A DNA stretch of 64,000 bases from the NCBI GenBank assembly GCA_036480375.1, contig JAZGGI010000020.1, positions 1 through 64,000 on the forward strand, written 5' to 3'. Position 1 is the first letter of the stretch. Each line of letters begins with the position of its first letter. The DNA is from Candidatus Zixiibacteriota bacterium (GTDB lineage: Bacteria; Zixibacteria; MSB-5A5; GN15; JAAZOE01). Positions 1 to 64,000 of the stretch are shown here, piece by piece. The notes beneath the pieces were generated by a model. It was given only the letters and a program-made list of their open reading frames with translations, ran no database searches and was not told where the DNA came from. Position numbers and translations under genes: made by a program.

Positions 1-58
1 ATGCCTCAAGCGCAACTCGGAACTTAAATTCGGCGGAAAAACTTCGTCGCTTTCTCAT
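1..58 (-). mobile_element. IS3-family transposase OrfA, N-terminus only (cut by window edge)
   Basis: Reading the minus strand from the ATG at 58-56 gives MRKRRSFSAEFKFRVALEA before the window ends. This is the characteristic start of IS3-family OrfA (helix-turn-helix DNA-binding subunit), which has basic residues followed by an (Y/F)S.EFK..VALEA motif. A GAGGAG Shine-Dalgarno lies 7-8 nt upstream of the ATG. The rest of the element, including the DDE catalytic OrfB, would lie left of the window. The left end of the element is probably somewhere around 105-130, but I could not identify the terminal repeat because the other end is not visible. Confidence 0.75.
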
Positions 59-292
59 ACTTAAGCTCCTCATAATAATGTCTCATTTCCACCTTAACAC
101 ATTGTCCAAAATCCTGCAACCACCTCTCACTTTCCAATTGTATCGAAATTTTCACACATAAGATATCCCCGTTATTTTTTAAAAATAATAGATAAAGATA
201 CCCTTTGTCACAATCACATATTTAACAAAGATTATGAAAAATAGAAAGTAAAATATTTGTGCTATGCCATTATGAGCATAAGCCGAATTGCC
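59..292. other. Intergenic, probably including the end of the IS element
   Basis: No open reading frame of interest is seen. The part next to the transposase start should hold its promoter and terminal inverted repeat; the rest is AT-rich sequence downstream of the phosphofructokinase gene. No clear intrinsic terminator for that gene was found here. Confidence 0.4.
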
Positions 293-1432
293 CTACGCAA
301 CAACCTCAAACTCTTCCCGCATCTTTTCTAATTTCTCGCGGCTGACGCCTAACGAAACGCTCGTCGATAGCGAGTTGTGGATAAGATAATGATCGAAAGG
401 TACTTTACGGACTTTTCCGGCTACATCGGTCAGAGGAACCGTTGTCAAATTGGAGCCCCGCAGAGCAACCAGTTTGCCGAATTGTCCTTCATTAACGAGC
501 CTGACCGCTTCGCAACCGTAACGGGTTCCCAAAAGCCTGTCGAATGGCGAAGGCGATCCACCCCGGACAAGGTGCCCCAGAATCGTGACACGGGATTCCA
601 GGCGGGTCAGGCCTTCAATCTGGCTGGCGAGTTGATTGGACACGCCTCCGAGCCTGATGGCGTCGGGCGATGTTTCTATCGTTCGGCTGACGACCATCTC
701 GCCGCCTTCCATTTTAGCGCCTTCCCCGATAACGATAATTGAAAAGTTTTTTCCGAGGCGATTGCGTTCTTTGAGTTTGTCGCAGATATTTTCCAAATCA
801 TACGGTATTTCCGGAATCAAAATAATATCGCCGCCGCCGGCCAGACCGGAAGCCAACGCCAGCCACCCAGCGTAACGCCCCATGACCTCGACAACCATCA
901 CCCGATGATGCGACTGCGCCGTGGTATGAATTTTATCGATTGCCTCGGTCGCGGTTATCATGGCCGAATCAAATCCGAACGTCTGGTCGGTGCCGTATAT
1001 ATCATTGTCTATCGTTTTGGGAACGCCCACGACGTCGAGACCCAATTTTGATAGACTCGCCGCCGCCGTCATGGTGCCGTCACCGCCGATGACAATCAGC
1101 GCGTCCAGTCCCAGTTTTTCGTAATTATTGGCCAGTTCCGAGGAGCGATCGAGATAGACATAATCATCTTTTTGAGGAATAGGAAAGTTAAACGGATCGG
1201 CCCGATTGGAAGTTCCCAGTATCGTCCCGCCCTGAGCCAGAATCCCGACCACCGAACTCCGATCCATGGTAATATATTTATCGAGGATAATCCCCTCATA
1301 ACCATCCTTAAACCCGATGACGGACATATTGTAATTATTTATCGCCGTTTTTACGATAGCTCGAATAACAGCGTTAAGACCGGGACAATCGCCGCCTCCG
1401 GTCAGGATTCCAATCCGTGCGCCTTTAGTCAT
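293..1432 (-). CDS. pfkA: 6-phosphofructokinase
   Basis: Phosphorylates fructose 6-phosphate to the 1,6-bisphosphate, the committed step of glycolysis, in the cytoplasm. The 379-residue protein starts with the nucleotide loop ILTGGGDCPGLN (residues 9-20) and carries the family motifs GGDGT (116-120), PKTIDND (138-144, substrate site) and the MGRYAGWLA and PEIPYD segments. In this family glycine at the E. coli 104 position (here G119) goes with ATP use and aspartate with pyrophosphate use; lysine at position 124 (here K139) is usual in pyrophosphate enzymes but also occurs in ATP-using ones of the mixed 'group III' and plant/trypanosome types. The G/K pair therefore suggests an ATP enzyme of that class. 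It is transcribed away from the glucan phosphorylase gene, which supplies hexose phosphates to the same pathway. Confidence 0.93.
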   Translation of the reverse strand: MTKGARIGILTGGGDCPGLNAVIRAIVKTAINNYNMSVIGFKDGYEGIILDKYITMDRSSVVGILAQGGTILGTSNRADPFNFPIPQKDDYVYLDRSSELANNYEKLGLDALIVIGGDGTMTAAASLSKLGLDVVGVPKTIDNDIYGTDQTFGFDSAMITATEAIDKIHTTAQSHHRVMVVEVMGRYAGWLALASGLAGGGDIILIPEIPYDLENICDKLKERNRLGKNFSIIVIGEGAKMEGGEMVVSRTIETSPDAIRLGGVSNQLASQIEGLTRLESRVTILGHLVRGGSPSPFDRLLGTRYGCEAVRLVNEGQFGKLVALRGSNLTTVPLTDVAGKVRKVPFDHYLIHNSLSTSVSLGVSREKLEKMREEFEVVA

Positions 1433-1709
1433 AATAAAAAATACTCCTGTTATTAATACGTTGCCTCAACATTATATTTTTCGGTCGATTATGGCAATTA
1501 AATTAATTGATTGTGCTTGTAAATTCATCCGTCGGCTCGTAATATTTATACTTGTTTTCCAAAATACGGCCGACTAAAGGAAAATAAGGAAAAATTGCCG
1601 GTTTGCCGATATATAATAGGATGAAGGGATTCTGTGGGAAACACTCAAGGGGCTTGGTTATTCGCGCTGGAATTCCGAAACGAATTTAAAAATATTTGGT
1701 GAAAGTCTT

Positions 1710-4286
1710 ATGAAAATAAAACCCATTTTGGTATTGCCGTCTTTACCCAACAAAATATCTCGACTTCTGGAGCTGTCGCAAAACGTATGGTACGCCTGGT
1801 CGCCTAATCTGGTTCGTTTATTCAGGCGTCTCGATCCCGACTGCTGGGCCGATTGCAATCAAAACCCGGTGCAGATGCTGGCTCATGTTTCCCAGGAAAA
1901 ACTGCGCGAAGCCGCCGAAGACGAATCGTTCGTGGCGCATCTAGAGCGCGTTTACGGCGAATTCAACAGTTACATGGCTCAAAAGAAATGGTTCGAGACC
2001 CGTTATCCCGCCTGTAAGGAAGCTCACATTGCTTATTTCTCCTGCGAATACGGACTCGATGTTTCTCTGCCGATATATTCCGGAGGTCTCGGAGTCCTTT
2101 CCGGCGATCATTTAAAATCGGCGTCCGATCTGGGCGTGCCAATAGTCGCTGTGGGATTGTTGTATCGATATGGTTATTTTAAGCAATCGCTCAACGCCGA
2201 TGGCTGGCAAAACGAATCGTATATCGAAAATGACTGGTATAATATGCCGGTTACTCTGGAAAAGGATGACGAAGGCAATCCGATAAAAATACAGGTTGAG
2301 ATTGGCGACTCGCCGGTTTATGCTCAAATCTGGCGAGTACAGGTGGGGCGGGTACCCTTGTATCTGCTCGACGCTAATATTCCGGAAAATCCGACTTTTC
2401 ACCGAGAAATTACTTTCCAGCTTTATAGCGGAGATAAAGATGTTCGTATCCGTCAGGAAATTCTTTTGGGCATCGGAGGTATTCGAGCTCTCGAAGCTCT
2501 TGGATACACGCCCAGCGCCTATCATCTCAATGAAGGCCATTCTATGTTTTTATGCCTCGAACGGGTTCGCCAATTGATGGATAAGGAAAAGCTAACATAC
2601 GATGAAGCCTTCGATGTAGTCTGGTCGACTAATATTTTCACGACCCATACGCCGGTTCCGGCCGGTAATGAGCAATTTGACATAAAGCTGATAGAAAAAT
2701 ACCTGAAACAGATGGCCGTTAAACTCGGCCTGCCTTTCGAAGAACTTCTTGATCTGGGGCGCATACATGCTGGAAATCCAAAAGAGTCGTTTTCCATGAC
2801 CATCGGCGCCTTACACATGTCAGCTTTCGCTAATGGCGTTTCCAAACTGCATGGAAAAATCTCGCGCGGAATGTGGAAAGACGTTTGGAACGGTTTTCCC
2901 GTCAATGACGTTCCGATTACGTCGATTACCAACGGCGTTCATACTTATAGCTGGATCGCCCGCAATATGGGTGAGCTGTACCGCACTTATCTGGGGCCAA
3001 GATATATCGAACAGCCCGAAGATTCCGCCTGCTGGGATAATGTCAATCGCATTCCCGACGGCGAGCTATGGAGATCCCACCATCACAATAAAGAAAAACT
3101 CGTTTTCCTGACTCGTATGCGACTTAGAAAGCAGCTTGAGAATAAGGGCAAATCGCAGCATGAACTGAGACGTACCGAACAGATTCTCAATCCCCATGCT
3201 CTGACAGTTGGATTCGCTCGTCGATTCGCGACATACAAACGCGGATATATGATGTTTTCAGACCTTGAACGACTTCGTAGACTAATCGCCGACACAGATC
3301 GTCCGGTTCAATTTATTTTCGCGGGCAAAGCTCATCCCAAAGATAATCACGGTAAAGAAATCATTAAATCGGTAGTGCATATCGCTCAGCAGGACGAATT
3401 CCGCGATCATATTGTCTTTCTGGAAAATTACGATTTGGATCTAGCTTCACAATTGGTCAGCGGAGTTGATGTCTGGCTTAATACTCCCCGCCGGCCCCAG
3501 GAAGCATCGGGTACGTCCGGTATGAAAGCTGCCCTAAATGGAGCTATCAATCTGTCTATTCTTGACGGATGGTGGGAAGAAGGATATACGCCAAAGACTG
3601 GGTGGGCAATTGGAACCCCGATTGATTATTCTAATCCGGACGAGCAAGATTATATAGAATCTCAAGCTCTCTATGATATTTTAGAACGAGATGTCATTCC
3701 CTTATTCTACAACCGGCGAGATAATCGTGATACCACCAATTTTTCTCAAGATTGGGTTGATATGATGAAACATTCAATAATAATGGGCGGCAAAGATTTT
3801 TCATCGCATCGGATGGTCAAGGAATATACCGAAAAATTCTATATCCCCGCCGTTCAAGCCCATCAGGATCTGGTGTCGGATAATTATAAACAATCCCATT
3901 CAATTACCGAATGGCGTCAGAGAGTCTCTCGTGATTGGAGTAAAGTAAGCGTCGATAGCATCGAGCTGCCTAATACCAATAGTTCTTCAAAAGTCGGGCA
4001 GACTATGCTCGTTAATATTCGGATCTTTTTGGGTGATCTGTCTCCGGAAGACGTCAAAGTTGAAGTCGTACGCGGCAATCTTAATGCTCAGGACCAATTG
4101 CTCAACACCGAAAAATTCACGGCGACACTGGATCACAGCGAAAAGGACGGGCATCATGTTTTTCATGTCGATATGGTTCACACCAAATCGGGACGGATGG
4201 GTATCACGGCCAAGATTATCCCCAATAATAATCAGCACCTGATAAAACATCATCCCCGTTTGGTAGCCTGGCATGGAGGGAATTAA
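1710..4286 (+). CDS. glgP: Alpha-glucan (glycogen/maltodextrin) phosphorylase, GT35
   Basis: Releases glucose 1-phosphate from alpha-1,4-glucans using inorganic phosphate and a pyridoxal-phosphate cofactor. The 858 residues match the bacterial/archaeal short alpha-glucan phosphorylase subfamily: an N-terminal segment with NVWYAWSPN, then FSCEYGLD and YSGGLGVLSGDHLKSASDLG, and the C-terminal catalytic motif EASGTSGMKAALNG in which K606 should bind the cofactor, followed by LDGWWEEGY. The last ~130 residues form an extra C-terminal region typical of this subfamily. The start is the ATG preceded by GGTGAAAG. It is divergent from pfkA, across a 277-bp gap that should hold both promoters; together they suggest glycogen breakdown feeding glycolysis. 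Confidence 0.93.
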   Translation: MKIKPILVLPSLPNKISRLLELSQNVWYAWSPNLVRLFRRLDPDCWADCNQNPVQMLAHVSQEKLREAAEDESFVAHLERVYGEFNSYMAQKKWFETRYPACKEAHIAYFSCEYGLDVSLPIYSGGLGVLSGDHLKSASDLGVPIVAVGLLYRYGYFKQSLNADGWQNESYIENDWYNMPVTLEKDDEGNPIKIQVEIGDSPVYAQIWRVQVGRVPLYLLDANIPENPTFHREITFQLYSGDKDVRIRQEILLGIGGIRALEALGYTPSAYHLNEGHSMFLCLERVRQLMDKEKLTYDEAFDVVWSTNIFTTHTPVPAGNEQFDIKLIEKYLKQMAVKLGLPFEELLDLGRIHAGNPKESFSMTIGALHMSAFANGVSKLHGKISRGMWKDVWNGFPVNDVPITSITNGVHTYSWIARNMGELYRTYLGPRYIEQPEDSACWDNVNRIPDGELWRSHHHNKEKLVFLTRMRLRKQLENKGKSQHELRRTEQILNPHALTVGFARRFATYKRGYMMFSDLERLRRLIADTDRPVQFIFAGKAHPKDNHGKEIIKSVVHIAQQDEFRDHIVFLENYDLDLASQLVSGVDVWLNTPRRPQEASGTSGMKAALNGAINLSILDGWWEEGYTPKTGWAIGTPIDYSNPDEQDYIESQALYDILERDVIPLFYNRRDNRDTTNFSQDWVDMMKHSIIMGGKDFSSHRMVKEYTEKFYIPAVQAHQDLVSDNYKQSHSITEWRQRVSRDWSKVSVDSIELPNTNSSSKVGQTMLVNIRIFLGDLSPEDVKVEVVRGNLNAQDQLLNTEKFTATLDHSEKDGHHVFHVDMVHTKSGRMGITAKIIPNNNQHLIKHHPRLVAWHGGN

Positions 4287-4434
4287 AGATCAACGCTTCA
4301 TTTTCGTCCGGCATGCAACGATCAGAGGAAAACTAACATCTAAGTTATAACCGGACGATCAGGGTCGATTTTACGGGCTGCATCTTTTCTTCAACAATTG
4401 AGATCAATTTCTTGCGGAGATAATCACAAATAGC

Positions 4435-4462
4435 TTGGAAAAATTGATTTTGTGTATATATT
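4435..4462 (+). promoter_or_regulatory. Possible sigma-70-type promoter for the M6 protease gene
   Basis: TTGGAA (4435-4440) and TATATT (4457-4462) are separated by 16 bp and lie about 50 bp upstream of the start codon. This is a match by eye only; promoter sequences in this lineage are not well known. Confidence 0.3.
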
Positions 4463-4509
4463 GTGGTTGTCGAACCACAGATTTTTAATACTTACCGTAG
4501 GAACAACTG

Positions 4510-6777
4510 ATGAGAAAACTATTTTGTCTTTCCGGATTGTTAACCCTCCTCATTTTAATTACTACCGCCGCGGCGCAGGATTATGGCAATGCCATTATCT
4601 ATGATATGCCGCAGGAACAAATTGACAGGATATTTAAGATTCCACCGGGCTCAGAGCTAACTCCTGAAAAATTAAAATCAATTACCGATTATCGCTTTAC
4701 CGGCGATAATGTCCGAATTCTGGCAATCCCCCTCGAATGGGATAGTAGGCCAAGAACAGTAACACGAGAAACTCTTGATAGCCTGCTCTTTTCCCGCAAT
4801 GTATTCCCCGGAGGATCGGTCGCCGATTATTATTATGAAGTCTCATACGGTCGAGTGGAAGTAACCGGAGACGTCCTGGATTGGTACGAAGCGGAGAACT
4901 ACACCGGAGAAAACTGGTTCGGGTTTAATGATGTTCTCTATGACTTGAACTCGGTCGTGGATTATTCGCAGTATGATGGCGACGATGACGGCGTAGTTGA
5001 TGTGATTGTTTTCATTCGCGCCGGTACCGGACAGGAAGACACTCGTGATCCCGAAGACATTTGGTCTTTCGCTATTACCTATGGGGGTAATGGCTTGGGT
5101 CCCTTTGACGGTGTGCGCGTCAAGAAATGGAATACTTCGCCGGAATTATTTCCACTGCGCTGGCCTGAAAATCCAACTCTTTTTTCCGGTGAAAAAGTAC
5201 TTAACAGTATTCGTGTTTTCTGTCATGAAATTGGCCATAGTATTGGACTGCCGGATTTGTATGATTATGACGACAAGTTGCTTGAATCATCATTTTATAC
5301 ACCCAACGACAACAACGATCACCCGCTTTATGACTGGTGCACGATGGGCTACGGAGGTTACGGCTTATTTTCGATTCGCTCGAGGAATCCTGCCCACCTT
5401 TGCGGATGGAGTAAAAAGGCGCTGGGTTGGATTGAACCGGTTGTGTTAATGGGAGAATATGAACAGGTGGTGATGAATCCAATCACCGTCAGTGGTCAGA
5501 ACTCTCTTTTTATGGTGCCGATTAATCCTCTCGAAGGTGAATATTTTCTTCTCGAATATAGAAGCAATCATCCCGACGCCAAATTCGATGATACCGATTC
5601 TGATTTCAGTTGTTATTTCTGGCCGGATTTAACTTTTGGGGCCGACCCCAAGGATGAGGGACTTCTTATAACTCACGTTCACGATTCATTGCCGTCGGGC
5701 AGTTATCGAATGAATAACGGCACCCCGACTTATCCGCATTATACTGTTATTGTCGAAGACGCCGGATATAATCCGGCCATGGATTATACGAATAATCCCG
5801 ATAGTCGAGTTTCCGACAGCGCGGAATGGTGGTATCCGTATGAATCCCGCAAGTCCGCTCTGTTCACTCCCGATGTTCCGGGTAAGATCGAATTTTCGCC
5901 GACAACAACCCCTTCCAGTGACGGTTATTATGACCCTACCGGTATCGTTATCAGGGTTGACTACATGGATGAGGATCAGCTTATCGCTTACGTTTATAAT
6001 CCGTACATCGATAGCGATCTGGATGGAATGCAGGATCCCATTGATAATTGCCCCAATACCTTTAACCCCTATCAGGCCAATTGGGATGACGATGAGTTTG
6101 GAAATGCTTGTGATAATTGTCCCCAGGTAGATAATCCCGATCAAACCGATTCTGACCTGGACGGTACCGGAGACGAATGTGATATTTGTCCGGAATATGA
6201 TGATAATATTGATGCCGATGCCGACGGCGCTCCCGATGGATGTGATATTTGCCCCGGATTTAATGATTTCGAGGACAACGACCACGACAACATTCCCGAC
6301 AGTTGTGATAATTGCCCCCAGGTAGATAATCCCGATCAAACCGATACTGACCTGGACGGTACCGGAGATGATTGTGATAAATGCCCGGGATCTGATGATG
6401 AAATCGATGCCGATGCCGACGGCGCTCCCGATGGATGTGATATTTGCCCCGGATTTAATGATTTCGAGGACAATGACCATGATAACATTCCCGACAGTTG
6501 TGATAATTGCCCCGGAGTTTACAATCCGGATCAGGATGACTCCGACGGTGATAATATCGGCGATGTTTGTGATTATATTTGCGGCGACGCCAATGGCGAT
6601 AGAGATACAAATGTCGGTGATGCCGTTTTTGTGATAAATTTTGTATTCAAAGGCGGACCTACTCCCATCCCGCTTGAGGGTGGGGACGCCAATTGCGATG
6701 GTAATACCGACGTCGGTGATGCTGTTTATGTTATAAATCATGTATTCAAAGACGGACCGGCGGCCTGCTGTCCTTAG
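4510..6777 (+). CDS. Secreted M6-type metalloprotease with thrombospondin-3 and dockerin-like repeats
   Basis: Probably an exported zinc protease. A signal peptide (residues 1-22, cleaved after AAA) precedes an M6-family (immune-inhibitor-A-like) catalytic domain with the zinc motif HEIGHSIGLPD (H239, E240, H243, D249). From about residue 500 the protein turns into acidic DxDxDG calcium-binding thrombospondin type 3 repeats with paired cysteines (CDNCP, CDICP). In the DNA these form a nearly identical 195-bp tandem unit (starts 6111, 6306, and a partial third at 6501). The last ~65 residues are two dockerin-like EF-hand modules (GDANGD..VGDAV.VIN..FK). The modular plan resembles secreted proteins of Zixibacteria-like genomes. 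The next gene ends in the same module, so both may be anchored or sorted alike; that role is inference. Confidence 0.85.
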   Translation: MRKLFCLSGLLTLLILITTAAAQDYGNAIIYDMPQEQIDRIFKIPPGSELTPEKLKSITDYRFTGDNVRILAIPLEWDSRPRTVTRETLDSLLFSRNVFPGGSVADYYYEVSYGRVEVTGDVLDWYEAENYTGENWFGFNDVLYDLNSVVDYSQYDGDDDGVVDVIVFIRAGTGQEDTRDPEDIWSFAITYGGNGLGPFDGVRVKKWNTSPELFPLRWPENPTLFSGEKVLNSIRVFCHEIGHSIGLPDLYDYDDKLLESSFYTPNDNNDHPLYDWCTMGYGGYGLFSIRSRNPAHLCGWSKKALGWIEPVVLMGEYEQVVMNPITVSGQNSLFMVPINPLEGEYFLLEYRSNHPDAKFDDTDSDFSCYFWPDLTFGADPKDEGLLITHVHDSLPSGSYRMNNGTPTYPHYTVIVEDAGYNPAMDYTNNPDSRVSDSAEWWYPYESRKSALFTPDVPGKIEFSPTTTPSSDGYYDPTGIVIRVDYMDEDQLIAYVYNPYIDSDLDGMQDPIDNCPNTFNPYQANWDDDEFGNACDNCPQVDNPDQTDSDLDGTGDECDICPEYDDNIDADADGAPDGCDICPGFNDFEDNDHDNIPDSCDNCPQVDNPDQTDTDLDGTGDDCDKCPGSDDEIDADADGAPDGCDICPGFNDFEDNDHDNIPDSCDNCPGVYNPDQDDSDGDNIGDVCDYICGDANGDRDTNVGDAVFVINFVFKGGPTPIPLEGGDANCDGNTDVGDAVYVINHVFKDGPAACCP
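6111..6560 (+). repeat. 195-bp tandem coding repeat (thrombospondin-3 units)
   Basis: Two nearly identical 195-bp units start at 6111 and 6306, with a partial third from 6501. They encode calcium-binding Asp-rich repeats within the M6 protease gene. The DNA is more alike than protein selection needs, which suggests recent duplication or gene conversion. Confidence 0.8.
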
Positions 6778-6801
6778 TCCTTATCCAATAAACTTTTTTT
6801 T

Positions 6802-6824
6802 ACCGGGCGTTTTTAACGCCCGGT
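6802..6824. other. Perfect hairpin downstream of the M6 protease gene
   Basis: ACCGGGCGTT and AACGCCCGGT form a 10-bp perfect stem with a 3-nt loop. No T-run follows on the plus strand (a T-run precedes it), so it is not a standard intrinsic terminator for the upstream gene, although it could protect the 3' end or work with other factors. Confidence 0.6.
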
Positions 6825-6942
6825 ATGACGCAAAAAAGGATTGCGTAATTAGCCTAAATCTGTTATTTTAATTCAGGCAAAGAAATAGCCGCGCCTTAAA
6901 ATATAAATTGGCGTTGCCTTAATCTTGATCCGGGGGTGTGCC

Positions 6943-9012
6943 ATGCAGAGACCTTATCTAATTCTGGCTTTAATGTTATCCTTAATATTATCCAATATAA
7001 TTCAAGCCGAAAATGTGATCGAACATCAATATGTCGGCAGTACTTTATGGAATAATACTTATCGAATCGCGACGCAGGATAATTTGGCGTTTATGACAAT
7101 GAAATATGGAATCACAATTTTGGATATCAGTGACCCGACGCGTCCTGAGTTTATCTCCAAAATTTTTACTACCGGTGAGCGCCGCACCAGTGCCTATGTT
7201 TTCCCAAACGGTGATTATTTATATTCGGCGGGGGCCGCCAATAGCATATATATATACGATATTTCCAATCCATATGAGCCAACCGAAGCCGGTGTTATCC
7301 CAACGGAAAGGCGCATTCTTGATTTTGCACGGGAGGGCAAATACTTGTATGTCTGCGGGGAATACCGTGAATTTTATATCTTTGATATTTCAGAGCCCGC
7401 GCAGCCTGTATTGGTATCCAATACCAGTCACTGCTGCGGAGGAAGAACCGTTGCGATATCGGTGTCTGGAAACACGGCCTGTTTGGCCAATTATGAGGAT
7501 AAAAACTTGGAAATTATTGACATTACCAATCCGACTGCTCCGCAATCAAAATCAAGTTGTGAAATCTCTGCCCGTGACGTATTCATGGTTGGAAAATTGG
7601 CCTATTTGGCCACAGGAAGCAATGGGTTGATTATTCTTGATCTGACCGATCCCGCCCATCCCGTTGAAATTGGAAAATTCGATATATTCGATGAACATTT
7701 ATGGGCCAGGAGAGTATATGTGAGCGGAAATTATGCTTATATCGTCCATGGCAATAGAGATGGCTATACGATTGTCGATATAAGTGATCCCACGAATCCA
7801 TTTCTTGTCGTTCAAGAGACTAAAGATTTTTACGCGACTGATTTTTTGGTTAAAGATGATTTGCTTTTGATTACTGATAATGTTAAGGGGTTGAAAATTG
7901 TTGAAGCCTCCGCGCTCGAACAATTTAATATAATTGGGGAATATAAAACCAGTTCAGGAGTCCAAAAAATCGACATCCGCGATAATATGGCGTACGCTGC
8001 GACTGATGAAGGGCATTTTTATTGTGTTGATATCTCCGCGCCGGATAATCCGCTGGTAGTAGGGGAGGTCCTTTCCGACGGTATCCAAAAATACGGTAAT
8101 GATGTATTAATTCACGGGGATTATGCCTATGTTTTACAGGGTTCCACTCTTGATATAATAGATGTATCAAATTCATCCGATCCAAATTTGATATCGAGCG
8201 TTAAATATGATTGGTTTGGATATAAGATGACAATATCGGACGATTTGCTTTATATCATAGCGGTGTTCAGCGGGATGCAGGTTATTGATATTTCCGACCC
8301 TCTTTCTCCGGTAGTAATTGGTGAATACTCTAATAACTCACATATACGTGGAATTGAAGTTACTGGCAGCATCGCCTATCTTGGAGAACAGCATGGCATG
8401 CACATCGTCGATATAGCCAATCCTTACAATCCCGTGAAAATCGGAATGTATGATAATCGGAATACCGATGTTAGAGGGATTAAGGTCGTGGGGGACCGGG
8501 CGTATATTACGCATCAGCACGCGAATCTTGAAATTCTCGATATATCCGACTATCAAAACATTCAAGTCGTGAGCACCATTGACGGAAACGGCAATGATGT
8601 TTCACGCGTTTTTCAAGTAGGTGATTATATTTTTGTCGGTGAAGAATATTCGGTCGATGTTTATGATATTTTTATTGAATCGGAACCCCTGGTTATATCT
8701 CAATTTTCAACTCTGGGCGGGGATATGGAGGATTTGGAAATAATTGGGAATTATCTGTATGGAGCCGCGAGCAGCGGATTTATAATTATGTCCGCCACGA
8801 TTGATCAAGCCGAATATGGCGATGTGGATAATTCCGGTTCAATAAATGTCGGCGATGCGGTCTGTCTAATAAATTATATATTCAAAGACGGCTCGCCGCC
8901 CTCACCTGTTCGAGCCGGTGATTCCAATGGCGATAGACATATCGATGTAGGCGATGTCGTCTACCTGATAAATCATATTTTCAAGAATGGACCCCCACCA
9001 GTCGTGTACTAA
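6943..9012 (+). CDS. Secreted LVIVD beta-propeller protein with dockerin-like C-terminus
   Basis: An exported protein of 689 residues. A signal peptide (roughly 1-23, ending IIQA) is followed by about a dozen repeats of the form (L/I)xIxDISDPxxPxxV, the LVIVD repeat that builds extracellular beta-propellers. The C-terminus carries two EF-hand, dockerin-like modules (GDVDNSGSINVGDAVCLIN... and GDSNGDRHIDVGDVVYLIN...) like those ending the previous gene. The start is the ATG at 6943, which lies downstream of GGGGGTG and begins the hydrophobic leader; an in-frame TTG at 6925 would only add six residues. Binding partner and substrate are unknown. The gene follows the M6 protease gene on the same strand with a 165-bp gap. 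Confidence 0.8.
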   Translation: MQRPYLILALMLSLILSNIIQAENVIEHQYVGSTLWNNTYRIATQDNLAFMTMKYGITILDISDPTRPEFISKIFTTGERRTSAYVFPNGDYLYSAGAANSIYIYDISNPYEPTEAGVIPTERRILDFAREGKYLYVCGEYREFYIFDISEPAQPVLVSNTSHCCGGRTVAISVSGNTACLANYEDKNLEIIDITNPTAPQSKSSCEISARDVFMVGKLAYLATGSNGLIILDLTDPAHPVEIGKFDIFDEHLWARRVYVSGNYAYIVHGNRDGYTIVDISDPTNPFLVVQETKDFYATDFLVKDDLLLITDNVKGLKIVEASALEQFNIIGEYKTSSGVQKIDIRDNMAYAATDEGHFYCVDISAPDNPLVVGEVLSDGIQKYGNDVLIHGDYAYVLQGSTLDIIDVSNSSDPNLISSVKYDWFGYKMTISDDLLYIIAVFSGMQVIDISDPLSPVVIGEYSNNSHIRGIEVTGSIAYLGEQHGMHIVDIANPYNPVKIGMYDNRNTDVRGIKVVGDRAYITHQHANLEILDISDYQNIQVVSTIDGNGNDVSRVFQVGDYIFVGEEYSVDVYDIFIESEPLVISQFSTLGGDMEDLEIIGNYLYGAASSGFIIMSATIDQAEYGDVDNSGSINVGDAVCLINYIFKDGSPPSPVRAGDSNGDRHIDVGDVVYLINHIFKNGPPPVVY

Positions 9013-9078
9013 TGGGAGAGAAATAGATTTTATTTTGAAACCCGAATAATAGAATTTGAAATCCTTATTTGGTAAAAA

Positions 9079-9104
9079 AAAGGCGGGCTGCAGGGCTCGC
9101 CTTT
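9079..9104 (+). terminator. Likely intrinsic terminator after the LVIVD gene
   Basis: AAAGGCGGGC and GCTCGCCTTT pair over 10 bp (one G-T wobble) around a 6-nt loop, with a short T-rich continuation. It lies 66 bp beyond the stop codon. Confidence 0.6.
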
Positions 9105-9330
9105 CCTATAACTAAGGGTATTTAGACGTCTTAAAAAAACCTCAGTAATATATTCCTCACTGTATATTACGAGTATGAGACAAATTTGTTCGCTCTTTCA
9201 TGCATTTTTTTTCATATTTCTTCATGTTTATCGTATTTTTTAACTGAAAAATCCACACGATGGCAAAAACCTTTGAATCTTTTTATTGTTATTCTTATCT
9301 AAAGGGTTAATTGATACTAAGGAGGTTGTC

Positions 9331-9747
9331 TTGAATATAGAAATGAACTGGCGGGGAGGATATAAATTCTCGGGGCAATCGATGTACGGCCACGAAATAT
9401 CGACCGATGCCTCGAAAAAAATAGGGGGGGCCGAGGATGGATATCAGCCCCTGGAACTATTGATGTTTGGTTTGGCTGGGTGTACCGGAATCGATGTTGT
9501 CCTGATTGCCGGGAAAATGAAACAGGAAATTACAGATTTTAGGATTAAAATAGAAGCCGAACAACGTGAAGAAAGCCCGAGGGCGTTTATCAAAGCCCAT
9601 ATTGAATATATTTTCGAGGGGAAAAACCTCGATCGGAATAAATTGGAGAAGGCTATCAAGCTATCCGATGAAAAATATTGCAGCGCCTCAGCGACACTCA
9701 AAGGCGTAACCGAAATAACTCATAGTTGTATAATTAAGGGAGAATAA
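9331..9747 (+). CDS. OsmC/Ohr-family protein
   Basis: A cytoplasmic thiol-dependent peroxidase-fold protein of about 138 residues. The two family cysteines are C51 (in LAGCTGID) and C117 (in KYCSAS), the pair that reduces organic peroxides in characterised members. The start is taken as the TTG at 9331 because a full AAGGAGG (9319-9325) lies five bases before it; an ATG four codons later (9343) is an alternative. It heads a compact cluster with a DUF302 protein (2-bp gap) and an FmdB zinc-ribbon protein (5-bp gap), so a shared redox or sulfur stress role is plausible but inferred. Confidence 0.85.
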   Translation: MNIEMNWRGGYKFSGQSMYGHEISTDASKKIGGAEDGYQPLELLMFGLAGCTGIDVVLIAGKMKQEITDFRIKIEAEQREESPRAFIKAHIEYIFEGKNLDRNKLEKAIKLSDEKYCSASATLKGVTEITHSCIIKGE

Positions 9748-9749
9748 TT

Positions 9750-10142
9750 ATGAATCTGGAATATGAAGTAACAACCGATAAACCGTTTGACCAGGTCGTC
9801 AAAAGAGTTGAGGAGTTGACCGCCGAAAAAATGTTCCGAGTTTTGCACGTCCACGATGTCCGGGCGACCCTGGCCGAAAAAGGATTTGAAAGAGAACCTT
9901 TGAAAATAATCGAAATTTGCAACGCCAAATTCGCCCATGAGGCCCTGCAGAAAGAAATGAGCGTATCGCTGTTTATGCCCTGCAAAATTAATGTCTTTAC
10001 CTCAGGCGGGAAAACGGTCGTAAAAGCAATACGCCCGGCTGCTATATCCGAATTTTTCCCGGAAGCCGGTTTGGATGATCTCGCAACCAGCGTAGACAAA
10101 ACAATTACCGATATTGTTGATGGAGCCGTTAAAGGAGACTGA
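9750..10142 (+). CDS. DUF302 family protein
   Basis: A 130-residue soluble protein matching the DUF302 fold: an N-terminal strand-helix with [16 protein letters not shown], a central [12 protein letters not shown] segment and the conserved MPCKINVF motif around residues 75-82. The function of the family is not established; members often sit beside thiol or sulfur metabolism genes. Here it follows the OsmC gene after two bases and precedes an FmdB gene, so the three are almost certainly cotranscribed. Confidence 0.85.
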
Positions 10143-10147
10143 TTTTC

Positions 10148-10357
10148 ATGCCAATTTTCGAATATAAATGCAAAGATTGCGGCCACTGTTTTGAAGAGCT
10201 GGTTGGTGTAACCGAACCGGAAGGCTCGCCTTTGTGCCCGAAATGCGGATCGGAAAAATGCGAAAAACAATTTTCAGCTTTTGCCCTTAATTCATCAGGA
10301 AATTCAACCGCCAAAGCCGCTCCCGCTTGTGCCAATAACAACTGCGGATTTACCTGA
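10148..10357 (+). CDS. FmdB-type zinc ribbon protein
   Basis: A 69-residue protein with a classic FmdB/CxxC_CxxC_SSSS start ([11 protein letters not shown]). Cysteines C8, C11, C30 and C33 form the zinc ribbon. A Cys-containing tail (ACANNNCG) follows, as in many small regulatory FmdB proteins. The role is unknown; it is last in the OsmC-DUF302 cluster. Confidence 0.85.
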
Positions 10358-10681
10358 AACGCTTAAAGAAAATTGCGCCGGTGGCGTAAATTTATATTAT
10401 GAAAAAATCTAATCTACTGTTTTTAACAGTTGTTACCGTTGCCCTCTTAGCCGTTTATGGATTTAACGGCCAGTTTAATAAACCGGGCGATCAGTGGCGC
10501 GATATTTATCCACCGACCAAATGCTTGAGCTGATAGATAATTTGAATCAATATTCATCATATCGAACCATTTAATAAATAACGAGTACAATTTCTCCAAA
10601 GTCATTGCTGACACTAATAAAAAAATAGTTTCGCAACTCGATATATTTTCCTTATTTTTCCCCATTCGAAAGGACGGGACG
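10358..10681. other. Intergenic with one short or broken reading frame
   Basis: Apart from the small 44-codon frame at 10399-10533, described separately, no gene, RNA or terminator was recognised in this 324-bp gap. Confidence 0.5.
10399..10533 (+). pseudogene. Small signal-peptide-bearing ORF, possibly frameshifted
   Basis: An ATG at 10399 opens 44 codons beginning with a good export signal (MKKSNLLFLTVVTVALLAVYG). After QWRDI the frame ends as PPTKCLS and stops, whereas a neighbouring frame continues more sensibly as YLSTDQMLELIDNLNQ before stopping near 10571. This pattern fits a single-base shift around 10505-10510 in a short exported protein of about 60 residues. I do not recognise the family. 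It may also be only a chance frame. Confidence 0.35.
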
Positions 10682-11317
10682 ATGAAAAATGACAGATACA
10701 GTCTTAGGCTTACAAAATTGTCACTGCTATTGATTGCTTCATTATTAATTATATCCTGCGGAAGTGATTCAGGTGATCCGAAAAAACTATCATCCGAGCA
10801 GACGGGGTTAGTCAGGAAATATCAGACTATGAAATTAGCCGGTATGGCCGGCGACGTCACCGCATTTCTATCAATGCGCGATTCGGTCACTAATGTTGAA
10901 ATCGGCAACTATCAAAAAAACTGGGGCTGGACTATTGATTCGACCAAAGTTTCCAATTGGGCCACAAATTGGCCGGACGTCGCCGGCCTGCCAATATTTC
11001 AGGATACTACTGACGGGGAATGGCGGCGACTGGTTTTCGCTCATGAGCCGACAATCAATGAAAAGGGCGAGGAAGTTATTCTTTACTCCGTTATATTATG
11101 GCGCAAAAACAACGATGAGTGGAAAGTTTCCAACGCTACTCGAATGATGGGCCGGTTATATAATCCGGATGGAACGAAGGCAGTCCTGAATGAGTTTTCT
11201 TTTCATCGTCTTTTCAGGATTCCGCCCGTATTTGATGACTTGCATAAGATGCCGCCCGAAGAAGGAGCCGATTCCTTGAAAGTTAGAGAGAAACCGCAGG
11301 CCCGGCCTATTGACTGA
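10682..11317 (+). CDS. Lipoprotein of unknown function
   Basis: A 211-residue exported protein with a lipobox (LIISCGSDSG, lipidated C26), so it is probably anchored in a membrane facing the periplasm or outside. The mature part has no domain I can name; its WRRLVFAHEP... and EGEEVILYSVILWRKNNDEWKVSNATRM segments suggest a small beta-rich fold. The start ATG follows GGACGGGACG. Its last codons overlap the convergent helicase gene by 11 bp. Confidence 0.7.
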   Translation: MKNDRYSLRLTKLSLLLIASLLIISCGSDSGDPKKLSSEQTGLVRKYQTMKLAGMAGDVTAFLSMRDSVTNVEIGNYQKNWGWTIDSTKVSNWATNWPDVAGLPIFQDTTDGEWRRLVFAHEPTINEKGEEVILYSVILWRKNNDEWKVSNATRMMGRLYNPDGTKAVLNEFSFHRLFRIPPVFDDLHKMPPEEGADSLKVREKPQARPID

Positions 11318-13541
11318 TAACGGTCAAATGAGCGTATTTAGCAATTAGTTTTATTGGGCCGAGCGAAGAAAAATCAACATCGACGCGCATATTTTCACCA
11401 GCGCCGTTTATTGATATAACGCGTCCCTGCCCGAATTTGGGGTGCTCGACAATGCATCCGGGACGAATCCCCTCGCCGTTTTCATATTCATAATAAACCC
11501 CTTCTGGTTTTTTCCTTGTTGGGGTTTTTATATTATTGACTGTCCGGGTCAGACCAAATTCATATTTATAAGAGCGGCGATCAATCGTATCGGTAATATT
11601 TTCCGGGATTTCCCGCAAAAACCGCGAAGGCATTGATTCTCTTCCCCCGAATCGATGGCGAAACCGAGCCGCCGTCAAAATCAATTGGTATCTGGCGCGA
11701 GTCGTTCCCACATAAAACAACCGCCGCTCTTCTTCAAGCATAGCCGGGTCATCGAAAGATCGGGCCAGGGGGAAAAGTCCATCTTCCAGGCCGGTGATAA
11801 AAACATTATCGTATTCCAGGCCCTTGGCATTATGCAGAGTCATCAAAGTTAGCTTTTCATCGGTATCCTGATAATTGTCGAGGTCGGTATAGAGTGTAAT
11901 CTCGGCCAGAAAATTATCAAGAGTCGGCTCGGCGTTATGATGGAAAAATTCCGCCGCGGCGGCGATGAATTCATCGAGGTTCTCAAGTCTGTTTTCGCTG
12001 GTCACCGGATCACCATCAGCTAGCGCTTTATCCAATCCGGTTTCATCAATAATCCGCTGAATTAATTTATCAACCGGAAGACGATTAGAATCTTCAACGA
12101 ATTTTCCAATCAATTCAGCGTATTTTTGAAATCCACTCCGGGCACGTCCGTTTAACGATTCAATTAACTGAGCCTGCCGCGACGCTTCCAGATGGGACAG
12201 ATTATTTTCTCTCGCGTAATCAGATAACTTTTCCAGTGATGTCTGCCCCAGGGCTCGTTTGGGATAATTAACGACGCGAACAAAAGACGCCTCATCTTTT
12301 GCATTTGAAATCAGTTTTAGATAAGCGACAATATCTTTTATCTCCTTACGCTGATAAAAAGACATTCCGCCGATGATCTGGTAAGGGGTATTTTCCCGCC
12401 GCAATGCTTCTTCAAAAGCGCGAGATTGAGCATTGGTACGGTACAGGATTACTATGTCTCTAAGCGTTGTCTTCTCCCGCATGGCAAGACAGTGGTTTAT
12501 CACCCAATCGGCCTCGTCTCCCTGGGATTCATGAAAACCGATAATTATTTTATCCCCGCCATCAATATCCGACCAGAGGATTTTGTCCTTGCGCGAAGTG
12601 TTATTTTTAATAACTGATGACGCCGAGTCTAAAATCAATTGTGTGCTTCGGTAATTCTGCTCCAGCTTGATAACGTCGGCGCCCGGATAATCATTTTCAA
12701 AATTTAGAATATTGGAGATGTCGGCTCCCCGCCAGCCGTAAATCGATTGATCCTCGTCGCCGACCACACAAATATTTTTATCCGGTCCGGTCAGGGTTTT
12801 CAAGAGCAGGTATTGAGCATGATTGGTATCCTGGTATTCATCCACCATGATGTATCGAAAACGGTTCTGCCATTTTTGGCTGACTTCCACATTTTCGCTT
12901 AGAATTCTGACCGTCATGACGATCAAATCATCAAAATCAAATGCGGCCGATTGGCGCAGCTTTTGCTCGTAAAGCATAAATACCCGGGCCACTTTCTCAT
13001 CGTAATATCCGTCGGCTTCAGAAGCGAACATCTCGGCCGTATAAATGCTGTTTTTAGCATTGGATATTTTTCGCAGGACCGAGTCGGGTGTAAACTGCGA
13101 CGTGCCGTTTAGTCCTAATTCGTTAATAGACCGCTTGATCAGAGATTTGCTGTCGTCGCTATCGAGAATAGTAAAGTTAGACGGATATCCCAGATGCTTT
13201 GCTTCCTGGCGGAGAAAGCGGGAACAAAATGAATGAAACGTCGAAACCCACATTCGGTCGATATCAAATCCCAGAAGCGATTCGATCCGCCCCTTCATCT
13301 CGCCCGCGGCTTTATTGGTAAATGTTACCGCCAAAACTTCCCACGGTTTCGCTTTCTGTTCGGAAATAATATAAGCCAGACGATGGGTAAGTACCCTGGT
13401 TTTGCCCGATCCGGCCACGGCCACGACCAGCAGAGGTCCTTCGGTTTTGGTCACAGCCGCAAGCTGGCGATCATTGAGATTGTCAAGCAGTCTGCTCATA
13501 GGGGGGATAATATAGAAAGTATCAGGACGGTTGGCAATCAC
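11307..13541 (-). CDS. pcrA: UvrD/PcrA/Rep superfamily 1 DNA helicase
   Basis: ATP-driven 3'-5' DNA helicase for repair and removal of recombination intermediates. Motifs: Walker A with VAGSGKTRVLTHR near the N-terminus, DEYQDTN (motif II), GDEDQSIYGWRGA (motif III), QNYRST (motif IV), TLHNAKGLEYDNVFI (motif V) and YVGTTRAR (motif VI). The C-terminus (PGCIVEHPKFGQGRVI...) is the Tudor-like domain that in PcrA/UvrD binds RNA polymerase. At 744 codons it is of usual size. The likely true start is the ATG of MSRLLDNLNDRQ at 13499, because homologs begin at about that point; the longer GTG start at 13541 overlaps hemW by 4 bp. The pcrA versus uvrD name is not decided here. Confidence 0.93.
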   Translation of the reverse strand: MIANRPDTFYIIPPMSRLLDNLNDRQLAAVTKTEGPLLVVAVAGSGKTRVLTHRLAYIISEQKAKPWEVLAVTFTNKAAGEMKGRIESLLGFDIDRMWVSTFHSFCSRFLRQEAKHLGYPSNFTILDSDDSKSLIKRSINELGLNGTSQFTPDSVLRKISNAKNSIYTAEMFASEADGYYDEKVARVFMLYEQKLRQSAAFDFDDLIVMTVRILSENVEVSQKWQNRFRYIMVDEYQDTNHAQYLLLKTLTGPDKNICVVGDEDQSIYGWRGADISNILNFENDYPGADVIKLEQNYRSTQLILDSASSVIKNNTSRKDKILWSDIDGGDKIIIGFHESQGDEADWVINHCLAMREKTTLRDIVILYRTNAQSRAFEEALRRENTPYQIIGGMSFYQRKEIKDIVAYLKLISNAKDEASFVRVVNYPKRALGQTSLEKLSDYARENNLSHLEASRQAQLIESLNGRARSGFQKYAELIGKFVEDSNRLPVDKLIQRIIDETGLDKALADGDPVTSENRLENLDEFIAAAAEFFHHNAEPTLDNFLAEITLYTDLDNYQDTDEKLTLMTLHNAKGLEYDNVFITGLEDGLFPLARSFDDPAMLEEERRLFYVGTTRARYQLILTAARFRHRFGGRESMPSRFLREIPENITDTIDRRSYKYEFGLTRTVNNIKTPTRKKPEGVYYEYENGEGIRPGCIVEHPKFGQGRVISINGAGENMRVDVDFSSLGPIKLIAKYAHLTVISQ

Positions 13542-14710
13542 TCATATAGTAACATCTCAATTATTTTATCGGCCAAAAGGAATCCGGAGTCGGTAAGGCA
13601 CAGATGATTATCCTCAATTTCAAGATAGCCGTCGTTTATAAAAGGGGCGACGGTTTTTCCTTCCAGCAATTCCAGAGCCCATTCGCCATATTCTTGCAAA
13701 AGCAAACTCTTATCAATGCCTTTGGCTCTTCGCAGTGAAAGCATGACCGTTTCGGTAAAAATCTGTTCCCGGCTTAGGTTTTCGATTCCGGCGAAAGGAA
13801 ATTGCCCCTCCTCAATCATCTCGATATACGTGTCAACCCCTGAAATATTATGATAGCGGTGATTGTCAATATACCCATGTGCGGCCGGACCGAGCCCGAT
13901 ATACGGCGATCCGTTCCAGTAAGAAATATTTTGACGGCACCGGAATTCTTTCGGCGCGAAGTTAGAGATTTCGTAGCGCGCGAATTTTTTATCCATCAAT
14001 ATATGCGAACCCAAACGATACATCTGAGCTTGTTGATCTTCATCGGGCAAAACCACTTTTCCCGAATTTGTTTTTTCCTCCAGAGCCGTTCCCGGTTCTA
14101 CCGTCAATTGATAAAATGAAATATGGTTCGGTTGCAGGGCCAGCGCGCGGTCAATATCATGCCGCAATTTCTTCATCGTTTGGCCGGGAAGACCGAATAT
14201 CAAATCGATTCCGATATTTTTAAATCCGGCCATGCGAGCATTATAAAACGCCTGATAAATACTTTTTGAATTTTGAAATCGCCCCAATTTCTTAAGAGAT
14301 TTTTCATCAAACGACTGTACTCCGATTATTATTCGATTCGCCCCGGCTCGAAACGTTTTTTCCGCGAAAGTGGCGGTCAATGATTCGGGATTGGTTTCGA
14401 TGCTGAATTCAAAACCGGACGAAAAAGTACAGAAAGCACTAACCAAAGATATCCATTTTTCAAAAAAATCGGTATCGACCAGCGACGGTGTTCCCCCTCC
14501 GATATAAATAGATGATATTTCCACCGGTTCTTGTTCAAAGGCCGATAAGACCAGTTCCGTTTCTCGGAGCAAAGCCAAATAATATCGCTGCGCCAGTTCC
14601 TCCGAAAATTTAACCTTAAAAAAATCGCAATAATAGCAGAGATTATTACAGAAAGGAAAATGAACATAAAGGGCCAAAGGCCCGGGTTGCGGCCTGAATA
14701 TTGAATTAAT
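13538..14710 (-). CDS. hemW: Radical SAM heme chaperone HemW
   Basis: HemW-type radical SAM protein (formerly annotated as oxygen-independent coproporphyrinogen oxidase) that delivers heme. The YVHFPFCNNLCYYCDF motif gives the CxxxCxxC iron-sulfur cluster site, followed by IGGGTPS, GVQSFDEKSLKKLGR and the HemW C-terminal domain. The reading frame is open upstream to 14935, but that part lies within lepB and has no sensible sequence. No ATG, GTG or close TTG precedes the conserved part. The best-fitting start is an ATT codon at 14710-14708 which overlaps the lepB stop (ATTAA), giving 390 residues, a normal length. A TTG start around 14790 inside lepB is the alternative. Confidence 0.85.
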   Translation of the reverse strand: MNSIFRPQPGPLALYVHFPFCNNLCYYCDFFKVKFSEELAQRYYLALLRETELVLSAFEQEPVEISSIYIGGGTPSLVDTDFFEKWISLVSAFCTFSSGFEFSIETNPESLTATFAEKTFRAGANRIIIGVQSFDEKSLKKLGRFQNSKSIYQAFYNARMAGFKNIGIDLIFGLPGQTMKKLRHDIDRALALQPNHISFYQLTVEPGTALEEKTNSGKVVLPDEDQQAQMYRLGSHILMDKKFARYEISNFAPKEFRCRQNISYWNGSPYIGLGPAAHGYIDNHRYHNISGVDTYIEMIEEGQFPFAGIENLSREQIFTETVMLSLRRAKGIDKSLLLQEYGEWALELLEGKTVAPFINDGYLEIEDNHLCLTDSGFLLADKIIEMLLYE

Positions 14711-15491
14711 CGAGCGACCCGAGGCGGTCAGGGCGCAATCGGGTGGGGAAGGTTGTGAGGTTGTGCCAGATAATTTCGAAAGCTTCGCCAACGTACGGCG
14801 CTTTCCATTCCGGTGAGTTGGGATCGGGTGCATACGAGAAATATACGAAAATTGCCTTCCCCTTGATATAGCTTTTATCGAGACAACCCCAGAAACGACT
14901 GTCCTGGCTGTCGTCGCGATTATCGCCGAGAACAAAAATCTGGTTGGCCGGGACCATCATCGGCCCGAAATTATCACGGTTGGATAAAACCGATGGAAAA
15001 ATTCTGTTATCGATATGTTTGGACAAAGATGGTATCGGCGCGACTTGACCGTCAACATAAAGAACCTTATCGATTATCTCAACTGTCTGCCCCTCAACGG
15101 CGGTGATTCTTTTGATAAAATCCTTGGAATCCTCAAACGGATTTTCAAACACAATAATATCGCCCGCCTGCGGAGGCGACCAGTTGTAGGCCAGTTTATT
15201 GACAAAAATATAATCGCCTTCGGTCAGAGAATCTTCCATCGAACCGGACGAGACGCGATAAGCCGAAACCACAAAGAGTCTCAGAATCATTGCCGCCAGA
15301 AGTGCGATGACTATTGTCTCGCCGTACTGCCGCCAGATCGGTTTTTCGGTTTTGGTCTTTTTGCTTACCCGCTGAAGGGCGACTTCCTGCCGCGGCGTAA
15401 ACTCACCGGTTTCATAACCGGCATTGTACCCGGTTTCGGCGCCAGTATCGAAACCGGAATTGTTCCCATACTGTGTTTCATTATAATCCAT
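14706..15491 (-). CDS. lepB: Signal peptidase I
   Basis: Membrane serine protease that removes signal peptides from exported proteins on the outer face of the inner membrane. A Gly/Tyr-rich cytosolic N-terminus (1-50) leads to a membrane helix (59-77), then the catalytic serine in SGSMEDSL (S84), the general-base lysine in DFIKRI (K127), and the conserved GDNRDDSQDSRFWG box. Length (261) is normal. It is followed directly by hemW, with which it overlaps by a few bases. The repetitive N-terminal tail with alternating Gly, Tyr and Asp is unusual for the family. Confidence 0.93.
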   Translation of the reverse strand: MDYNETQYGNNSGFDTGAETGYNAGYETGEFTPRQEVALQRVSKKTKTEKPIWRQYGETIVIALLAAMILRLFVVSAYRVSSGSMEDSLTEGDYIFVNKLAYNWSPPQAGDIIVFENPFEDSKDFIKRITAVEGQTVEIIDKVLYVDGQVAPIPSLSKHIDNRIFPSVLSNRDNFGPMMVPANQIFVLGDNRDDSQDSRFWGCLDKSYIKGKAIFVYFSYAPDPNSPEWKAPYVGEAFEIIWHNLTTFPTRLRPDRLGSLD

Positions 15492-15550
15492 ACATCAATG
15501 TTATCGGAAAGTGAGTTCTAAAGCTTAGGGTTATAACGATTTATTTAAAC

Positions 15551-15575
15551 TAAAAAAGCCGCCCGCAGGCGGCTC
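15551..15575 (-). terminator. Intrinsic terminator of the lptC operon
   Basis: Read on the minus strand, AGCCGCC, a 4-nt loop and GGCGGCT form a 7-bp GC stem followed by six T residues. It ends transcription from the gene at 15592-16374, before lepB. Confidence 0.85.
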
Positions 15576-15591
15576 ATCGAACAATTGATAG

Positions 15592-16374
15592 CTACTTCTT
15601 ATTCCAGTCTTTTTCCAGTTTTCTCAGCGCCGAGAAGCGGAGCAGAATATCTTTTTTCTCGCCTTCAAGAGTGTCGATATATTCCTGTAATTTTTCCGGC
15701 GTCAAATTAAGTTCGTTGCGATCATCTTCAGTTAGATTATTGATGCGCTCAATTTCTTCCATTAATTCTTTATACCGAATCTCATCGGCGGCATGATTTC
15801 CGGGAAACCATTGACTTTGATTTAGATCCCGAATGATGTTTTGTCTCGTGACCATTCCCGCTCCGGGGATTTGGTAATGCGTTCCGCGAGCCGAATAAAT
15901 TTCCCAGACAACTCCGCGTTTGCCGAATTTTGGAATAATGCCAAAATAAACGAGCCTCAATGAATCAGTTGTGATGCTATGCCGCTTTTTGACCTTGACG
16001 ATAACCGAATCGGGATCGTAATGATGATAGCTGAACTTGCCATTATGCATCTCGTAATAAGGCGGCGACATCTTTTCAATTGACAATAGAGCCGTTTTCC
16101 CCGTTTTCTTATTGACTTCAATCTCGGCCTGAAAAAAACCATCCTTCAGGAAATACAAAAGATAGAAATTGTCTCTGCGCATTGATTTCGAATGAACCGG
16201 AAGGATGATAATCGTATCATAATCGACGCGGTAATGATAGGACTGGTCGGTTAGTTTCCTGATATCTTCTTTGCCGATCTCAATCGCTTTATCGCGCGAC
16301 ACATCCGCTACTACAGCCGTTCCCGAGATGCCCAGCGCGATAATACAAAAAAATATTAATTTAGCGATTTTCAT
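15592..16374 (-). CDS. Exported protein of unknown function, downstream of lptC
   Basis: A 260-residue protein with a signal peptide (1-23, ending VVA). The mature N-terminus (VSRDKAIEIGKEDIRKL) resembles PepSY-like leader segments, and the middle holds beta-strand-rich sequence; the C-terminal ~70 residues are charged and helical. I cannot name a family. It overlaps the lptC-like gene by 14 bp and ends at a clear terminator, so the two form an operon and may act together in envelope biogenesis, which is inference. Confidence 0.7.
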   Translation of the reverse strand: MKIAKLIFFCIIALGISGTAVVADVSRDKAIEIGKEDIRKLTDQSYHYRVDYDTIIILPVHSKSMRRDNFYLLYFLKDGFFQAEIEVNKKTGKTALLSIEKMSPPYYEMHNGKFSYHHYDPDSVIVKVKKRHSITTDSLRLVYFGIIPKFGKRGVVWEIYSARGTHYQIPGAGMVTRQNIIRDLNQSQWFPGNHAADEIRYKELMEEIERINNLTEDDRNELNLTPEKLQEYIDTLEGEKKDILLRFSALRKLEKDWNKK

Positions 16375-16939
16375 CTTTCACCTTTTCTACATCGGTCAAT
16401 CGTCCGCTCGCTTTCTTGAATGAAATATTTTTGAGCTGAGGGTCCGACTGCATCCCCTCTCTGCTTGTCAAAGTATCGCCTCCCGGTCGGATAATGGTTA
16501 CAAAACTATCGGTAACGACCGAATCTTTTTGGCCGTCCCATTCGAGATATTCCGTCAGGAGAGTTACCGAATCCTCGCCGATAAGCACAACCTCGCCATT
16601 GACTGCCATAAAATTATCATCCTGGCGAATATAGCCCCATTTCGAGGTCAAAGTCGATAGTCGCTGCCCCAGAGAATCATAAAAATCAGCATGCAGGTTT
16701 ATCGCGATCATTGAGTCGCGCTGAGTAAACTGCTGAATTTCATCAGCCAGCAAATCGGTTGTTTTATACCCTTTCTTGTAAAGATAAATATGGGCATTGG
16801 TCGTCACCTGGTCGGGTTGGATAGAATCGGTCAGAGTAATGGCGGAATGAGGCGGACGGATAGATTCTTCCCCACAGGCCATCATTAAACAACTATATAA
16901 AATCATGGAGAAGAAGATAATTTTGTCTGAAAACTTCAC
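16361..16939 (-). CDS. lptC: LPS export periplasmic protein LptC-like lipoprotein
   Basis: A 192-residue protein that probably passes lipopolysaccharide from the LptBFG transporter to LptA. The N-terminus is a lipobox-type leader (LMMACGEES, C22). The mature part has repeating short beta strands: ..NAHIYLYKKGYKTTDLLADEIQQF.., ..INLHADFYDSLGQRLSTLTSKWGYI.., ..MAVNGEVVLIGEDSVTLLTEYLEWDGQKDSVVTD, which follow the LptC pattern (asking whether a lipid-binding beta-jelly roll). In FCB bacteria LptC is often a lipoprotein. It is the first gene of a two-gene operon. Confidence 0.75.
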   Translation of the reverse strand: MKFSDKIIFFSMILYSCLMMACGEESIRPPHSAITLTDSIQPDQVTTNAHIYLYKKGYKTTDLLADEIQQFTQRDSMIAINLHADFYDSLGQRLSTLTSKWGYIRQDDNFMAVNGEVVLIGEDSVTLLTEYLEWDGQKDSVVTDSFVTIIRPGGDTLTSREGMQSDPQLKNISFKKASGRLTDVEKVKDENR

Positions 16940-17265
16940 GTCACTACCTCATTTATATCTATCGACAAAATAAACGGCCATATTCATCGACGCTCCAATA
17001 TGTTTTACACTCGACTCCGCCGGAAGATATGTTAATCTCGCAAAAATATCAACCGCAGTACATCCGAAAATTGCGGAGATGTCAATGGCTTTTCCCACAG
17101 TGAGGCTGTGGAGCCAATGACATTCTATCGTTTAAAGTTATCCACATTAGTTTTTGCGAAAATTCCTTGTAATTTATTGTTTTGTTTTGGGTTGCGGAGA
17201 ATTGGGTTCGTTTTGTCCTTTTTCGCAGGCGAAGGCCTGTTTTTGGCTGTCGCGTGGTTGATCTG

Positions 17266-17299
17266 CCGTCGGTTCACCGCTTCGCTAAGGAACCGACGG
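17266..17299. repeat. Inverted repeat, 10-bp arms
   Basis: CCGTCGGTTC and GAACCGACGG are exact inverted copies separated by 14 bp that themselves contain a small stem. It is part of the repeat patch upstream of the TIR gene. Confidence 0.8.
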
Positions 17300-17396
17300 A
17301 ACAGTGAGCAACTTCTAAAATGGGTTTGTTTCCTCAGATTAACGTTTTGGGTCATATCAAATCGGTGGTGATTACTAAAGCATTCATATTTTTCCT

Positions 17397-17448
17397 GTAG
17401 GAGTCGCTCGCGAGCGACCCTGAAAACAGGCGTCGCCTGTTCCCCTAC
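17397..17448. repeat. GTAGG/CCTAC-bounded double-hairpin element, upstream of TIR gene
   Basis: The terminal inverted repeats GTAGG (17397-17401) and CCTAC (17444-17448) enclose two stems: GTCGCTC-GC-GAGCGAC (17403-17418) and AACAGGCG-T-CGCCTGTT (17425-17441). The same boundary pentamers enclose another hairpin element on the far side of the TIR gene (18755-18840). Confidence 0.75.
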
Positions 17449-17704
17449 CAGGCTTTTGCCGGCCAGGCTTTTGCCTGTCTTGAGAGGGGTATCCCGCAAA
17501 GCGGGATGGGGTGTGTTCCCTTTCTTCATACAAAATGGGAGATGTTAGTAATTAATGGCAAATTTTGTAAAAATTGGGAAAGTCAATAAAGTGATTGCCA
17601 TTATCATATACTTATGGTATTATGAATATAATTGTGGGCAATTGAGTTATCTATTGAGTCGCTATTGAACTTTTCGGTGAAAGATTTAATACCAGGCATG
17701 ACCG

Positions 17705-18721
17705 ATGGAAGAATATTCGTTCCCTTATAGCGTAGAGGAGGTTGTTAATACTCTGATTGAGGTGTTTGAGAGGCAGAAAACTGGTGATGTAGCTAACCTT
17801 TTGCGATCCGCTCATGCAAGTATAGAGTACAGTAACTATGATAATTGGGATGGTGGAACACATTATTACTCACTCATTTTGGAGATACAAATTGCGCTTT
17901 TCAGCGAAATTGAACCAAAAATCCCTGAGATTAAGAAGACGATCGAAAAAAAGATCGAAACCATATTTCGTTCGAAAAGCAATCAATATATAACTGAAGT
18001 CCTAATCGCTCCTCAGTTAGTGCAAAATTCAACGTCTATTACCACGCCTTTGACTGACAAGGAATCAAATCGCTTGTGGATACCGGGATACTTACGCCTT
18101 TTTCTCAGCCACGTAGCTACTCACAAGGAAAACGTTGGAGCCCTGAAAGACGAGCTTCAATTCTATGGCATATCTTCTTTCGTCGCACACGAAGACATTG
18201 AACCGAATGCCATATGGCAAAATGAGATACAGAAAGCACTTATATCTATGAATGCAATGGCTGCTCTCCTTACGGAGGAATTCCACGAAAGCAAATGGAC
18301 TGATCAAGAAATAGGATTCGCGCTTGGCAGGCGGATATTAGTTATTCCAGTCCGTCTTGGTCTTAACCCATATGGCTTCATTGGCAACCATCAAGGCCTT
18401 GCCGGTAACTTGCTGAAGCCATCGATTCTCGCATCAAATTTGGTTGACGTACTTCTGAAACAAGTATCAACTACATCCATAATGCAAGAATCACTTGTTG
18501 TGGGATTAGAAGAGTCACATTCTTTTGCTGCGTCAAAGGCTGTATCAAAAAAGATGACTGGTATTGGTGATTTCACTAATGAGCAACTCAATCGAATGGA
18601 GGCGGCCTGCAACAATAATAATCAAGTCGAAAAGGCTTTCGGCGTACCCGATAGGATTAATGGAATCATTCGTAAATATAAACCAAATGAAGATTTTGAA
18701 GATGATGATTTGCCCTTCTAA
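17705..18721 (+). CDS. TIR-domain protein with uncharacterised N-terminal domain
   Basis: A 338-residue soluble protein. Residues about 128-260 form a TIR domain: strand A RLFLSHV (131-137), the loop YGISSFVAHEDIEPNAIWQNEI (about 154-175), and ESKWTDQEIGFALGR (195-209), where E202 sits where TIR NAD-cleaving enzymes have the catalytic glutamate. Residues 1-110 are a separate alpha/beta domain with a conserved-looking NYDNWDGGTHYY stretch (44-55) that I do not recognise; the C-terminus has an acidic tail (EDFEDDDLPF). Bacterial TIR proteins of this plan are often antiphage NADase effectors, with the other domain sensing or controlling. Here no partner gene is adjacent, so the gene may be a single-gene defence system. 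It is bracketed by related hairpin repeats, suggesting acquisition. Confidence 0.8.
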   Translation: MEEYSFPYSVEEVVNTLIEVFERQKTGDVANLLRSAHASIEYSNYDNWDGGTHYYSLILEIQIALFSEIEPKIPEIKKTIEKKIETIFRSKSNQYITEVLIAPQLVQNSTSITTPLTDKESNRLWIPGYLRLFLSHVATHKENVGALKDELQFYGISSFVAHEDIEPNAIWQNEIQKALISMNAMAALLTEEFHESKWTDQEIGFALGRRILVIPVRLGLNPYGFIGNHQGLAGNLLKPSILASNLVDVLLKQVSTTSIMQESLVVGLEESHSFAASKAVSKKMTGIGDFTNEQLNRMEAACNNNNQVEKAFGVPDRINGIIRKYKPNEDFEDDDLPF

Positions 18722-18754
18722 TATAAATTTCTTGCTAAAAGCTTTCTAACAGTT

Positions 18755-18840
18755 AGTAGGGCGGCATCCCTGTGATGCCGCCATTATCATAATTATCCCG
18801 CTTCGCGGGATTGTCGGGAGCACAGGGCTCCCGACCTACT
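18755..18840. repeat. Three-hairpin repeat element with complementary loops
   Basis: Outer inverted repeats AGTAGG (18755-18760) and CCTACT (18835-18840) enclose three stems: GGCGGCAT/ATGCCGCC (18760-18782), ATCCCGC/GCGGGAT (18795-18811) and GTCGGGAG/CTCCCGAC (18813-18835). The loop of the first stem (CCCTGTG, 18768-18774) and the loop of the third (CACAGGG, 18821-18827) are exact reverse complements, so the loops could kiss. Confidence 0.8.
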
Positions 18841-18870
18841 GTTTTAAACTGCGAGGTAATTCCTAACAGC

Positions 18871-19305
18871 TCACTCCAAATTCATTCCCGGCATTTTTAC
18901 AAAGCAGTTTAATACAGTTTTTTTCAATGATTTTGTACTGGTATAGCCGACGGATTCATAAAAAAGTTTTTGTTTTTCATCATCATCGGTGAGAAGAACA
19001 TGCGCCCTGACATGTTCGAATCTCTTCAAACATCGATTAAGAAGTTCACGGCCAATCCCGCGATGCTGAAAGGCCGGATCAACAAGAATATCCTGGAGGT
19101 AGTGGATAGCGCTGTCGTCAGACAGACAGCGCGCCAGGCCGATAAGCTTATCATTCTCGGTGCAGATAACTACATGGGTAGAATTTTTTATGGCCTTAAT
19201 GAGATTATCCGGTTCTTTTGTATAGGTGGTCCAATTGACTGAATTATACAATCTGAGAATATCATCTTTTGAGATATCCTTGATGCCCTCGGTATATTTT
19301 AGCAT
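18871..19305 (-). CDS. GNAT-family acetyltransferase
   Basis: A 144-residue acetyl-CoA-dependent N-acetyltransferase. The acetyl-CoA-binding motif is LVDPAFQHRGIGRELLNRCLKRF (pattern R/QxxGxG/A), preceded by LIGLARCLSD and AIHYLQDILV strands, followed by KQKLFYESVGYT (motif B). The ATG at 19305 is chosen as start because GGAGG lies seven bases upstream; the frame is open further to 19452 but that part has no family similarity. Substrate unknown. Confidence 0.85.
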   Translation of the reverse strand: MLKYTEGIKDISKDDILRLYNSVNWTTYTKEPDNLIKAIKNSTHVVICTENDKLIGLARCLSDDSAIHYLQDILVDPAFQHRGIGRELLNRCLKRFEHVRAHVLLTDDDEKQKLFYESVGYTSTKSLKKTVLNCFVKMPGMNLE

Positions 19306-19930
19306 ATTTTCCTCCGGCGTTAAAACAAATTTTCGAATACAAGGAAGGAACCCTCGGGGCTCCAGCCAATCGCACAGGACGCTATAAAGATGTGAATTTT
19401 TGGCTGAAGCCCGTTGGGCTTCATCCCCGCAAAACTGTCGACGCCTGCACACTGGTTACGATGAGCAATAGCGAAGAGGCAAGTTCAATTCCCTTGCACC
19501 AATTTTGGCACAATTTGATCACAGCGCAAAGTACTCTAGTGTTATGTCAAGTCCGTCCCAGTACAGATGAATTTATGTTTAAATTGGGTGATGGTCGAGG
19601 AGGTTGCTGCAAACCTAATACACTTTCATGCATTGCCAATAGACAACCAAAGAAATTCTACGATTAGTTAAATAGTTCATTCAATTATACTCCTGAAGAG
19701 TCTTGTCCTTTCAAATATATCTGCCCTCAAAAAAACAAAAAATATCCAAGCACCATTTGCTATTCAAAACAACACCTGGATGAAAATATTTTCCAGCCGG
19801 GGTGGCGGAGGCGGGTTGCGCGGGGTCTAAACTTATACCAAAAAACCAAATAAAACGCTTGCTTCGGGGCTTTCTGAGTGATACCTTAATGCGGCTTCAA
19901 GAGACGTAATTTTCCGGAGGTGACCTTCCC
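19306..19930. other. 625-bp gap with small repeats, no gene recognised
   Basis: It holds a perfect hairpin TGAAGCCC-GTT-GGGCTTCA (about 19404-19422), typical of dispersed repeats. The plus-strand frame at 19392-19667 has no family likeness and no ribosome site, so it is not called. The final ~80 bp lie just upstream of engB and should include its promoter; no promoter boxes are clear. Confidence 0.5.
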
Positions 19931-21801
<1,871 letters not shown>

Positions 21802-21997
21802 GATTTTACAATTGGGATTAATTGAGTGCGATTTATCCGAAGGGATAACTATTCATTTCCCTTCTCCCACATGCAACAATTACACTTCGTTTTTCGTTTA
21901 ATATTTAGCGGCAAGAGGGGCTAAATTTTTGTATATTCTACACTATTATGACTATACGTTTCACTCAAAATAAATATCAATCAGAAAGGGATTTATT

Positions 21998-24724
21998 ATG
22001 AGGAGTTACCGCGTAGTCGCGGTCGTCTGTGTGGCGATGGCGGCTTTTTTTGTATCATCGATTTTAGCCGATGACCTGCCCGAGCTGAAATTTGAAAAAT
22101 ACACCCTGCCTAACGGGTTGGATGTGATCCTGTATGAAGATCATACCATACCGATGGTAACGGTCAATGTTTACTATCATGTCGGTTCGAAAAACGAGGT
22201 CCGGGGAAGAACCGGGTTTGCTCATTTATTTGAGCATTTGATGTTTCAGGGTTCGGAACATCATGACGTCTTGTTTGCCGAAGATATTGCTGTCTTTGGT
22301 GGAATCAATAACGGGGGAACCAATTCCGATGGAACCCGCTACTGGGAAACTATGCCCAGCAATTATCTGAAAAAATCTCTCTGGCTGGAAGCCGACCGAA
22401 TGGGATACCTTTTGCCGGCCATGACCCAGGAGCGCCTTGACAATCAGCGCAGCGTGGTCATCAATGAAAAACGTCAAAACTACGATGAAGCGCCTTATGG
22501 CCAAGTGCGTGTACTACTCCGTGAAATGCTCTATCCGCCGCATCATCCTTATAGCTGGATTACGATAGGATACACTGAGGATTTGGAAGCGGCTACAATG
22601 GACGATGTCTCAGGATTTTTCAAAACCTGGTATGCGCCCAATAATGCTTCGCTTTGCATTGCGGGTGATTTTGATCCTGCCCAGGCTAAGAAATGGGTAG
22701 ATGAATATTTCGGACCGATTCCTTCGGGGCCCAAAGTGAAGCGAAATCATAACTGGGTGCCGGTTTTGACCTCTGAAAAGCGGGCTTCGTACGAGGATAA
22801 TGTGGAACTGGCACGCGTTCACATGGTCTGGCATACTCCTCCGTATTACGCGCCGGGCGATGCCGAATTTGATTTATTGGCCAGTATTCTCACCGATGGA
22901 AAGACTTCGCGCCTTTATAAATCTCTCGTTTACGATAAGCAAATTGCTCAGGATGTCGCCGCCTTTCAATCATCGCGTGAAATCGGCAGTCATTTCCAAA
23001 TTCAGGCGACCGCCAAACCGGGTGTATCTCTTGAAGAAATCGAGCAGGAAATTAACAATATCTTAAATGATATCATGACCAACGGCATCACTCCCGAAGA
23101 ATTTGAACTGGCCCGCATCAATTGGGAATCCGGATTCATACGCCAGCTCGATAATATAAGTGGCTTTGGCGGCATGGCCGATAGAATGAACGCCTACAAT
23201 ATATTCCTTGGCGAGCCGGATATTTTCAACTGGGATAAAGCTCGATATGAAAACGCAACTATTGATGACATTTTGAAATATATGAGAACATATATGCAGT
23301 CCGACAAAAGAGCTGTTCTTTCAGTTTATCCAAAAAGCCAGTTATCGGCATCTGAGTTAGCCATCGATATGGCAGTAAATCCTCCCGGAGCCGAAAAGCC
23401 GTCCTTCACGCCACCGACTATTCAGACCGCGACGCTATCTAACGGAATAGAATTATACCTGGTCGAAGATCATGATTTACCGCTGATTCAATGTAACCTG
23501 ATTATTAATAGCGGTTATGATTGCGATCCTTCAGATCGACCGGGAGCTTCATCGCTGACCTCCGAACTTCTTAATGAAGGTACCAAAACCAGAAACGCTC
23601 TGGAAATCTCCGACGCTTTCCGCGCCCTCGGAGCCGATTTCGGAGTCGGCAGCGGCTGGGACAATACTTTCGTCAATCTAAATGTTCTGAAGAAGAACTT
23701 TGATGCGGCTTTGGATTTGACGGCCGACGTAGTCATCAATCCAACTTTCCCTCAGGAAGAACTCGATCGGCAGAAACAAATTTATTTGGGTCGCATTAAG
23801 CAGGAGGCAATGCAGCCGTTTACGACTTGCTACAAAGCGTTCAATCGCGAGCTGTACGGCGCGGATCATCCATACGGCCAACCGTACACCGGCACGGGTA
23901 CCGAAGAGTCAATTACGGCTATCACTCGCTCTGATTTGGAGAATTATTACAAAAAATATTATCGGCCCAATAACACCGCCGCGGTAGTCGTAGGTAACAT
24001 TACTCTGGATGAAGCCAAATCCTGGCTGGAAAAGGCATACAAGAATTGGAAGAAGGGTGATATTCCCAAAACTTCTTTGAAGCGTGTAGCGCCTCTGCCT
24101 GAGACAAAAATATGTATCATCGACAAACCGGGAGCGACTCAAAGCGTGATCTTTGCCGGCAACTTAATTGAAAGCCGCAAAGACCCCGAATATGTGCCTT
24201 CAACAGTCGTAACCAATATACTGGGCGGCGGCTCGACTGGACGATTATTCCTAAACCTTCGCCAGGATAAAGGATATACTTACGGGGCCTATTCGATCTT
24301 CTCCTCCCGTAAAGGCCAGGGAGCGTTCGCCTGCTACTCTCAGGTTCAGGGCGATAAGACGATCGAATCGCTTACCGAATTCATGAAGGAAATCCGAGGT
24401 ATCCGAGGTGAGATTCCCATTACCGACAAGGAACTCACCGATAGCCGTAATAATTACGCCAACGGTTATCCGCGGGGCTTCCAAACCATCGGCGGTATCG
24501 CTGGCCAGCTCGGTACGCTGGTATCCTATGGCCTGCCGATGGATTATTGGAATACGTATATTGGCAAGATTAATGGTGTTGACATGAATAAAGCCAATGA
24601 ACTGGCCCAAAAGAAAATTCACCCCGACGCGTTGCTTATAATTGTAGTCGGCGACCGGGAAAAGATCGAACCTGGCATCCGCGCTCTCAATCTGGGTGAG
24701 GTTATAATTTCAAGCGTCAATTAG
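21998..24724 (+). CDS. Exported M16 family zinc protease, two-domain
   Basis: A 908-residue secreted or periplasmic protease with two M16 halves in one chain. The signal peptide ends near residue 25 (SSILA). The first half has the inverted zinc motif HLFEH (H76, E79, H80) with the downstream Glu in the NEKRQNY segment. The second half (from about 470) lacks the motif and is the usual inactive partner half with an R/Y pair (GGGSTGRLF, and the DKGYTYG substrate-binding motif). The pair encloses substrates in a chamber. It has its own promoter region (196-bp gap) and ends at a strong terminator, so it is probably a single-gene unit. Confidence 0.93.
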   Translation: MRSYRVVAVVCVAMAAFFVSSILADDLPELKFEKYTLPNGLDVILYEDHTIPMVTVNVYYHVGSKNEVRGRTGFAHLFEHLMFQGSEHHDVLFAEDIAVFGGINNGGTNSDGTRYWETMPSNYLKKSLWLEADRMGYLLPAMTQERLDNQRSVVINEKRQNYDEAPYGQVRVLLREMLYPPHHPYSWITIGYTEDLEAATMDDVSGFFKTWYAPNNASLCIAGDFDPAQAKKWVDEYFGPIPSGPKVKRNHNWVPVLTSEKRASYEDNVELARVHMVWHTPPYYAPGDAEFDLLASILTDGKTSRLYKSLVYDKQIAQDVAAFQSSREIGSHFQIQATAKPGVSLEEIEQEINNILNDIMTNGITPEEFELARINWESGFIRQLDNISGFGGMADRMNAYNIFLGEPDIFNWDKARYENATIDDILKYMRTYMQSDKRAVLSVYPKSQLSASELAIDMAVNPPGAEKPSFTPPTIQTATLSNGIELYLVEDHDLPLIQCNLIINSGYDCDPSDRPGASSLTSELLNEGTKTRNALEISDAFRALGADFGVGSGWDNTFVNLNVLKKNFDAALDLTADVVINPTFPQEELDRQKQIYLGRIKQEAMQPFTTCYKAFNRELYGADHPYGQPYTGTGTEESITAITRSDLENYYKKYYRPNNTAAVVVGNITLDEAKSWLEKAYKNWKKGDIPKTSLKRVAPLPETKICIIDKPGATQSVIFAGNLIESRKDPEYVPSTVVTNILGGGSTGRLFLNLRQDKGYTYGAYSIFSSRKGQGAFACYSQVQGDKTIESLTEFMKEIRGIRGEIPITDKELTDSRNNYANGYPRGFQTIGGIAGQLGTLVSYGLPMDYWNTYIGKINGVDMNKANELAQKKIHPDALLIIVVGDREKIEPGIRALNLGEVIISSVN

Positions 24725-24751
24725 GCGCTCTTAATCTATATTAACAATAAT

Positions 24752-24783
24752 AGGCGAGGGCTTTTTTGCTCTCGCCTTTTTTT
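24752..24783 (+). terminator. Intrinsic terminator of the M16 protease gene
   Basis: AGGCGAGGGC and GCTCTCGCCT form a 10-bp stem (one wobble) with a T-rich loop, followed by seven T residues, 27 bp after the stop codon. Confidence 0.9.
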
Positions 24784-24821
24784 GTTGAAATGAATATTGG
24801 CTAATAATACCATCAATTAGT

Positions 24822-25592
24822 ATGCAACGATTAATTCAGGTTTTAATCATCATTGGGGTATGCCCCCTCCTTTCCTGCGTTGAGGTGCCGAGGAGTATCC
24901 AGGCGCGTCTGACAGTTGCGGCTCCGGAATATCTCGAAGGACTGCTTGATACCGTCGCCACGCAGTTTAAACGAGACAACGATATTGCCGTGACTATCCG
25001 CTACGTCGCTTCCGACAGTATATTAATACTGGCCAAATCCGATGCCGCCATCGATCTTTTTATAATTAACAATCCCAAACGGCACGATCAACTCATCAAA
25101 AACAGCCTTCTCGACAGGAATATCTACTCCTGCGCCTTCCGCTTATCCTATGTCATGGTCACTCGCGTTAACGGCCCCGCCTGCAAAGATGTCAAGAACT
25201 GGAAAGACAAAAATCTAAGGCGCGTGGCGATAGTTAATCCTCAGTGGGAATACGAAGGTAAACTGGCGCGCCGCATTCTCAACAATCGCCGTCTGTACAA
25301 TACCCTGCAGAACAAACTCATTCCGGCCCGCTCCAGCGAGCATCTCCTCTCATTTATGACCGCCAACGAAGCCGACGCCGCTCTCATGTTCGAGTTTTCA
25401 ATCGGAGATACCAAAGGTTTAATAATTCAACAACGTTTTGATGATGAATTAAAGGATTATCTGCGTTTCTGTACCGGAGTTCCTCCTCATACCAAATTCA
25501 AAAAATCAGCCCACGCCTTCCTCGACCTGTTTGATTCCCGGCTGTGCGATCTGTATAAGACTGCCGGGGTCTATCAAATATCCGATAATTAA
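24822..25592 (+). CDS. ModA-like molybdate/anion-binding lipoprotein
   Basis: A 256-residue lipoprotein (lipobox LLSC, C19). The mature sequence follows periplasmic oxyanion-binding proteins of the ModA type: LTVAAPEYLEGLLDTVATQF, the IRYVASDSILILAKSDAAIDLFI stretch (usual GSSG-like loop replaced), and SFMTANEADAALMFEFS. No molybdate permease or ATPase genes are beside it, so the ligand and transporter are unknown. It could be a stand-alone sensor. The similarity is remote. Confidence 0.6.
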   Translation: MQRLIQVLIIIGVCPLLSCVEVPRSIQARLTVAAPEYLEGLLDTVATQFKRDNDIAVTIRYVASDSILILAKSDAAIDLFIINNPKRHDQLIKNSLLDRNIYSCAFRLSYVMVTRVNGPACKDVKNWKDKNLRRVAIVNPQWEYEGKLARRILNNRRLYNTLQNKLIPARSSEHLLSFMTANEADAALMFEFSIGDTKGLIIQQRFDDELKDYLRFCTGVPPHTKFKKSAHAFLDLFDSRLCDLYKTAGVYQISDN

Positions 25593-25689
25593 TTCTGAGT
25601 TTTATTTCTTTGACATATCTTTTTTCTTTTTCGTCTCTTGTTTTTTTACATGCATGACGTATATTTTTTTGAGGCAGGACGTTGTTACC

Positions 25690-26058
25690 ATGAATAGATT
25701 TTTTGATTTTTCCCGGGAGCAAATGCGGACGCTGGTAGTGCTGGCGGTTATAGTTGTTATGGCCGGGAGTTATAAATTTATTCGTGATTATTATATCAAA
25801 CCGTTGCGTCCCGCCAGCGCCTGGAAGATTTCTCAAATTGAATCATTGGAAACCAATCTGAAAGTCGATCTCAATTATTCTCCCGCCGACTCGCTGGAGC
25901 TCGTCCCGAGTTTGGGACCGATTTTATCGCAAAGAATTATTGACTATCGTGCCCAATACGGTAAATTCCCCGCGGTTGATTCTATTGTGAACGTGCTCGG
26001 AATCGGAGAGGCTAAGTTAAAACAGATTAAACCTTATCTCAAAGTAACCATGCCATGA
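25690..26058 (+). CDS. ComEA-like helix-hairpin-helix protein
   Basis: A 122-residue protein with an N-terminal membrane anchor (residues about 13-30) and a C-terminal helix-hairpin-helix pair typical of ComEA DNA-binding proteins: VDLNYSPADSLELVPSLGPILSQRIIDYRAQYGKFPAVDSIVNVLGIGEAKLKQIKPYLKV. ComEA binds incoming DNA in transformation. The ATG at 25690 is chosen because it starts the sequence just before the membrane anchor; the frame is open further upstream but without family likeness. It overlaps the next gene by 4 bp (ATGA). Confidence 0.8.
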   Translation: MNRFFDFSREQMRTLVVLAVIVVMAGSYKFIRDYYIKPLRPASAWKISQIESLETNLKVDLNYSPADSLELVPSLGPILSQRIIDYRAQYGKFPAVDSIVNVLGIGEAKLKQIKPYLKVTMP

Positions 26059-26915
26059 ACAACGGATCGGATATATATGGGTTGACGCGTATCGACCACG
26101 GTTTTTTGATTGCCCGAGTTTCTCATGACGGCGCCCGGCCTATTGTCAAATCAATCCAACAATTTGACAGTCTCGAAAATTGCGAATTTGATGTCGGTCG
26201 GATTTTTTTCAGCGTTGGCAATGGCATTGCTCAGATCAAGAAATTGAAAATAAAGCAAAGCTCCCTTTTTAACGCTTCGGCCATCGCGCAATTTGAGATG
26301 TCGCAATGTCTTCTCGAGCCCGAAAACGAATTCTATTTTGATAATCTTCCGCTGGAATCCGATAACGGCTTTCAGCAATTTTTAACGATTGCCTATCGCC
26401 GCCATGTTGTTGATGAACTTATAGAAGAATGTGAAAAAAAAATTCGCCGCCCTTCAGGATTCAAACTCGACGCTGTCGCCCTGACCGCCGGGTATCTGAC
26501 TTTCTGCCGCATCGAACCGGGAGATTTGCAGGCTCTGATTAATATCGAGTCGGATATAATCACAGTCGCATATATTTATAAGCGAAAACTACAAGCCATT
26601 GATTATCTCAAAGCCGAAATCCATGATGATATGAGCGTCGAATTGGCTCGAAAGCTGGCCGGAGAGCTAAGGATGGCTCTGAGTTATCAGCAAAACGAAT
26701 TATTCAACGACGGCGTCACTATTCCTTTAAGCCGTTTAATTGTATGCGGCGGTTGCGCGCGCGATGAAATTATCATATCGGCTATCGACGAACAAATGGC
26801 AATGGAATTGACCCTGCCGAAATTTCATGAAGGTTATTTTCAATCGCTTCCCGATAATGAAAAATCATTTCCGCTGGAAATGTATTTGATCCCCCTCGGA
26901 TTGGCGGTCGAATGA
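26055..26915 (+). CDS. PilM-like actin-fold protein
   Basis: A 286-residue cytoplasmic protein resembling PilM/FtsA-type actin-like proteins: a phosphate-like segment near the N-terminus is not clear, but the middle (ALTAGYLTFCRIEPGDLQALINIESDIITVAYIYKRKLQAIDYL) and the C-terminal nucleotide-type glycine loop (RLIVCGGCARDEIIISAID) fit. PilM would link pilus components to the inner membrane. The assignment is remote. It overlaps the ComEA-like gene and rsmD by 4 bp each. Confidence 0.45.
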   Translation: MNNGSDIYGLTRIDHGFLIARVSHDGARPIVKSIQQFDSLENCEFDVGRIFFSVGNGIAQIKKLKIKQSSLFNASAIAQFEMSQCLLEPENEFYFDNLPLESDNGFQQFLTIAYRRHVVDELIEECEKKIRRPSGFKLDAVALTAGYLTFCRIEPGDLQALINIESDIITVAYIYKRKLQAIDYLKAEIHDDMSVELARKLAGELRMALSYQQNELFNDGVTIPLSRLIVCGGCARDEIIISAIDEQMAMELTLPKFHEGYFQSLPDNEKSFPLEMYLIPLGLAVE

Positions 26916-27451
26916 GCCTGAAAATTACCGGAGGACATCTAAAGGGGCGGATTATCAAAACTTCCTCCGGCCGCGATACCCGCCCTACCCTGGGCCGCGT
27001 CCGTGAAGCGATCTTCTCAATGATCCAGCATGATATCGAAGACGCGGACATTCTCGACTTATTCGCTGGCTCGGGAGCGCTGGCTATCGAAGCTCTTTCC
27101 CGGGGCGCGGCGTCGGCGATATTGATTGAAAAAAATCGCAAAACCACCGGTATTATCAAAACCAATTTGGATTCACTTGAATTAAGGGCCCGCATATTGA
27201 ATGCTGATTATATCAAAGCTTTCCAAATCCTTAAAAGTGAATCAAAAAGATTCGATATTATCTTTGCCGATCCTCCGTATGATTTGATAGAACCCGACCG
27301 ACTCGCATCTGAAATATCGGAATACTCTTTGATAAAACCGGGAGGATTGTTTATCTTGGAACATGCCGGGAATATTGTTCCCGAAGATGTACGAAAAATA
27401 AAAACGCGCCGTTTCGGAGATTCGGCCGTATCGGTATTTCATTATGAATAA
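26912..27451 (+). CDS. rsmD: 16S rRNA guanine-966 N2-methyltransferase
   Basis: Methylates G966 of 16S rRNA. SAM-binding motif DLFAGSGALAIEALSRGA, and the catalytic DPPYD motif near residue 118. The N-terminal ITGGHLKGR...RPTLGRVREAIF is a family signature. At 179 residues it is normal. It is coupled by 4-bp overlap to the preceding gene and by 8 bp to coaD. Confidence 0.95.
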   Translation: MSLKITGGHLKGRIIKTSSGRDTRPTLGRVREAIFSMIQHDIEDADILDLFAGSGALAIEALSRGAASAILIEKNRKTTGIIKTNLDSLELRARILNADYIKAFQILKSESKRFDIIFADPPYDLIEPDRLASEISEYSLIKPGGLFILEHAGNIVPEDVRKIKTRRFGDSAVSVFHYE

Positions 27452-27938
27452 AAATGAAAAGAAAATCGCCATCTACCCCGGAACTTTTGATCCGACTACC
27501 AATGGTCATATATCTCTTATTGAAAGAGCCATCGGACTCTTTGATGAATTAATTGTCGCCGTCGCCAAAGCCAGTACCAAAAAAACTCTATTTACGATAG
27601 ATGAACGACTGGAGATTGTTCAAAAGGCAGTTGCCGGCAAAGACCGCGTTCGGGTGGAATCATTCGAAGGTCTCTTGGCTAATTATGCCCGCGACGTCGG
27701 CGCTTGTGCCGTTATCAGGGGCCTCAGGGCGGTATCCGATTTTGAGTTTGAATTTCAGATGGCTCTGATGAATCGCCGCATAATCCACGATATTGAAACT
27801 GTCTTTCTCATGCCAGCCCTGTCGTGGGTTTATTTGTCATCGATGATTGTCAAAGAAGTCGCCGCTAACGGCGGCGATATATCCGGCCTCGTTCCCGACG
27901 CCGCCCTGGAAGCTCTCAATAAAAAATTCCGTTCGTGA
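27444..27938 (+). CDS. coaD: Phosphopantetheine adenylyltransferase
   Basis: Adenylates 4'-phosphopantetheine to dephospho-CoA, the fourth step of CoA synthesis. The nucleotidyltransferase motif YPGTFDPTTNGH (residues 11-22, with T14 and H22), VIRGLR, and the SSMIVKEVA segment are all present. 164 residues is typical. rsmD-coaD is a frequent pair in bacteria. Confidence 0.96.
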   Translation: MNKNEKKIAIYPGTFDPTTNGHISLIERAIGLFDELIVAVAKASTKKTLFTIDERLEIVQKAVAGKDRVRVESFEGLLANYARDVGACAVIRGLRAVSDFEFEFQMALMNRRIIHDIETVFLMPALSWVYLSSMIVKEVAANGGDISGLVPDAALEALNKKFRS

Positions 27939-28016
27939 AAATATATAAAGGATGAATGGCGTCAATTTGGAACCTCTAAACAATAAGATATCAATACCAA
28001 TGTGAGATAGTAAATC

Positions 28017-28439
28017 ATGGACACGTTTGATAAATCAGCCATCGAATCAATAATAAAAGAATTTTATGATATAATTTCCGGACACGCGAAATAAAAGCGC
28101 GATTGGGACAGAATGCGTTCTCTTTTCATAACCGGAGCAACTGTTATTCCCGTTCCCGCAGGCGATGATGCTCCACTCCCATCAGCCATGGACATCGAAT
28201 CATATATAGAGCGACTTGAAAGTATTTTGAATCAGCATGATTTTTTTGAAACCTGGTCCGTGCAGAATATAGAAGTATTTGAAAACATTTCAACCGTTAT
28301 TAGTACTTATGAAGCGCGAGCTAATATAAATGATGCAGAGCCGCTTAAAAGAGGAATAAATTTAATACATTTATACAAAGATGGAAAACGCTGGAAATTT
28401 GTAAATATGCTCTGGAAAGACAATACCTCTTATAAATAG
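28017..28439 (+). pseudogene. NTF2-like (SnoaL-like) protein interrupted by an in-frame stop
   Basis: An ATG at 28017 opens a frame with AIESIIKEFYDIISG typical of SnoaL/nuclear transport factor 2-like proteins, then hits TAA at 28092-28094, then continues in the same frame as KRDWDRMRSLFITGATVIPV..., the family's expected continuation, to the stop at 28439. All 140 codons would be one protein without the stop. Translation from the internal ATG at 28113 would give 108 residues lacking the first helix. The simplest reading is a nonsense-inactivated gene. A sequencing error is possible. Confidence 0.75.
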
Positions 28440-28621
28440 ACATTATGAATTAATGGTTTTGCATAAGATAGAATCAACTTAACTTCGCGGACGGCGGAGT
28501 TTCACATCTGCCTGCAACGACCATGAATATAAAATAGCGGCAACAAGATTTATCTCATGACCGGCGGGGTACTGCCGCGCTAAAGAGCTGACGGAATAAG
28601 AAACACCCACTCCAAATACTT

Positions 28622-28649
28622 TGTAACTTTTTGCCGGCTTGTGCATATC
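28622..28649 (+). promoter_or_regulatory. Candidate ECF-type promoter of the sigma factor gene
   Basis: TGTAAC (28622-28627) and CATATC (28644-28649) are 16 bp apart, about 30 bp before the sigma gene start. The TGTAAC -35 block is common in promoters controlled by ECF sigma factors, so the gene may regulate itself. The -10 block does not match the usual CGTC form well. Confidence 0.4.
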
Positions 28650-28678
28650 ATGAGTAGATAAATGATTAGAGGAGTGTT

Positions 28679-29164
28679 ATGCTTGAATTCCGAAACTTGT
28701 ATGAATCTTATGCTAACGACATCTATCGCTTCGCCTTATGGTTATCCGGCGACCGTTCGGAGGCAGAGGATATCACTTCTGATACGTTTGTGCGGGCGTG
28801 GGTACGGCGGAGTCAAATCCGGACCGAAACCCTCAAGGCATACCTCTTTGCGATTGCCAGAAATATCTATCTGGAACATCAGAGAAAGAGAAAGCTCCAG
28901 GTAGATCTTAAAGATGATTATCCGGATCCCGCCCCCGGACCAGACAGACTTGTCGAGTCCAAACAAGCCTTGCGGAGAGTTTGGAATGTGTTGAAAACTG
29001 TATCGGAGGTCGATCGTGCTGCTTTTATTCTCCGCGTTCAGCATGAATTGTCGTACGACGAAATCGCGCGTGTCTTGGGTCTGTCTCTTGCAAATACCAA
29101 GGTGAAGATACACCGAGTCCGCAAGAAGCTGATCGCAACTTTTATTGAAGAGGAGGTCTATTAA
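28679..29164 (+). CDS. ECF-subfamily RNA polymerase sigma factor
   Basis: A 161-residue sigma-70-family factor of the ECF group. Region 2 (LYESYANDIYRFALWLSGDRSEAEDITSDTFVRAW) binds polymerase and the -10 box; region 4 (VDRAAFILRVQHELSYDEIARVLGLSLANTKVKIHRVRKKL) is the -35 binding helix-turn-helix. The start ATG follows a GAGGAG site. The next gene, two bases on, looks like its anti-sigma factor. The start-site candidate promoter is listed separately. Confidence 0.93.
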   Translation: MLEFRNLYESYANDIYRFALWLSGDRSEAEDITSDTFVRAWVRRSQIRTETLKAYLFAIARNIYLEHQRKRKLQVDLKDDYPDPAPGPDRLVESKQALRRVWNVLKTVSEVDRAAFILRVQHELSYDEIARVLGLSLANTKVKIHRVRKKLIATFIEEEVY

Positions 29165-29166
29165 TC

Positions 29167-29721
29167 ATGGAAATATCACGAAATGTAATTCTGGATTTAC
29201 TGCCACTGTATTTTGCCAACGAGCTGAGCGAAGAGTCTCGCAAGCTTGTTGAGAAGTATCTCGAAGCTGACCCGCAACTTGCAAAACTGGTAAAACAATC
29301 TGCCGCGTCGGCATTGTCGCAAAAAACGCCAGTTCCGCTCACTCAGAATGACGAGTTAATCGCCTACAGGAGAGCAAAACAAGGAATCATGTGGCGCACT
29401 ATCGTCATAGCGATTGTCATCGCCGCATTCCTGGCGCTGATTCTAATGATGTTCTTTTCTTCTTCCTCATCATCGTTTTTATCGAGTTCCACGCCAAAGA
29501 ACGTCGCATCTTCAACCGCATCACCAGCCGACACATTTGAGGAATTGAGACATTGCTGTGCGATTGACCGGAGCCTGTGTGAAACTGCCGATTCGCGCAC
29601 CGTGGAGCACGAGCCGAACGCGCTCAATGTTTGCATGCAAATTATCCGCCAAGAGGATGGATACATTTCAAACAATTGCATGACGAGGAACACTCTTACC
29701 GAAGGAATGAAAAACGTCTAA
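29167..29721 (+). CDS. Membrane anti-sigma factor-like protein
   Basis: A 184-residue protein. Residues 1-55 (RNVILDLLPLYFANELSEESRKLVEKYLEADPQLAKLV) match the anti-sigma domain, but without the HxxxCxxC zinc ligands usually present, so it would be a zinc-less variant. A membrane helix follows (about 76-96), then a Ser-rich linker and a short extracytoplasmic part with several Cys (HCCAIDRSLC...). It should hold the ECF sigma factor inactive until an envelope signal. The Cys-rich tail is not typical and might be frameshifted or chimeric. Confidence 0.75.
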   Translation: MEISRNVILDLLPLYFANELSEESRKLVEKYLEADPQLAKLVKQSAASALSQKTPVPLTQNDELIAYRRAKQGIMWRTIVIAIVIAAFLALILMMFFSSSSSSFLSSSTPKNVASSTASPADTFEELRHCCAIDRSLCETADSRTVEHEPNALNVCMQIIRQEDGYISNNCMTRNTLTEGMKNV

Positions 29722-29746
29722 TCCAATAACAATGGAGAAAGAGACA

Positions 29747-29970
29747 ATGATTAGAAATATGTTTTCAGTATTAAGGCTTATTGTAGCCACATTATCGACA
29801 GTGTATGTATTTGCTGCCACATCAACAGCCGGGGACCTGTCTGCTAATGATTTAACCAAGGCGATAGATGGATATTTCAGTGAGAAGATCCCGGCGCAAG
29901 GACCCGGCGTAGTTCTTTGGCGATGGCCAAATCCCGGACGATATGTCCCAGCCCTAACGACCCACTTATG
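29747..29970 (+). pseudogene. Serine beta-lactamase-family N-terminus, truncated
   Basis: An ATG at 29747 (Shine-Dalgarno GGAGAAAGAG) opens a signal peptide, then AIDGYFSEKIPAQGPGVVL, the usual start of class C-type/serine hydrolase proteins. At about 29905-29920 the frame turns into unrelated sequence and stops at 29971; the catalytic SxxK region is missing. It meets a glycosyltransferase N-terminus running the other way at this point. Confidence 0.75.
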
Positions 29971-29992
29971 AAAAGTATCTTTTCACCGGCAT
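29905..29992 (-). pseudogene. Glycosyltransferase N-terminus, truncated and frameshifted
   Basis: On the minus strand an ATG at 29992 with an AAGGAGG site opens MPVK, then the next codons run out of frame; with one added A the text becomes KILFISGSLGLGHIVRDLA, the start of a MurG/UGT-like glycosyltransferase (donor-binding loop GSLGLGH). The frame is lost after AKELRR at about 29905. Thus the gene has both a one-base deletion and loss of the C-terminal ~300 residues. It is a relic, not expressed as a full protein. Confidence 0.7.
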
Positions 29993-30168
29993 AATAGACC
30001 CTCCTTTTATGTGCGCTTTGACCTATTTTGCGAAAACCTAATGCTGCAAGCTGAATTTCTGATAGAAAGGTTTCAAAAACACGGTATGTCCCTTTCATAA
30101 TTTTGAAAATACAAAAATCGCCTCGAATGGTCAAGAGTTGCTCTCGATGACCATTCGATGCCAATATG

Positions 30169-30495
30169 CTACATTACATCGTAATCAAGTTCAACATTGG
30201 AAAGCAATAAGAGAAGGAATCCACCTAAAATTACTGTCGTAGCTGTAACTTTCACGATTTTGTTGGCCGCTGTGGGTTGAGGCCTAACATTAATGAATCG
30301 CATATCATCTAATTGAATTTCAACGGGTCTCTGCTTATCTGAGATTCCCTTAATCACATGCTTTTCTGATAAGTATCTGCCGCTATTTCTTTCAAATTTT
30401 ATGGTCTCTCCATCCTGAACACATAGCCCATTAACTGTTTTCCAGGGTTGCTTTTTCGCATTCTCCTTAAAAGTTTTCACATCCACAATGACCAC
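30169..30495 (-). CDS. Small C-terminal-anchored protein of unknown function
   Basis: About 108 residues from a GTG at 30495 (start uncertain; the frame runs to 30534 through what looks like repeat sequence). The middle is a small beta-rich domain (WKTVNGLCVQDGETIKFER, KHVIKGIS, PVEIQLDDMRFINVRPQ), then a membrane helix (VTATTVILGGFLLLLLSNVEL) at the C-terminus. No ribosome site is clear, so the N-terminus may be lost. The family is not recognised. Confidence 0.4.
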   Translation of the reverse strand: MVIVDVKTFKENAKKQPWKTVNGLCVQDGETIKFERNSGRYLSEKHVIKGISDKQRPVEIQLDDMRFINVRPQPTAANKIVKVTATTVILGGFLLLLLSNVELDYDVM

Positions 30496-30534
30496 CTGCC
30501 GTAGGTCGGCGTTCCGAGCGATAGCGAGAAACAC

Positions 30535-30737
30535 GACATAAAATTTGCATATTCATACTTAACCCGGTGATTGCTTATTTGCAATATGTTCCATATTACA
30601 TATGCGGATGATTTCGGAAAATGCATAAAATGTATGAGATAATTGCAAACGATAGATGCGGGAATCCCACCCGAAAAAGCGCTTCGCTTATTTTTCGGAC
30701 GGGCCACCCGCGCAACAAAAGACGTTGCGCGCTCGGC
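30535..30737. repeat. Hairpin-rich gap downstream of the ankyrin/PD40 gene
   Basis: It contains a CCGAAAAA...TTTTTCGG stem with an inner GCG/CGC stem (about 30671-30698) and GCGCAAC/GTTGCGC (about 30710-30729). The next unit upstream (30494 area) has a GTAGGTCGG..TTCCGAG repeat with the same GTAGG start as the elements near the TIR gene. No gene seen. Confidence 0.5.
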
Positions 30738-32502
30738 TCAGGGTCGGTGTTCTTCAATTATTCCTGCGTCAATCCAGTAGAATCTGAAGTCCCTGCTAAT
30801 AAACATGTACCTTCCATCAGGTGAGATTTGGCCATATTCCACTCTTTCGCCCTGATGCAGTCTATCACCCAGATACACTGGCTCTGTCCAGCGGCCGTCT
30901 GGCTCATGGAAACTAACAAAAAGTTCAAAATGGAATCTATCCCTTTGCCTATCCGAACTCAGGATAATATGCTTCATCGATTTACACGTATCGACGAAAT
31001 CAGTATCAAAGAAGTCGCCTACGGTTCCAATCTCCTCGTACTTTCCATCAATAAGTCCATATTGAACAAAACCGCGATTGCCTTTCCGGATATATATTGT
31101 GCCATCATCGGCGAAATGATAATACGATTCCATGGATCCATCGGCATTGAGTGGAGAGCTAAGGTGAATTGGCTCGGACCAGCCTTCGCCGCTCCTTTCC
31201 ACCATCCACAAATCAAGATCCTCAGCCAAATCGGTGGTATCGTCGCGGGGTTTCATGGAATTGTATATGAGGTTTGTTGCCATTCGAGCAAAATAAAGGT
31301 CCACCCGAAGGATAATCCGCGAAGGATGCCACTTGAGGCGCCTGCCATAATCCATTTTCTTCTTTCATGAACCAAACTCGGGACGCATTGTTGACGCCCC
31401 TCATAAACATAGCCTGCCAGTATAGTTCCTTTCCGTCAGGCGAAAACACCGGCGGGCTGTGAGGTCTGTAAATATCCTGAAATAATTCCGGAACAAAAGG
31501 CTCGGGTTCATCACCAGGCGTTTTCGCACCCAGATACTTTCCCCTATATTCCGTAAAATTACGCGGGCCGTCTTCAGCTCCCTTTTCCAGCAATAAATCC
31601 ACTATAGCATGATTTCTTGCCGCCCGGGCAAAATGGAGCGGGGTGCCGCCGTCGGTGCTTCGGATATTAAGTTCGGCTTCCTTGTCAATCAGAAATGCAG
31701 CAATGTCTGAAAAACCCACAACGGCAGCAATGTGTAATGGTGTCAGATTTCCGAGTTTAACAGTATTTACGTCAATTCCATTGTTAATAAAATACTCCAC
31801 GAGCTCCGGCTTATTGAAGAAAACCGCAAAATGCAGATACGATTCGCCGAGTGGAGTGGTTTGTTGAATATTGGCTCCGTTGACAACAAGCATTTCTATC
31901 ATAGCCAAATCACCGTTTCTGATAGCCCAGGTGATGGGCGCAAACGGTTTGCTCGATATAACGTCAACATCTACTCCCGATTGAACCAACAGTTCGGCGA
32001 TTTCAACCCGTCTGGACATCTGAGCTTTAAAAAACGCGGGGCGACCAATATTGTCCTTGAGGTAAATGTCGGCGCCAAGTACTAACAGTCGTTCCACCAC
32101 CTCCCGCTGTCTATACGCAGCAGCAAACATCAGTGGCGTCATGCCATTGTTATCCCGCCCATTTATGTCTACCCCGTGAGCGAGCAGCAAATTTACAACA
32201 TCAATATAACCGGCGATAGCTGCGTTGTGTATCGGCTGGCTATTTTCATTATCGCCAATCGTGGCATCGGCGCCCTTTTCCAGAAGTAACTTGACTATTT
32301 CTATTTGGCCTTTGTAAGATGCTCTATTTAGAGGTGTCAGTGCCTCATCGTCTTTTGAATTCAAAAGATCCGGGTTCTGCTGCAAAATATCCCTGACTTG
32401 ATCGATATAGCCGGAGTCAATCGCGGTCGTGATATCGGTTGCACTTATCGTAGTTGAGATGAATAGACTTAATACAACTATAATAACTAATCTGGCACGC
32501 AT
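30738..32502 (-). pseudogene. Exported ankyrin-repeat / PD40 protein split by a frameshift
   Basis: Signal peptide, then about nine ankyrin repeats (GxTPLHxAAxxGHxxIVxLLLxxGADVN type), then TolB/PD40 beta-propeller motifs (PVFSPDGKELYW, SSPDGRYMFIS). The N-terminal frame (start 32502) reads GGPLFCSNGNK and then runs out; the second frame picks up as LIYNSMKPRDDTTD and carries on to 30738. Removing one C of the CC at 31271-31272 restores a single ~587-residue protein. The domain order is common in exported proteins of this kind. Either a real frameshift or a sequencing error. Confidence 0.8.
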
Positions 32503-32591
32503 ATTTTCTCCATGGCCTTTGAATAAATTGATTTTAAATGCATCAATAGGTTAATATACATTCATAGACGAATCTATCTCCGCATTTCGAG

Positions 32592-32939
32592 TTATCCCCA
32601 GAAACAGCACATTGCATCCTCATCTACCAAATCAAGAAATTCCTCAATGCTACTGACTTCTGGTTTGGGAGAATAGCCGTGCCACTTCAAATCAGCCCTC
32701 TGCCAATAAACCTTCCACACATTCTGTTTTCGCACATATGTTGTTTTGGCGACAGGAGATTCCATTTTCTCTTCGGGATTATTCCAAACAGGTCGAATTT
32801 CGATTATTTCGATACTCTGACCCTTGATCCTGAACCCGATGTCCAGTTGATCCCGAATGTTCTCAGGCGGTCTGCGTTTCTCAAGAAACGCACCCGCTGC
32901 TATCTCGTATTCTTTTTTTTCAGGTTCGCTAAAGGCCAT
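32592..32939 (-). CDS. DUF3024 family protein
   Basis: A 115-residue cytoplasmic protein of the DUF3024 type: the family core IEIRPVWNNPEE..., AKTTYVRKQNVWKVYWQRADLKWHGYSP is intact. Function of the family is unknown. The gene stands alone upstream of the ankyrin/PD40 gene, on the same strand with no overlap. Confidence 0.85.
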   Translation of the reverse strand: MAFSEPEKKEYEIAAGAFLEKRRPPENIRDQLDIGFRIKGQSIEIIEIRPVWNNPEEKMESPVAKTTYVRKQNVWKVYWQRADLKWHGYSPKPEVSSIEEFLDLVDEDAMCCFWG

Positions 32940-33369
32940 AGGATTTCCTCACCTACAAGAGTAAAATTTTTTATTTATAAGTCAACCCGGGAATGACAGA
33001 TTTGTGAGGCAGGTAAGGCAATAAAAAAGGCAGGAGTTTTGATCTACGGTTCTACCGATAACTCGAGAGTTATCGCTACAAATCAAGTAAACGCCGCGAA
33101 ATATAGTTCTCTGAAATCAGAAAACACTCACTGTATTTCAGCCAATATCATCTCCCTCCACCTCTTGTAAATTATCTCCTTTTTGCGTATTATTACGTGC
33201 TGTAAATAAAACTGATTTGGCGCTTAAAAACTGTGTCGAGTTTTTCGCATCGACCCTTTCGGGTCTGCGCTTGGAACCCGACCCACAAACTCGAGTTGTT
33301 GCAATGTCGAAACCGCAGGGGTTTCGACCTGCAAGAGGGCGGCGAATCGGAACTTTAGAAAGGTTTATT
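32940..33369. repeat. 430-bp gap made of palindromic repeats
   Basis: Contains CGATAACTC-GA-GAGTTATCG (33056-33075), GACCC-TTTC-GGGTC (about 33252-33265), AACTCGAGTT (33288-33297) and GTCGAAACC-GCAGG-GGTTTCGAC (33306-33328). No reliable gene lies here; the open frame from 33217 joins to the small gene at 33370 but consists of this repeat sequence, so the later start is used. Confidence 0.7.
33056..33075. repeat. Dispersed palindrome, copy 1
   Basis: CGATAACTC and GAGTTATCG are 9-bp perfect arms with a 2-bp centre, followed by (C)TACAAAT. A second copy with CGACAACTC / GAGTTGTCG and the same spacing is at 48277-48296. Confidence 0.8.
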
Positions 33370-33594
33370 ATGACGGATAAAAAACCCCCGGCGTTAAAAC
33401 TTGTCGTCAATGGGCAAGTGCGGGAAATTACATTTGAGGAATTAACCCTCTCAAATAACCTCGCCCAGGAAGCACTCGTCCGGCTCATGGTGGACAAAAA
33501 AATGATCGACCCCAAAGAACTCATGGAATATCTTAACAAGGTCAAAGAAGAACGCTACAAAATAGAACCGCCTCCGGAGCAAAGCGAAAACTAA
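33370..33594 (+). CDS. Small conserved hypothetical protein
   Basis: A 74-residue protein starting MTDKKPPALKL, with a likely site AGAAAGG just upstream. It looks like two short strands and two helices (VREITFEELTLSNNLAQEALVRLMVDKKMIDPKELMEYLNKVKEER). No family recognised. It is followed after 7 bp by a membrane protein gene, so it may be the first gene of the cluster to 35718. Confidence 0.6.
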   Translation: MTDKKPPALKLVVNGQVREITFEELTLSNNLAQEALVRLMVDKKMIDPKELMEYLNKVKEERYKIEPPPEQSEN

Positions 33595-33601
33595 TTGCCG
33601 T

Positions 33602-34081
33602 ATGGAAGCCAAAAACAAAAATATCCAGAACGACGATTTGGTAAATTCGACCGGCTCGAAACCGGCCCCCCTTTACGAATATCTCTGCCACCCCATCAAA
33701 CGCAATCGAACCGTATCGACTCTCGTTATTCTGGTAATGTTTATCTGTCTTGTCCTGACTTATTTTGTTACCTACTCGGCTTTCATGACATTTTTGGGAG
33801 CGGTCATACTTTTTGGAGCGTTATCGGGGTTCTTTTTCCCGACCCGCTATTTCTTTTATGAAGATCATTTCATCGTCAAAACCAAGACCCAGGCTCTGCG
33901 CAAGGAATGGTCGCAGTACCGCTCGTATTATCCGGATAAAAACGGGGTCTTGCTTTCGCCTTTCGCGCGGCCGACACGGCTGGAAAATTTCCGCGGTATC
34001 TATATAAAATTTGAGAAGAACAAAGACGAGGTCATGAAAATCGTAAAATCCAAAATTGATTTTGAGAAAGATGACGCATGA
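33602..34081 (+). CDS. Membrane protein of unknown function
   Basis: A 159-residue protein with two membrane helices (about residues 40-57 and 60-80), then a C-terminal beta-rich part (RYFFYEDHFIVKTKTQALRKEWSQYRSYYPDKNGVLLSPFARPTRLENFRGIYIKFE) that looks like a PH-like domain of the bacterial type. It overlaps the next gene by 4 bp. Confidence 0.65.
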   Translation: MEAKNKNIQNDDLVNSTGSKPAPLYEYLCHPIKRNRTVSTLVILVMFICLVLTYFVTYSAFMTFLGAVILFGALSGFFFPTRYFFYEDHFIVKTKTQALRKEWSQYRSYYPDKNGVLLSPFARPTRLENFRGIYIKFEKNKDEVMKIVKSKIDFEKDDA

Positions 34082-34569
34082 GTATCTTTAAGCAGATGTT
34101 TTCTTCTTCGGGAAGTGATCCGACTAAAGACCCGACTAATATTCCCCCTGAAGAAGACGCCGTATTGGAGAAAGTCGCCCAGAAAGTTATCCAATGGCGG
34201 ATGGCGGTTCCGGCGATCATGTTTCTCGAATCGGTCAAACCGCTCAATTATATCGGGGCGCAGGCGATGGTCTTTTTTCAGCCGATCGTGCAATCGGTTT
34301 TCACTATCAAGGATTATGATGATCTCCGCCAGGCATTGGAACGTCGGGAAAATATCGAAAACCTGCTCCAGAAAATTGAACGGCTCGACACCGTCTCGTA
34401 TCGTACAGAGAAACTGATTAAGAAAAAATATAAAGAGCAAAAGAAAAACTGGAAATGGTATCAGCGCTGGCTGGGGATCGCCCAGCCCCGGATCGAAATC
34501 GACCCGGCCGAACTCGAAGCGCTGGAAAAAGAAGAGAAAAAAGATAAAAAAGACAACGGCAAGCAGTAA
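34078..34569 (+). CDS. Membrane-associated hypothetical protein
   Basis: A 163-residue protein. A central stretch (WRMAVPAIMFLESVKPLNYIGAQAMVFFQPIV) is probably membrane-embedded, the C-terminal half is highly charged and helical (KLIKKKYKEQKKNWKWYQRW, EKEEKKDKKDN). The family is unknown. It overlaps the previous gene (ATGA) and is followed 3 bp later by the permease, so all four form one operon. Confidence 0.6.
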   Translation: MSIFKQMFSSSGSDPTKDPTNIPPEEDAVLEKVAQKVIQWRMAVPAIMFLESVKPLNYIGAQAMVFFQPIVQSVFTIKDYDDLRQALERRENIENLLQKIERLDTVSYRTEKLIKKKYKEQKKNWKWYQRWLGIAQPRIEIDPAELEALEKEEKKDKKDNGKQ

Positions 34570-34611
34570 TTATTGTCCGGCCCGGCCTCTGCCGTTTCAA
34601 AGGCGGCTTTC

Positions 34612-35718
34612 ATGAAAAAAGAACATCTGTTGATGACGATTTTCCTCGGCATTGTGGCCGTGTCATTCTATCTTTTTTACCGTCTTTTGGCTCCGTTTCT
34701 TGTCCCCTTATGCTGGGCAGCGATATTCGCGATCATTTTTTATCCCCTATACCAGAAAATTGAAAAATATATAAATTCGCCTAACCTGCGTTCGCTTTTA
34801 CTTACTCTTTTGATAGTGCTGTTGATTATCGGTCCGGCGGTATATATCGGAACAGCTTTGGTTCAGGAAGCGATCACGACTTTTGATCATTTTCGGGCGT
34901 GGGTTGACGAAGGCAATCTTGATAAATTGATTGATATAAAAAACTCGCCGATGTATTTGGTGGTTCAGGATAAACTGGAACCTTATGTTGATATTTCGCA
35001 GCTCGATCTTAGAGTGATTATCGAAAAATCATTGCAGGCCGTCTCGCGAGTAGCCCTGACGCAAACGACTAAAATTCTAACCAACGCCGGGATAGTTATC
35101 TTCCATTTCTTCCTGATGGTCTTTTTCATGTTTTATTTTTTCCGTGACGGCTCCGGCCTTCTTAAACAGATAAAATCAATCATTCCCATTTCGCCCGATA
35201 AAACCGAAAGTACTTTCAACCATCTTCGCAAAGTTATTGAAGGAACTATGTACGGCGGGGTGGTAGTGGCATTGATTCAGGGTTTTTTGGGCGGGCTACT
35301 GTTTTTAATAATGGGTCTGCCATCTCCTGTCTTCTGGGGCGCCTTCATGGCTTTTCTGGCCTTTGTACCTGTCGTCGGCCCGTTTTTGGTATATATTCCG
35401 GCCGGGATTATTTTGATTTTTTCGGGATCGATCGTCAAAGGGATACTGCTTTTGATTCTGGGAACGGTCATTGTCAGTCAAATCGATAATTTCCTGCGGC
35501 CGCTTTTGGTCTCCGGCAAAACTGGAATGCACACGATGCTGTTATTTATCTCAATCATGGGCGGCATCGGTATGTTCGGGTTATTGGGTGTTGTCCTCGG
35601 CCCCTTTATCGCCGCAGTTTTCGTCACCATGTTCGATGTTTTCAGGCTAAAATTGACGGAGGATGAAAAAATAGAAACCAAAGATCATAATTTTGCTACT
35701 GACAGAGAGTGTAAATAG
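34612..35718 (+). CDS. AI-2E family transporter-type permease
   Basis: A 368-residue inner membrane permease of the AI-2E/TqsA superfamily (PF01594). It has six to eight helices, including RLLAPFLVPLCWAAIFAIIFYP, a long cytosolic/periplasmic loop, and the family C-terminal block GLPSPVFWGAFMAFLAFVPVVGPFLVYIPAGIILI plus GMHTMLLFISIMGGIGMFGLLGVVLGPFIAAVF. Members export autoinducer-2 or other small molecules, or act as Na+/H+ antiporters. Start MKKEHLL is used (upstream site AAAGGCGG); the frame also reads from a TTG at 34573. Confidence 0.88.
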   Translation: MKKEHLLMTIFLGIVAVSFYLFYRLLAPFLVPLCWAAIFAIIFYPLYQKIEKYINSPNLRSLLLTLLIVLLIIGPAVYIGTALVQEAITTFDHFRAWVDEGNLDKLIDIKNSPMYLVVQDKLEPYVDISQLDLRVIIEKSLQAVSRVALTQTTKILTNAGIVIFHFFLMVFFMFYFFRDGSGLLKQIKSIIPISPDKTESTFNHLRKVIEGTMYGGVVVALIQGFLGGLLFLIMGLPSPVFWGAFMAFLAFVPVVGPFLVYIPAGIILIFSGSIVKGILLLILGTVIVSQIDNFLRPLLVSGKTGMHTMLLFISIMGGIGMFGLLGVVLGPFIAAVFVTMFDVFRLKLTEDEKIETKDHNFATDRECK

Positions 35719-35893
35719 CGACAAAAAGTGCAGTATTTTAGATGAAAATACGAAATTGCCGAGTTTATTAAGCATAAGCTTCAGTAGGGAGATTTTGAGG
35801 TCATAAAAAATCATTGACGATATTCAATAAATTGTGCATTTTAGTATAATGTTAGGCGAAATTTAATTATTTATCGAAATATCTGTAGAAAAA

Positions 35894-36304
35894 ATGAATA
35901 AATTTACCGATGACCAGCGTATAAGACTATGGTTTGATGTATTCGACAAAGTTCATGGCTTAATCAGATTTGGGTTTGTCTCTGTAATCATAGTTGTTTT
36001 TTTAATTTGTACTTATTTGACCATAGACTCAATGACTGGAGGTGTTCTTAAAGCTGACATAAACATTAAGGCTGATGCTGATGTTAATGTTTTTTTTCAT
36101 GTATTATCGAAAATAGGCATTGAAAAAATTATTTATTGGGTTTTGCTCCTTTTAGCTGGTTCTTACGGCGTGCTACAGCAACGACTTAGATATAGGAAAA
36201 CTAAATATTTACAGGGTAGAATCAAAGATTTGGAAATACAAATAGATCCAAATAGAACATCCAGCGGTTTAACCGAAACTGGTCAAACCCCGAAAGAGGA
36301 ATAA
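35894..36304 (+). CDS. Membrane protein of unknown function (pair, first)
   Basis: A 136-residue protein with two predicted helices (about 25-43 and 73-92) and a basic/coiled C-terminus (RLRYRKTKYLQGRIKDLEIQID). The sequence between the two has IKADADVNVFFHVL. It has a richer A+T content than nearby genes and is only one base from the next gene, so both belong to one unit. No family recognised. Confidence 0.55.
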   Translation: MNKFTDDQRIRLWFDVFDKVHGLIRFGFVSVIIVVFLICTYLTIDSMTGGVLKADINIKADADVNVFFHVLSKIGIEKIIYWVLLLLAGSYGVLQQRLRYRKTKYLQGRIKDLEIQIDPNRTSSGLTETGQTPKEE

Positions 36305-36305
36305 A

Positions 36306-36890
36306 ATGGATACTTTCAATGTATACATGAATGCTACTTCAGGGGTTATTGTCATTGGCTGTGCTTTTATATTTATATATTTTTTATGGCGACAATATGT
36401 TATTGATGTGACCCGCCAGCAATTATTTGAATTGCGCGACAAATTATTTGATATTGCCGCAGATGGAAAAATAGATAATAATTCTGAATCGTATCTTGTT
36501 TTAAGAGAAATGTTTAATTCGAGTATCAGATTTACTCATAAAACCAATGTTTTTTTCTTTATCCCTATAATTCTATGGAAAAGAAGTGAACTTAGTAAAG
36601 GTATAATTTATGTGAATGATTTGATAAACAGTATCGATGATCATGATATAAGAAATGATGTTAAACACCTACTAAACAGGATGAGCTTATGCCTATGTCT
36701 GAATTTCATAAAAAGATCACCTATATTTTTGTTACTTTTTCCAATTATTCTACTCTTTATGTTGATCGCCACTCTTGGGTATCAATTTTTTGATAATTTT
36801 TACAGATTGCTTTTAAGTATTGTCTATTCAATAATTTATCCAGATGCCATGTCCAAAAATCCTAGGACTAATTCCGCAAGTATTATATAG
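36306..36890 (+). CDS. Membrane protein of unknown function (pair, second)
   Basis: A 194-residue protein. One helix at the N-terminus (SGVIVIGCAFIFIYFLWRQY), a cytosolic helix-rich middle (QQLFELRDKLFDIAADGKIDNN), and C-terminal helices (IFLLLFPIILLFMLIATLGYQ). AT-rich; ribosome site AGAGGAAT upstream. It may interact with the preceding gene product. Not recognised. Confidence 0.55.
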   Translation: MDTFNVYMNATSGVIVIGCAFIFIYFLWRQYVIDVTRQQLFELRDKLFDIAADGKIDNNSESYLVLREMFNSSIRFTHKTNVFFFIPIILWKRSELSKGIIYVNDLINSIDDHDIRNDVKHLLNRMSLCLCLNFIKRSPIFLLLFPIILLFMLIATLGYQFFDNFYRLLLSIVYSIIYPDAMSKNPRTNSASII

Positions 36891-36892
36891 GT

Positions 36893-37756
36893 TTAGTATT
36901 CGGCTCTTCGCGATACGAACATTGAACTCAGTCTTAAAATCCATATTGTCAGTAAATATATAATCCCCGCCACAACTATTATCACCGCTCCGGCCGGGAG
37001 GTTGGGGCCGTAGCTAAAGCTCAATCCGAGGGTCGTGAAGAACAAACTCAATATAGTAGCGAGAACCATCATCCGTCCCAATGAATTGGTAAACTGTCCG
37101 GCTATCGCGGCCGGTAAAGTTATCAGCGCGATGACCAAAATTATGCCGACAACGGTAACGAGCAATACGACCGTCATCGCCGTCAGGATTAAAAGTAATA
37201 GATAAAAAAGTTCGACATTGACGCCTCGCAACCGGGCGAATTCTTCGTCAAAGCAGATCGCCTGGAGTTGATTATAAAATATGAAAGCCATCGCTATCAC
37301 GAAAATATCCAGGGTCGCAATCAACCACAAGTCGTTCGCCGTAACCAAGAGTATATCCCCGAACAGATAACTCATCAAATCTTCGTTATAACCCGGGGTT
37401 TGCGAAATAAATAAAATGCCGACAGCCATCCCCATCGCCCAGAGAGCGCCAATAACAGTATCTTCTCTTTGTTTGGCCCGGACACTGACCTGACTGATAA
37501 TCAGGGCCGCCAAAATAGCCGCAATAACCGCGCCATGGAGAGGCTCCAGCCAATTCCACCCATGAACTACATTAAAATATTTGGTCGCTCCCATCCCTCC
37601 CAATATGAAATGAGAAATCGCTCCAGCAACATAGCTGATTCGGCGCGTTACGACATAGCTGCCGACAACTCCGCAGGCAATCGACGCCAAAATCCCGGTC
37701 AATAAGGCGTATTGTAAAAATTGATATTCTCCCACCGCCGACCAGAATTCAATCAT
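36893..37756 (-). CDS. znuB: Zinc/manganese ABC transporter permease
   Basis: Membrane subunit of a metal-cation ABC importer (ABC-3 family, seven to eight helices). Signature blocks are ACGVVGSYVVTRRISYVAGAISHFILGGMG near the N-terminus and VGIILVIALITLPAAIAGQFTNSLGRMMVLA near the C-terminus. It overlaps the ATPase gene by 8 bp, and is the last of a four-gene operon. Confidence 0.92.
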   Translation of the reverse strand: MIEFWSAVGEYQFLQYALLTGILASIACGVVGSYVVTRRISYVAGAISHFILGGMGATKYFNVVHGWNWLEPLHGAVIAAILAALIISQVSVRAKQREDTVIGALWAMGMAVGILFISQTPGYNEDLMSYLFGDILLVTANDLWLIATLDIFVIAMAFIFYNQLQAICFDEEFARLRGVNVELFYLLLLILTAMTVVLLVTVVGIILVIALITLPAAIAGQFTNSLGRMMVLATILSLFFTTLGLSFSYGPNLPAGAVIIVVAGIIYLLTIWILRLSSMFVSRRAEY

Positions 37757-38582
37757 CGGATGAATTCTCCCTGTGGCCTTTATGCTGTAAATTCTCTACA
37801 GTTTTCTGGAGTAGGGCGCATCGTTCACAATCTTCGGTATGCGGGCAGGTAACGTCGCTATGACTGACATAGCGGACTTCTCCGCCGTATAATTTTGCTA
37901 TAATATCGCCGGTGACGGCATGGGTCGGATGCATGACCACTTTTTGATTGACGCACACGACCGATTTGATAAACGGCGCGACAAATCCAGCGTCATGCGT
38001 CACCATGACAATCGTCATCAGTTCATTCAACTTTTGGAGAAGATTATAAATTTCGTCCTGCACGCCGAGATCAACATGCGCCGTCGGCTCGTCCAGCAGC
38101 AATATTCTGGCGTTAGTAGCTAATGCCCGAGCAATCAATACTCGCTGGCGCTGTCCGCCCGATAATTCTCCAAACGGACGAAGCGCTAAATTCTGTATCT
38201 CAACCTCATCAAGGCTTTTTTCGGCTACCAGTTGATCTTCTTTTCCAAATCCACCCCAGCTTTTGCCGTTATTGAGACGCCCCATCAAAACCACATCCCG
38301 GACACGAATAGGAAATTGAGGATCGAACTGAAAATGCTGCGGCACATATCCGATAAACTTCCGAGCCTTTTCAGGGGATTGGCCGAGAACTTTTATCCTG
38401 CCCTTATCCGGTTTTAGTAATCCCAGGATCAATTTGAGCATAGTCGTCTTGCCGCCGCCGTTGGGCCCGACGACGCTGATAAAATCGAGATGATTGAAAT
38501 GCAAATTGACATCCACTAATGCCAGGCGTCCATTGTAGGAGAATGACGTATTTTCGAATATGACCACCGATTCGTTATTCAT
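37749..38582 (-). CDS. znuC: Zinc/manganese ABC transporter ATP-binding protein
   Basis: Drives metal uptake. Walker A GPNGGGKTT, Q-loop PQHFQFD, ABC signature LSGGQRQRVLIARAL, Walker B ILLLDEPTAHVD, and switch His in VTHDAG. The C-terminus has an added tail with C, H and C residues (TCPHTEDCERC), not part of the nucleotide-binding fold, which could sense or bind zinc. It has 277 residues. Confidence 0.93.
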   Translation of the reverse strand: MNNESVVIFENTSFSYNGRLALVDVNLHFNHLDFISVVGPNGGGKTTMLKLILGLLKPDKGRIKVLGQSPEKARKFIGYVPQHFQFDPQFPIRVRDVVLMGRLNNGKSWGGFGKEDQLVAEKSLDEVEIQNLALRPFGELSGGQRQRVLIARALATNARILLLDEPTAHVDLGVQDEIYNLLQKLNELMTIVMVTHDAGFVAPFIKSVVCVNQKVVMHPTHAVTGDIIAKLYGGEVRYVSHSDVTCPHTEDCERCALLQKTVENLQHKGHRENSSDD

Positions 38583-38593
38583 AAGTAAAACTT

Positions 38594-39511
38594 CTATCTG
38601 CTCAAAGCCTTCCTGATTGATCGCGTCATGGACATCATATTACTCAAATAATCCATAGCCAATGGATCAAGCGATATCACTTCGCATCCGATTTCATCGG
38701 CAATCGATTGCGCGGTTCTTTGCGAAAATTGCTCCTGCACGATTATCGCATCAATCTTTTCCCGTCGTGCAAAATCAATCAATTTCGCCAAACGCTTTCC
38801 GCCCGGTTCTTTTCCCTCCACTTGCACCGCGATTTGCCTCAGGCCATAACGGTCAGTGAAATACCCAAAAGCGGGATGAAAGACCAATAGACCCCGCCCG
38901 GAATATTCGGATAGTAGCTCCGCTATGAGTAAATCCAGAGAATCCAGTTCAGATTCAAACGATTCAAGATTCGCTTCAAAATATATTTTTTGCTGTGGAT
39001 AATTTTCACTCAGTGCGCTGCAAATATTTTCAGCCTGTATTTTAACCAATTGCGGATCGAGCCAGATATGAGGATCGTATATGCCGCGATGATGTTCATC
39101 CTCATGACGATGGTCATGCGCGTGATCTTCCATGAGGCGCAATTTTATTCCATCCTGAGTTTTTATAATTTTTATATTCGGAAATAGTCTGGATGCTTTA
39201 TTCAGAAGACGCTCTTCGAACGGAACCCCGACTGCGAAAAATATATCTGATTTGGATAAAGCGGCAATCTGTTTCGGAGTGGCGTTGTATGTCGCCGGGG
39301 ACTGTCCCGGCCCAATCAAAACCGATACGTCGATAAAATTCCCGCCAATTCTTTCCGCAAAATATTTCTGAGGCACAATACTGACGAACGCATCTGTTTT
39401 ATCATTATTCTCTTGCGCATCAGCACCGGGATTACTGAAAAACAGCGCAAAGATAATTACGAAAAGACAAAGCCTGCGCAAAACCATTTCATATTTATCC
39501 AATATCCACAT
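38594..39511 (-). CDS. znuA: Zinc-type ABC transporter substrate-binding protein
   Basis: Periplasmic metal-binding protein (cluster A-I). Signal peptide around LCLFVIIFALFF. A His-rich loop (HAHDHRHEDEHHRG) in the middle, the DPHIWLDP motif with metal ligand His, and other ligands in FHPAFGYF and the C-terminal VISLDPLAMDY. The ATG at 39511 overlaps the stop of the regulator gene (TAATG), favouring it; a later ATG at 39487 gives an ordinary signal peptide. The His-rich loop argues for zinc over manganese. Confidence 0.92.
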   Translation of the reverse strand: MWILDKYEMVLRRLCLFVIIFALFFSNPGADAQENNDKTDAFVSIVPQKYFAERIGGNFIDVSVLIGPGQSPATYNATPKQIAALSKSDIFFAVGVPFEERLLNKASRLFPNIKIIKTQDGIKLRLMEDHAHDHRHEDEHHRGIYDPHIWLDPQLVKIQAENICSALSENYPQQKIYFEANLESFESELDSLDLLIAELLSEYSGRGLLVFHPAFGYFTDRYGLRQIAVQVEGKEPGGKRLAKLIDFARREKIDAIIVQEQFSQRTAQSIADEIGCEVISLDPLAMDYLSNMMSMTRSIRKALSR

Positions 39512-39789
39512 TATTGCTTCATGATCTTTTTCATAGTGTGCTTGCATGAAATATACTTTTCATGACAATCATCGCATTCTTTGACCGAATGAGAGTGGGA
39601 AAAACTATCCCAGTGGTCCTTTTGGCTGAGCGTCAAAAATCCGGCTCCCTGGCATAACGGGCAGGTCGACGCCAGAGCCGAGGTCACCGCCGCGCGGATA
39701 AACTCGGACCGGTTGGGAACGCTTTTGAGAGCCTCAGCCAGCGTCTCATCGACTTTGAATGTTATTACTTCATCTTTATGTTTTTTCAT
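39511..39789 (-). CDS. Ribbon-helix-helix metal-type regulator with Cys/His-rich tail
   Basis: A 92-residue protein. Residues 6-40 (DEVITFKVDETLAEALKSVPNRSEFIRAAVTSAL) form a CopG/NikR-like ribbon-helix-helix DNA-binding domain, and the C-terminal half is a Cys/His-rich region (CPLC, HWDSFSHSHS, CDDCHEKYISCKH) able to bind zinc. It is the first gene of the ABC metal operon; it should repress the operon when metal is enough. A dyad overlapping the promoter lies upstream. It is unlike the usual Fur-family Zur that regulates znuABC in most bacteria. Confidence 0.8.
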   Translation of the reverse strand: MKKHKDEVITFKVDETLAEALKSVPNRSEFIRAAVTSALASTCPLCQGAGFLTLSQKDHWDSFSHSHSVKECDDCHEKYISCKHTMKKIMKQ

Positions 39790-39820
39790 AACCGCGACTC
39801 CAAATCAATATTTCCTTAAA

Positions 39821-39850
39821 GTATTACGAAGTAATACCAAAAATCAACAA
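39821..39850 (-). promoter_or_regulatory. Candidate operator and promoter of the metal ABC operon
   Basis: GTATTAC-GAA-GTAATAC (39821-39837) is a perfect 7-bp-arm dyad 32 bp upstream of the regulator start. On the minus strand TAATAC (39826-39821) can act as -10 with TTGTTG (39850-39845) as -35, spacing 18 bp. Binding of the dyad would block the -10 region. Confidence 0.6.
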
Positions 39851-39922
39851 GTTTTTTCTCCGGGAACGTTGCGCCGTCTTGTTTGTTGTTAGATATCCAA
39901 AACATTGAACAAGGGCAGCCTT

Positions 39923-40621
39923 ATGATTAAAATACGTAAATCAGAAGAGCGCGGCCATTTCGATCATGGCTGGCTCGATACTTATCATACATTTTCTTTC
40001 GCGCAATATAACGACCCCAACTTCACCGGCTTCCGCGCGCTTCGCATCATCAACGAGGACAAAATCCAACCCGCTACCGAATTTGGCACCCATCCTCACG
40101 AGGATATGGAAATTTTCACCTATCTGATGTCGGGGGAATTGACCCACAAGGACAGCATGGGTGACGGTTCAACGATATATCCCGGAGATGTTCAGAGGAT
40201 GACGGCTGGTTCGGGGATATTCCACAGCGAGTCGAACAATTCCAAATACACGACCACGCATCTCTTTCAAATCTGGATATTGCCGGACAAGAAGGGCCGC
40301 CATCCGGAATACGAGCAGAAGACATTTCCTTTTCCCGGAAAACAGAACATGCTGCGTATGATTGTTTCGCCCGATGGCAAGGATAACACTATTCACGTTT
40401 ATCAGGATGTCTATATGTATGATTCGGCGTTGGAGAGCGGCCAGTCGCTTACCTACAGGTTTGATAGAAAACGCCACGGCTGGATTCAACTGGCATCGGG
40501 TGAATTAAACATTAATGGCGATAAACTCTACTCCGGAGACGGCGCGGCGATAAGCGGCGAGAGAGATATTATATTCAAAGCCGAAACCGGCTGTGAATTC
40601 TTTCTGTTTGATCTGGCCTAA
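39923..40621 (+). CDS. Pirin family protein (YhaK-like)
   Basis: A 232-residue bicupin protein. Metal-binding motif GTHPHEDMEIFTYLMSGELTH with His and Glu ligands in the N-terminal cupin and the SESN motif (GSGIFHSESN). Pirins often act as quercetin dioxygenases or redox-responsive cofactors. The start is the ATG at 39923 since it begins the conserved IRKSEERGHFDHGWLDTYHTFSF block. It converges with the next gene with the stops overlapping. Confidence 0.9.
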   Translation: MIKIRKSEERGHFDHGWLDTYHTFSFAQYNDPNFTGFRALRIINEDKIQPATEFGTHPHEDMEIFTYLMSGELTHKDSMGDGSTIYPGDVQRMTAGSGIFHSESNNSKYTTTHLFQIWILPDKKGRHPEYEQKTFPFPGKQNMLRMIVSPDGKDNTIHVYQDVYMYDSALESGQSLTYRFDRKRHGWIQLASGELNINGDKLYSGDGAAISGERDIIFKAETGCEFFLFDLA

Positions 40622-41502
40622 ACCCCCTTAACAATCTTTCGGTAAATTTTGGCCCATTCCTCGACCGTGATCGTGCTGCGGCCGAATAGCCGGTCGGCTT
40701 CGTCCGGGGAAGTCTCCACTTCATCATCGCCATGCTTATCAAAAAAGGCCATCAGGTTCACGGCCGATTTCAAAGTTTTATTGAACATAAACAACATCGA
40801 GAATTTGGCCAGCCAGATCGGGAGTCTATCAATTGCAATATCGGGATGGCATATTTCCAAAAAACGACGTAATGCTTCGGAAATCGGCATCGCTTCCGGG
40901 CCAAATATCGTCAATATCTTATTGTTCGCCTTATCCGACTTAAAACATTCGGCAACGATGCGAGCATAATCGGCGACCGCCAAAAAATGAAATAGTGTTT
41001 TTCCGCTTCCGATATAAACGGCCTTGTTGTCTTTTAAAAATAGAGGTAATGATTCGCAAAACCAGGTCGGTTTCAAAATCGTATAATTAAGCCCCGAGGC
41101 GACCATAACTTTTTCGGCTTCATATTTAACTTTTTCATGAATAAATTGGGAATGCTTTTTATCGGCGCGAGCTTCGCTGATTTGGACGACGCGATTGACT
41201 CCGACTTCCAAAGCCGCCCGATAGATATTTTTCGATCCCTCCTGTTCAATCCGGATATAATCGGCGGGCAACGGTCCCCCTTTTAGATTGATATATATCG
41301 CATCGCAGCCCTCAATGCCCTTTCGAAGGCTGTCAATATTACCGACATCACCCGGGGCGTATTCCACTCTGTCGCCAAAAAATGCCTTTGCCCTATTCTC
41401 ATTTGTCGTAAAAATACGAACCTGGAAATTCTCATTTAATAAATGGACGGCAACCGGCCGTCCCAACATCCCTGTCCCGCCAATAATCAATATCCTGGGC
41501 AT
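40618..41502 (-). CDS. NmrA-like NAD(P)-binding reductase
   Basis: A 294-residue atypical short-chain dehydrogenase with a Rossmann N-terminus IIGGTGMLGRPVAVHLL and the NAD(P) motif GxxGxxG, followed by CDAIYINLKGG and VVQISEARADKKHSQFIHEK. No clear YxxxK catalytic pair, as in NmrA-type redox sensor or unknown-function proteins. Overlaps the pirin gene by 4 bp at the stop codons. Confidence 0.85.
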   Translation of the reverse strand: MPRILIIGGTGMLGRPVAVHLLNENFQVRIFTTNENRAKAFFGDRVEYAPGDVGNIDSLRKGIEGCDAIYINLKGGPLPADYIRIEQEGSKNIYRAALEVGVNRVVQISEARADKKHSQFIHEKVKYEAEKVMVASGLNYTILKPTWFCESLPLFLKDNKAVYIGSGKTLFHFLAVADYARIVAECFKSDKANNKILTIFGPEAMPISEALRRFLEICHPDIAIDRLPIWLAKFSMLFMFNKTLKSAVNLMAFFDKHGDDEVETSPDEADRLFGRSTITVEEWAKIYRKIVKGV

Positions 41503-41690
41503 GGCTTCCTTCCGGAAAATGCTCTTTTGCAGAAGATAGATTGAGTGATTTGGAAAAAACTACAAAAAACATTTATTACCCCTCATAAATTGATAATTTT
41601 ATGACGATGATATTAAAATCACAAATTTTATATCGAGCTAAGAATTGTGATAGCAATGAATTACGATTTTTTCAAAATAATGAAACTTTC

Positions 41691-41706
41691 TACGAACAAC
41701 TTCGTA
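41691..41706. promoter_or_regulatory. Candidate BlaI-type operator
   Basis: TACGAA-CAAC-TTCGTA is a perfect inverted repeat with 6-bp arms about 42 bp upstream of the blaI start. BlaI/MecI regulators bind short inverted repeats of the TAC...GTA type, so it probably controls the blaI-M56 operon. A nearby TTCGTACGAA palindrome (41701-41710) overlaps. Confidence 0.5.
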
Positions 41707-41747
41707 CGAAAATGATAGTAGAAAACAATAAACCAAGAGACAAAATT

Positions 41748-42140
41748 ATGACGGACAGGCAATCATTACCAACCGACGCGGAACTCGAAATATTAAACGT
41801 CCTTTGGGCCAACGGCCCCAGCACGGTTAAAGATGTTCACCAATTATTATCCGGCAAATCTCCACGGGGATATACGACCGTTTTGAAAATACTCCAGATA
41901 ATGAGCGAAAAAGGATTAGTAAGCCGGGATGAAAGCCAGAGAGCTCATATCTATACACCCGCTATTGAAATCAAACAGACACAGCAATCAATGGTCATCC
42001 ATCTGGTTAATAAGGTCTTTGACGGTTCGGCCGGAAGCTTGATTATGCAAGCCCTGAGTTCCCGCCCTACATCCAAAGAAGAATTGGCGGAAATCCGAAA
42101 ACTGCTGGACGAAATGGAGGGCCGCCGGGATGATAAGTAA
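41748..42140 (+). CDS. BlaI/MecI/CopY-family transcriptional repressor
   Basis: A 130-residue winged-helix repressor. The core PTDAELEILNVLWANGPSTVKDVHQLL...PRGYTTVLKILQIMSEKGLVSRDESQRAHIYTPA is characteristic. In beta-lactam signalling the repressor is cut when the partner M56 protease is activated. The start is at ATG 41748, within family length; the open frame further upstream has no similarity. It overlaps the M56 gene by 11 bp. Confidence 0.92.
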   Translation: MTDRQSLPTDAELEILNVLWANGPSTVKDVHQLLSGKSPRGYTTVLKILQIMSEKGLVSRDESQRAHIYTPAIEIKQTQQSMVIHLVNKVFDGSAGSLIMQALSSRPTSKEELAEIRKLLDEMEGRRDDK

Positions 42141-44424
42141 TTTACTTCTCACATTGGAAGCTATTGTCCGACCCTTTTCGTGGGCAATAATCCATTCGCT
42201 CTGGCAGGGCGGTGTCATTATGGTTTTATTATTTGTCGCCCTGAATATCGTCCGCGATAATGTACGACTTCGTTACGCGCTTTCTTGCTCGGCGATGGCC
42301 GGATTAATGGCTTGTTTTGTAACGACAGCCCTGATCCTGATGTTTTCGGGAAATCAGGAATCTATAGCTCAACTCAACGCTCAGCCAAAGTCGAATAACG
42401 CAACCGTTGTGCAACCCGCCTCAGACCAACAGGCGCAAACACCCTTAACATCGCAAGCTTTTCCTCAAACAATATCAACTCCGCCGATGTCAACCGGGAT
42501 ATTTCTGCTCTGGTACGTTGGCATGATGATTCTTTCGTTTTATCATCTGGCCGGATGGTTTCGGGCGCACAATTACACCCGTCGAGAGATTTCAAAAGCC
42601 AGCCCTCAATGGGAAACGCGATGGACAGAATTAGGCAACAAAATTGGATTAAGGCGTCCCCTGCAAATTCTCATATCATCCAAAATAAATATGCCCTGTG
42701 TCATCGGAGCCGTTAAACCGGTTGTACTCTTGCCCTTGTCGGCATTTTCCGGGTTGTCGGTGCAACAGATCGAACTACTGCTGACGCATGAGTTAATCCA
42801 TATCCGTCGGTACGATGTGTTAATCAATTATCTCCAAAAAATGTTTGAAACTATTCTCTTTTTCAATCCCGCCGCCTGGTTGATCTCAAGACAAATCAGA
42901 ATCGAACGGGAGCTATGTTGCGATGAAGAAGTAATCTCGCTAAGCGGCGATAACATCGCTTACGCCCGGGCGTTGACTGAGCTAGCGGGATTGCGCTGCA
43001 ATGCACCCCAATTGGCCGTGGCGGCCGGGGGCAGAACACTTATAGGGAGGATAAATAGAATGCTTAAGATAGAAACCACAAATCGCAATTTGTCCGGTTT
43101 TGGTCTCACTACCATAATATTAATGGCAGTCATATTCACCGCCGGTCTGGGTTTGCTGGGCGGAACCGCCCCGAACGCCTACGCCCAACCGGATAAATCA
43201 ATTGCCCAATCATTCGAACCGGATGACGAAGATCTCCGGGGATACTGGGAAATCGATAAACGCCGCGGAAAATATCAATTACAAATAGATTTTGATCGCG
43301 GTGGTAGAAATGTAAATACCTTCACCGAATCACAATTGGAACGCATTCTAACTCCCACCGATTGGGGCTATATGATTGAGCGCGACGCCGGCACCTTCTA
43401 CATGGTTCGCGATGATAATTCCGGCGATGATATTGAAGGCGAGGGTGAAATGTACTTTAAGGTAAACCCGGAGTACATTGAGGAATTGAAAAATCATGGT
43501 GTCAGGCTCCGCAAATCAAGGGATGAATTGGCATTTATGATACACAATATACGACTTGATTTTGTCCGCGGCCTGGCTGATTTAGGCTATGACAACCTAT
43601 CCAAAGATGAGCTATTATCAATGCACATACACGACGTTTCTCCGGATTACATTAGCGATTTAGAAAAGCTGGGATACAAATACCTGGATACCGAACAATT
43701 AGTATCTATGCAAATCCACGATGTCACTCCCGATTACATCAACGATCTGGAAAAGTCAGGCATTCATGATCTGGACGCCGAACAATTAGTATCTATGCAA
43801 ATCCACGATGTCACTCCCGATTACATCAGCGATCTGAGAGAATCGGGCATAAGTGATCTGGATGCCGAGCGATTAGTCTCTATGCAGATACATAACGTCA
43901 CTACCGATTACATCAGCGATCTGGAAAAGCTGGGATACAAAAACCTGGATACCGATCAATTAGTATCCATGCAGATTCACAACGTGGAACCGGATTTTAT
44001 TAGCGAGTTTAATGAACTGGGCTACGAGGATATCGACGCTGATCAACTCGTATCAATGCGAATCCACGATGTCGATCCCGATCTCGTTCGCGAATTGAAA
44101 AGTCAGGGTATCAAGCGAGTCAGTCTTGAGACATTGGTGTCTATGCAGATTCACAACGTCACCCCGCGCTATCTCGAACAACTGGCCGAACTCGGATATA
44201 CCAATATCAAGCCATCACAATTGGTATCGATGAAAATTCATAATGTAACGCCGAGATTTATCGAACAACTCGAGGAACTCGGAATCATAGATGTTGATGT
44301 CGAAGATTTAATTGCCATGCGCATTCATAACGTGACGCCGCGATACATTAAGCGCCTGCGCCAGGACGGCATCAAGGTAACCGACCCGGAAAAGCTCGTC
44401 GCTTTGAAAATATATGGAATATAA
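42130..44424 (+). CDS. BlaR1-type M56 membrane peptidase with tandem C-terminal repeats
   Basis: A 764-residue membrane protein. N-terminal membrane helices, the zinc protease motif THELIHIRRYD (H220, E221, H224) and ERELCCDEE make it an M56 peptidase; these cut the partner BlaI to start gene expression. A last membrane helix sits near 325-345. It lacks the penicillin-binding transpeptidase-like sensor of BlaR1. Instead, residues about 445-764 carry eleven repeats of 29 residues with the core (D/E)QLVSMQIH(D/N)VTPDYISDLEKLGY. This C-terminal part is presumably outside the cell, as sensor; the ligand is unknown. Such repeats occur in M56 proteins of Acidobacteria and Gemmatimonadota, from memory. 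Confidence 0.9.
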   Translation: MISNLLLTLEAIVRPFSWAIIHSLWQGGVIMVLLFVALNIVRDNVRLRYALSCSAMAGLMACFVTTALILMFSGNQESIAQLNAQPKSNNATVVQPASDQQAQTPLTSQAFPQTISTPPMSTGIFLLWYVGMMILSFYHLAGWFRAHNYTRREISKASPQWETRWTELGNKIGLRRPLQILISSKINMPCVIGAVKPVVLLPLSAFSGLSVQQIELLLTHELIHIRRYDVLINYLQKMFETILFFNPAAWLISRQIRIERELCCDEEVISLSGDNIAYARALTELAGLRCNAPQLAVAAGGRTLIGRINRMLKIETTNRNLSGFGLTTIILMAVIFTAGLGLLGGTAPNAYAQPDKSIAQSFEPDDEDLRGYWEIDKRRGKYQLQIDFDRGGRNVNTFTESQLERILTPTDWGYMIERDAGTFYMVRDDNSGDDIEGEGEMYFKVNPEYIEELKNHGVRLRKSRDELAFMIHNIRLDFVRGLADLGYDNLSKDELLSMHIHDVSPDYISDLEKLGYKYLDTEQLVSMQIHDVTPDYINDLEKSGIHDLDAEQLVSMQIHDVTPDYISDLRESGISDLDAERLVSMQIHNVTTDYISDLEKLGYKNLDTDQLVSMQIHNVEPDFISEFNELGYEDIDADQLVSMRIHDVDPDLVRELKSQGIKRVSLETLVSMQIHNVTPRYLEQLAELGYTNIKPSQLVSMKIHNVTPRFIEQLEELGIIDVDVEDLIAMRIHNVTPRYIKRLRQDGIKVTDPEKLVALKIYGI
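43468..44424 (+). repeat. 87-bp (29-residue) tandem coding repeats in the M56 gene
   Basis: About eleven 87-bp units; two neighbouring units (43693 and 43780) are nearly identical over some 50 bp, indicating recent expansion, while outer units are more diverged. Each encodes LVSMQIH-x-VTPxY-type text. Confidence 0.85.
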
Positions 44425-44441
44425 TTAGCACAGATAAAAAG

Positions 44442-44492
44442 GGCTGGAGATTCTCATTGTTTTAATCCGAGAATAATCTCCAGCCTTTTTTT
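44442..44492. terminator. Bidirectional intrinsic terminator
   Basis: GGCTGGAGATT (44442-44452) and AATCTCCAGCC (44475-44485) form an 11-bp stem with seven T on the plus side and five A before it (T-run on the minus side). It serves both the M56 gene and the convergent cupin gene. Confidence 0.9.
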
Positions 44493-44814
44493 ATGACATA
44501 TATTCTTCACGCACCGGCATGAAAATATCAACCGCCACTGAATCTTCCAATACTTCGGCCATATGCTCGACATTTGATGGAAATTGCCAGCTATCGCCGG
44601 GCTCGGCCAGAAATTCTTCCCCTTCGCATTCGAATCTCAGCTTTCCCGAAACCAGATACCCGATCTGTTCATGCGGATGCGAATGGAGCGGCACCGCACA
44701 ACCTTTTTTGAGATGAAATTCGACCAGCGACATATTTTCGCCGTAGGATAAAGTCTTCAGATTTACTCCATCCAGCGGCTCTTTATAATTTGATGAATCT
44801 TTTTTATAAAACAT
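44491..44814 (-). CDS. Single-domain cupin protein
   Basis: A 107-residue cupin with metal site LHSHPHEQIGYLVSGKLRFECEGEEFLAEPGDSWQFPSNVEH (HxH(x)3E(x)6G and PxNxxH). Role unknown; similar small cupins bind metals or act in polyketide or sugar metabolism. Convergent to the M56 gene across a shared terminator. Confidence 0.85.
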   Translation of the reverse strand: MFYKKDSSNYKEPLDGVNLKTLSYGENMSLVEFHLKKGCAVPLHSHPHEQIGYLVSGKLRFECEGEEFLAEPGDSWQFPSNVEHMAEVLEDSVAVDIFMPVREEYMS

Positions 44815-44832
44815 AATCTTATCCTTTCTGCA

Positions 44833-45387
44833 TCAGAATAAATATGGTACAAACATTTTTGTTCGCTTCATATATTCCCTGTAGTCATCGCCAAAGAATT
44901 TGATATTCTCCGACTCTTCAAACTTTGCTGTTATAAATAGAAAGAGTGTTGCGATTAAGGCAAGACAAATTGTTATGATTGATATATGTTTGAAAAATGC
45001 TCCCCATGTCAAGAACAAGAGCGAGCTGTAAATCGGATGACGGATGTATCGATATGCCCCGACAGTCACCAATTTTGTAGTTTTTTCAATGCCATAAAGT
45101 GTCGGATCGTCGCGGTTACTATTTGGTTTTCCAATGGTTATTAATAATCGTGTTCCGACAATAACCAAAACCGTACAAGCAATTAATAAAAACCAGGAAA
45201 TCAGTTGATTTATACTCAATGGATTTTCAAACCAGTGTCTAAAGTTCAGGATTATGATTATCAGTATAGCTTCCCACGCAAAGAAACGATAGAATCCGTG
45301 CGAACGGAAATTTCGCAAAGAATTCCGCGATAACCACAATATCCCCGCCGACACGACTATGAAGATTATGATTTTATATTGAAGCAT
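44833..45387 (-). CDS. Isoprenylcysteine carboxyl methyltransferase-like membrane protein
   Basis: A 184-residue protein with about five membrane helices and the C-terminal methyltransferase box (GAYRYIRHPIYSSLLFLTWG, then FFGDDYREYMKRT) of the ICMT/phospholipid methyltransferase superfamily, binding SAM at the membrane. The substrate is unknown in bacteria. It stands alone. Confidence 0.85.
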   Translation of the reverse strand: MLQYKIIIFIVVSAGILWLSRNSLRNFRSHGFYRFFAWEAILIIIILNFRHWFENPLSINQLISWFLLIACTVLVIVGTRLLITIGKPNSNRDDPTLYGIEKTTKLVTVGAYRYIRHPIYSSLLFLTWGAFFKHISIITICLALIATLFLFITAKFEESENIKFFGDDYREYMKRTKMFVPYLF

Positions 45388-45466
45388 TATACCGCCTCAA
45401 ATGAAAACTAAACTGCCACAGCAAGTTGCCGGACACTCTATTTTTTATGAATGCCTCAGATTGTAT

Positions 45467-45946
45467 TTAAGATATTCCTTTTGCATATAGCTCTAAATTC
45501 AATTGTTTACACTTCTCCTCAAATTCCGATTGCACCTTTTCCAATTGTTCCATATATATTGAGAATAGAATCCAATCAAACTTCTCATCTGTTTTCTTTA
45601 AATACAAGTCGGCGTGTTCGGCATAAGTGATAAATTCTTTATAAATATTAACTAAATCAGTGCTTACGTTACAGGTATCAATCATTCTTAAAGAATCTAA
45701 CATATCGCTGATTGAATTTTCAAACATAATTTTTATCTTAAGTTTTAGCGAATCATTTGGGGGATTTGCAAATATCGGTCGAATGTTGTCCTCATAATAT
45801 TTTCCTTGAATATAAAATGCCTTAATGACGTCATCTGCAAATTTCTGATTGATTTTATATTGGCTATTTGTTTCTGTACACCCATAAAAAAGCAGGAGCA
45901 ATGTAAATGAAATAGTTATTAGTTTCGCAATAGTTGAAAATTTCAT
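45467..45946 (-). CDS. Lipoprotein of unknown function
   Basis: About 159 residues from MKFSTIAKL (a frame five residues longer starts at 45961). Lipobox LLLFYGC precedes a helical mature part (INQKFADDVIKAFYIQGKYYEDNIRPIF...). The family is not recognised; it looks like an all-helical periplasmic lipoprotein. Confidence 0.55.
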   Translation of the reverse strand: MKFSTIAKLITISFTLLLLFYGCTETNSQYKINQKFADDVIKAFYIQGKYYEDNIRPIFANPPNDSLKLKIKIMFENSISDMLDSLRMIDTCNVSTDLVNIYKEFITYAEHADLYLKKTDEKFDWILFSIYMEQLEKVQSEFEEKCKQLNLELYAKGIS

Positions 45947-46016
45947 TTTTATGTTACTCACTCATGTCGTTTTTGTTTTACAAATTTAGCACAACAACCA
46001 AAACCAAGTCCCCAAC

Positions 46017-46073
46017 TGTCATTCCCGAGAGCGGAGTCCCGTCAGGGACGAAGCGAGTCGGGAATCCAGAAAA
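46017..46073. repeat. Palindromic repeat 3' of the GIY-YIG gene
   Basis: GTCATTCCCGA... and TCGGGAATCCAG flank an inner TCCCGTCAGGGA stem. This ATTCCCG..CGGGAATCCAG type repeat is known to be dispersed in many genomes; a related partner is at 46376-46402. Confidence 0.7.
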
Positions 46074-46080
46074 AAATATT

Positions 46081-46368
46081 TTAGACCAGTTTATTGTACA
46101 AATCTTTCCAGCCTGGATTAGATTCTTCGATTAATCTCAGTTTCCATTTACGATTCCACTTTTTCATTTGTTTTTCTCGTGCTATAGCAGATTCAACATC
46201 GGAAGTTTGCTCAAAATAGACTAACTTGTGTATACCATACTTTTTGGTAAACCCTTCAATGAGTTTGTTCTTGTGTTCGTATGCCCGACGAACTAAATCA
46301 TTGGTGACTCCGATATAAAGTGTTCCGTTTCGTTCGCTCGCCATGATATAGATGTAGTACTCTTTCAT
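46081..46368 (-). CDS. Stand-alone GIY-YIG nuclease
   Basis: A 95-residue protein of the UPF0213/YhbQ-like GIY-YIG nuclease type: YYIYIMASERNGTLYIGVTNDLVRRAYEHK (GIY strand, YIG, catalytic Arg), KLVYFEQTSDVESAIAREKQMKKW. Start ATG is 46368; the frame is open to 46404 but that portion is repeat sequence (SYPRRRVS). Substrate unknown. Bracketed by palindromic repeats. Confidence 0.88.
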   Translation of the reverse strand: MKEYYIYIMASERNGTLYIGVTNDLVRRAYEHKNKLIEGFTKKYGIHKLVYFEQTSDVESAIAREKQMKKWNRKWKLRLIEESNPGWKDLYNKLV

Positions 46369-46375
46369 AATTTCA

Positions 46376-46402
46376 CTGGATACCCGCCTTCGCGGGTATG
46401 AC
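46376..46402. repeat. Palindromic repeat 5' of the GIY-YIG gene
   Basis: CTGGATACCCGCCTTCGCGGGTATGAC has a TACCCGC/GCGGGTA stem. With 46017-46073 it brackets the nuclease gene. Confidence 0.75.
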
Positions 46403-46458
46403 AAAAATGTATTCTCAGTTGCATATACACTACGCGACAGCCAAAAAGTGACGAGTCA

Positions 46459-47361
46459 CTAAAACAATCTCTCCCGCTTCGACAAGAACGCGTACAACGC
46501 TTTATCAAACGGAGTCGATGTATCCAATAAATGATAATCGGCGCGGGCCTGGCGGCATTCGGACTGGATATAATCGGTCATCTTTTCAAATTGCGCCTGG
46601 TAATCCTTTTTTATCTGCCACGGCAGTGTCGTGATTTTTTCGCCGGTTTCCATATCCTGAAAAATCGCCTCTCCGGCAAAAGCAAAATCGCGCTCGCGGG
46701 GATCGAGGAGGTGAAAAACGATAACTTCATGATTGCGATGCCGAAAATGTTTTATGCCCGATACGATCTTTTCAGGGTCGTCGAATAAATCCGATATAAT
46801 AATCACCAGCCCCCGGCGACGAATCCTCTCGGCCATCTCGTGCAGAGGCAGCGCCAGATCAGTCGTTGATTCGGTTTTCAAATTGGAAAACTGGTTGAGA
46901 AGTACATGCAGATGTCCTGTCACCGACCGGGGCGGAATATATTTGTCGATTTTATCGGCGAACGTCACCATCCCGACTGCGTCGCGCTGTTTGAGCATCA
47001 GATACGATAGCGATGCTGCCAGCGTCAGGGCGTAATCGAATTTGTTGACCAGTTTTTTATCCGATGAGTAGCCCATCGAGGCCGAGCAGTCCAGCAGGAG
47101 ATATCCCTTGAGGTTAGTTTCTTCCTCGTACTGCTTGATATAGTACCGGTCGGATTTGGCGTACACTTTCCAGTCGATATCGCGGATCGAATCGCCCGGC
47201 ATATATTGCCGATGTTCGGCGAACTCGACTGAGAATCCATGATACGGCGATTTGTGCATCCCGGCGATAAATCCTTCGACGACCATCCGTGCCTTGAGTT
47301 CCATCCCCTTGAGCTTCGACACCGTATCCGGCGACAAATATTTTCTGTAGTCAGTTTGCAT
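46459..47361 (-). CDS. DUF58 family protein (MoxR-associated)
   Basis: A 300-residue protein with family text EFAEHRQYMPGDSIRDIDWKVYAKSDRYYIKQYEEE and a von Willebrand-type MIDAS-like site (DCSASM, 91-96). It usually works with a MoxR AAA+ ATPase in metal-dependent assembly or protein-maturation. Here the MoxR gene lies 6.7 kb upstream at 54030-55028, with accessory genes in between. Function is not known in detail. Confidence 0.9.
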   Translation of the reverse strand: MQTDYRKYLSPDTVSKLKGMELKARMVVEGFIAGMHKSPYHGFSVEFAEHRQYMPGDSIRDIDWKVYAKSDRYYIKQYEEETNLKGYLLLDCSASMGYSSDKKLVNKFDYALTLAASLSYLMLKQRDAVGMVTFADKIDKYIPPRSVTGHLHVLLNQFSNLKTESTTDLALPLHEMAERIRRRGLVIIISDLFDDPEKIVSGIKHFRHRNHEVIVFHLLDPRERDFAFAGEAIFQDMETGEKITTLPWQIKKDYQAQFEKMTDYIQSECRQARADYHLLDTSTPFDKALYAFLSKRERLF

Positions 47362-47422
47362 AGTTAATTAAAATATCCTTTTCGGGCGCCTCATGGTCGC
47401 CACTGCAATATAAGCATAAATT

Positions 47423-48163
47423 CTATTTCCGCTTTGCTTTTATCTCCTCCAGCAATTTTTCCGCTTCAGCGATCTCTGTTTCGAAATCATAAGTATACAT
47501 CAGCTCATCTTGAATTGCTTCCAAAGCACGCATTTTCTTGATATAGATTTCGGCGTAATACTCCGCTTTTTCGAAATTCTCGATTTCAACAAACATATTA
47601 ATCAATGTGAGATATTCTTCATAATTGCATAGTTCGAACAGTTCTACCCGCAAAGCTTTCAAGTACTCCGCTTCCGCTTGATCATAATTCTTCGATTCTA
47701 TAAATATCTTGGCCTTGATCAGGTGAATATAGTAAATGTCGTCCGCCTGTTCGTAATATTGTCGGGCCTTTGTTAGCTCTCCCCGTTTTTCATAAATCTG
47801 CCCCAGCCAATGATTGAGATAGTATTCGCTTCCATAAAATGGAATTTTGTAATTTCCGATTTCGGCTGATTTTAGAAAATATTTTTCGGATATATCCAGT
47901 TCATCCATATAAAACGCGAGATAGGCCAGCTCATACAAAAAATCGGCGTTGGTTTCGTTTTTGGGAAGTAGCTTCAGCCGTGATTGATATTCCTCTTTAC
48001 TTATTGTAATATTTGGTGTAGAAGGTGGGCCAAATGCAGATTCAACCGAATCTGAATCATCGGCAAAAATCGCCGAGGCAAATAAAAATAGAAGGCTTAT
48101 ACAGTTAATGCATATCATGAGAATTGCGCATAATGTTGATAATCCAATTATTCCTTTACGCAT
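47423..48163 (-). CDS. Exported TPR-repeat protein
   Basis: A 246-residue protein with an N-terminal signal/anchor (ending FASAIFA) and four or so tetratricopeptide repeats (ADFLYELAYLAFYMDELDISEKYFLKSAEI, LGQIYEKRGELTKARQYYEQA, KAKIFIESKNYDQAEAEYLKAL). Ribosome site GGAGGGGAAT upstream. TPRs mediate protein contacts; the partner is unknown. Confidence 0.8.
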   Translation of the reverse strand: MRKGIIGLSTLCAILMICINCISLLFLFASAIFADDSDSVESAFGPPSTPNITISKEEYQSRLKLLPKNETNADFLYELAYLAFYMDELDISEKYFLKSAEIGNYKIPFYGSEYYLNHWLGQIYEKRGELTKARQYYEQADDIYYIHLIKAKIFIESKNYDQAEAEYLKALRVELFELCNYEEYLTLINMFVEIENFEKAEYYAEIYIKKMRALEAIQDELMYTYDFETEIAEAEKLLEEIKAKRK

Positions 48164-48276
48164 AATTAATTCCCCTCCTTATATGCAATAAAATTGTAAA
48201 AATCATTCCCCATTGTTTATACAAATTAACATCGCCAAATCGACGAACAAATTCAATATAACTCATTCCCGCGCAG

Positions 48277-48296
48277 CGACAACTCTTGAGTTGTCG
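48277..48296. repeat. Dispersed palindrome, copy 2
   Basis: CGACAACTC-TT-GAGTTGTCG with 9-bp perfect arms, followed by TTACACAAAT. Same architecture as 33056-33075. Confidence 0.8.
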
Positions 48297-48362
48297 TTAC
48301 ACAAATATATTTAGTGGTTGGTTCGAAATCCTAGAATGTAATCCCGCTGTGAGGGCTCAGTT

Positions 48363-50684
48363 CTATTCGTATTTTAACGTTTCTACCGGGTTTGTGTTTG
48401 CGGCTTTAAACGCATAAAAACCGGCGGTAAGAATCGCGATAAGCATAGTTATAATTCCCGGAATCACAAAATACGCCCAGGAAACATTTATAGTAAAGGC
48501 GTAGCTTTCAAGCCAGCGTTTACAGGCAATGTAAGCCAACGGCCATGAAATGATACAAGCCAGACCAACCGCATAGACAAACTCCTTTAATATGAGCTGT
48601 ACAATACCGATCACGTTAGCCCCGAGAATTTTACGAACTCCAATTTCCTTGATTCGTCTGCGGACAGCATAAGACACGAGGCCGATAAGACCAAGAATCG
48701 ACATAAAAATGGCCAAACCGGATGCGATTGCAAATATCTTGCCAATCCGTTTTTCTGTTTGATAGTGTCTCCCAATGGCTTGATCGGAAAAACGAACTTC
48801 TATCGGGTAGTCCGGAATGTGCTTTTTAATTATGCCCTGGATATTATCTGCGGTTCGTAGAATATTGCCGGATTCGACCCTGATAGCCAGAATATCCGAC
48901 CAGTCGGGCCTCATAGCCAGGACTAAAGGCTGGATTTCATAGTGCAATGATCGAAAATGATAATTCTTGACAACGCCGATAATCCTGCCTTCCCGGTCCT
49001 GGCATGAGAAACGTTTTCCGATTGGTGACTCCATCTTCATGGCCGTGACCGCGGCCTCGTTGACAATGTAACCTTGTTCAAGATCGGTGGAAAAATCTCT
49101 TGAAAAAAACCGACCCTCTTCCATTTCAATGCCAAAAACATCCGCGAAGCCATAACCTGCCGCCTGAACTCGAAAAATGATTTTTTCACCTTCTTGCTGT
49201 CCCTCCCATTTCACGTTATTTGTTGAAGTTTCCGGACTATCAAGCGTGGTATTGGTAAAGGTATAATCGGCAATATCGGGATTATTATCAAAATCATTCA
49301 TAATCGGGCCAACATGCCGAAAAAAGTCACTTTGCAGGTAAACATACAAAATTGTGCTGTGATCGTATCCGAGGTCTTTATTTTTTATATAATCCAGCTG
49401 GCTATAAATGACAGCAACAGCCACCAGCAGAAAGATAGACACGGCGAATTGGCCTATTAAAAGGACGCGTCGGAATATTGATTTTTGTGACTTGTCATTG
49501 AATGTCGAGCGAAGGACTTTGATCGGTCGAAAAGATGAGAGAATTAGAGAGGGGTATATCCCCGCGATAATACCTGTGGCCAGAATAATTCCAAGTATTC
49601 CCAATATGATTACCGGATTGCCAAATGGATTAAATAAAATTTCTCTGCCAATCAATTCGCCAAATTGCGGACTCAAAAGTTTTACTATGCCCATTGCTAT
49701 TATTGCTGAGGATAAAGCCACAAGGACGGTTTCACCCATAAATTGCAATATCAGGTTTGCCTTGCTGGCGCCAACGACTTTTCTTATGCCAACTTCTTTA
49801 GCGCGGTCACTGGCTCTGGCCGTAGATAGATTGATATAATTGATGCAGGCTGAAAGTAATATCAGAATAGCGGCGGCGATTGATATATAAACATATGTTA
49901 TCAAAGGAGCCCCGCCCCGGTCGCCATATAGATGAATATCGGTAATTGGTTGAAATATTATTTGCCTTTCAAAAGAGCGTTCATCGGCGAATTTCTGTAC
50001 TTTAGCACGCAAAGCACTAACGTCAATGTCGGGATTAACCTGAATGTATGTGTACATATCGCCATCGGTCCAACTGTCCATCTGGGGAAACCAGGAAAAA
50101 ATAACATTTAGGAAGTTTACATTGACTAATCCATCAAACTGTATATGCGAGTTAAAGGGTACATCTTTAATAACGCCGCTAACAGTTAGCGGTTCTCTTT
50201 TTTCAATTTGTATAATTTTCCCTATCGGGTCTTTATCGCCGAAGATACTATTGGCCAAGGTTTCCGTAATTATTATCGATTCGCCTGAGGCCAAAGCGTT
50301 CGCGGGATTGCCTTTTACAAATTCATAGGAGAAAATATCCAGAAATGATGGATCGACACAATGAATACGTCCATTAAGTGATTTATTATCATACGTAAGT
50401 TGCCACCAGCGGTGATGTACGCGGGTTGAGTTGGTAATTTCAGGATAAGTTTCTTTCAAATATGGTGCAACCGCCGCTACCCATAATCTCCCGTGTTCGG
50501 TCTTCGCTCGATAAATATGGTCGGCGTTTTTGTGAATTTTCTCGTAACTTAATTCCCCTTCAACCCAAATAAAAATCATAATGCAGCAGATAAATCCTGC
50601 CGCCAGTCCGGCAATGCTTATAAAAGTCTGTCCCTTGTGTTTAGTTAAATTTCTAAATGCTGACTTGAAATAATCAATAAACAT
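48363..50684 (-). CDS. FtsX/MacB-type ABC transporter permease, orphan
   Basis: A 773-residue permease with two copies of the MacB-PCD/FtsX plan: N-terminal helix, a periplasmic domain (SYEKIHKNADHIYRAKTE.. typical), a three-helix FtsX block (REVGIRKVVGASKANLILQFMGETVLVAL), then a second periplasmic domain and a C-terminal block (IKEIGVRKILGANVIGIVQLILKEFVYAVGLA). Members export substrates or transmit envelope signals with a separate ATPase. No ATPase gene is nearby, so the partner is elsewhere. Start ATG follows AAGGAG. Confidence 0.92.
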   Translation of the reverse strand: MFIDYFKSAFRNLTKHKGQTFISIAGLAAGFICCIMIFIWVEGELSYEKIHKNADHIYRAKTEHGRLWVAAVAPYLKETYPEITNSTRVHHRWWQLTYDNKSLNGRIHCVDPSFLDIFSYEFVKGNPANALASGESIIITETLANSIFGDKDPIGKIIQIEKREPLTVSGVIKDVPFNSHIQFDGLVNVNFLNVIFSWFPQMDSWTDGDMYTYIQVNPDIDVSALRAKVQKFADERSFERQIIFQPITDIHLYGDRGGAPLITYVYISIAAAILILLSACINYINLSTARASDRAKEVGIRKVVGASKANLILQFMGETVLVALSSAIIAMGIVKLLSPQFGELIGREILFNPFGNPVIILGILGIILATGIIAGIYPSLILSSFRPIKVLRSTFNDKSQKSIFRRVLLIGQFAVSIFLLVAVAVIYSQLDYIKNKDLGYDHSTILYVYLQSDFFRHVGPIMNDFDNNPDIADYTFTNTTLDSPETSTNNVKWEGQQEGEKIIFRVQAAGYGFADVFGIEMEEGRFFSRDFSTDLEQGYIVNEAAVTAMKMESPIGKRFSCQDREGRIIGVVKNYHFRSLHYEIQPLVLAMRPDWSDILAIRVESGNILRTADNIQGIIKKHIPDYPIEVRFSDQAIGRHYQTEKRIGKIFAIASGLAIFMSILGLIGLVSYAVRRRIKEIGVRKILGANVIGIVQLILKEFVYAVGLACIISWPLAYIACKRWLESYAFTINVSWAYFVIPGIITMLIAILTAGFYAFKAANTNPVETLKYE

Positions 50685-50846
50685 GCGGACTCCTTACCAC
50701 TTATTCACTTGACCTTTTTACGTATTAACTTAATAGAGGTTACCCAAAATATTTAAGATTGATCGGCAACCCATCCAGTATCCGCCTGATAAAATTCTCA
50801 CAATCCCATTTATTACAGTATTAGACGATTCATATGGGCAAAGAGT

Positions 50847-51803
50847 TTATTCCCGATCTGAAAATATTGACAGTTTCTTCGTGCCGTCGGCGAGCACGTA
50901 ACCCCGGTACATGCCCTTTGAATTGAACGGCATGGCGATATTCCCGGCACGGTCGATAGCAATCACTCCCCCCGAACCGCCCAGCTCAGTAAATTTTTTC
51001 ATAATCACAAAATCGGCGGCATCGGCAAGTGGCATATTTTTGTATCCCATCAAAGCAGCGATATCATAGGCGATCATCCCGCGCATGATATACTCGCCGA
51101 CTCCGGTCGCCGAAACGGCGCAGGTGTTATTATCGGCGTACGTCCCGGCTCCGATCATCGGAGTATCTCCAATACGGCCATGCCGTTTGTTGGTCATCCC
51201 GCCGGTGGATGTCGCCGCGGCGAGGTTGCCGCTTTGGTCAACGGCTACCGCTCCGACCGTGCCCATCTTATCTTTATCATCCGAATGATCCAGTTGCGTC
51301 GCCGGAGCCGAAAGGCTCTTTTCCCTCTTTAAAGCCTTTTGTAACTGTTCATACCGAAACTCGGTATCGAAATAAGTCATATCCTCAACCAGCGTCATGC
51401 TGTTAGATGCTGCAAACTTTTCGGCTCCCTCTCCGGCAAAGAGGATGTGTGGGCTTTTGTCATATACTAACCGCGCCAGCAGAATCGGGTTTTTGATGCG
51501 CCGGACATTGGCGACCGCCCCGACGTTTTTGGTCGCGCCGTCCATGATGCAGGCATCCTGCTCGTGACCGCCGTCATGAGTGAACACGGCGCCGACGCCG
51601 GTATTGAAAAGCGGGGAGTCTTCCATCACGACCACCGCCGCCTGGGTAGCATCAAGAGCCGTACCACCTTTTTTGAGAATCTCGTATCCGGCTTTGAGCG
51701 ATTGCGTCAACCCGTCGAGATATGCTTTTTCTTTTTCGGGCGTCATTGACGCCCGAAGTATCGTCCCCGCCCCGCCGTGTATTGCAATTGATAAATTAGT
51801 CAT
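50847..51803 (-). CDS. iaaA: Isoaspartyl peptidase / plant-type L-asparaginase
   Basis: An Ntn-hydrolase of 318 residues that cuts itself before a Thr nucleophile: KMGTVGAVAVD with T182 as N-terminal residue of the beta chain. IHGGAGT at the N-terminus, NTGVGAVFTHDG and RHGRIGDTPMIGAGTYADN are family signatures. It removes isoaspartyl dipeptides from damaged proteins. The next gene upstream is a peptidase, with which it is probably cotranscribed (6 bp gap). A degenerate copy of its N-terminus lies at 52875-52920. Confidence 0.93.
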   Translation of the reverse strand: MTNLSIAIHGGAGTILRASMTPEKEKAYLDGLTQSLKAGYEILKKGGTALDATQAAVVVMEDSPLFNTGVGAVFTHDGGHEQDACIMDGATKNVGAVANVRRIKNPILLARLVYDKSPHILFAGEGAEKFAASNSMTLVEDMTYFDTEFRYEQLQKALKREKSLSAPATQLDHSDDKDKMGTVGAVAVDQSGNLAAATSTGGMTNKRHGRIGDTPMIGAGTYADNNTCAVSATGVGEYIMRGMIAYDIAALMGYKNMPLADAADFVIMKKFTELGGSGGVIAIDRAGNIAMPFNSKGMYRGYVLADGTKKLSIFSDRE

Positions 51804-51809
51804 AACGTT

Positions 51810-52838
51810 TTATTTTTCCATTACATTTCGTACTATTTTTATCAGTTCATCCTGGTATTTCTCTGGCTCATCCAAATTCGGCCAGTGCCCAGAATTGTCA
51901 AACCAAATCATCTTTTTATTCGGGGCCTTCAGTTTTGCAAAAAATCGTTCAACGATTTCAAACGGAGTCACGAAATCATATTTTCCGGTAAAGAAATATA
52001 CCGGAACCCTAATTTCATTTAGAGTTTCAGAAAAATTCACCTCCATTACTTCGTTCCACATGATCGAATTGGTTTGAATAAATGCTTTCATGAAATTCTG
52101 TTTATCTATTTTCGTATAATGAGGAGATTGACTCATTATCTTCATCAAATCAGGGTATGTAATATTAATCATGGCCCCGCCATATTTGGTAAGATATTGT
52201 CTCTGGGCCGCCAGACTACCGAATCCGCCACTGTACGGAGGCGGCCCGATATTTTCGAGTGCAGCCACCGCTTCTGAATCCGCTCCTTCTTTTGCCTTCT
52301 CAAGAGTATATTGATAAGAAAGTGTTTCGCCTTCCGTGGAATTCACAACCTGTCCCATTCCGATATAAGCATGAATTAATTCCGGATAACGCTCGGCGGT
52401 ATATAATCCCAATATTGTTCCCCACGATTGCCCGATCAGGAACAACTTATCTTTTGAAAATCGTTTTCGAAGAAATTGAATTAATTCATGCGTGTCTGAT
52501 AAAAACTGTTCTAAATTCAATGTATTAACATCAACGCTATCGTTGAATGATTTTCCCGCCCCTCGCTGATCCCAATTAACAACGATAAAATGTTTTTCCA
52601 GGCGGGGAGAATCGAAATGTGTATACGGCATTTCGGGATATCCCGGTCCGCCATGAAGAAACAAAAGTATAGGATTATTTAAATTATCGCTTCTCATAAG
52701 AATCCATTGATTAGTACCGCCCAAATTAACCTCCTCTAATGAATTTATACTGGAAGCATTTGAGCCTAATGAAGATATATTGCAGGCAAATAATATGATT
52801 ATCTCAAATAATACGGTGTATTTAATTAGCCGTAGCAT
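51810..52838 (-). CDS. Alpha/beta hydrolase, proline iminopeptidase-like
   Basis: A 342-residue exported alpha/beta hydrolase. N-terminal signal (maybe lipoprotein, FACN), oxyanion-type HGGPG motif (62-66), nucleophile elbow GQSWG (S138), and final His in NSGHWPN. Such enzymes cut N-terminal prolines or act as tripeptidyl peptidases. The start site has GGAGGATTTT. It separates iaaA from a broken copy of its N-terminus. Confidence 0.85.
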   Translation of the reverse strand: MLRLIKYTVLFEIIILFACNISSLGSNASSINSLEEVNLGGTNQWILMRSDNLNNPILLFLHGGPGYPEMPYTHFDSPRLEKHFIVVNWDQRGAGKSFNDSVDVNTLNLEQFLSDTHELIQFLRKRFSKDKLFLIGQSWGTILGLYTAERYPELIHAYIGMGQVVNSTEGETLSYQYTLEKAKEGADSEAVAALENIGPPPYSGGFGSLAAQRQYLTKYGGAMINITYPDLMKIMSQSPHYTKIDKQNFMKAFIQTNSIMWNEVMEVNFSETLNEIRVPVYFFTGKYDFVTPFEIVERFFAKLKAPNKKMIWFDNSGHWPNLDEPEKYQDELIKIVRNVMEK

Positions 52839-52874
52839 TTTTCAAAATCCTCCTCTTTTGTAGATGGCAGTCGT

Positions 52875-52920
52875 CCTCCTGCCCCGCCCCGCCGTGTATC
52901 ACAATTGAGTAGTTGGTCAT
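52875..52920 (-). pseudogene. Remnant of a second isoaspartyl peptidase N-terminus
   Basis: From the ATG at 52920 the minus strand reads MTNYSIVIHGGAG, a close copy of the iaaA start MTNLSIAIHGGAG, and then leaves the family (QEDD...) before stopping near 52820. The DNA of the two copies is alike but not identical. It looks like what is left of a gene copy, or a footprint of an insertion of the upstream hydrolase gene. Confidence 0.7.
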
Positions 52921-52923
52921 GGG

Positions 52924-53403
52924 TTAGTTTACTTTATTGGCCACGTTGAGTAAGTCCTTTTTTGAAAGTAAACCAGATTCTATTAACTTTTCTAAAAGAA
53001 AAAGTATTTGCTCTTTATCTAAAACGGGTGGCCCTCCTGGGCCATGTCCATGTTTTAGTGCACCTGATTTTCGCCGATTATTTTTATCATATTGTCTTGT
53101 ATCTTTAAAATAATGAAAATGAGCTCCCGAAATAGTGTTCGAATCTTCTGAATTGGATACTAAAAAGACGTAAGGTGAATAAGAAGGAATTTCTGATGGA
53201 AGTATTAATACTCTTTTGATCCAACGCTCCCATTTTTCTGATTTTTCTTGTAGGTCACTCTTTTTATTAATTGAAGTATTGGGATTATCACAGCAATTAA
53301 TAATCAGTTTACCATCTTCATCAATGTGATTTTTGATCAGATCATCGATGTTGTATGCAATTTTAGTTGCATCACAATTGGAGCATACAATTTTGTATCC
53401 CAT
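52924..53403 (-). CDS. Hypothetical protein with paired cysteines
   Basis: A 159-residue protein. N-terminal CSNC and CC pairs (Zn-ribbon-like, residues about 8-11 and 37-38), then a middle segment (SGAHFHYFKDTRQYDKNNRRKSGALKHGHGPGGPP) and a C-terminal helical part (ILFLLEKLIESGLLSKKDLLNVANKVN). I do not recognise the family. AT-rich compared with nearby genes, which fits recent acquisition. Confidence 0.5.
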   Translation of the reverse strand: MGYKIVCSNCDATKIAYNIDDLIKNHIDEDGKLIINCCDNPNTSINKKSDLQEKSEKWERWIKRVLILPSEIPSYSPYVFLVSNSEDSNTISGAHFHYFKDTRQYDKNNRRKSGALKHGHGPGGPPVLDKEQILFLLEKLIESGLLSKKDLLNVANKVN

Positions 53404-53513
53404 ACTTCCTCCAAATTGAAAATATTGAAAAACTACAAGTTTGATTCATTGCATTGATATACCATATCAAGTGCGAATCACTCCGTGTGCTAGACATAAG
53501 GAGTTACTGAATT

Positions 53514-53963
53514 TTATAATAGTGTTGTTGTTTTTAACCATAGAATCGTTCCGATAGTCCATCCAAGAAAATCCCCTATTAAATGTGCAGTTTCCATATA
53601 AATATCATGTTTATGATCATAAGAGTCAGATGTTTTGTTTAGTTCATGCAAATGTCTAACTTTACTTAGACCTTTTTTTGCGAGATACAACCTATGCCGG
53701 TCGTTCCAGATCATCATTATACCGGGAATAATAAACATTAGCCAACTAGGTTGACAATCCAACCATTCTATAATTTGAATTGCCAAAAAAATCACACCGG
53801 CAACTGCGGCAACATCGAATAAAAATATAATAAAGGGTGAGATTTTTTTGATTTTATATAACCGCGTTCTAAATAACAATGTTATAGGGAATAATGGTAT
53901 GTCTTTTAATAATATGCATAGATATGCAATAATGTATGATGATATTCTAATCAGGATATCCAT
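53514..53963 (-). CDS. Hypothetical membrane protein
   Basis: A 149-residue protein with about four membrane helices (for example IIAYLCILLKDIPLFPITLLF, FIIFLFDVAAVAGVIFLAIQI, WLMFIIPGIMMIW, LIGDFLGWTIGTILWL). AT-rich; there is no recognised family. It sits upstream of the previous gene and just downstream of moxR. Confidence 0.5.
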   Translation of the reverse strand: MDILIRISSYIIAYLCILLKDIPLFPITLLFRTRLYKIKKISPFIIFLFDVAAVAGVIFLAIQIIEWLDCQPSWLMFIIPGIMMIWNDRHRLYLAKKGLSKVRHLHELNKTSDSYDHKHDIYMETAHLIGDFLGWTIGTILWLKTTTLL

Positions 53964-54029
53964 TCCTATCCTTTCACCTACTAAAATTAATAATTTGTAG
54001 CGCAGGATTCAGAAATTACCAAATAACAC

Positions 54030-55028
54030 TTACGGCTTCTCTTTCACTGTCTCAAGTAACTTATTTATAATCGCAATCGTGTCGATGCCTTCGGCTTCGG
54101 CATTGAACGAGGTTACGATGCGGTGGCGAAGAACGGGGATAGCCGCGAATCTGACATCATCCACCGACGGCGTCGGGCGGCCGTCCAAAATCGCTCGCGT
54201 TTTGGCGGCGAGAATCAAATATTGCCCGGCCCTGGGCCCTGCGCCCCATGACACCCAGTTTTTGATAAAATCGGGCGCGCCGTCTTCGTTAGGTCGCGTC
54301 GAGCGCGCCAACCGAACCGCGTATGATACCAGATGCTCGGATACCGGAACTGTCCGGACCAGATTTTGAAGCGTTATGATCTGTTCGGCGCTCAAGGATT
54401 TTTCGAGTTCCGCTGTCGGAGCCGCCGTCGTGGTCATCACGATTTCTTCTTCTTCGGACAAAGACGGGTAATCGACATAGACATTGAACATAAACCGGTC
54501 GAGCTGCGCTTCCGGAAGCGGATACGTCCCCTCCTGCTCAATCGGATTCTGCGTCGCCAGGACAAAAAACGGCTCGTCGAGCTTATATGTCGTTCCCGCC
54601 GCGGTGACTTCATGCTCCTGCATCGCCTGAAGAAGCGCCGCCTGTGTTTTCGGAGGCGTTCGGTTGATTTCGTCGGCCAAAATTATATTGGCAAAGACAG
54701 GACCATGCACAAATTTGAATTCGCGCTTACCGGACGCATGATCTTCTTCGATAATCTCCGTCCCGGTGATATCGGACGGCATCAAATCGGGGGTAAACTG
54801 AATCCGGTTGAATTTCAAATCGAGAATTCGGGCCAGAGTCGATATAAGTAGTGTTTTGGCCAACCCCGGAACACCGACAAGAAGGCAGTGTCCCTGCGCC
54901 AGAAGAGCAATAAGAAGTTGCTCCACAACAGCTTCTTGGCCGATAATGACCTTTGCGATCTCGCTTTTAATCTGGGAATATGAATTCTGTAATTCCTGCA
55001 GAGCCTGAGTGTCGTTTGTATTGGTCAC
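54030..55028 (-). CDS. MoxR-family AAA+ ATPase
   Basis: A 332-residue chaperone-type ATPase. Walker A GVPGLAKTLL (52-61), Walker B ILADEINRTPPKTQAALLQAMQE, sensor 1 FVLATQNPIEQEGTYPLPEAQLDRFMF. Works with DUF58 proteins and VWA-domain proteins in complex maturation. The start is a GTG with GGAGGTTAAT upstream. The next partner expected (DUF58) is 6.7 kb downstream. Confidence 0.93.
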   Translation of the reverse strand: MTNTNDTQALQELQNSYSQIKSEIAKVIIGQEAVVEQLLIALLAQGHCLLVGVPGLAKTLLISTLARILDLKFNRIQFTPDLMPSDITGTEIIEEDHASGKREFKFVHGPVFANIILADEINRTPPKTQAALLQAMQEHEVTAAGTTYKLDEPFFVLATQNPIEQEGTYPLPEAQLDRFMFNVYVDYPSLSEEEEIVMTTTAAPTAELEKSLSAEQIITLQNLVRTVPVSEHLVSYAVRLARSTRPNEDGAPDFIKNWVSWGAGPRAGQYLILAAKTRAILDGRPTPSVDDVRFAAIPVLRHRIVTSFNAEAEGIDTIAIINKLLETVKEKP

Positions 55029-55264
55029 GATCTATTAACCTCCAAAATAGGTACAAGTTTTCGAGAAAATAGTATTTCGTACAAAACGCCTGAAAACGGC
55101 GCAAATAAAGAGATTGGCGGACATTTGCATTAAAATCGGCCTAACCTCAAATAGGAGTTGAAATTGTGGATAAATGCTTTACCGCGCCTTTATCGAGAAT
55201 ACATAACACAATGTATAACAACAAATTAACGACATTTCCACAATATTGTGTGGTTTATCCACAT
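55029..55264. other. Intergenic region with two perfect DnaA boxes
   Basis: TGTGGATAA (55165-55173) and TTATCCACA (55255-55263) are both perfect matches to the DnaA box in opposite orientation, 82 bp apart, in a non-coding, AT-rich region near parAB. It could be part of oriC or a DnaA-regulated promoter of moxR. No dnaA gene is in the window, so the assignment is only a candidate. Confidence 0.4.
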
Positions 55265-55699
55265 CTACTTGACAGTTTCAGATGTATCTTTTCGAACTTT
55301 GGCGGCTGCTTCGGTGTAACTATTGGTCGAAATCGACTCGCCTTCCTTCATATTGCACGAGCCGCAAAATACAGCGCCCTGTTCAATAACCAGCGATTTG
55401 GTCTTTATGTCACCTCTAATTTCGGCCTGGGCCTGCAGTTCGACTTTTTCTTTGGCAACGACATTGCCCTTGAGCTTCCCGGCAATCGACGCGTTGCGGC
55501 AATTGACCTCGGCCTCGATATTTCCGCCGGCGCCGATTGTAACAGTATCTTCGCAATTAACCTGGCCTTTAATCCTGCCGTCGATGCGAAGCGGACCCTT
55601 GACGTCAATTGTCCCGGTAATGGTCGAGTCCTTGCCGATAATGGTGTTCATTTTTCCATCCATTTTGATCTCTTCGTTTTTATTGTTTTTAATCTTCAT
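55265..55699 (-). CDS. Bactofilin (polymer-forming cytoskeletal protein)
   Basis: A 144-residue bactofilin: the right-handed beta-helix core with repeated G-x-I/V strands (TIIGKDSTITGTIDVKGPLRIDGRIKGQVNCEDTVTIGAGGNIEAEV). These polymers make scaffolds at the membrane, often recruiting peptidoglycan hydrolases. The M23 peptidase gene overlaps it by 11 bp, the usual bactofilin partner. Start is the ATG at 55699; a TTG two codons earlier is alternative. Confidence 0.92.
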   Translation of the reverse strand: MKIKNNKNEEIKMDGKMNTIIGKDSTITGTIDVKGPLRIDGRIKGQVNCEDTVTIGAGGNIEAEVNCRNASIAGKLKGNVVAKEKVELQAQAEIRGDIKTKSLVIEQGAVFCGSCNMKEGESISTNSYTEAAAKVRKDTSETVK

Positions 55700-56468
55700 A
55701 CGCAAAATACTTTATAGGGTTAACAGCCTTTCCGTTAATTCTGATTTCATAATGCAGATGCGGGGCCGAGCTTTGTCCGGTGTTGCCCGATAGCGCGATC
55801 CGCTGCCCCGCGAAAATCGTATCGCCTGCCTGCACCAGAAGAGCGCTATTGTGACCGTACAGCGTTTCGATACTATCATTGTTTTTGACAATCACCGTTT
55901 TGCCAAATTCATCTCGTTCTCCGGCAAAAACCACTTCCCCAAAAGCGGACGAATAAACCGGCGAACCGACCGCCATCGCCAGATCAACTCCCTCGTGACG
56001 CTTTCCCTGAATTTCCGAATACCCGCGCGTGATCCATCCTATCGCGGGAAGCCCATCCGGAATCGGAGAGGACGGCGGCAATGATCTCGATATCGATCCC
56101 GGGCGAGTCTGAGTATGGCTTTCGGTAAACGTTTCATCTTCGCCGTATAAATCAGCTAACAGGACCGAATCCAATCCCGCTATAGCGGCGACGTCGGCCA
56201 TAAGCTGGCGCGTCTCCAAAAGCGATTGTTCCAGTATCTGAACTTTATACTGATAACGCCTGAGCGATTCGTTCTCCTCAGCCAATCGCTCGGCATCGGC
56301 CGCCATGGAAACGATATTAAAATATATAATCACATACGCGATCGGCGCGACCAGGACCAGACCGATAAATACTATCAGCGTACGATAAAACCAGACCGCC
56401 AGGCGAAACCGTTTCGGCTCCGCCTGATCATCCGGCACAATCATGAATGTCAAATAACGTCCGGCCAT
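55689..56468 (-). CDS. M23 family endopeptidase (LytM)
   Basis: A 259-residue membrane-anchored peptidoglycan peptidase. Membrane helix (about 30-52), a coiled-coil (55-95), and a C-terminal LytM/M23 domain with zinc ligands H158 and D162 (HEGVD), and HLH (H237, H239). It probably cross-link cleavage for cell-shape control together with bactofilin (overlapping genes). Confidence 0.92.
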   Translation of the reverse strand: MAGRYLTFMIVPDDQAEPKRFRLAVWFYRTLIVFIGLVLVAPIAYVIIYFNIVSMAADAERLAEENESLRRYQYKVQILEQSLLETRQLMADVAAIAGLDSVLLADLYGEDETFTESHTQTRPGSISRSLPPSSPIPDGLPAIGWITRGYSEIQGKRHEGVDLAMAVGSPVYSSAFGEVVFAGERDEFGKTVIVKNNDSIETLYGHNSALLVQAGDTIFAGQRIALSGNTGQSSAPHLHYEIRINGKAVNPIKYFAYED

Positions 56469-56472
56469 TTCT

Positions 56473-57321
56473 TTAAGACAGTTTCCTCATCATATCAAGT
56501 AATCGGTTCAAATCCTCATCACCATAATACTCTATTTCTATACGGCCTTTTTTTAAACCGGGTACAATTTTTACCGCCGTACCGAGAATATGTTTCAAAA
56601 ACGTCTCGGCGTCCTCGATCCCCGGCGGTTTTCTTTTAATCACCAGGCGACGCCGCTTCGATTGACGGGCCATGTTCTCCGCCTGCCGTACCGACATCGT
56701 TTCCGAAATAATTTTCTGCGCCACCTTGTTGCGTAAATTCGAATCGCTCACCGACAAAATCGCTCGCGCGTGCCCCTCGGTCAATTTGCCCTCAATAATC
56801 AACTGCCGGATATTATCGGGCAGAGTCAGAAGCCGCAGAGTATTTGTGACCGAAGCGCGGTTTTTTCCGACCTTGTCCGCCAATGCCGATTGAGTGATGC
56901 CACATTGCTCGATGAGAGCCTGGTAAGCCTGAGCCGTTTCTATCGGATTGAGATCCTCGCGCTGGACATTTTCAATCAAGGCCATCTCGAGCATTTCGTT
57001 TTTACTCAAATCACTCATGATCAAAGCGGAGATTTTGTCAAGCCCGGCGATTTTAGCCGCCCGAAACCGACGTTCCCCGACGATGAGAGTGAATCCTCCA
57101 CCTTCTTTCTTTACTAATATCGGCTGCAGCATCCCCCGCGATTTGAACGATTCGGCCAATTCCCCGAGAGAATCATTATCGAATGATTTACGCGGTTGAT
57201 GCGGATTGGGTGCGATCCGATCCAAGGGAATCGATTGATACATTCCTTCCGATTTCTCTTCCTTGTCCGCGGTCGGGATCAAAGCTTCCAGCCCGCGCCC
57301 TAATGCGATTTTACTACCCAT
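56473..57321 (-). CDS. parB: Chromosome partition protein ParB
   Basis: A 282-residue CTP-dependent DNA-sliding clamp that loads at parS. N-terminal ParB/Srx domain (IPLDRIAPNPHQPRKSFD, VGERRFRAAKIAG), central helix-turn-helix (SALADKVGKNRASVTNTLRLL) and C-terminal dimer domain. It overlaps parA by 8 bp. Target parS sites lie 1.4-3.4 kb upstream in mnmG/rsmG. Confidence 0.96.
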   Translation of the reverse strand: MGSKIALGRGLEALIPTADKEEKSEGMYQSIPLDRIAPNPHQPRKSFDNDSLGELAESFKSRGMLQPILVKKEGGGFTLIVGERRFRAAKIAGLDKISALIMSDLSKNEMLEMALIENVQREDLNPIETAQAYQALIEQCGITQSALADKVGKNRASVTNTLRLLTLPDNIRQLIIEGKLTEGHARAILSVSDSNLRNKVAQKIISETMSVRQAENMARQSKRRRLVIKRKPPGIEDAETFLKHILGTAVKIVPGLKKGRIEIEYYGDEDLNRLLDMMRKLS

Positions 57322-58075
57322 GACTCAATATCTCCTTGGCAAAAGAAATATAGTTTTGCGCTCCGGTGGACAATATATCATATAAAATAATAGGCTTTCC
57401 GAAACTGGGCGCCTCGGATAATCGGACGTTGCGATTGATGGCCGTTTGATAAACTTTGTCGGGAAAATATTTGCGCGTTTCCTCGGCAACCTGGCGCGAC
57501 AAATTCAAACGGCCGTCATACATCGTGAGAAGAACGCCCTCGATTTTCAAATCGGGATTGAGATGTCTTTGAACCAAATTTATGGAGTTTAACAGTTGCC
57601 CCATACCCTCGAGGGCATAATACTCGCATTGAATGGGAATAATGATCGAATCGGCGGCGGTGAGGATATTCAATGCCAGAAGTCCGAGAGAGGGTGGGCA
57701 GTCAATAATTATATATTCGTAATTATCTACTATCTGTCCTAATATCTCTTTTAGTTTTTGCTCCCGGGCTACCATCGGCACCAACTCGATCTCGGCCCCG
57801 ACCAGGCGCACATGCGAAGGAAGCAAATTCAGATAAGATAATTCCGTGGAAACGATCGCGTCGGCCGCTCCCGCCGCACCGATTAAAACTTCATAAGCGG
57901 TCGTGTCGTCATCTTTGGGGCAATATCCCAGGCCGCTGGTCGAATTGGCCTGGGGGTCCATATCCAACAAAAGCGTTTTCTTTTCGGCCGCCGCCAGACA
58001 GGAGGCGAGATTAATCGCCGTCGTCGTTTTTCCGACGCCTCCTTTTTGATTGGCCACCGCCATTATTTTGGCCAT
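57314..58075 (-). CDS. parA: Chromosome partition ATPase ParA (Soj)
   Basis: A 253-residue ATPase that moves the ParB-parS complex along the nucleoid. Deviant Walker A KGGVGKTTTAINLA, Walker A' DMDPQANSTSGLG, Walker B YIIIDCPPSLG. Normal length. First gene of the parA-parB pair. Confidence 0.96.
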   Translation of the reverse strand: MAKIMAVANQKGGVGKTTTAINLASCLAAAEKKTLLLDMDPQANSTSGLGYCPKDDDTTAYEVLIGAAGAADAIVSTELSYLNLLPSHVRLVGAEIELVPMVAREQKLKEILGQIVDNYEYIIIDCPPSLGLLALNILTAADSIIIPIQCEYYALEGMGQLLNSINLVQRHLNPDLKIEGVLLTMYDGRLNLSRQVAEETRKYFPDKVYQTAINRNVRLSEAPSFGKPIILYDILSTGAQNYISFAKEILSHG

Positions 58076-58153
58076 ATATCCTCGCTGTCCAAAACATCCG
58101 TGTTAAAATGTTAGAGTATCAATTTTTATAACGCGGCGCAACTAATTTTTTAA

Positions 58154-58735
58154 TTAAATTTCGGCGAGAGTAATTCTTTTTAATGATGAGTTATCTAACT
58201 TATAATCAATCATTTGAACAAGATTATACAAATCAGCCGGAAAGTTGAGGCCATAATGAATAAGGCGCGTATTCTGAGAAGCGAGCTTTTTAATGTCAGG
58301 AAAAATTTTCCCATCAAGACTAATGCGGCGGGAGACAACCAGAGAATAATTATTTTTGTTTGAAATCTGAGATAAGTCACAGTTTCGAATATCGGCCTCC
58401 AGGCCAAGCCGATTCAACGCCAGAGCAAGAAAATCGGCCTTTTTGTTTGACCTCTCTGCCAGCGTAATTTCTAATTTAGAAATAGCCAAAAGAAAAGGAA
58501 TTGAAGGTATGCCCCATCCGGAGCCGATATCGAGGATTGTATCGTCATTTTTAATCCAGCCCAATTTAACCGGAATTAAAGAATCGGCGATGATTTGCAT
58601 TAAATCATCCCGTTCCAAGTTTCTGGAAAATAGGTTGAAGCTCCGATTAGCCTTTTCGACCAAATCCAGATAAATATCAAGCTGGGACATATTGATATAC
58701 TTTTCGAGCAATTGTTTGGAGGAATAGTTAATCAT
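58154..58735 (-). CDS. rsmG: 16S rRNA guanine-527 N7-methyltransferase
   Basis: A 193-residue SAM methyltransferase: LDIGSGWGIPSIPFLLA motif and VVSRRISLDGKIFPD. It methylates G527 of 16S rRNA. The ATG at 58735 overlaps the mnmG stop; the frame upstream (MFHVKHPGRT) comes from the parS site, a text often mis-called as the RsmG start. Length suggests the shorter form. Confidence 0.93.
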   Translation of the reverse strand: MINYSSKQLLEKYINMSQLDIYLDLVEKANRSFNLFSRNLERDDLMQIIADSLIPVKLGWIKNDDTILDIGSGWGIPSIPFLLAISKLEITLAERSNKKADFLALALNRLGLEADIRNCDLSQISNKNNYSLVVSRRISLDGKIFPDIKKLASQNTRLIHYGLNFPADLYNLVQMIDYKLDNSSLKRITLAEI

Positions 58736-60626
58736 GGTTCGGCCCGGGTGTTTCACGTGAAACAATATTGAGGTTATGCTGCTTTATATGAATAGTCAAA
58801 ACCGCAATATCAGAAGGAGTAACTCCCTCAATCCGCCCGGCCTGTCCCAGTGTTTGAGGCTGGAAGCGCGTCAATTTCTCTATCGCCTCGGTCTTCAAGC
58901 CGGATAAACGGGTAAAATCCAGGCTATCGGGTATTTTAATACTCTCGTTTTTCCGTTTACGCTCAATCTCACGGTCCTGCTTTTCAAGATATCCTCGATA
59001 TTTAATTAATATCGCCGCTTTCTCAAATATATCCGGATACTCTTTCAAGCCGTTTCCGGAACTTAGCTCAAATAATCTCTCAGGTTCAAAATCGGGACGG
59101 CAAAGCAAATCGGCCATCGTCAAGCTTCCTCGCCTGGTCTTCAGGCCAAATTTTTCTTTTAAAACTATGGATGAAAACTTCTGCTCCTTCAGATAAGTTA
59201 CCATCTCCGTTAATCTTTTACTATAGTCGCCAATCAACATTAACTCATCTTCTGTATATATCGAAAACTTCTTTCCGTGCTTTGCCAGCCTGTCGAGGGC
59301 ATTATCTTCCCGCAATGCCAGCCTGTATTCAGCCCGGCTGGTGAACATGCGGTATGGCTCGGAGATATTCCGGGTGACCAGATCATCGAGCATCACGCCT
59401 ATATACGCTTCATCCCGACCGGGAACAAAAGGCTCCTCGCCAGGAATTGACAACGATGCGTTTAATCCGGCTACCAACCCCTGTGCCGCAGCCTCTTCAT
59501 AACCGGAAGTTCCATTAATTTGCCCGGCATGAAAAAGTCCCTTGATTAATTTCGTCTCAAGCGAAGGTTTTATCTGATAAGGAGGAACGAAATCGTATTC
59601 GATGGCATATCCCGGTTGAGTTATCTCTGCCCGCTCAAGCCCAATAATCGTCTTAACCGCTTTATATTGAATGTCTTCGGGCAATGAGGTCGAAAATCCG
59701 TTCAAATAAATCTCATCCGTTCCGACTCCTTCAGGCTCGATAAAGATTTGATGTCTGGGTTTGTCGGCAAACCGCACGACTTTATCTTCGATTGAGGGAC
59801 AATACCTCGGACCGGTTCCTTTAATTTGTCCCGAGAACAGGGGTGCCCGACCGATATTTTGATGAATAATATCTGCCGTTTCCTTTGTCGTATAAGTCAG
59901 CCAGCAAAGATAGTCATTTTTCAGATCCGGATTTTTATGGTACCAATGAGAAAAATACGGGGGAGGATTCATTCCCGGCTGCTTGTCAATTACATCGTAA
60001 TTAATCGATTTGCCATTGATGCGGGGGGGCGTTCCGGTTTTCAACCGGGCCGTTTCGAACCCGGCCTTATTCAAGGATTCCGTCATGCCAATCGAAGCTG
60101 GCTCATTGCGTCGCCCAGCCTGAATTGTTTTTTTACCGATATGAATCAGTCCGCCAAGAAAAGTCCCAGTGCATAGAACAACTCGTTTGGAATATACATT
60201 CCCGCCCCTTTTCAGTTTTAATCCAATTGCCTTATGCTTTTCGATCAATAGGCCAATCGCTTCATCTTCAATAACTTTAACACCTTTTAGCGAAGCAACG
60301 TAATCGCTGATGTATTTACAATGGACTCTGCGATCACATTGAATTCGTGTCGAGCGAACGGCCGGACCTTTGGATAGATTAAGCCGCCGGAACTGAATTC
60401 CGGAATAGTCGGCAGCTTTACCGATTATCCCGCCGAGAGCGTCAACTTCGCGAACTAAATGCCCTTTGCCGACTCCGCCGATAGCGGGATTGCATGACAT
60501 CAGGGCCAGTTTGGATTTATCCATCGTGACCAAACCGGTTTTCATACCCATCCGATGGGCGATCATTACCGCTTCCGTCCCCGCGTGACCGCCTCCGACT
60601 ACCAGTATGTCAAAATCATATTTCAT
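58728..60626 (-). CDS. mnmG: tRNA uridine-34 5-carboxymethylaminomethyl modification enzyme MnmG
   Basis: A 632-residue FAD protein that with MnmE modifies the wobble uridine of tRNAs. Dinucleotide fold VVGGGHAGTEAV at the N-terminus, and the family signatures RSTRIQCDR and GYEEAAAQGLVAGLNA. The last 15 or so codons include the parS sequence (text NIVSRETPG). Confidence 0.96.
   Translation of the reverse strand: MKYDFDILVVGGGHAGTEAVMIAHRMGMKTGLVTMDKSKLALMSCNPAIGGVGKGHLVREVDALGGIIGKAADYSGIQFRRLNLSKGPAVRSTRIQCDRRVHCKYISDYVASLKGVKVIEDEAIGLLIEKHKAIGLKLKRGGNVYSKRVVLCTGTFLGGLIHIGKKTIQAGRRNEPASIGMTESLNKAGFETARLKTGTPPRINGKSINYDVIDKQPGMNPPPYFSHWYHKNPDLKNDYLCWLTYTTKETADIIHQNIGRAPLFSGQIKGTGPRYCPSIEDKVVRFADKPRHQIFIEPEGVGTDEIYLNGFSTSLPEDIQYKAVKTIIGLERAEITQPGYAIEYDFVPPYQIKPSLETKLIKGLFHAGQINGTSGYEEAAAQGLVAGLNASLSIPGEEPFVPGRDEAYIGVMLDDLVTRNISEPYRMFTSRAEYRLALREDNALDRLAKHGKKFSIYTEDELMLIGDYSKRLTEMVTYLKEQKFSSIVLKEKFGLKTRRGSLTMADLLCRPDFEPERLFELSSGNGLKEYPDIFEKAAILIKYRGYLEKQDREIERKRKNESIKIPDSLDFTRLSGLKTEAIEKLTRFQPQTLGQAGRIEGVTPSDIAVLTIHIKQHNLNIVSRETPGPNHD
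58749..58764. promoter_or_regulatory. parS site (perfect)
   Basis: TGTTTCACGTGAAACA matches the 16-bp parS consensus exactly. It lies in the 3' end of mnmG, just upstream of rsmG and 0.7 kb from parA. ParB binds and loads here. Confidence 0.93.
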
Positions 60627-60670
60627 AAATTCCAGGAATATATAGCATAAAATGAAAAACTCGTCAATAC

Positions 60671-60686
60671 TGTTTCACATGAAACA
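60671..60686. promoter_or_regulatory. parS site (one mismatch)
   Basis: TGTTTCACATGAAACA differs from consensus at one central base. It lies in the 60-bp gap between mnmG and mnmE. A variant palindrome with central CATG still is often bound by ParB. Confidence 0.8.
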
Positions 60687-62072
60687 TCATTTTCCAATGC
60701 AAAAGTTTGAAAATATTTCATCGAGTATCTGTTCGGTATAAATATGCCCCGTTATCTCCCCGATGGCATCAGCGGCCTGACGCAGTTCCCACGACAATAC
60801 TTCAACCGGAGCGGACGATTTTTCAATCTCTTTCAGATGTGTTAAGCATTTATCAATTTTGCTCTTATGACGATTAGACGTGACAAATAGGCCATCAGTG
60901 AGATCAGAGATTCCGGCCGATTCGTAAATTATTTTCGTTAATGCCCTCAAGCCCTTGCCTGTTTTCGCTGAGATTTCAAAAATATTATCGGTTATATTTA
61001 ACTTTTTTATCCATTTTTGAATTTTCGCATTGATATTATCGCACAGATCAATCTTATTAAGCACGATTATCAGTCTTTGAATTTTAGACAAATTAAAAGC
61101 GGGAAAATCAGACGGACGTTTATTAATATCAAACAGGTAAATTATCATATTCGCTTGCTTTATAAGTTTTTGCGAAGAAGCGATACCGGCCTTTTCAACG
61201 TGACCCCGTGCCCTGCGAATTCCGGCCGTGTCATACAATTCAACCGGCAGACCCTCAATATCGATCCATTCCGAGATATAATCACGAGTCGTTCCGGGGA
61301 CAGGGGTTACCAGGGCGCGATTGCGTTTAACCAGGCGATTAAATAGAAGAGATTTTCCGGCATTGGGCGGCCCCAAAATCAATACTTGATATCCATCTTT
61401 GATTATTTTTCCGGTGCGATAACTTTCCGATAATTCCTCCAATTGGGCTATAACGCTTTCGAGTTTTTCAGATAAGAGCTCCTGGCCGATACGACCGACA
61501 TCATCCTCATCCGGAAAATCGATATCAGCTTCGAGCTCGGCCAGCATATTGATAATATTATTTCTTAACTTAGTTATAAGTTCTCCATAAGCGCCGATCA
61601 AATGCTGCCGCGATACCCGATACGAAAGCTCGGTCTTGGCCGCGACGATATCGGCCGCTCCTTCGAGACGGGTCAAATCCTCGCCGCGGTTTAAAAACCT
61701 CCTCAGAGAAAACTCACCCGCTTCGGCCGGTCGGCAATCACGGGAGAGAATCGTCTCGATAATCGCTCCCAATACCATCGCCCCGGCATGACAGTATATC
61801 TCAAGCAGATCCTCACCGGTAAAGCTTTTTGGACCGGGCATATATACCGCCAAAACTTCATCGAGAGTTTCTCCGGATGCCGATTTGATTTGGCCGAAGC
61901 GCAATAAGTATGGAGATGGTTTGGACTTTTTCTTGTGAGGTATAAAAACCTTTTTCAGAATTTCAAGAGCCTTCGGCCCCGAAACGCGAACGACTCCGAT
62001 GCCGCCGGAGCCGGTCGGTGTGGCAATGGCTGCAATCGTATCTACTGAATTATTCGTTGCCCCATCAGGCAT
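60687..62072 (-). CDS. mnmE: tRNA modification GTPase MnmE
   Basis: A 461-residue GTPase partner of MnmG. N-terminal folate-binding domain (DTIAAIATPTGSGGIGVVRVSG), a G domain (GPPNAGKSLLFN, DTAGIRRARG, NKIDL) in the middle, and the C-terminal CIGK motif (FCIGK) needed for modification. Start overlaps yidC end by 8 bp. Confidence 0.96.
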   Translation of the reverse strand: MPDGATNNSVDTIAAIATPTGSGGIGVVRVSGPKALEILKKVFIPHKKKSKPSPYLLRFGQIKSASGETLDEVLAVYMPGPKSFTGEDLLEIYCHAGAMVLGAIIETILSRDCRPAEAGEFSLRRFLNRGEDLTRLEGAADIVAAKTELSYRVSRQHLIGAYGELITKLRNNIINMLAELEADIDFPDEDDVGRIGQELLSEKLESVIAQLEELSESYRTGKIIKDGYQVLILGPPNAGKSLLFNRLVKRNRALVTPVPGTTRDYISEWIDIEGLPVELYDTAGIRRARGHVEKAGIASSQKLIKQANMIIYLFDINKRPSDFPAFNLSKIQRLIIVLNKIDLCDNINAKIQKWIKKLNITDNIFEISAKTGKGLRALTKIIYESAGISDLTDGLFVTSNRHKSKIDKCLTHLKEIEKSSAPVEVLSWELRQAADAIGEITGHIYTEQILDEIFSNFCIGK

Positions 62073-63744
62073 CCTTTACCTGTGGATTCTTTTGTTCCAT
62101 TTGCTTACGAACGTACATAGTCTCAACAAATGAAAGAATATTGAAACCGGTCCAGTACAATACCAATCCCGCCGGGAAATTCATAAACAGCCAGCCAAAA
62201 ATAAGTGGCATCATATAGACCATCATTTTGTTTTTCGGGTCGGTCATTGTCATTTTCTGCTGGACAAACATACTGACCATCATAATAATCGGCAAAACAT
62301 AAAGAGGATCGGGCACCGACAAATCAGTAATCCAGCCCAAAAACGACGCACCGCGAAATTCAATCGTCGTTTTGAATACGATAAACAAGGCAAAGAACAG
62401 AGGCATCTGGGGCAGCATCGGCAGGCATCCCGATAATGGATTGGCGCCCGCCTCTTTGTACAGTTTCATCATTTCCTTGTTCAGCCGCCCGGCGTCATTT
62501 TTATGTTTTTCCTGCAGCGCTTTCATTTTGGGCTGGACATCTTTGAGCTTGGCCATGGCCGCGGCCTGTTTTCGAGAAAGGGGAAAGGTGATGATTTTAA
62601 TTAGTAGCGCGAAAATCAAAACGACCATGCCATAATTGGGTAGAACGCTGTAAATCTTTGGCAGTAGCCATATTATACCGATTGAGAATGGCTTGATTAT
62701 AATCCACCCCATTGAATTAAGCTCTTCCAATCCGATATTGTATTTCTTCAGCATTTGATAATCGAGGGGCCCGGCAAACAAAGTAAAGGAATCCGAAATC
62801 GATCCGGATGATGGAATCTGCATTGTCAGCTTGGTAGTTATTTCCCTGACATCGATATTATCATCGCCGATTCTCTGTTCGCGTTCGGTGCCATGAGCCT
62901 CAAAACCATCGGTTTGGCGACTTTTGGGGATCATTACCGTCGCAAAATATTTGGTTCGCATTCCTCCCCAATCAGCGGCTCCGGGTTGGATTTCCTTCAT
63001 CCGCCCATTATCAAAATCACTGAATTCGTATTTTTCATCCATCATCGTGACGGCATTATAATAACTGTAATCATCCTCCAGATTGGATTCGGTCGGGGGA
63101 ATGGCAATGCCCCAAACCAGGTTATAATCCCGCTCGAATCCGAAGCTTTCAATCCCCTCAATAGTAATATCAAAGCCGATATCATAAGAATCAGCGTTAA
63201 TTGTATAAGTTTTGGTTATCCTCCCACCGTTGGGATGATTATAAACATAAGTAATTTTCCGAGGTGAATCACCAGCGCCAATTTCGAAATCGATCGAATT
63301 GCTGGTAAAGGCCAATCGTGAAGTGACGAATCCGCCACTTGCGTCTTCAAAATCCGGGACAACTTTGTCAGACGACTCTGCCAATATGACATTGCCACCA
63401 TCATGATATGTGTACTCATTAAGAGTTATTTTGTTCAGCCCGCCGCCATAGTTAGTGAATCCGAGCGTATACAATGGCGTTCTAACCGTTATAAGTTGTT
63501 CCGGTATAGGGGAATCAATCGATTGGACAATTGTTGTCCCGGGCATCGATTGTTCGATTTCCGGTTGAGTCGGCGGTTGGGTCTGAGGCTGCGTACGGGA
63601 TTGATAATCCGTCGTGTCCGGTATAACAGTTATCGGCGGTTGTTCGGGGGCAGGCTTCACAATCCCCAGGTATTCCGTAATTTGTCCCCAAAAGACAAGA
63701 ACCGCTACACATATAACCACCAGAGCTATTGTTTTTCTATCCAC
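62065..63744 (-). CDS. yidC: Membrane protein insertase YidC
   Basis: A 559-residue inner membrane insertase. N-terminal helix (residues 6-22), Pro/Thr-rich linker, a large periplasmic beta-sandwich (about 60-330), then a conserved core of five helices (ALLIKIITFPLSRKQAAAMAKLKDVQPKMKALQEKHKN, GCLPMLPQMPLFFALFIVF). It is the Gram-negative long type. Confidence 0.95.
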   Translation of the reverse strand: MDRKTIALVVICVAVLVFWGQITEYLGIVKPAPEQPPITVIPDTTDYQSRTQPQTQPPTQPEIEQSMPGTTIVQSIDSPIPEQLITVRTPLYTLGFTNYGGGLNKITLNEYTYHDGGNVILAESSDKVVPDFEDASGGFVTSRLAFTSNSIDFEIGAGDSPRKITYVYNHPNGGRITKTYTINADSYDIGFDITIEGIESFGFERDYNLVWGIAIPPTESNLEDDYSYYNAVTMMDEKYEFSDFDNGRMKEIQPGAADWGGMRTKYFATVMIPKSRQTDGFEAHGTEREQRIGDDNIDVREITTKLTMQIPSSGSISDSFTLFAGPLDYQMLKKYNIGLEELNSMGWIIIKPFSIGIIWLLPKIYSVLPNYGMVVLIFALLIKIITFPLSRKQAAAMAKLKDVQPKMKALQEKHKNDAGRLNKEMMKLYKEAGANPLSGCLPMLPQMPLFFALFIVFKTTIEFRGASFLGWITDLSVPDPLYVLPIIMMVSMFVQQKMTMTDPKNKMMVYMMPLIFGWLFMNFPAGLVLYWTGFNILSFVETMYVRKQMEQKNPQVKDA

Positions 63745-63761
63745 ATTAACCTCACACTCAA

Positions 63762-63962
63762 TTATTCAACCGGATCATATCCGCCGGGGAAAAAGGGATT
63801 ACATCTCAGGATTCTTCTGACTGCCATCCAACCACCCCGCAATGCCCCGTACCGTTTGACGGCATCAAGCCCGTAATGTGAGCAGGTCGGGTAAAATCGG
63901 CATTGTCCGAATAATCTAAAGAAAGGACTCAAAACCACGCAGTAGAATTTGGTGAGTCCCAC
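63762..63962 (-). CDS. yidD: Membrane protein insertion efficiency factor YidD
   Basis: A small peripheral membrane protein of 66 residues from the GTG at 63962: [45 protein letters not shown]. It helps YidC insert proteins. The frame is open upstream to the window end (...LSPLAWTF), so the true start may lie earlier or outside. It is followed after 17 bp by yidC. By convention rnpA, rpmH and dnaA should come next to the right. Confidence 0.9.
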
Positions 63963-64000
63963 GAAAGTCCACGCCAGCGGAGAGAGCCGGCGGTCAATTC

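Follow-up and report, generated by a model that had tools for sequence, protein, structure and literature searches.

What controls zinc import at a znuABC operon whose first gene encodes a small ribbon-helix-helix (RHH) protein with a cysteine- and histidine-rich tail? Control of bacterial zinc import is credited to Zur, a Fur-family protein, and to AdcR, a MarR-family protein, and a review of the subject names no RHH protein (PMC6103462). Rodionov et al. (2004) found znuABC but no ZUR regulator or ZUR sites in some delta-proteobacteria, and proposed that these species either have no zinc-specific regulation or employ another mechanism (PMC545781). We analyzed the locus in a 64,000-nucleotide stretch of a Candidatus Zixiibacteriota genome (hereafter, the window) and compared it across its phylum and beyond. 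The evidence makes it likely that the product of the first gene, here called rhh, represses its own operon for high-affinity zinc uptake in a zinc-dependent manner and has no relation to Zur; its binding to DNA, zinc as its ligand and zinc as its co-repressor are inferred.

The rhh gene heads a zinc-type transporter operon

The window's gene order is rhh-znuA-znuC-znuB, with rhh at the head of a tight operon (Table 1). The rhh stop codon and the earliest possible znuA start share bases (TAATG), 11 bp separate znuA from znuC, and znuC and znuB overlap by 8 bp. A ZnuA-type binding protein, an ATPase and an ABC-3 permease are encoded together, which meets the definition of a ZnuABC-type cluster A-I transporter. 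The best solved-structure matches of the window's ZnuA are zinc-uptake proteins, with manganese types far lower in score, and the protein carries a His-rich loop, HAHDHRHEDEHH. The rhh product has the sequence MKKHKDEVITFKVDETLAEALKSVPNRSEFIRAAVTSALASTCPLCQGAGFLTLSQKDHWDSFSHSHSVKECDDCHEKYISCKHTMKKIMKQ. Translation and Pfam matches thus bear out the original prediction, made without database searches, that an RHH regulator with a Cys/His tail heads a zinc ABC operon.

Table 1. Positions of the features discussed, in window coordinates or residues of the rhh product
Feature	Position	Strand	Basis
rhh, 92 aa	39511..39789	-	translation; ATG at 39789, stop at 39511
RHH domain, N-terminal	residues ~5-40 of rhh product		RHH model matches
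Cys/His domain, C-terminal	C43, C46, H59, H67, C72, C75, C82		sequence, family alignment
Operator, heptads GTATTAC and GTAATAC, 10 bp center to center	39821..39837	-	unique in genome; conserved in family
Proposed promoter, -35 TTGATT (39847-39842) and -10 TAATAC (39826-39821)	39821..39847	-	inferred from position
znuA, zinc-type periplasmic binding protein	38594..39511	-	PF01297, E 4e-69
znuC, ABC ATPase	37749..38582	-	PF00005, E 7e-31
znuB, ABC-3 family permease	36893..37756	-	PF00950, E 8e-72
ATPase tail TCPHTEDCERC	37818..37850	-	sequence; comparison of 99 rows

The prediction had also pointed to an extra Cys/His tail on the ATPase, TCPHTEDCERC. The sequence is present, but its importance was over-read and it lies outside the conserved system. 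In a comparison of 99 rows, the tail occurs in two, which are duplicates of one genome; it is shared with G070 and in part with G071, and was dropped as a component of the system because it is confined to a few close relatives. ZnuC tails elsewhere are variable and often His-rich.

Three further observations concern the window. Its ZnuA has SPATYNATP where the aligned structures have DPHTYEP or EPHEYEP; judged from sequence alone, an alanine seems to replace the first histidine ligand, as in the binding proteins of two other loci (L102 and L123). A pirin-family gene (39923-40621, + strand) is divergent from rhh, with the operator inside the shared intergenic region; we rejected it as a co-regulated partner, as only two further genomes, both of the same family, have a pirin homologue near rhh (L049/L078 and L054). 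Finally, a BlaI/BlaR-like gene pair occupies 41601-44424 (+ strand), and its second protein has about ten repeats of ~20 aa of the type LVSMQIHDVTPDYI.

An RHH domain is joined to an invariant Cys/His domain

Alone, the window's rhh protein falls below the curated cut-offs of RHH models, the best model for its N-terminus being the archaeal cell-cycle regulator aCcr1 (E 1e-5). The family gives a firmer assignment: the aCcr1-type RHH model is matched by all 54 diverse members at E<=0.01 (best E 1e-7) and the RHH_1 model by 25 of them (best E 5e-5), and the sequence-profile criterion for the Ribbon-helix-helix (CopG/MetJ/Arc) superfamily is met at the family level. The tail has the pattern CPxC...H...H...CxxC...C, and its five cysteines and two histidines are invariant in 54/54 members, as are G48 and G50 (within a CPxCxGxG motif) and the RHH core residues N26, S28, F30, I31 and R32. 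The DnaJ CXXCXGXG zinc-finger model is matched by 26/54 members, and the tail scores weakly with the DnaJ and anti-TRAP zinc-binding models.

We found no curated whole-protein model or solved structure for the rhh product in Pfam, NCBIfam or PDB. A structure model, a monomer prediction of middling confidence (pTM 0.47), places helices at residues 15-21 and 27-38 and contains no strand, and a Foldseek search with it returned no significant PDB match. The strand of an RHH protein pairs within the dimer, so a prediction of the monomer alone might be expected to lack it.

The family is widespread and accompanies znuABC

Searching contigs with the single protein yielded no relatives, while a profile built from the family alignment yielded 200, from which 80 were kept. 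Their records are titled Zixiibacteriota, Spirochaetota, Deltaproteobacteria, Desulfobacteraceae, Planctomycetota, Bacillota, Glassbacteria, Gemmatimonadales, Omnitrophota and others. Orthologues are present in 45 of 133 Zixibacteria genomes as well as in several other phyla, usually adjoining znuABC. At all 44 phylum loci inspected, ZnuA and/or ZnuC is encoded directly downstream of rhh, and ZnuB too if the contig extends that far; at G091 and G093 the order is rhh-znuC-znuB, with znuA absent from the operon. Most loci outside the phylum have the same gene order. Within the phylum, a ZnuA-family gene is found in 45/45 genomes with rhh versus 47/88 without (Fisher 9e-10), a test that, like the one below, counts related genomes and overstates their independence. 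A tree of these short proteins resolved few deep forks, and no claims of gene transfer were drawn from it.

The conserved operator is a pair of heptads

The original prediction named a perfect dyad, GTATTAC-GAA-GTAATAC (GTATTACGAAGTAATAC), overlapping the proposed -10. The dyad is there and is perfect, 31 bp upstream of the rhh start codon, and nowhere else in the 3.6-Mb genome does GTAWTACNNNGTAWTAC have a match with one mismatch or none. The conserved unit, however, must be corrected to two pseudo-palindromic heptads, GTAWTAC-N3-GTAWTAC, spaced 10 bp center to center. Inverted pairs (GTATTAC/GTAATAC, the window type) are common, and so are direct pairs (GTAATAC/GTAATAC); conservation therefore does not extend to the overall dyad.

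With up to two mismatches allowed, the operator was found no more than 250 bp upstream of all 44 orthologues in the phylum (40 with at most one mismatch) and of 51 of the 62 in other phyla, compared to about 0.3% of dinucleotide-preserving shuffles at the same threshold. The 11 orthologues outside the phylum with no operator within 250 bp are mostly spirochaete copies located away from, or convergent with, znuABC. A dyad unconserved upstream of orthologous operons would have refuted the prediction; instead, gene order and operator both recur, within the phylum and beyond. As a separate observation, six Spirochaetaceae copies of rhh without a nearby box (L083, L126, L129, L138, L141 and L144) are followed by a conserved gene of ~420 aa (MATGSKRLRQVISLDLELNKLQDLD...).

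Most sites in the family have a TTGACA-like box whose end lies 3-6 bp ahead of the operator's first heptad. Therefore, the second heptad falls on the -10, which, by inference from position, is where a repressor would be expected to sit. In the window, too, the proposed -10 lies inside the second heptad, and the predicted overlap holds in this positional sense; the promoter itself has a weak -35 and a 15-bp spacer, and was not listed by a promoter scan.

A relaxed version of the pattern occurs in 40/45 phylum genomes with rhh versus 11/88 without (Fisher 2e-18), usually once per genome. The 11 include G092, an incomplete assembly from a genus that has rhh. In other phyla, the 34 genomes examined typically have one copy of the pattern or none, and a copy, when present, is mostly at the rhh/znu locus. 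Extra sites were considered and set aside as evidence of a regulon. Eight further operator-like sites at unrelated places in G069 (L186-L194) lie in similar repeated sequence and not in promoters of zinc genes; they could titrate the regulator or be due to chance. Single extra sites in G066, G070, G028, G094 and G067 have no obvious zinc-related gene and were taken as chance.

These data bear on two alternative explanations. The boxes could be the target of a Zur/Fur protein in place of the rhh product, or a general promoter element, with rhh as a mere passenger. Fur-family genes are common in the phylum, and the overlap with the -10 means that AT-rich promoter sequence inflates the similarity between sites. 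Against this, the pattern tracks the presence of rhh and is usually unique in a genome, and it is unlike the zinc-regulator boxes of delta-proteobacteria, TAAATCGTAATnATTACGATTTA and ATGCAACnnnGTTGCAT (PMC545781). We regard this explanation as very unlikely. The second alternative, that rhh encodes an antitoxin, partition or cell-cycle protein (of the CopG, Arc or aCcr1 type) that neighbors znuABC by chance, draws support from the aCcr1 model being the best for its N-terminus, below cut-off as that match is. It is all but ruled out by the association with znuABC in many phyla with conserved gene order and operator, by the lack of a toxin gene adjoining rhh, and by the conserved Cys/His tail, which lies outside the 38-position aCcr1 model.

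Operators follow the transporter genes, also in trans

Genomes in which rhh and the transporter genes are separated give decisive support to the reading that the rhh product acts on zinc uptake. In G091 and G093, znuA is distant from the rhh operon and has an operator upstream of it. The boxes of G092 lie just before a ZnuA domain match, and rhh was not found in this 83%-complete assembly. The spirochaete G136 has rhh-znuC-znuB and a separate znuA, each with a perfect site. At L100, L117 and L152, all from spirochaetes, rhh and znuABC are transcribed toward each other, and the boxes precede znuA instead of rhh; two of these loci (L117 and L152) add a third heptad that keeps to the 10-bp register. 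In G151, rhh lies away from znuABC, and the boxes (L228) are upstream of a COG0523 gene that is next to znuABC. The trans sites of G150 and G152 are degenerate. Boxes that follow the transporter and not rhh are hard to explain unless they serve zinc-uptake genes. We required of a zinc uptake regulator that its operator sit on promoters of zinc-uptake genes, in trans as well, and the sites above fulfil this; zinc-dependent DNA binding, the other requirement, has only the invariant Cys/His residues in its favor. Separately, a small His/Cys-rich ORF of G093 (LFHNHGIEHCCDHAVIKHNHICP; L200 1879-2226, + strand) has a further box at its start and is a possible additional zinc target.

Zinc is the favored signal

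The neighbors of rhh in other phyla support zinc specificity, as they include COG0523 GTPases and a ZIP transporter. At L124 and L142, both from spirochaetes, the gene immediately after rhh encodes a CobW/COG0523 GTPase, and the boxes lie ahead of rhh. L141 and L144 have a COG0523 gene in front of rhh, and a ZIP-family transporter gene overlaps rhh at the Omnitrophota locus L119. The Zur regulons of many species include COG0523 genes (PMC5387054).

The rhh product could still repress the operon in response to a different signal, either another metal (manganese, iron or cobalt) or thiol oxidation. A Cys/His cluster could hold several metals or be a redox switch, and cluster A-I transporters include manganese systems. 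Moreover, a CopG-family gene of Treponema denticola, TDE0264, is up 2.9-fold in oxygen (PMC2965109), with its kinship to rhh not established. Against a non-zinc signal, the binding protein is closest to zinc-type known structures and has a His-rich loop, the COG0523 and ZIP neighbors are typical of zinc regulons, and the window genome encodes another transporter, of the TroABCD/manganese type (L204, G000:C39:18500-28500), with no rhh beside it. This alternative is unlikely. The L204 transporter has two permeases, seemingly with DtxR-like C-terminal domains.

It could also be argued that the Cys/His tail is a structural zinc finger, and that the rhh product is an autorepressor without metal modulation, with metal control exerted elsewhere. 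The tail does resemble the DnaJ and anti-TRAP zinc-binding domains, and zinc fingers can be purely structural. However, seven invariant Cys/His residues exceed the needs of one structural site, and a constitutive repressor would leave zinc uptake uncontrolled in a genome where no Zur is evident. We think this improbable. The single Fur-family gene (PF01475) of the window genome adjoins feoA and was read as Fur, which leaves no evident Zur there. Some other genomes with rhh encode two to four Fur-family proteins, and in these it is possible that Zur coexists with rhh.

Comparison with known metal regulators

By analogy, NikR, the nickel-responsive RHH repressor, is the nearest functional counterpart of the rhh product: it likewise joins an RHH domain to a metal-binding C-terminus and represses a metal-uptake operon, and its half-sites in delta-proteobacteria, GTGTTAC...GTAACAC, are similar (PMC545781). 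The likeness to NikR in the original prediction held only in part, because the RHH half alone is shared; the C-terminal metal-binding (ACT-like) domain of NikR had no match in the rhh protein in Pfam or NCBIfam scans. In addition, NikR half-sites are 13-14 bp apart, compared to 3 bp for rhh (93 aligned sites), and, unlike NikR, the rhh product has a short, zinc-finger-like Cys/His tail and targets znuABC, COG0523 and ZIP genes.

The job inferred for the rhh product is that of Zur, autoregulated repression of znuABC and COG0523 genes, but the fold of Zur is unrelated and its operator is different; the rhh product has no match to the FUR domain (PF01475). AdcR is likewise a non-Fur, zinc-dependent repressor of zinc import, but it has the winged-helix MarR fold, and scans of the rhh product gave no MarR match. 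The archaeal cell-cycle regulators aCcr1/CdrS provide the closest model for the RHH half, but rhh falls below that family's cut-off, its tail is not covered by the model and its gene context is different. Anti-TRAP and DnaJ CXXCXGXG domains have the CPxCxGxG motif in common with the tail, but align to it over only part of the domain and occur in RNA-regulator or chaperone contexts.

A proposed mechanism of zinc-dependent repression

RHH repressors are a model for binding in which one dimer occupies each site and inserts a beta-ribbon into the major groove. We propose that the rhh protein would dimerize through its RHH domain, with a beta-ribbon bearing a conserved E-I/V-I/V-T-F-K stretch entering the major groove, and that one dimer would bind each pseudo-palindromic GTAWTAC heptad. 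Two dimers would then sit side by side over the promoter, one helical turn apart and on the same face of the DNA, and occupation of the second heptad would cover the -10 and exclude RNA polymerase. The C-terminal Cys/His domain (CPxC, H59, H67, CxxC and C82) is predicted to bind zinc, the zinc-bound protein favoring the operator; when zinc is short, the protein would release the operator and rhh-znuABC would be transcribed. Zinc is expected to act as a co-repressor because uptake would otherwise go on without a check when zinc is in surplus. The predicted novelty, a different design of zinc-sensing repressor, is supported to this extent, while DNA binding, zinc binding and the sign of the response remain inferences.

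We found no RHH regulator of zinc uptake in the literature that we searched; most subscription journals and databases such as RegPrecise were outside this scope, and an earlier prediction is possible. It is likely that rhh represents a broad, undescribed family of metalloregulators that works through tandem GTAWTAC boxes and ranks with Zur as a second major means of controlling zinc uptake; in some lineages it would govern a small regulon of znuABC, a COG0523 GTPase and a ZIP transporter. The family is possibly an answer to the gap noted in 2004, with the reservation that rhh is not established in those exact delta-proteobacterial species. If its response to zinc is as inferred, the rhh product offers a small model of a zinc-responsive RHH protein without the NikR domain. 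The GTAWTAC motif can be used by annotators across many uncultured phyla, and, for bacteria that have znuABC and no obvious Zur, the family provides candidates for both regulator and operator.
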